Shown here piece after piece: positions 1 through 64,000 of a stretch of DNA of 64,000 nt (the stretch's first letter is position 1; every line of letters starts with the position of its first letter). Source of the stretch: Antedon mediterranea (lineage: Eukaryota; Echinodermata; Crinoidea; Comatulida; Antedonidae); assembly GCF_964355755.1 (NCBI RefSeq), contig NC_092676.1:23232288-23296287 (forward strand), written 5' to 3'. A program made the position numbers and the translations under genes. The notes below the pieces were generated by a model. The model worked only from the letters and a program-made list of their open reading frames with translations. It ran no database searches and was not told where the DNA came from.

Positions 1-104
1 AGTTTATTACCAGGGCAATACACGTGCACCCAGGAACAACTTGAGACATCTCAGAACAAAAAAACAGGCCTCTCATAGGTGACGGTGTTTTTCACATAAA
101 ATTG

Positions 105-180
105 TCTTCACACCATGCAAACCTGGTTACAACTTTGTTACCTTTTGAAGGTGTGAAAAGGGTATAAGTGTGGTTAAACT
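105..180 (+). repeat. Short copy of the 3' body of the local 5S-derived SINE
   Basis: About 45 bp here (GGTTACAAC and GGTGTGAAAAGGGTAT) match the 3' part of the element at 1155-1500 with a short indel. It lies in the NOX intron before the first visible exon. The rest of 1-286 shows no recognisable feature. Confidence 0.45.
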
Positions 181-286
181 AGAATAAAATAATCTCAATA
201 TTTTGCATGACTTCAAAGCAATTTAAAGTTTAGAAAGCGTGGCATAATTTTCATTCTGCATATTGCAATCTGTGTTATCTTTACAG

Positions 287-406
287 AATTGCAGTTGATG
301 GACCATTTGGAACTGCAAGTATCGACATATTCAAATACCAAGTTGGTATGTGTGTGGCAGCCGGTATTGGTGTAACACCATTTGCTTCAATTTTAAAGTC
401 AATATG
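287..406 (+). CDS. NOX exon A (NADPH-binding start)
   Basis: The acceptor TTTACAG ends at 286 and the donor GTGAGC starts at 407. The exon encodes [15 protein letters not shown] through [14 protein letters not shown]. The last two bases (TG) are completed to Trp by the first base of the next exon. The incoming phase needs two bases from an exon left of the window. The glycine-rich GIGVTPF stretch is the NADPH-binding signature of the ferric reductase/NOX family. Confidence 0.92.
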
Positions 407-2810
407 GTGAGCCTATTAAAAAATGTGATCTTTTTTGCTAATACCTGTAGTTCGATAACATTAGTTCTACCAAACAGATGGTTAAAAATGATGTGAATTT
501 GTAGCCTATTTGGGTTTTTTTTTTTTCATTTAAATTGCAATAAAGCTAACTAGATAATTTTATTTTATGTATTTAGTCACATGTGACCTGTTAGGTGGTA
601 ATTCCAGGGATACAGGGGCTATTTTGTGAACCAGGGTAACCCCCTAATCGTCTCTAATAATGAACTGGGTTCTTTAAAGTACACACAAACACACTGTGTA
701 CACAGGACCTACAGTTTATAGCCCTTATCCAAGAAGACTTGTTCCACCACCAAAACTGGGAGCGAGTCAGCCTAAAACCTTTGCCAATATGGTTTTCTCT
801 TTTGGTATAGTTAATGTGCCTTAACCGCTCAGCCATTTGACTCACTCAGTATTTATTACCTAATTTAATGAATTACTTATTTTCAGGTACCGATTACTAA
901 ACAATTCAGAAGATTTGAAACTTAAGAAAGTATATTTCTTTTGGATTTGTCCGGATACAAACGCATTTGAATGGTTCTCGGAGTTACTTGAACGATTTGA
1001 AAGCGATATGATTGAGAAAGGTCACGCAAACTTCTTAAATTATAATATTTATTTGACAAGAGGTTGGAGTTCGAAGCAGGTATGTTTATTTATATTAATA
1101 TCTGTATATACTAATATTAATACCGAGTTGAAACACAGGTTCTCGTCAGATTACCAAAGTAAGCAACGTTGAGCCCAGTTGCTTTCTGGAAGGGAGACCA
1201 TCTGGGAAAGCGCGTCAGGTGCTGTATATACCAGAGAGTGATGGTATAATGATAATATCGGACTAGCATGTGATAGGCATGGGTTAAAGCCTATCTGTAC
1301 CATACTGATTGTATCCTTAGGCAAGATTTTTTATTCTCATTGGATGGGATGTAAAGCCGTTGGTCCTGTGTATATGTTGCATGTTAAAGTAATGGTACAC
1401 TATTCTAAAAAGAGTTGGAGATAGTCTCTTGGTGTGGTTACAAGCTTTTTTGCAGGTGTGAAAAGGGTATTAGAGTGAGAATTTTCACTCCCAACACAAG
1501 TGTCTTTAAAGGAAGGTACAGTAACTCCAAATAAAGAGAGATAAAGAGAGAATTTGGCATTTTGATCTATTTAATCATTTTCAAGAATCTGAATATAGAA
1601 CATAGTATAATACAATTATATATAACTTTTTCTTTTTTTAGGCTAAAAATATTTATTTATTAGAAAATGAAAACACAGATGCAATTACAGGATTAAGACA
1701 AAAGACACACTATGGTCGTCCCAAATGGACGAGTATTTTTCCGGAGATTGCCAATGAAAACCAAGGGTAAGTTTTTTTACTTTTTATAAAAAATAGGCAC
1801 CATCTTCGCTGCTTCTGGATATTGCCATTTTTAAAATGTTTTATTTTTTATGTTGTTTTTTAATCTGTTATATACTATAGAAGTTCAAACACACATTTAT
1901 CTTTATATTACTTACCATTTAAAGATATATTGTTTCCCTAAAAAAAAATTTTTTTTTAATATTCCATTTTAATTCCAAACCTGGGCAGATGAAGCTCGTT
2001 AGCCGTGATTACGGCAATTCTTCTAGGAGAAGGACACTCTGACATAACACCTACGACCCAAGGACCTCGCTGTCACCGTCTCAGTTTTTCTAGGCTATGG
2101 CAGATGAACCCTGGGTTTAAAGGAGTGCACTGCGCACACTGTACTCCACTTTAAAACCCCATTGCGCAGGCGTGAAGGACAAGTCACCGTCCTATATTTT
2201 ATATATATTTAAAAGAAAAAAGAGAAAAAACCAAAATGCTGAACCACAACCACAAGAGTTGCACCCGACATTCCTCTGCAGCCATTGTGGACGGACATGC
2301 CTTTCTCGCATCGGACTTGTAAGCCACAAACGAGCCTGTGACAGACATGGACAAACCCCTTCATAAAATCTTCGTTCGCGAAGCAAAGCCAAGAAGAAGA
2401 AATAGTTATTAACTTTAAAAAAATTGGATTAATAAAAAATTATTTACCTGAAAAAATAGAAAAGAGTCAAATTGTTGCTTTTTGGTTAAATGTAACAGTT
2501 TATTTTGTCTTTTTATAAGCAAAACCATTGTTTTTATATTTGTTATGATAACTTTGTTAAAACTACAAAATAATCTAAAGTCAGATTTTTTTGGGAAAAA
2601 TACATCTTTAAACATTTAAATGTATCCTTATAATCAGCGAATTAATATTTTTAGTATTATTATTTTATTTATTTTCATAGGATTGACACAGGTGTATTTT
2701 ACTGTGGTCCAAGTGGCTTGTCGGAAATTCTACATCGTAACTGTGAACTACACTCCACCATTTCTCGTGAGGCTGGTTGTCGATTTTTTTACAATAAAGA
2801 AAACTTTTAA
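287..2810 (+). CDS. NADPH oxidase, NOX2-like, C-terminal part (partial gene)
   Basis: Four exons (287-406, 887-1079, 1642-1766, 2681-2810) join in frame with GT/AG borders into about 188 residues ending at TAA 2808-2810. NOX enzymes pass electrons from cytosolic NADPH through FAD and two hemes across the membrane to oxygen, giving superoxide. Seen here is the cytosolic NADPH-binding lobe: DGPFGTAS, then [15 protein letters not shown] (nucleotide binding), YFFWICPD, the FYCGPSGL motif, and a C-terminus FFYNKENF that closely resembles the end of vertebrate NOX2. The haem membrane domain and FAD site lie upstream, outside the window. There are no EF hands in the visible part. The NOX1/2/3 subgroup is likely from the C-terminus, but an exact orthologue cannot be assigned. 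Introns hold a tRNA SINE, a 5S-derived SINE and a LINE tail. Confidence 0.93.
590..850 (-). mobile_element. tRNA-derived SINE, family 1
   Basis: On the minus strand the element opens with a tRNA-like A box (TGGCTGAGCGGTTAAGG, Ser/Leu-like). A body follows containing TCTTCTTGGATAAGGGCTAT and AGGTCCTGTGTACAC. The same body occurs in a second copy at 15461-15700 on the other strand, which shows dispersal. It sits inside the NOX intron 407-886 and is diverged, so probably old. Confidence 0.7.
887..1079 (+). CDS. NOX exon B
   Basis: The acceptor TTTTCAG ends at 886 and the donor GTATGT starts at 1080. After completing the split Trp it encodes 64 residues, [22 protein letters not shown] and so on to [12 protein letters not shown], and ends in phase 0. 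The FWICPD and FEWFSELL segments are typical of the NOX2 dehydrogenase lobe. Confidence 0.92.
1155..1500 (+). mobile_element. 5S rRNA-derived SINE (SINE3-like)
   Basis: From about 1157 the sequence follows the 3' half of metazoan 5S rRNA: TAAGCAACGTTGAGCC, GGAAGGGAGACC, CTGGGAAA and GGTGCTGTA in the right order and spacing. The internal promoter box C region (GGGAGACC) is intact. A non-5S body follows, including ATCCTTAGGCAAGA and GGTGTGAAAAGGGTAT. It lies in the NOX intron 1080-1641. The alternative, a bare 5S pseudogene, fits less well because the 3' body recurs near position 140. Confidence 0.7.
1642..1766 (+). CDS. NOX exon C
   Basis: The acceptor CTTTTTTTAG ends at 1641 and the donor GTAAGT starts at 1767. 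It encodes [20 protein letters not shown] followed by [21 protein letters not shown], leaving two bases (GG). THYGRPKW matches the conserved segment of NOX1/2/3 proteins. Confidence 0.92.
1975..2403 (+). mobile_element. 3' end of a non-LTR retrotransposon (LINE), 5'-truncated
   Basis: An open stretch at 2240-2366 encodes [20 protein letters not shown] and then RAC. This Cys/His knuckle with SRIGL-SH-RAC is typical of the C-terminus of LINE reverse-transcriptase proteins. It is followed at once by a short 3' tail ending AAGCCAAGAAGAAGAA. Upstream sequence is non-coding as it stands, and there is no reverse transcriptase domain. It is a dead 5'-truncated copy in the last NOX intron. Confidence 0.75.
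2437..2614 (-). repeat. Dispersed repeat family D, copy 1
   Basis: The minus-strand reading resembles six other places in the window. Shared words include AAAAAGACAAAATAAAC, AACCAAAA, TTTTTCAGGTAAAT and a final GGACAATACATCTTTAAA-like end. No coding capacity and no clear terminal repeats were found. This copy lies in the last NOX intron, directly after the LINE tail. Confidence 0.55.
2681..2810 (+). CDS. NOX terminal coding exon
   Basis: The acceptor TTTTCATAG ends at 2680. The first G completes Gly, then [20 protein letters not shown] and a tail ending [14 protein letters not shown], with TAA at 2808-2810. CGPSGL is the C-terminal nucleotide-contact motif of NOX enzymes. Ending in KENF without extension is as in NOX2. 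Confidence 0.93.
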
Positions 2811-3036
2811 TTTCCATTTTTTAAACAATCAATTTAAACTGTCTTTTTCAAAAAATGTTAATGGCAACACATTGTAGTAATTCAAATTATATATTTTTAC
2901 ATAGTAGATAAGCATATTGTATTAAAAATAACATAATGTTATACTTAAGGATTAAGTAAAGTACAATTTTTGAAGTTAGGTCTTTAAAAACAAATTTGAA
3001 AAACCCAAATTAGGATTTCATTCAATTTTTAGATAA

Positions 3037-3670
3037 TTAAAGACCCCTTCCCTGCAATTTTGGAAGTTTTTTGGAAAATAATACATATATATCACTTTAA
3101 AAACATTAAACCATGTCATTCCTTGTCTTAAACGTCCGTTTTATGGTAAATTATGATAAAAAGTGAGAAACAATGCACTACCTAAGTAGCTCGCGGCGAT
3201 CGACCTCTCGTGGACGGTCTTAGGCCTAGCCTAGCTAGGCTTAGTTTTGTAGGCCTAGCTGGTAAACATCGGTAACGTACGAACATCGTACGCGAGCTAT
3301 ATACCTAGCCTGACGTTGTATAGTTGCTGCATTAATTGTCTTTCTATTTTTGCCAGACTCCGTTGATACAAATTGGGGAAAACCCGATATTTTCGCTGAA
3401 AAGTTAGGAGTCTTCCATTTGTTTTGGCTTCACGATCGATCGAAAAGTGGGCGAATTACAGGTGAAAAACAAAAATATCAATCCGCGCGCAATGCATTTT
3501 GGGATTTATAGCGGGCCGCTAATATTATTAGAATCGGCTTATTTTTCACATTTTTAACCGTTTAAAGACGAAAAAAGTTATCGCAATAGGACCATATAGT
3601 ATTATTTTTACATTAAATATAGTTTGTGATCTTAAATTAGATCTAAAAAACGTAGGGAATGGGGCTTTAA
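3037..3670. mobile_element. Non-autonomous DNA transposon with TTAA ends
   Basis: The left end TTAAAGACCCCTTCCCTGCA and the inverted right end TTAAAGCCCCATTCCCTACG match at about 16 of 20 positions. Both termini carry TTAA, as expected for a TTAA-targeting (piggyBac-like) or similar element. The inside is non-coding and has a GC-rich core with GCCTAGCCTAGCTAGGC foldback. It is about 634 bp and lies downstream of NOX. Confidence 0.55.
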
Positions 3671-3954
3671 ATAAGAATATTTGATAAAATCTGACACAGT
3701 TTTATACTTGCAAGAATCGAGTACATTACATGCTGATAATGTTTTATATATAAGTTTCAAATCAAAAAGCCATCCAAATAAAGATTCCGTTCAGTGTCTG
3801 AATACCCTGATAAACAATTCAATTTCAATACTTAATTTTATTTGAAAATCTTAAGACAGACCAAAACCAAACCAAATGCCTATCTAGGAAGAAGACATTT
3901 TGCACTTTTATATATTTATTATTTAAGGTTTAGATACCAAGGTTTAAGTAAGTC

Positions 3955-4150
3955 TCTGTCTCTGATTATAGTACAACCCCTCCTTTGAGACATCCCTATT
4001 AAGGAGACACTTTATCTCAAAATGAGGGGCAATATGTTTCAACACTACATCCCTTACTCAGAGGACAATTTCAATGTTTTGGTTAGTGTACCCTATTCAG
4101 GGCACACCCCTATTAAGGGCACGATTTGTTGGGTCCCAAAGGTCTCACCT
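3955..4150 (+). repeat. Repeat of GGGGACAC / GGGGCAATATG type
   Basis: The words CCTATTAAGGAGACAC, AGGGGCAATATGT and CCTATTAAGGGCAC recur here. Similar words recur at 6505-6770 inside HLCS intron 1 and, as fragments, near 44090 and 49350. It is a short dispersed or tandem repeat with no coding role. Confidence 0.45.
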
Positions 4151-4332
4151 TATTACTACTGTATAATACAATATTCTTGTTATAAACACAAAAACTTTCA
4201 CTTAAATTCTGTGCTATTACATCCAAAGAAACTGTTTTGTATTTAAATGTTGATTAGATGTAAAATGTATGTTTTCTCTGTATGTAATACTTTGTCTTTT
4301 TCATCCATTTTAATACTATTATTACAAATCAA

Positions 4333-4358
4333 AATAAAAGTGTGCTTGCTTGTCCAAA
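4333..4358 (+). terminator. Candidate poly(A) signal for NOX
   Basis: AATAAA at 4333-4338 is followed by a GT-rich stretch, GTGTGCTTGCTTGT, the usual layout of a cleavage site. It lies 1.5 kb after the NOX stop and beyond the transposon at 3037-3670. Another AATAAA near 3777 is an alternative. Assignment is uncertain. Confidence 0.25.
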
Positions 4359-4565
4359 ACATTTCCAAATATACTAACATTTCTGCACAAGTTGTAGTTT
4401 ATATATAGTTTGTGATTGTAATAAATTACCATTCCTTATTGAACATTCTAAGAGTTCGTGACAGTGATGAAGTAATTTAAAGTAGCTGTTTTTATTATTA
4501 GTATGCTGCCGACTTGATTTCCCAGTAAAATCCATGGCAGAGCTCATCCCTACTAGAACCAATCA

Positions 4566-4830
4566 TGGATTCAATTCATTGTACACCCTCTGCACTCCTT
4601 CGAACCATATACCCTACACTCCCAGCAACTATGCCCCTAGTGACACTCCTGCCAACCACACCTTTTGCACTCCTACCAACCACACCCTCTGCACTCCTGC
4701 CAACCACATACCCTACACTCCTGGCATAATTCCCCCTAGTGACACTCCTACCAACCACACCTGCACTCCTGTCAACAAGCACTCCTGCCGACCAAGCCCT
4801 TTACACTCCTGTCGACCAATCCCCCACCCG
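4566..4830 (+). repeat. Degenerate minisatellite (CACTCCT-CCAACCACAC)
   Basis: Roughly 25-30 bp units built from GCACTCCTACCAACCACAC variants repeat about nine times. The plus strand happens to stay open and would read as repeated TPTNHT and TPANHI. There is no splice or homology support for it being a protein, so it is called a minisatellite. It lies between NOX and HLCS. Confidence 0.7.
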
Positions 4831-6180
4831 TATTTAACCAAATAGTTTTGATTGGCAGTTTAAACCTATTAGATATTTTTTATGTTGTTTTATGTTATTC
4901 TCATTATACTAAACATTCCAATATAATTCATTCCTTGTATTTATTGTACTAATAACACAAGTATGTAATCATATTAGCAAATTAAGTATTGTTGTACATT
5001 TATCAACTTCCTATGTATAGTCTTAATTAAATGCACAATATTTGACTTTTTTTAAACACATTTAGTTACTTATTATTTGAACTATTTAATTGCAATATAC
5101 AGTTTTTTTTAAATTAGGGCACAATGTTTTTCAAAATAAATTCAGAAGTAAACAACTAAACTATATTCATCTTGATTTTATGATATTTGAACTATATTTT
5201 CTACAAAATAAAGTTTTTAATAAAATCTGATATTGTGTATTCTATTTTTGTTATGATTGTCATATGTTGCATATTTATACATAACATTTTTTTTTCAATA
5301 ATGTTCAGCAAAAAGGCGTTACGTGTGCATCTATTAACATTCAGAAATACAAATGGAGGTTCAGAAAAAAGTTAAAGCATTTTACGTTTTTGTCTCAATT
5401 GGCGTGCCATACTAAAATGTATGCATATCTTTGTTCGTTGGTGGCGCCAAACTTTAAAAAAATGCGCAAAAGAAACGAGATAAACACTAGTTGTAAGTTG
5501 ATTTTTGCAATGATTTTACATGTTTTTAGTTGTATTTTGCATTTTTTTAAATATATATTCATAAAACAGGTTTATGTAGGTACCAAATGGGCCACAAACA
5601 ATTGGCAAACATCCAATAATTTTCCCTAAACTTACTACATCTAGCCTAGGCCTAGTTAGGCCTAGGCATAGCAAAACTACTTTTTTGTAACTAGCTATGC
5701 CGGAAAAAGGCTTCTGCTCCGCGTATGACCAGAGTGTGACATATAGGCCTAGGGCCTGTGTATATCTGTAGTTTAAACTTTTAAGTTAAAAGCAGTGTTT
5801 GTGGGTGTAACACTAGATCCAGGAAATTTACCAATTTTTTGTTTCAATTTACAATTGTTTAAATAAACATTTCAATACATTTACATACATGTACTTTATT
5901 ACTTCTGTACTGTATATTAGGCCTACTATACTAGGTCTACTAGCTTAGACTAGATAGTAAGTAGGTATATAATATTAATTATTGAAATTTTGATTTGAAT
6001 GAATAAAGAAATGTAATTTATCACATTCAATCATGAAGCCTAGAACAGTCAGTGTCTACTATTCTAGGTAGGCTTACCTAGGTAGTAGGTTTATATACTA
6101 CTAAAACATAATTTTGATGTTGATAATATTTGTTACCAATTTTAAACGATAGTTCTGACGTCATTGAAGGGAAGAGAAAG

Positions 6181-6459
6181 ATGTTCATTACAATTTGCTA
6201 CATATACCTTACGTATTCTGACAACCGGTTGAAGAAAAGTCAATTAAGTGCGCTAGTGGAGATGTTTTGTAGCCATATACCAAGATCCAGTCTCTTGATT
6301 CAACGAGTTGTCCTCAGCCATTCGCTTGGCAGAATGCCAAGGATTCTCAAACCTGGAGCATTAAGTATATCCGGCTTTTGTGACGATGCAATGGAGTCAA
6401 TCACACTGGAAACACTGATGGAAAAGGGTGGAAAACAGGTCCTTGAAATTTCTCCAAAG
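6181..6459 (+). CDS. HLCS: HLCS coding exon 1
   Basis: Encodes residues 1-93, MFITICYIYLTYSDNRL through KGGKQVLEISPK, with donor GTAGTT at 6460 in phase 0. ATG 6181 was chosen because MFITICYIYL resembles the hydrophobic start of extended vertebrate HLCS. The frame stays open upstream to about 6130 without another ATG, so the exon could begin with an acceptor upstream. Confidence 0.8.
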
Positions 6460-9400
6460 GTAGTTAAAATATATTATCTCGTATATAAAGTATCTTCATT
6501 TTTTTCTGAGAAACAAACAAGGGGCAATATGTACAGACAGTATAGTCAATGAGTGACTAAGTACTGTATTTAGGAGACACTGCTATTCAGGGGACACTTT
6601 CGTAAGAAACAAGTGTGCGGCAATATGTACACACATTATAGTCAACAACTATTTAGGGGACACCTGATTACGGGACACTTTCGTGAGAAGTGGTAATGTG
6701 TACTCACACTAAGTTATGACTTTTAGGTGCCACCATATTTAAAGGACCGACACACTCTGTTGGATACCGTTCTACTGTATTGCATAATAATTATTATTAT
6801 TAATTTAATTTATCTGCTATTGATTTTTACATTGCAACATGAACAATTACAAATTTTAATTTTTTAATATTTATTTCTTACTTTTTATTACAGCAATATG
6901 TTGACTTATCCCATGACTGGACGCTATTCATTGGTTCATCATCACCAGTAATTAAAAAGTGCAACCCGACAAACAAATTAACTAACCAATCAGAGATGTA
7001 TTTATTAATAGAAGCCACTCCTCCGTACATAGATAGAAATGGACATGTACATCTTAGAAAAGTACCGGCTGATCAAGCTGTTAAATTGTCGCGGTTGACA
7101 AAGCCAATTGCCTGGAAGTCAGGAGAGCCATTTGGAATCGTTGTGAAAGCTAGCGTGGAACAGTGTGCTAAAACTGGAATGGCGTTCTTAGATGGCGTTC
7201 TGGAACTTGATGACGGGTTATTGGTTGAGCATATAGCAAGTGAGTTTTTATTTTGTTGCATTATCTATAACAAGTCAGTTTTATTTGTGATACAGGTTTG
7301 ATGTAGTTTTACAGTAAATCTAATATTATTTCTAAATGCCTTATTCTCGAAGATAATATTGTTATGGATTTAATTGTGTGTGGTAAATGTACTGAATTTA
7401 CAATGAAAATAAGTTGTAATTTGAACCTGTGGTCAATTTACGCCGTCAAGTACGTCACAGCAAAATTTACACCATATATATCATTTTCCTGACGACGGCC
7501 TGCTGAGGGAACCTAAGTTGAGATCAATAATTAAAATTATTTTCATTTCAGCTGTTGGAATTCGAGGCAGAGCACAAAGTCTTCTATCCAGAAAAGCTTC
7601 TCTACAACAACAAGCACTTTTACAGAGCCAGCTAAGCACAACAGATCACCAGCCAAACCAAATAGATCACCAGCCAAACCCAACAGATCACCAGCCAAGC
7701 ACAACAGATCAGCAGCCAAACCCAACAGGTCACCAGCCAAACACAACAGATCACCAGCCAAACACAACAGATCACCAGCCAAACCCAACAGATCACCAGC
7801 CAAACCCAACAGATCACCAGCCAAACACAACAGATCACCAGCCAAACACAACAGATCACCAGCCAAACCCAACAAATCACCAGCCAAACCCAACAGATCA
7901 CCAGCCAAACCCAACAGATCACCAGCCAAACCCAACAGATCACCAGACTAGTAGTCATAAAGTGCCAAATGTGTTGGTGTATACAGGTACAGTATAGTTG
8001 ACTCACTCAATTGTACTAACCTACATTTTACAAAAGTACAGTATATGCATTTTCCCTGCCAATAATTTGAGTTCTTATCAGACTGTCTGGTGCAACAAAC
8101 TTTAGTACTCCTATGTAATAATTACTGACAGCAACTTTGGTTATGTTAAATACTACTAACTATAAACTATGATTGTTACTGTATGTCTTTATGATTTAAA
8201 TTCAGTATCTGTATCTGTATTATGTAGAAAATCAGCATTGTTGGAAATGATTGATAAATTATTTACTTGAATATTTTCAGATAGTGATGACAAAGAACCA
8301 GATCATTATCTGATGGTTAGAGAAGTATTGCAACAATGTCTTCATCCAGATCACTATGTCATCTACCATTTAACCAAATCTCAGATTCTGAATCACCCGT
8401 GGATTGACAACACTGCCCTCTTAGTTTTATCTTCCGAACTTGAAATGAAAGAATCCGTCGAAGCAACCAACAAAATTAAGTGTTTCTTGGATTCTGGAGG
8501 CAAAGTTATGAATTTTTCTTCTAGACTCTATTTACCAGACTGTATCAGCATTAAAAAGCAGAACTGGAATGCATCTATTATTGATGTGGAATATTATAAT
8601 AAATCTTTAGAAAATACAAAGTCTTTAAAATGTCTGCACAGAGGCTATTTATTTAGCATTAACACGAGTCCAGAGCAGAATGGTACAGATTTAAGTATAC
8701 TTGCAAAATGTGAAGATCAACCAGTTATTATTGAGATCAAGTCAAAAGGTCATGGAACAGCACTTCTATGCCAGGTTTAAAATATTTGTTATCAGGATTT
8801 GTTTTTTAAATAAGTCTAAATTAAACATGATTTAAAAAATATATCATGTATGATACCACTGAACTTTCAAGTTAAAATAACGATTTTTGAGGCATTTGAT
8901 AAACAGGCAAACTGCATTAAAATGTCTTGACATGTTTCGAGAAACTATTCTCATCATCAGAACAGAAAACAATGCCTAGAGTGCTTATATACCAATAGGA
9001 CAGGTTGTATGTAAATGAAGAAGTATCATCTACATACATTATCATGCTAATTACTTACTCATTTACATACAACATGTCCTATTGGTATATAAGTACTCTA
9101 GGCATTGTTTTCTGTTCTAATGATGAGAATAGTTTCGCGAAACATGTCAAGACATTTTAAGGCAGTTTGTCTGTTTATCAAATGCCTCACAATCGATTTT
9201 TAAAATGTTTTTAAATTCGTTTTTTACAGGTACATTTGGATGTAGATCCATCAAAAGACAAGACAGTTAATTCGGAAGAATTTGCTGAGCTCAAGAAATC
9301 TAACCAGACTCGATATGAAGTGCTTTCAGACTTGTTCTCTCGTCTCGGTGTTGTATGCTCACTGGGAATAACTCCTTCTATTACTCCATGTTACATACAT

Positions 9401-12400
9401 TCCAATTCAGGTGTAAGTATACTACTGTATGAATTTAATTATTATGCCTAATGTTGTGAAACCTCTAAGTCTGTACATATTATTACCCTGGTCATTTTTG
9501 ACAAAACATGTATGGAAACATACTCCCATAATGCAGGTAGGAATCAGCGCAATATTGTGTCTTGACCTTACCCGGTACCCATTTGTACACCTGGGTTTGA
9601 GAGAAGCAAATTCAAGTAAAGTGTCTTGCCTAAGGATGCAAGCAATGCGACAAAAACAGTCTGAAACCCAAAGTTAAGTGTTATAGTAACCCCAATTCGC
9701 CAGCACAGATAACTATATTTAATGCATCTTTGCCTTGTCTGTTTTTAACATCTCGCTATGGCCATGTATATTGATTCACAATTTGTTTATTTAGAGAGCA
9801 CAAGACAGTTTTCTAAACACAGTCAAAGGCCGTTTAAAAGAAGGATGTCTACACTCCAGGCTTTCCACTTTACAGTTTGTCGACACTTTCCTTTTGGATA
9901 AAGAGATAGATTCAGAATGTATACCAGTAATTACAACACATCCAAAAGCCGTGAACTTCGACATGGAAGCATATCAGAATCACCTGCACACCAAAGTGTT
10001 AGGAAACGTTGTTCTGTATTCAGAAGTTATTCCAACAACAATGACCTTGTTTGAAGGGTATGAAATTATGATTAAGAAGACAACCCTTTTACATTGTCTA
10101 TCAAAACTCAGTGACAGTATTTAACACTTTAGTGAGATATTTCCTTAAATTATTTCACATAACTCAATATATATTTTAGTATTTACCTTAAATTGTATTC
10201 ACTATATAAGAGATTTTCTTAATAGTAAGGGTAAGTGTTTCTCTTAGCCTAAGTATGAATGGTGAATACGGCCACTGGTTTACATACACATAAATCAACA
10301 CCTGCTGTTATGTATGCCATGCGCTCTGATGTTTGTAAACTCAGGAGTTTTGGTAGATGTTATGAATTACATTGGTGTATAGAAAGTTTATTTTCGTATT
10401 TTGCAAATGCTCTTCTTTGTGCATCAAATAGCAGTTCAGAGGATGCTAACTAACACATTTTTTCTCAGTTTGTTGAGATAATACATGAGTATTGAACAAA
10501 ATTCCTAATGATAATAAGTATACATCTTCTTATTGCTGTCAATTGTTCATTTGTTATTACTTTTTTTTTATAGATTTATGTTTCAAGTTGAGGAGAATGT
10601 AGGAACGGTTGCCATAGCTACAAGAATGACTCAAGGAAAAGGTTGAGTAATTACATTTTGTATTTTGGCATCCCCATCTTTACCATTCTTTCATTGTCAT
10701 CATATTTGGCATCATTGTTATTATCTTTGTTATGATTGTCATCATTGCAGTGTGTTGAACGTTGGACTACTGATCGTGGGTCCGAATCCAACGCTTATCG
10801 CATTGCTTGTATTCTTGGGCAAGACTCGCCAAGTGTACAGATGACCACTTGGTAAAGGTCAAGACACAACTTTGCGCTGATTAATAACTGCATTATTATA
10901 TGGGAGTAGTTTGTATACAGTACATGTTTGATCCAAAAATGACTGCGGTAATAATATGTACAATACAGCGCTTAGAGCTTTTACAACATTGGGCATTTAT
11001 CCAAGATATTATTATTATTATAATTGGAACTGCAAAAACTAACTTGGTTTCTTTCATTTTTAGGACGAGGTGGAAACGCTTGGATATCTCCAATAGGTTG
11101 TGCCATGTTTTCTGTCCATGTACGCATTCCTATCCAATCTAACCTTGGACAACGTCTACCCTTTCTGCAGCACATTGCATCTGCTGCAGTGGTTGAGGCT
11201 GTAAGATCCTTAGATGGCTATGAGGTAATAATAGAACATTGATATGTGTGAATAATGCACAGTGTTAAATAGTTATTCTAAAAATAGCTATTCTAAAAAT
11301 TCATGATCAAATAGAATACAGTATAGCTAATCTAAAAATAGTCTTTCTAAAAATAGCTGTTCTAAAAATAGCCATTCTAAAAATAGCCATTCTGAAAACA
11401 GCCGTTCTAAAAATAGCTATTCTAGAAATATCCGTTTTAAATTGAGGATAGTGATACGGAAGAAAAGAAATCGGTAATAATACAATTTAATTTAAAATTG
11501 TCATAATAGGCATGATTATAAGAACATTATCTGTTTTATCTAAAAAAAAATATAATAAAATCTTTTTTAGAATATTGATCTGCGGCTGAAATGGCCAAAT
11601 GACATTTACTATGGTGACAAGATGAAGCTGGGAGGTGTGATTGTCAATTCCTGTTGCTGGGAAAATAAATTTCATGCCATCATAGGTTAGTAGTGACATT
11701 TTCTTTTACTTTAATGCATCCTTTTAATATCAATAATTCTTGGGATTTAAGTTGTTACTGCTATATTTTCTATCTATACTTGTAAAAAGGTAGAGAATTT
11801 CAAAATTTGTAATGAGAAAAAACAAATTTCAATACATATATCTTGGTATCTTTATTACACTGAAGCTGAATTGCTGCAAGGTAAAATTTAAATATAAAAA
11901 CTTGTTATATACAGGCTATTCTTGCTCATTTCAAGACATCAATTTCTACTAGGTCTATGCTAAAAGTCCCAGTACCAATAAGCATAAAATCATTATATTA
12001 TTAAATGATCTATTTTTTTCTAGGGTGTGGTTTTAACGTTAACAACAGTGACCCAACGATATGCATCAATGACCTCGTAGCCAGACACAACCACGAGTGT
12101 GATACGAACCTGTTACCTTTAACAAGAGAGTTGCTGATTGCACGAACATTGACGTACATAGAAAGAATTATTGAAAACTTTCAATTATATGGAAAAGACT
12201 CTTTTCTACCCATTTACTACAAACATTGGTTACATAGGTAATTCAAGATGTTTTATCTGAAAAGTATGATATTGTTATGAAAGTAATTTTACAAATCAAC
12301 AACAACAAAATTAACCGCTCAGAAACTGAGCAATATACTTATAATAAATATAATAATATACTTATACAAAATAATATTTCTCCCTTATTGAAGTTATAGA

Positions 12401-12788
12401 TAACTTAAGATCTATTAGGCTTTGGGACATCACCAATATATTGATCTAAAAAAAATCATCTTAAGACAAAAAAATAAAAAATAAACTAAGTAATATTTTG
12501 GTAATGAAAATGATTTGATAAGTTTATTCTAAGTATAATTATTTATTAGAAATAATCAAACCAACTTTTTGAAGTAAAAACATATTAATTGACTTTACTT
12601 TCCCAAATTACAGTGACATGCAAGTGCACCTGGAAAAAGAAGATGGACCAGAGGTTGAAATTGTTGGACTTGATGATATGGGATTTTTAGCGGTCAAGAA
12701 CCAGTCTGGTCAAGTAGTCAGTGTCCAACCGGATGGAAATAGCTTTGACATGATGAAGAACCTACTAGTGACAAAAGCAAGACCATAA
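6181..12788 (+). CDS. HLCS: Holocarboxylase synthetase / biotin-protein ligase, complete
   Basis: Eleven exons join in frame (279, 346, 435, 494, 183, 263, 68, 161, 115, 214 and 175 nt) into 910 codons plus TAA at 12786-12788. The enzyme makes biotinyl-AMP from biotin and ATP, then links biotin to lysine of the acetyl-CoA, pyruvate, propionyl-CoA and methylcrotonyl-CoA carboxylases, in cytosol and mitochondria. Seen: the biotin/AMP-binding loop GKGRGGNAW (G690-W696), KWPND (750-754), CGFNVNNSDPTICIND, and the C-terminal cap with VEIVGLDDMGFL and QPDGNSFDM. The N-terminal half resembles the extended form of animal HLCS (MFITICYIYL start). A 15-unit heptad array occupies about residues 213-345 of exon 3. 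Downstream neighbour SIM is convergent. Confidence 0.95.
6505..6770 (+). repeat. GGGGACACTTTCGT repeats in HLCS intron 1
   Basis: About two to three imperfect units of 85 bp share GGCAATATGTACA, TATAGTCAA, TTAGGGGACAC and GGGACACTTTCGT. They fill most of the intron 6460-6893 and match the repeat near 3955-4150. Non-coding. Confidence 0.55.
6894..7239 (+). CDS. HLCS: HLCS coding exon 2
   Basis: The acceptor TTATTACAG ends at 6893 and the donor GTGAGT starts at 7240. Encodes residues 94-208, QYVDLSHDWTLFIGSSSP to LDDGLLVEHIA, and leaves one base (A) that joins CT of exon 3 to give Thr209. This is the non-catalytic N-terminal region. The following intron (7240-7551) shows no feature. Confidence 0.9.
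7552..7986 (+). CDS. HLCS: HLCS coding exon 3 with heptapeptide array
   Basis: The acceptor TTTCATTTCAG ends at 7551 and the donor GTACAG starts at 7987. It begins VGIRGRAQSLLSRKASLQQQ, then carries 15 heptads of the type (P/T)TDHQPN, then SHKVPNVLVYT, and ends with one base that makes Asp354 with exon 4. PNVLVYT aligns with the PNILLYVG segment of human HLCS, so the array sits just before a conserved segment and in frame with it. Confidence 0.9.
7638..7952 (+). repeat. Coding minisatellite, 15 x 21 bp, in HLCS exon 3
   Basis: Unit of 21 bp built on CAGATCACCAGCCAAACC. Fifteen in-frame copies encode (P/T)(T/I)DHQPN with few changes (IDHQPN, TDQQPN, TGHQPN, TNHQPN). No copy contains a stop or a frameshift. 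The low divergence suggests recent turnover by unequal exchange or slippage. Confidence 0.93.
8281..8774 (+). CDS. HLCS: HLCS coding exon 4
   Basis: The acceptor ATATTTTCAG ends at 8280 and the donor GTTTAA starts at 8775. Encodes Asp354 (split) and residues 355-518: SDDKEPDHYLMVREVLQQCL, YVIYHLTKSQILNHPWIDN, ALLVLSS, GGKVMNFSS and HGTALLCQ. These match human HLCS blocks (YILYHL, PWTDNCLLLV, GGKVLGLSS, EAVLCQ). Confidence 0.93.
8881..9195. mobile_element. Foldback element (long inverted repeat) in HLCS intron 4
   Basis: Two arms of about 140 bp (8881-9025 and 9055-9195) are reverse complements at roughly 94 percent identity by eye, separated by a short AT-rich loop. Each arm carries GAGGCATTTGATAAACAG, TGTCTTGACATGTTTCG and ACAATGCCTAGAGT. 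It is a MITE-like foldback that would form one long hairpin in RNA. It fills most of the intron 8775-9229. Confidence 0.85.
9230..9412 (+). CDS. HLCS: HLCS coding exon 5
   Basis: The acceptor TTTTTTACAG ends at 9229. It encodes residues 519-579: VHLDVDPSKDKTVNSEEFAE, LKKSNQTRYEVLSDLFSRLG, and on to SNSG. Two donors overlap (GTGTAAGT). Using GTAAGT at 9413 keeps the frame with exon 6, while the GTG at 9411 would not. VHLDV and KSNQTRYEVL match VHLEL and KSSNFRRYEVL of human HLCS. Confidence 0.9.
9531..9690 (+). mobile_element. SINE-like fragment in HLCS intron 5
   Basis: GGTACCCATTTGTACACCTG, followed by AAGTGTCTTGCCTAAGGATG and GCAAGC, resembles the core of common aquatic-animal SINEs. No tRNA head or terminal repeat is visible. 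It lies in the intron 9413-9794. Confidence 0.45.
9795..10057 (+). CDS. HLCS: HLCS coding exon 6
   Basis: The acceptor TTTATTTAG ends at 9794 and the donor GTATGA starts at 10058. Encodes residues 580-666: RAQDSFLNTVKGRLKEG, SRLSTLQFVDTFL, CIPVITTHPKAVNFDMEAYQ, TKVLGNVVLYSEVIPTTMTL and FE, leaving GG. This is the junction into the ligase domain; human has [20 protein letters not shown]. Confidence 0.92.
10574..10641 (+). CDS. HLCS: HLCS coding exon 7
   Basis: A 68-nt exon, with acceptor TTTTATAG ending at 10573 and donor GTTGAG at 10642. Encodes Gly667 (split) to Lys689: FMFQVEENVGTVAIATRMTQ then GK. It enters the conserved substrate loop QGKGRGG, which is split by the next intron. Confidence 0.93.
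10745..11022 (+). mobile_element. tRNA-derived SINE in HLCS intron 7
   Basis: A B-box-like GGGTCCGAATCCAAC lies near 10780, followed by CTTGGGCAAGACTCGCC, and then, near the 3' end, ACAGCGCTTAGAGC with a terminal (ATT)n run at about 11010. This is the usual order head, core, 3' tail of SINEs mobilised by a LINE. The A box is not clear. It occupies most of the intron 10642-11063. Confidence 0.55.
11064..11224 (+). CDS. HLCS: HLCS coding exon 8 (biotin/AMP loop)
   Basis: The acceptor ATTTTTAG ends at 11063 and the donor GTAATA starts at 11225, phase 0. Encodes Gly690 (split) to Glu743: RGGNAWISPIGCAMFS, VHVRIPIQSNLGQRLPFLQH and ASAAVVEAVRSLDGYE. GRGGNAW is the signature loop that closes over biotinyl-AMP in biotin-protein ligases. 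Confidence 0.95.
11266..11440 (+). repeat. Short tandem repeat TTCTAAAAATAGC in HLCS intron 8
   Basis: About ten diverged copies of a 14-bp unit (TTCTAAAAATAGCC/T) lie head to tail, with one interruption near 11310-11330. Non-coding. They fill half of the intron 11225-11570. Confidence 0.8.
11571..11685 (+). CDS. HLCS: HLCS coding exon 9
   Basis: The acceptor CTTTTTTAG ends at 11570 and the donor GTTAGT starts at 11686. Encodes residues 744-781: NIDLRLKWPNDIYYGDKMKL and GGVIVNSCCWENKFHAII, leaving one base. KWPND and K-GG-V are active-site blocks of the ligase. The next intron (11686-12023) shows no feature. Confidence 0.95.
12024..12237 (+). CDS. HLCS: HLCS coding exon 10
   Basis: The acceptor TTTTTCTAG ends at 12023 and the donor GTAATT starts at 12238. 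Encodes Gly782 (split) to His852: CGFNVNNSDPTICINDLVAR, LTRELLIARTLTYIERIIEN and PIYYKHWLH. Human HLCS has CGFNVTNSNPTICINDLI. The next intron (12238-12613) is plain AT-rich sequence. Confidence 0.95.
12614..12788 (+). CDS. HLCS: HLCS terminal coding exon
   Basis: The acceptor AATTACAG ends at 12613. Encodes Ser853 (split) to Pro910 and TAA at 12786-12788: DMQVHLEKEDGPEVEIVGLD, DMGFLAVKNQSGQVVSVQPD and GNSFDMMKNLLVTKARP. This is the C-terminal SH3-like cap of biotin-protein ligases. Confidence 0.95.
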
Positions 12789-12836
12789 ATAGAGGTAAAA
12801 TAATATTTTTTAGAGGTAAAATAAGGCTTTCAAATT

Positions 12837-13183
12837 CAAATTCAAGCCTAGGAATAGCTGTTTATATGTACTGTAGACTAGGCCTAGGAATAACTGAGTG
12901 CAGACTAGGCCTAGGGATATCTGTGAATTCAGACTAGGCCTAGGGATATCTGTGAATTCAGACTAGGCCTAGGGATATCTGTGAATTCAGACTAGGCCTA
13001 GGGATATCTGTGAATTCAGACTAGGCCTAGGGATATCTGTGAATTCAGACTAGGCCTAGGGATATCTGTGAATTCAGACTAGGCCTAGGGATATCTGTGA
13101 ATTCAGACTAGGCCTAGGGATATCTGTGAAAGCAGACTACTGTAGGCCTAGCAATATCTGAAAATGCAGTCTAGGCCTAGTTC
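12837..13183 (+). repeat. 29-bp minisatellite made of nested palindromes
   Basis: Eight near-perfect tandem copies of a 29-bp unit run from 12903 to 13134, with degenerate copies on both sides. Each unit contains three palindromes in order: CTAGGCCTAG, GATATC and GAATTC. It starts about 50 bp after the HLCS stop, so it is probably in the HLCS 3' UTR. Confidence 0.92.
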
Positions 13184-14117
13184 TTCCCTGAGCATTTGTC
13201 ATCTGAATCCTCTTAATCACCCTTCTCTTTTATAAACGTTTTGTCGTAAATTTTTTGCAATGTCATTGTTGTTTGTATCAACTGTTGTCCGCGCAATATA
13301 AAATATTTATCATCGAGGGGAAATTGTTAGTACCACAAGTCAACCATCTTCGGAACGATATAGTATACACAAAATTAACCATCGGGTAAATGTGATAGCG
13401 GGGTCATAGATTAACTATTATAACTATTATCCTACGGGACAGTGTGATATGTACAACATTTACCATCAGGGTAAAAATTGATTACACCACAATCATTCGA
13501 TCTACGGACTGGTGCAATATACTGTATATACCATTAGTCAACCATTAGTTTTACAAACCGCATGATTACAGAATTAAGCATCAGGCATTTATTTATCGCA
13601 CCACCAATGTGTTTTAATATCCAATGAAATTTGTAAATTTTAATTTTTTTCCATCTAGTCTGAGTCAGCTAAAATTCGTTGAAGTCACCACCTTTGGGAA
13701 CTAAATGCACTTGACCTCTCTGGATCAACTTTTCAAATAATTAAAACAATATTTCAGTGTGACTTACATGGAAAACTTAATATCATTCAAAAAAATTCAC
13801 TTAAAAATAGTCTGATTATAAAATGACATACATGTTATCTATTTGAGTACAGACATAGTTTGTTATTGAAAAAAAAAGAACATATCTATTCTGACATTGT
13901 AAAGCGCAGTATTTATTTGAACTTTTGTGAACTATCTGACCGTGTTCTTTCATGGATATCTATATAAAAAATACGTTGGATGAAAGAATACAGTGTTTCC
14001 TCGCCACAGAATGTATGTATACTGTACATACTGTATATCTTTTATTATATGGGCTTTTATTCAGCATTCTTTGCTTCATCTGTTTTTTCCAGTAATTTTG
14101 TTTGTCTTATAACATAT

Positions 14118-14165
14118 AAATAGTGTAGCTGTAGCTTAGTGGTTAATGTGCTTGCCTATTCTTCT
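14118..14165 (+). mobile_element. Fragment of tRNA-derived SINE family 2 (head only)
   Basis: TGTAGCTGTAGCTTAGTGG and TTAATGTGCTTGCCT match the tRNA-like head of the elements at 52778 and 59076. The B box and body are missing. Confidence 0.5.
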
Positions 14166-14599
14166 GTTTTTCCTTTATCTAGAATCTCAAGCCAAATTTT
14201 CAATTTACAGCAAGAAAATATTCTCAGAACATTTTGTTTTTCCTTATTCTTTTTTATTTTGCTTTTTCACTGTCAGTGTAGAGTGAGACTTTTCGCATAA
14301 TACTTGCTTTACTGTCATAACATGTTTCAGCAATGTTTCTAAGTATTATTTCTTCTTAGCTGTTTCATTGGCTTGTAGAATAGTGCTGTAGAATTAAATC
14401 TCCAATGTCCACATAGTAGATGTTGATTAAAGTAAATTTTTCCCTTCGTTTTATCTTACAGATTAAAAAAAAAGTTATAATAAACTTTTTTTCGTGGATG
14501 TTTGAACTCTTCGGTGAGTCCTTTAATACATAATGAAACGTGTTCTTGCCAGAAATATAGAAAAATATTAGCTTTTTAATGTTTTATTGTAAAGCATGC

Positions 14600-14785
14600 T
14601 AAAGCTTTGTCTACAAAATCACTATCAAACTATTTTGACAACAAGTTTTATGTGCCCAAATAGTGCAGTGATATGCCCAAATATGGCAGTGATATGCCCA
14701 AATATGGCAGTGATATGACATTGTGTCCATATATGGGCACATCGCATTTTTTTGTCAAATAAAGTTAGTAGTAGACAGAGCTTTA
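14600..14785. mobile_element. MITE family A, copy 1
   Basis: Terminal inverted repeats of the type TAAAGCTTTGTCTAC and GTAGACAGAGCTTTA. The inside has three tandem copies of ATATGCCCAAATATGGCAGT and an opposed TCCATATATGGGCACAT. The same ends occur at 16006, 17231, 22221 and 32872. Non-coding, so moved by a transposase encoded elsewhere. Confidence 0.85.
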
Positions 14786-15460
14786 CATTTACATTACAAA
14801 CACAACACCTAAATGCCTTTATATTTCATCATAATACATATTATTTATTTGTACAGTATATTTTAAATTATTCTAGTATTAAAAAACAAATTAATGTGCA
14901 ATATACAAACACATTCCTATGTTTAACATTTTAACTGACTGACATACATTGACAAGTTAATGTACCTCTTTTCCTCTGAATTGGTCATTGGGAACACAAT
15001 ACACTCACTACAGCCATGCAATACATAATTACTATTATTATTAAGTCATATTTTGAAAATAAATAATTAAAATAGCAGCTAAATAGGAAAAGGTATATTG
15101 TCACAGTATAGATGAATTCCTTTAAAAGTAATTTGCAATATACCTTTAATTTTATTGGGTTATCGTTTTATATTACAACCAAATCAAGTGAGCATAGTAT
15201 ATTGAGTTGCAGTTAATATTTTGAGTTTTAAAATTGGTACTGCACACATATTAATCAAGAACTATCTCTAGTCTATAACTAAATCATGGTTAATGGTAAC
15301 AAAAGTCAAGTAAATTGTTGTAAAAAAAAATCTAAAATAATAAGTGTGGCAAATAGTGTGTATTCATGCAACATAATTTATGTTATTTTTTAAATCTGAT
15401 CAGTCAAAAAGGTTATTTTTTGAGAATGTTTTTCAAATAATGCTTTATACTATTAAAACG

Positions 15461-15700
15461 AGTGACTGACTGAGCGGTTAAGATATTAGAACCGTAGCCA
15501 TAGCAAGGGTTCGAGGCTCACCCGCTCCATGGTTCTGGGGGTATAACAAATCTTCTTGGATAAGGACTATAAACCGTAGGTCCAGTGTACACATCTAGCC
15601 ACTATCACTCACAGCCACAGCCACATAACTGGACCCTCCGGGAGACCAGTCTTTGACTGAAGAAGTCACCCATTATAAATAAATAAAAACATGCATGTTT
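15461..15700 (+). mobile_element. tRNA-derived SINE, family 1, second copy
   Basis: A tRNA-like head has A box ACTGAGCGGTTAAGA and B box GGGTTCGAGGCTC about 40 bp later. The body CTTCTTGGATAAGGACTATA and GTAGGTCCAGTGTACAC is shared with 590-850. It ends in an A-rich tail (ATAAATAAATAAAAAC). Confidence 0.75.
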
Positions 15701-16005
15701 TTGTTGTTTTTAACAACTTTTTATTTCTTTAATTTGATTTTCTTTAGTTTATATATCTTACATGTATATTGACCAGGTGTGTTTAGATTCTGGCCGGTCC
15801 TGTGGGAACGCTGAGTAATTAAGCTTGTCTTTTAGAGTATGAGGAAATCTTCAGGCCTAAGTTTATAGGCCAAATAGTTGATTGAGTTGTCAAGCTAGCT
15901 GTCCTTTTAAAACTAATTGAGGCTAAAATTAAATTAATTTTACTGTTTCCTAAAATGATATTATTTTGTGACTAGTTCATTGCTAGATTGTCCGTATATC
16001 CATCC

Positions 16006-16112
16006 TAAAGCTCTGTCTACACTATCAAAAACAATGTGATAGTGATATGACATCATAATGTCCATAATATGGGCATTTGTCACATAAAGCTTGATAGTGT
16101 AGACAGAGCTTA
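16006..16112. mobile_element. MITE family A, copy 2 (short)
   Basis: Ends TAAAGCTCTGTCTACACTAT and the inverted ATAGTGTAGACAGAGCTTA enclose a shortened inside with GTGATATGACATCAT and GGGCATTTGTCAC. This is the smallest copy, 107 bp. Confidence 0.85.
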
Positions 16113-16565
16113 ATGTTAAAAGCCGTCTATTGCAATTGTCAACTGGCTTACATACATGTAAAATTCATCCTTCACAATTTAATTTTTGTAATGTTTAAAT
16201 GACAATAGGTATTATCAGATCGTACAGTATATACCAAACTACTTTTTCCCACATGCGCTATTGTATGATGGGCCTGTTACAGTCAACAGACACGATACTG
16301 CATCATGTTTATTGTCGCTAGACATGATACTGTACTAGAACGTACTGCTTTGTCACTAGGTATGGTTTTTTTATAAACATTAATATTAACATTCAATTAG
16401 AAATAAAACATAATAATAACAAGGTTTTCGTTTTACATTTTGTTTTATTTGTTATTCTATTTCTATTTCAGTTGAAAGTTAAACAGTAACATGCAACCGT
16501 TTTATTAACGTATTAACAACAAAATATTACAAAGATAAACCGTCACATGGCCAATTAGCTGATTC

Positions 16566-16730
16566 GCTGTACTGCATCATAGGCAAGTTCTGTATTACAA
16601 TGTCATACATGTCACATGCGACTTCTGTATTATAGCCCATTAGCCTAACCCTAACCTCAATATAATACATATGAGTCATATGTGAATTATGTGACACTTT
16701 ATTACAGAATGCGCCTATGATACTGGAAAA
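16566..16730. mobile_element. Inverted-repeat element, family B, copy 1
   Basis: The left arm GTACTGCATCATAGGCAAGT followed by TCTGTATTACAATGTC is an imperfect reverse complement of the right arm GTGACACTTTATTACAGAAT followed by GCGCCTATGATACTG. A related piece occurs at 56346-56445. Non-coding MITE. Confidence 0.6.
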
Positions 16731-17230
16731 CATAATACCCATATGTGGAGATACAGTGTAGAGAATCTGGCTAAACTATAGACCATCTTTGTAATGTTTT
16801 AAAATTCAGGCGTTCCTCCAATTAAATACCAAATAATTATTTTTTAATTTAGCGTCAGATATTCCATTTTCTGTTACAGTAGAAAGTGATCCAACATTTG
16901 AGAGGATACTGCCGTATTCAATTGGAGTGCGACCTGTAATCGCCGAAGCCACAACTTATTCGTTGAGGCCTAACACAATGACATCTAAAACATATACAAT
17001 AAATTACATAAATAACCAAGGCGCTGTCATCTTAAGAAATTACATTAATTAGGCCTATTACAGTTCTCGTAAGCACTGTTTAGTATTGGCGGTGTTTTAC
17101 ATTCGCACTATGCTAGATATATTACAAGAGCTGGGCTCATAAATAATAATCAATAATGATAAAATATGGCAGAATAAAGCATAAAATAAAATACAATTTT
17201 GAAAAATTTAAATAGGTAATCTTTCAAACA

Positions 17231-17378
17231 AAAAGCTCTTTCTACACTATTAAACTTCATGTGACAATAAAGGTTATATGCCCATATATGGACACGATGA
17301 TGTCATATCATTACCATATTTGGGTATATCACTACCATTGGTCACATCATACTTTTTGATAGTGTAGACAGAGCTTAA
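17231..17378. mobile_element. MITE family A, copy 3
   Basis: Ends AAAGCTCTTTCTACACTAT and GATAGTGTAGACAGAGCTTA in inverted orientation. Inside are TATGCCCATATATGGACAC and GATGATGTCATATC, in the opposite order to copy 1. Confidence 0.85.
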
Positions 17379-17851
17379 GACACTTTATTTAGCGTTTATG
17401 TTCAGTGTCATTCAAAAACGTTTAGAAACTTTAGATTCTACGTCATTCGTTATAATCTATTAAATTATTATCTAATAATACTGTATTTTGAAAATGTAAT
17501 TGTAAATTAAATTCTAATTATGATGATACTTGACAATTATAATCGTAACCTTTTATTAAATACAAGGTGAATATGATTTATATCGGATAGGGTAGTACTG
17601 TACCAAACATAATGTTTGTAGTCGAAGGCATATTATATTGAAACCCAAAACTCTAACAATTGATAAACCTTTACAAGTTGTTAAAACATAAATTAACCCT
17701 AATTTTGTTGTCTTATCATTAGATTTGTTTTTTTCATTTTCAATGTTGGTATAAGTATCAGTACAGTACATGTCAAACACCCAAGAGAAAAACAAATATT
17801 AGCGTCAGGTAAAATATGAAAAGAAAAGATGAGTAACACCAAACTTTGAAT

Positions 17852-18125
17852 AGGTCATTTCTAGTTTTAATAAAGTTATTCACTTCCGTTAAAAAAAAAA
17901 TGGGGGCAAAATGTCACTTATAAAAAGACAAAATTAACGTTTATATTTAACCAGAACCCCGTTGTCTGATAAACAATAGACATTTTTCAGGTAAATATTT
18001 TATTTTTCGATCCAATTTTTGGTCCAAGTGACCATATTGGTAACTACTGTATTATGTGACATTAAAATGGCATATTTCAAATAATTTTTAAAGAATTATT
18101 TTATTCAGGGGGACAATACATAAAA
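17852..18125 (+). repeat. Dispersed repeat family D, copy 2
   Basis: The most complete plus-oriented copy. It runs from TAGTTTTAATAAAGTTATTC through AAAAAGACAAAATTAAC, TTTAACCAGAACCCC, TTTTTCAGGTAAAT, GATCCAATTTTTGGTC and TATTATGTGACATTAAAATG to GGGGGACAATACAT. It lies 560 bp beyond the SIM stop, possibly in its 3' UTR. Confidence 0.6.
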
Positions 18126-18686
18126 AAAAGCTGCATTCTCTACTAAACTTACTTAAACAATTGTCCATTTCTGACCAGAGATAACTAATAACTAAATTAA
18201 GAAAGTAAATATAATAAATTATTTATTACATAAGTTTCACCAAGAAATTGTATCGTTAACATCAAAACACTGAGTTGTCTAAAAACTGGATTGTATATAT
18301 TTCATCAATATTCGATACGAAAATAAACTTTCCAGTAATTATTGTGTGATATTGTTGTAAACACTTCAATCAAATTCGTAAGTAGATCATTTTACTTTCC
18401 CATCAACTACATTAAAATTAGCAGGGAAGAGTGACATTTACTCTTTCTTCGTTTTAGGTCCAATGAGAGGACCAATGTATTTTGTACTGTATTTATAGGC
18501 TACACCCTTTCAAACGAAATCTATATTATATGCCAACGACTTTTAGAGAGCGTGGACGTATGTAGTAACCACAATCATCTAAATGCAAATTAAACGTTTT
18601 ATAAAACGTCCAATAACATATATTAGACAATGGAGAGACTTTTCAACAAACTAAAAATTGAAACTTCAAAATAATATTTTATGTAC

Positions 18687-63751
<45,065 letters not shown>

Positions 63752-64000
63752 ATCCTCTGCTCTGTGAAGTAAAATCCCGATAGGTTGTTGAATTTCTGAC
63801 TTCCATTGTGGAAGTTTATTCTGAAAGTGAGGTATACGAGGCCCAATGTCCAGCATTATTTGGCTGGTCACCAAGGGGGTTCGACAGAGACGTGCCTCGG
63901 CCAAGTAACTTTCCTTCGGTTTATGTTCAAGCCACATGCAACCAAAAAGAAAATACTCAGAGTTTTGACCAAAGGTAATAGAAAATATGCCCCTGGAATC

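Follow-up and report, generated by a model that had tools for sequence, protein, structure and literature searches.

Ancient microsyntenic pairs and genomic regulatory blocks, as described in the available passages of PMC8851819, place a developmental transcription factor beside an unrelated housekeeping gene that has long been kept with it. According to the same passages, ambulacrarians largely retain microsyntenic blocks of bilaterian age and vertebrates lost 84% of them, which makes retention in both groups less expected for a pair than retention in ambulacrarians together with spiralians. The accessible part of the human 21q22 gene list in PMC9996016 gives SIM2 and HLCS as consecutive genes. 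In teleosts the pair may be broken, as the portion of PMC3380836 (a paper on OVOL genes) that bears on HLCS lists AMOT, REXO2, DMPK and OVOL3b as its neighbours, not SIM2. A literature search on SIM and HLCS, covering titles, the beginnings of abstracts and text passages, returned no description of an invertebrate SIM-HLCS linkage. The pair may already stand in the published lists of Irimia et al. 2012, which reportedly collect conserved ancient microsyntenic pairs.

The window analyzed here, a stretch of 64,000 nucleotides from Antedon mediterranea (C7:23,232,288-23,296,287), carries a SIM and an HLCS gene tail to tail (Table 1). Exons of both genes were chosen by conserved peptide and joined at the best-scoring in-frame GT-AG pairs, the exon ends being predicted from DNA rather than from RNA. 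In both models GT-AG is found at the junctions, the reading frame is continuous, and the outer coordinates (6181 for HLCS and 63751 for SIM) are first methionine codons. The initial annotation had placed HLCS on the plus and SIM on the minus strand, converging with 5.9 kb between the stops, and the spliced models bear this out with a distance of 5,898 bp. We take the human genes to be convergent as well. The annotation had also stated that SIM2 and HLCS are adjacent in human, which agrees with their consecutive position in the 21q22 list as far as it is available (PMC9996016). Adjacency is thus found in both of the distant lineages compared, this genome and the human list, where the pair belongs to 21q22.13.

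Table 1. Coordinates of the gene models, the intervening DNA and the chromosomal markers. Plain numbers are positions in the window.
Feature	Position	Strand	Remarks
HLCS (biotin-protein ligase)	6181-12788	+	11 coding exons, 910 aa, spliced model
HLCS exons 1-4	6181-6459, 6894-7239, 7552-7986, 8281-8774	+	
HLCS exons 5-8	9230-9412, 9795-10057, 10574-10641, 11064-11224	+	
HLCS exons 9-11	11571-11685, 12024-12237, 12614-12788	+	including stop
Spacer between stops	12789-18686		5,898 bp, ~21% matching other compared sequence (dispersed repeats and minisatellite)
SIM (single-minded bHLH-PAS factor)	63751-18687	-	8 coding exons, 788 aa, spliced model
SIM exons 1-4	63751-63577, 24836-24757, 22915-22826, 22196-22002	-	
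SIM exons 5-8	21474-21275, 21011-20905, 20562-20415, 20058-18687	-	including stop
SIM intron 1	24837-63576	-	38,740 bp
NADPH-oxidase (NOX-like), last recognised exon	864-1169	+	Pfam NAD_binding_6, E 3.9e-7
NOX-like, earlier exon	left of window, L007:9045-9194		FAD_binding_8, E 1.3e-13
DOP1	C7 7.15 Mb		16 Mb from SIM
ASCC3	C7 6.2 Mb		17 Mb from SIM; 136.4 bits to ASCC3 vs 73.5 to SNRNP200
UFL1	C7 23.98 Mb (23.975-23.977)		0.68 Mb from SIM
LCA5	C7 1.67 Mb		22 Mb from SIM; two weaker sub-cut-off matches on C5 and C2
MMS22L	C7 0.63 Mb		23 Mb from SIM
PIGP	C3		off C7; human 21q22.13 gene
VPS26C	C8		off C7; human 21q22.13 gene

The spliced HLCS product contains the biotin/lipoate ligase core, with matches over the cut-off to Pfam BPL_LplA_LipB (100 bits, E 1.3e-28) and BPL_N (39.2 bits, E 5.1e-10). 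Its weak part is BPL_C, which at 18.1 bits stays below the 21-bit cut-off of that family. When the whole genome (354 Mb on 18 contigs) was searched with PF03099, two matches were reported, both of them exons of the HLCS gene in the window. The gene spans 6.6 kb, presumably far less than its human counterpart, and its ten introns measure 294-516 bp each and 3,875 bp in sum, part of which is repeat. Exon 3 harbors a 21-bp tandem repeat (7628-7946, plus strand, 15.2 copies, 92% matches) that lies in frame and encodes units of the type N-P-T-D-H-Q-P directly before the BPL_N region; the repeat is open in all three forward frames.

The 788-aa SIM model displays the domain order of a bHLH-PAS factor, with an N-terminal bHLH (HLH, residues 5-51) followed by PAS-A (PAS, 80-140) and PAS-B (PAS_3, 242-328; PAS_11, 229-335). 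SIM_C, presumably PF06621 and a model of vertebrate tails, is absent among its Pfam matches at E values up to 0.01. Comparison with solved structures in the Protein Data Bank leaves some room for confusion with an NPAS1/3 (trachealess) or HIF gene, as no chain named SIM appears among the hits, the bHLH exon finds NPAS3 and NPAS1 as its best hits, and the PAS-A exon scores best with HIF1A. However, that exon scores 56.7 bits with HIF1A and 52.3 bits with NPAS3, about equally far from either, and clear representatives of both other families exist separately. Searched genome-wide, the PAS-A exon has three matches, namely itself once at 100% and two exons on C10 that are 48% and 55% identical. The match at C10:16.6 Mb (L028) is nearest to HIF1A, with 82.5 bits against 42.4 for NPAS1, while the one at C10:0.23 Mb (L029) is nearest to NPAS3 (52.3 bits) and NPAS1 (51.3 bits), HIF-family chains reaching at most 27.4 bits. 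The alignment of the latter exon with NPAS3 continues into a stretch rich in serine and threonine. The exon in the window aligns to NPAS3 only as two pieces flanking this stretch, the insert itself being missing. By these pairwise scores, used in place of a tree, the gene is distinct from NPAS1/3 and from HIF, and we consider a misidentification very improbable. As judged from the DNA, there appears to be only one SIM locus, the HIF-like and NPAS-like exons sitting on another chromosome, C10.

The DNA around the two genes offers little sign of further coding sequence. For none of the five open reading frames of at least 70 aa in the spacer is the codon score over the whole frame positive, and no coding-like frame of that size was found within SIM intron 1, the top score there of +1.4 falling inside a tandem repeat; in both regions smaller exons could escape such a screen. 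A gene nested in intron 1 was considered for the open reading frame at 43167-43628 and rejected, as it has no Pfam match and a codon score of -18.7. Searches of the window for Rfam families and tRNAs gave no matches. Intron 1 is most likely the home of SIM regulatory DNA, judging by its size. A 29-bp minisatellite (12875-13139, 9.2 copies, 96% matches) begins 87 bp past the HLCS stop. Three stretches of the window, at 14599-14802, 17227-17388 and 32861-33040, reach peaks of 18, 20 and 36 matches elsewhere in the compared sequence; two of the three contain a 21-bp unit, and near ASCC3 there seems, by eye, to be a long array of a similar unit. GC content of the window is 31.9%; the feather-star value in the accessible text of PMC7351957 is 33.22%, with values there called similar to hemichordate ones, and base composition therefore does not discriminate between crinoid and hemichordate. 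A search for mitochondrial COX1 gave no match.

The immediate neighbourhood was examined over 50 kb on either side by open reading frame lists, codon scores and a handful of protein searches, a depth at which small genes may be missed. A NOX-like gene ends ~5 kb upstream of HLCS. To the right of SIM there are a fasciclin-domain gene and DNA polymerase theta (POLQ); the former is the nearest recognised gene upstream of SIM, its match starting ~19 kb off. The plus strand some 20-46 kb to the left of the window carries six short coding-like stretches that resemble one another, and both of the two that were scanned match CD225, one with a score just equal to the cut-off, which suggests a putative tandem array of genes of this interferon-induced transmembrane family. 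A 227-aa plus-strand open reading frame ~25-26 kb left of the window looks by eye like a reverse-transcriptase fragment. The outer neighbours thus differ from the human ones, which are CLDN14 and RIPPLY3/PIGP, and none of the NOX-like, CD225, fasciclin and POLQ genes occurs in the 21q22.13 gene list as available from PMC9996016.

A broader view of the chromosome was obtained with eight marker families of human 21q22 and 6q14-16, chosen by their presumed human positions and, for 21q22.13, by the gene list in PMC9996016. Seven of the eight gave matches, and five of the seven marker genes identified in this way (DOP1, ASCC3, UFL1, LCA5 and MMS22L) lie on C7. Given that C7 makes up 8.6% of the genome, at least five of seven markers would fall on it by size with a binomial probability of 8.6e-5, a value that applies to hand-picked and not fully independent markers. 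Ripply had no match in the genome search and no control signal either, and weighs neither way. Two further candidates were discarded. A VPS26 exon tested on C7 proved to be VPS26A/B, not the 21q22 gene, and additional VPS26 matches at C7:2.47 and 2.40 Mb were left uncounted; likewise, a Sec63 match tested on C8 proved to be SNRNP200 and was left out of the marker set, as was a weaker one on C5.

All five markers on C7 are presumably genes of human 6q14-16, with UFL1 at 6q16.1, and we take human 21q22 to carry duplicates of DOP1 and LCA5. SIM, DOP1 and LCA5, which in human presumably have one copy on each of the two blocks, are single-locus genes here and all lie on C7, whereas PIGP and VPS26C, part of the human 21q22 block, do not. 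Since C7 holds genes of both the SIM1 and the SIM2 block, SIM and HLCS were probably co-located before SIM1 and SIM2 parted. The order of genes on C7 is widely shuffled relative to the markers. ASCC3, which presumably adjoins SIM1 in human, is far from SIM here (Table 1), although this comparison is a partial control, as the human SIM1-ASCC3 adjacency may be either old or secondary. With the order otherwise scrambled, the contact between SIM and HLCS is not explained by general collinearity or by a well-preserved region. The short distance between UFL1 and SIM indicates that a looser neighbourhood of the SIM1 side may also persist.

These observations make it probable, in our judgement, that the SIM-HLCS adjacency is ancestral and that the crinoid and human pairs share common descent. 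SIM and HLCS would then have been convergent neighbours on one ancestral chromosome before the ambulacrarian-chordate split, and the pair would be older than the SIM1/SIM2 duplication. Following the genome duplications in vertebrates, SIM2 would have stayed with HLCS in one copy and SIM1 would have been kept without HLCS in the other, the pair having outlasted the scrambling of the surrounding order. The initial annotation had likewise dated the linkage before the SIM1/SIM2 duplication. This dating is favoured by the adjacency, the one SIM locus and the presence of genes of both blocks on C7; the location of PIGP and VPS26C on other chromosomes counts against it. Altogether, the locus represents a credible instance of an ancient microsyntenic pair.

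An alternative to common descent is an independent meeting, in which the two genes, linked on an ancestral chromosome, became neighbours separately here and in vertebrates. As the two genes are on the same chromosome, such a re-meeting is less improbable than genome-wide odds imply, and it would fit the shuffled order of C7, the dispersal of the other 21q22.13 genes PIGP and VPS26C, and the different neighbours given for teleost HLCS in the relevant portion of PMC3380836. Its cost can be estimated. Using a borrowed gene count, the 26,838 genes stated for a feather star in the available text of PMC7351957, C7 at 8.6% of the genome would hold ~2,300 genes. For one named pair on such a chromosome, the chance of adjacency is ~9e-4, and that of adjacency in the matching orientation ~2e-4, values that concern a pair picked post hoc. 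The latter number speaks against coincidence, which we regard as improbable.

If the pair is ancestral, its survival asks for an explanation. The mechanism that we prefer is passive retention, which we would back with about even confidence. A harmless break between HLCS and SIM would have to hit the short spacer that separates their 3' ends. On the far side of SIM, breaks would cut the 5' flank and the long intron 1 of the gene. One side of SIM would thus be guarded by selection on its regulatory territory, and the other by small target size.

A regulatory block could have held the genes together instead, with SIM enhancers located in HLCS introns or beyond and HLCS a bystander tied to SIM. 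The make-up of the pair is typical of target and bystander, since SIM regulates development and has a 38.7-kb intron, and HLCS encodes a housekeeping enzyme; the pair also persists amid the scrambled order of C7. In composition the locus resembles the described class of such pairs (PMC8851819, passages cited above). In contrast to genomic regulatory blocks, however, the present arrangement is known from gene layout, and HLCS has scant room for large intronic enhancer arrays. The initial annotation had suggested as a possibility that SIM enhancers lie in or beyond HLCS. The anatomy does not favour a location in HLCS introns, as the ten introns are compact, total 3,875 bp and are partly repeat, compared with the long intron 1 and 5' flank of SIM itself. 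The NOX-like gene just upstream of HLCS also counts against the regulatory block, which we view as unlikely, if worth keeping in mind. A few small elements within HLCS, elements in the spacer or elements beyond HLCS are possible candidates for SIM enhancers. The accessible parts of PMC11849981 deal with chromatin of the HLCS locus in human and contain nothing on SIM2 enhancers within HLCS. A more elaborate scenario appears somewhat more doubtful still. It posits a pair of at least deuterostome, perhaps bilaterian, age, a rare survivor on the ancestral chromosome of 6q14-16 and 21q22, that is held by putative regulatory DNA of SIM located either in the spacer or toward HLCS, with the SIM1 copy having lost the arrangement through loss of HLCS. 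Were this combination of regulatory hold and HLCS loss beside SIM1 true, SIM2 and SIM1 expression would constitute a natural experiment on input from the bystander side.

An ancestral pair would imply that the SIM2-HLCS linkage in the Down syndrome region is older than vertebrates, and would anchor reconstructions of the chromosome from which human 6q14-16 and 21q22 arose by splitting. It would also offer a clean test case for the retention of neighbours, since passive and regulatory retention predict different places for SIM enhancers, with the SIM1 copy without HLCS as a built-in control.

Apart from this locus, the homeobox genes of the assembly permit a comparison of its gene order with that of other echinoderms. 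A homeodomain query gave 37 matches genome-wide, the best 14 of which were read, with gene names assigned by characteristic signatures. Twelve of these best 14 form a Hox row on C2 at 7.83-8.21 Mb. Ten genes on one strand presumably run in order from Hox1 up to the first of the posterior (11/13) genes, including Hox4 and Hox6, and beyond them lie two posterior genes arranged face to face. The matches to these outer genes, at 7,848,416 and 7,827,797, are separated from that of the tenth gene (7,895,768) by ~47 and 68 kb. The sea-urchin Hox order presumably does not fit this row. ParaHox-like genes, tentatively named, lie close together at C5:29.97-30.07 Mb. According to the available passages of PMC7351957, hemichordates have 12 Hox genes with two posterior ones inverted or moved, other echinoderm lineages lost Hox4 or Hox6, and a feather star has ten clustered Hox genes plus two posterior ones face to face, more than 360 kb away. 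The posterior genes here share the face-to-face orientation of that feather star (PMC7351957) but differ in their short distance from the cluster. The row marks the genome as that of an ambulacrarian, most likely a crinoid and less probably a hemichordate. The row is also unlike that of a brittle star, for which the accessible text of PMC11310086 reports Hox1-3 as inverted and Hox8 as moved.
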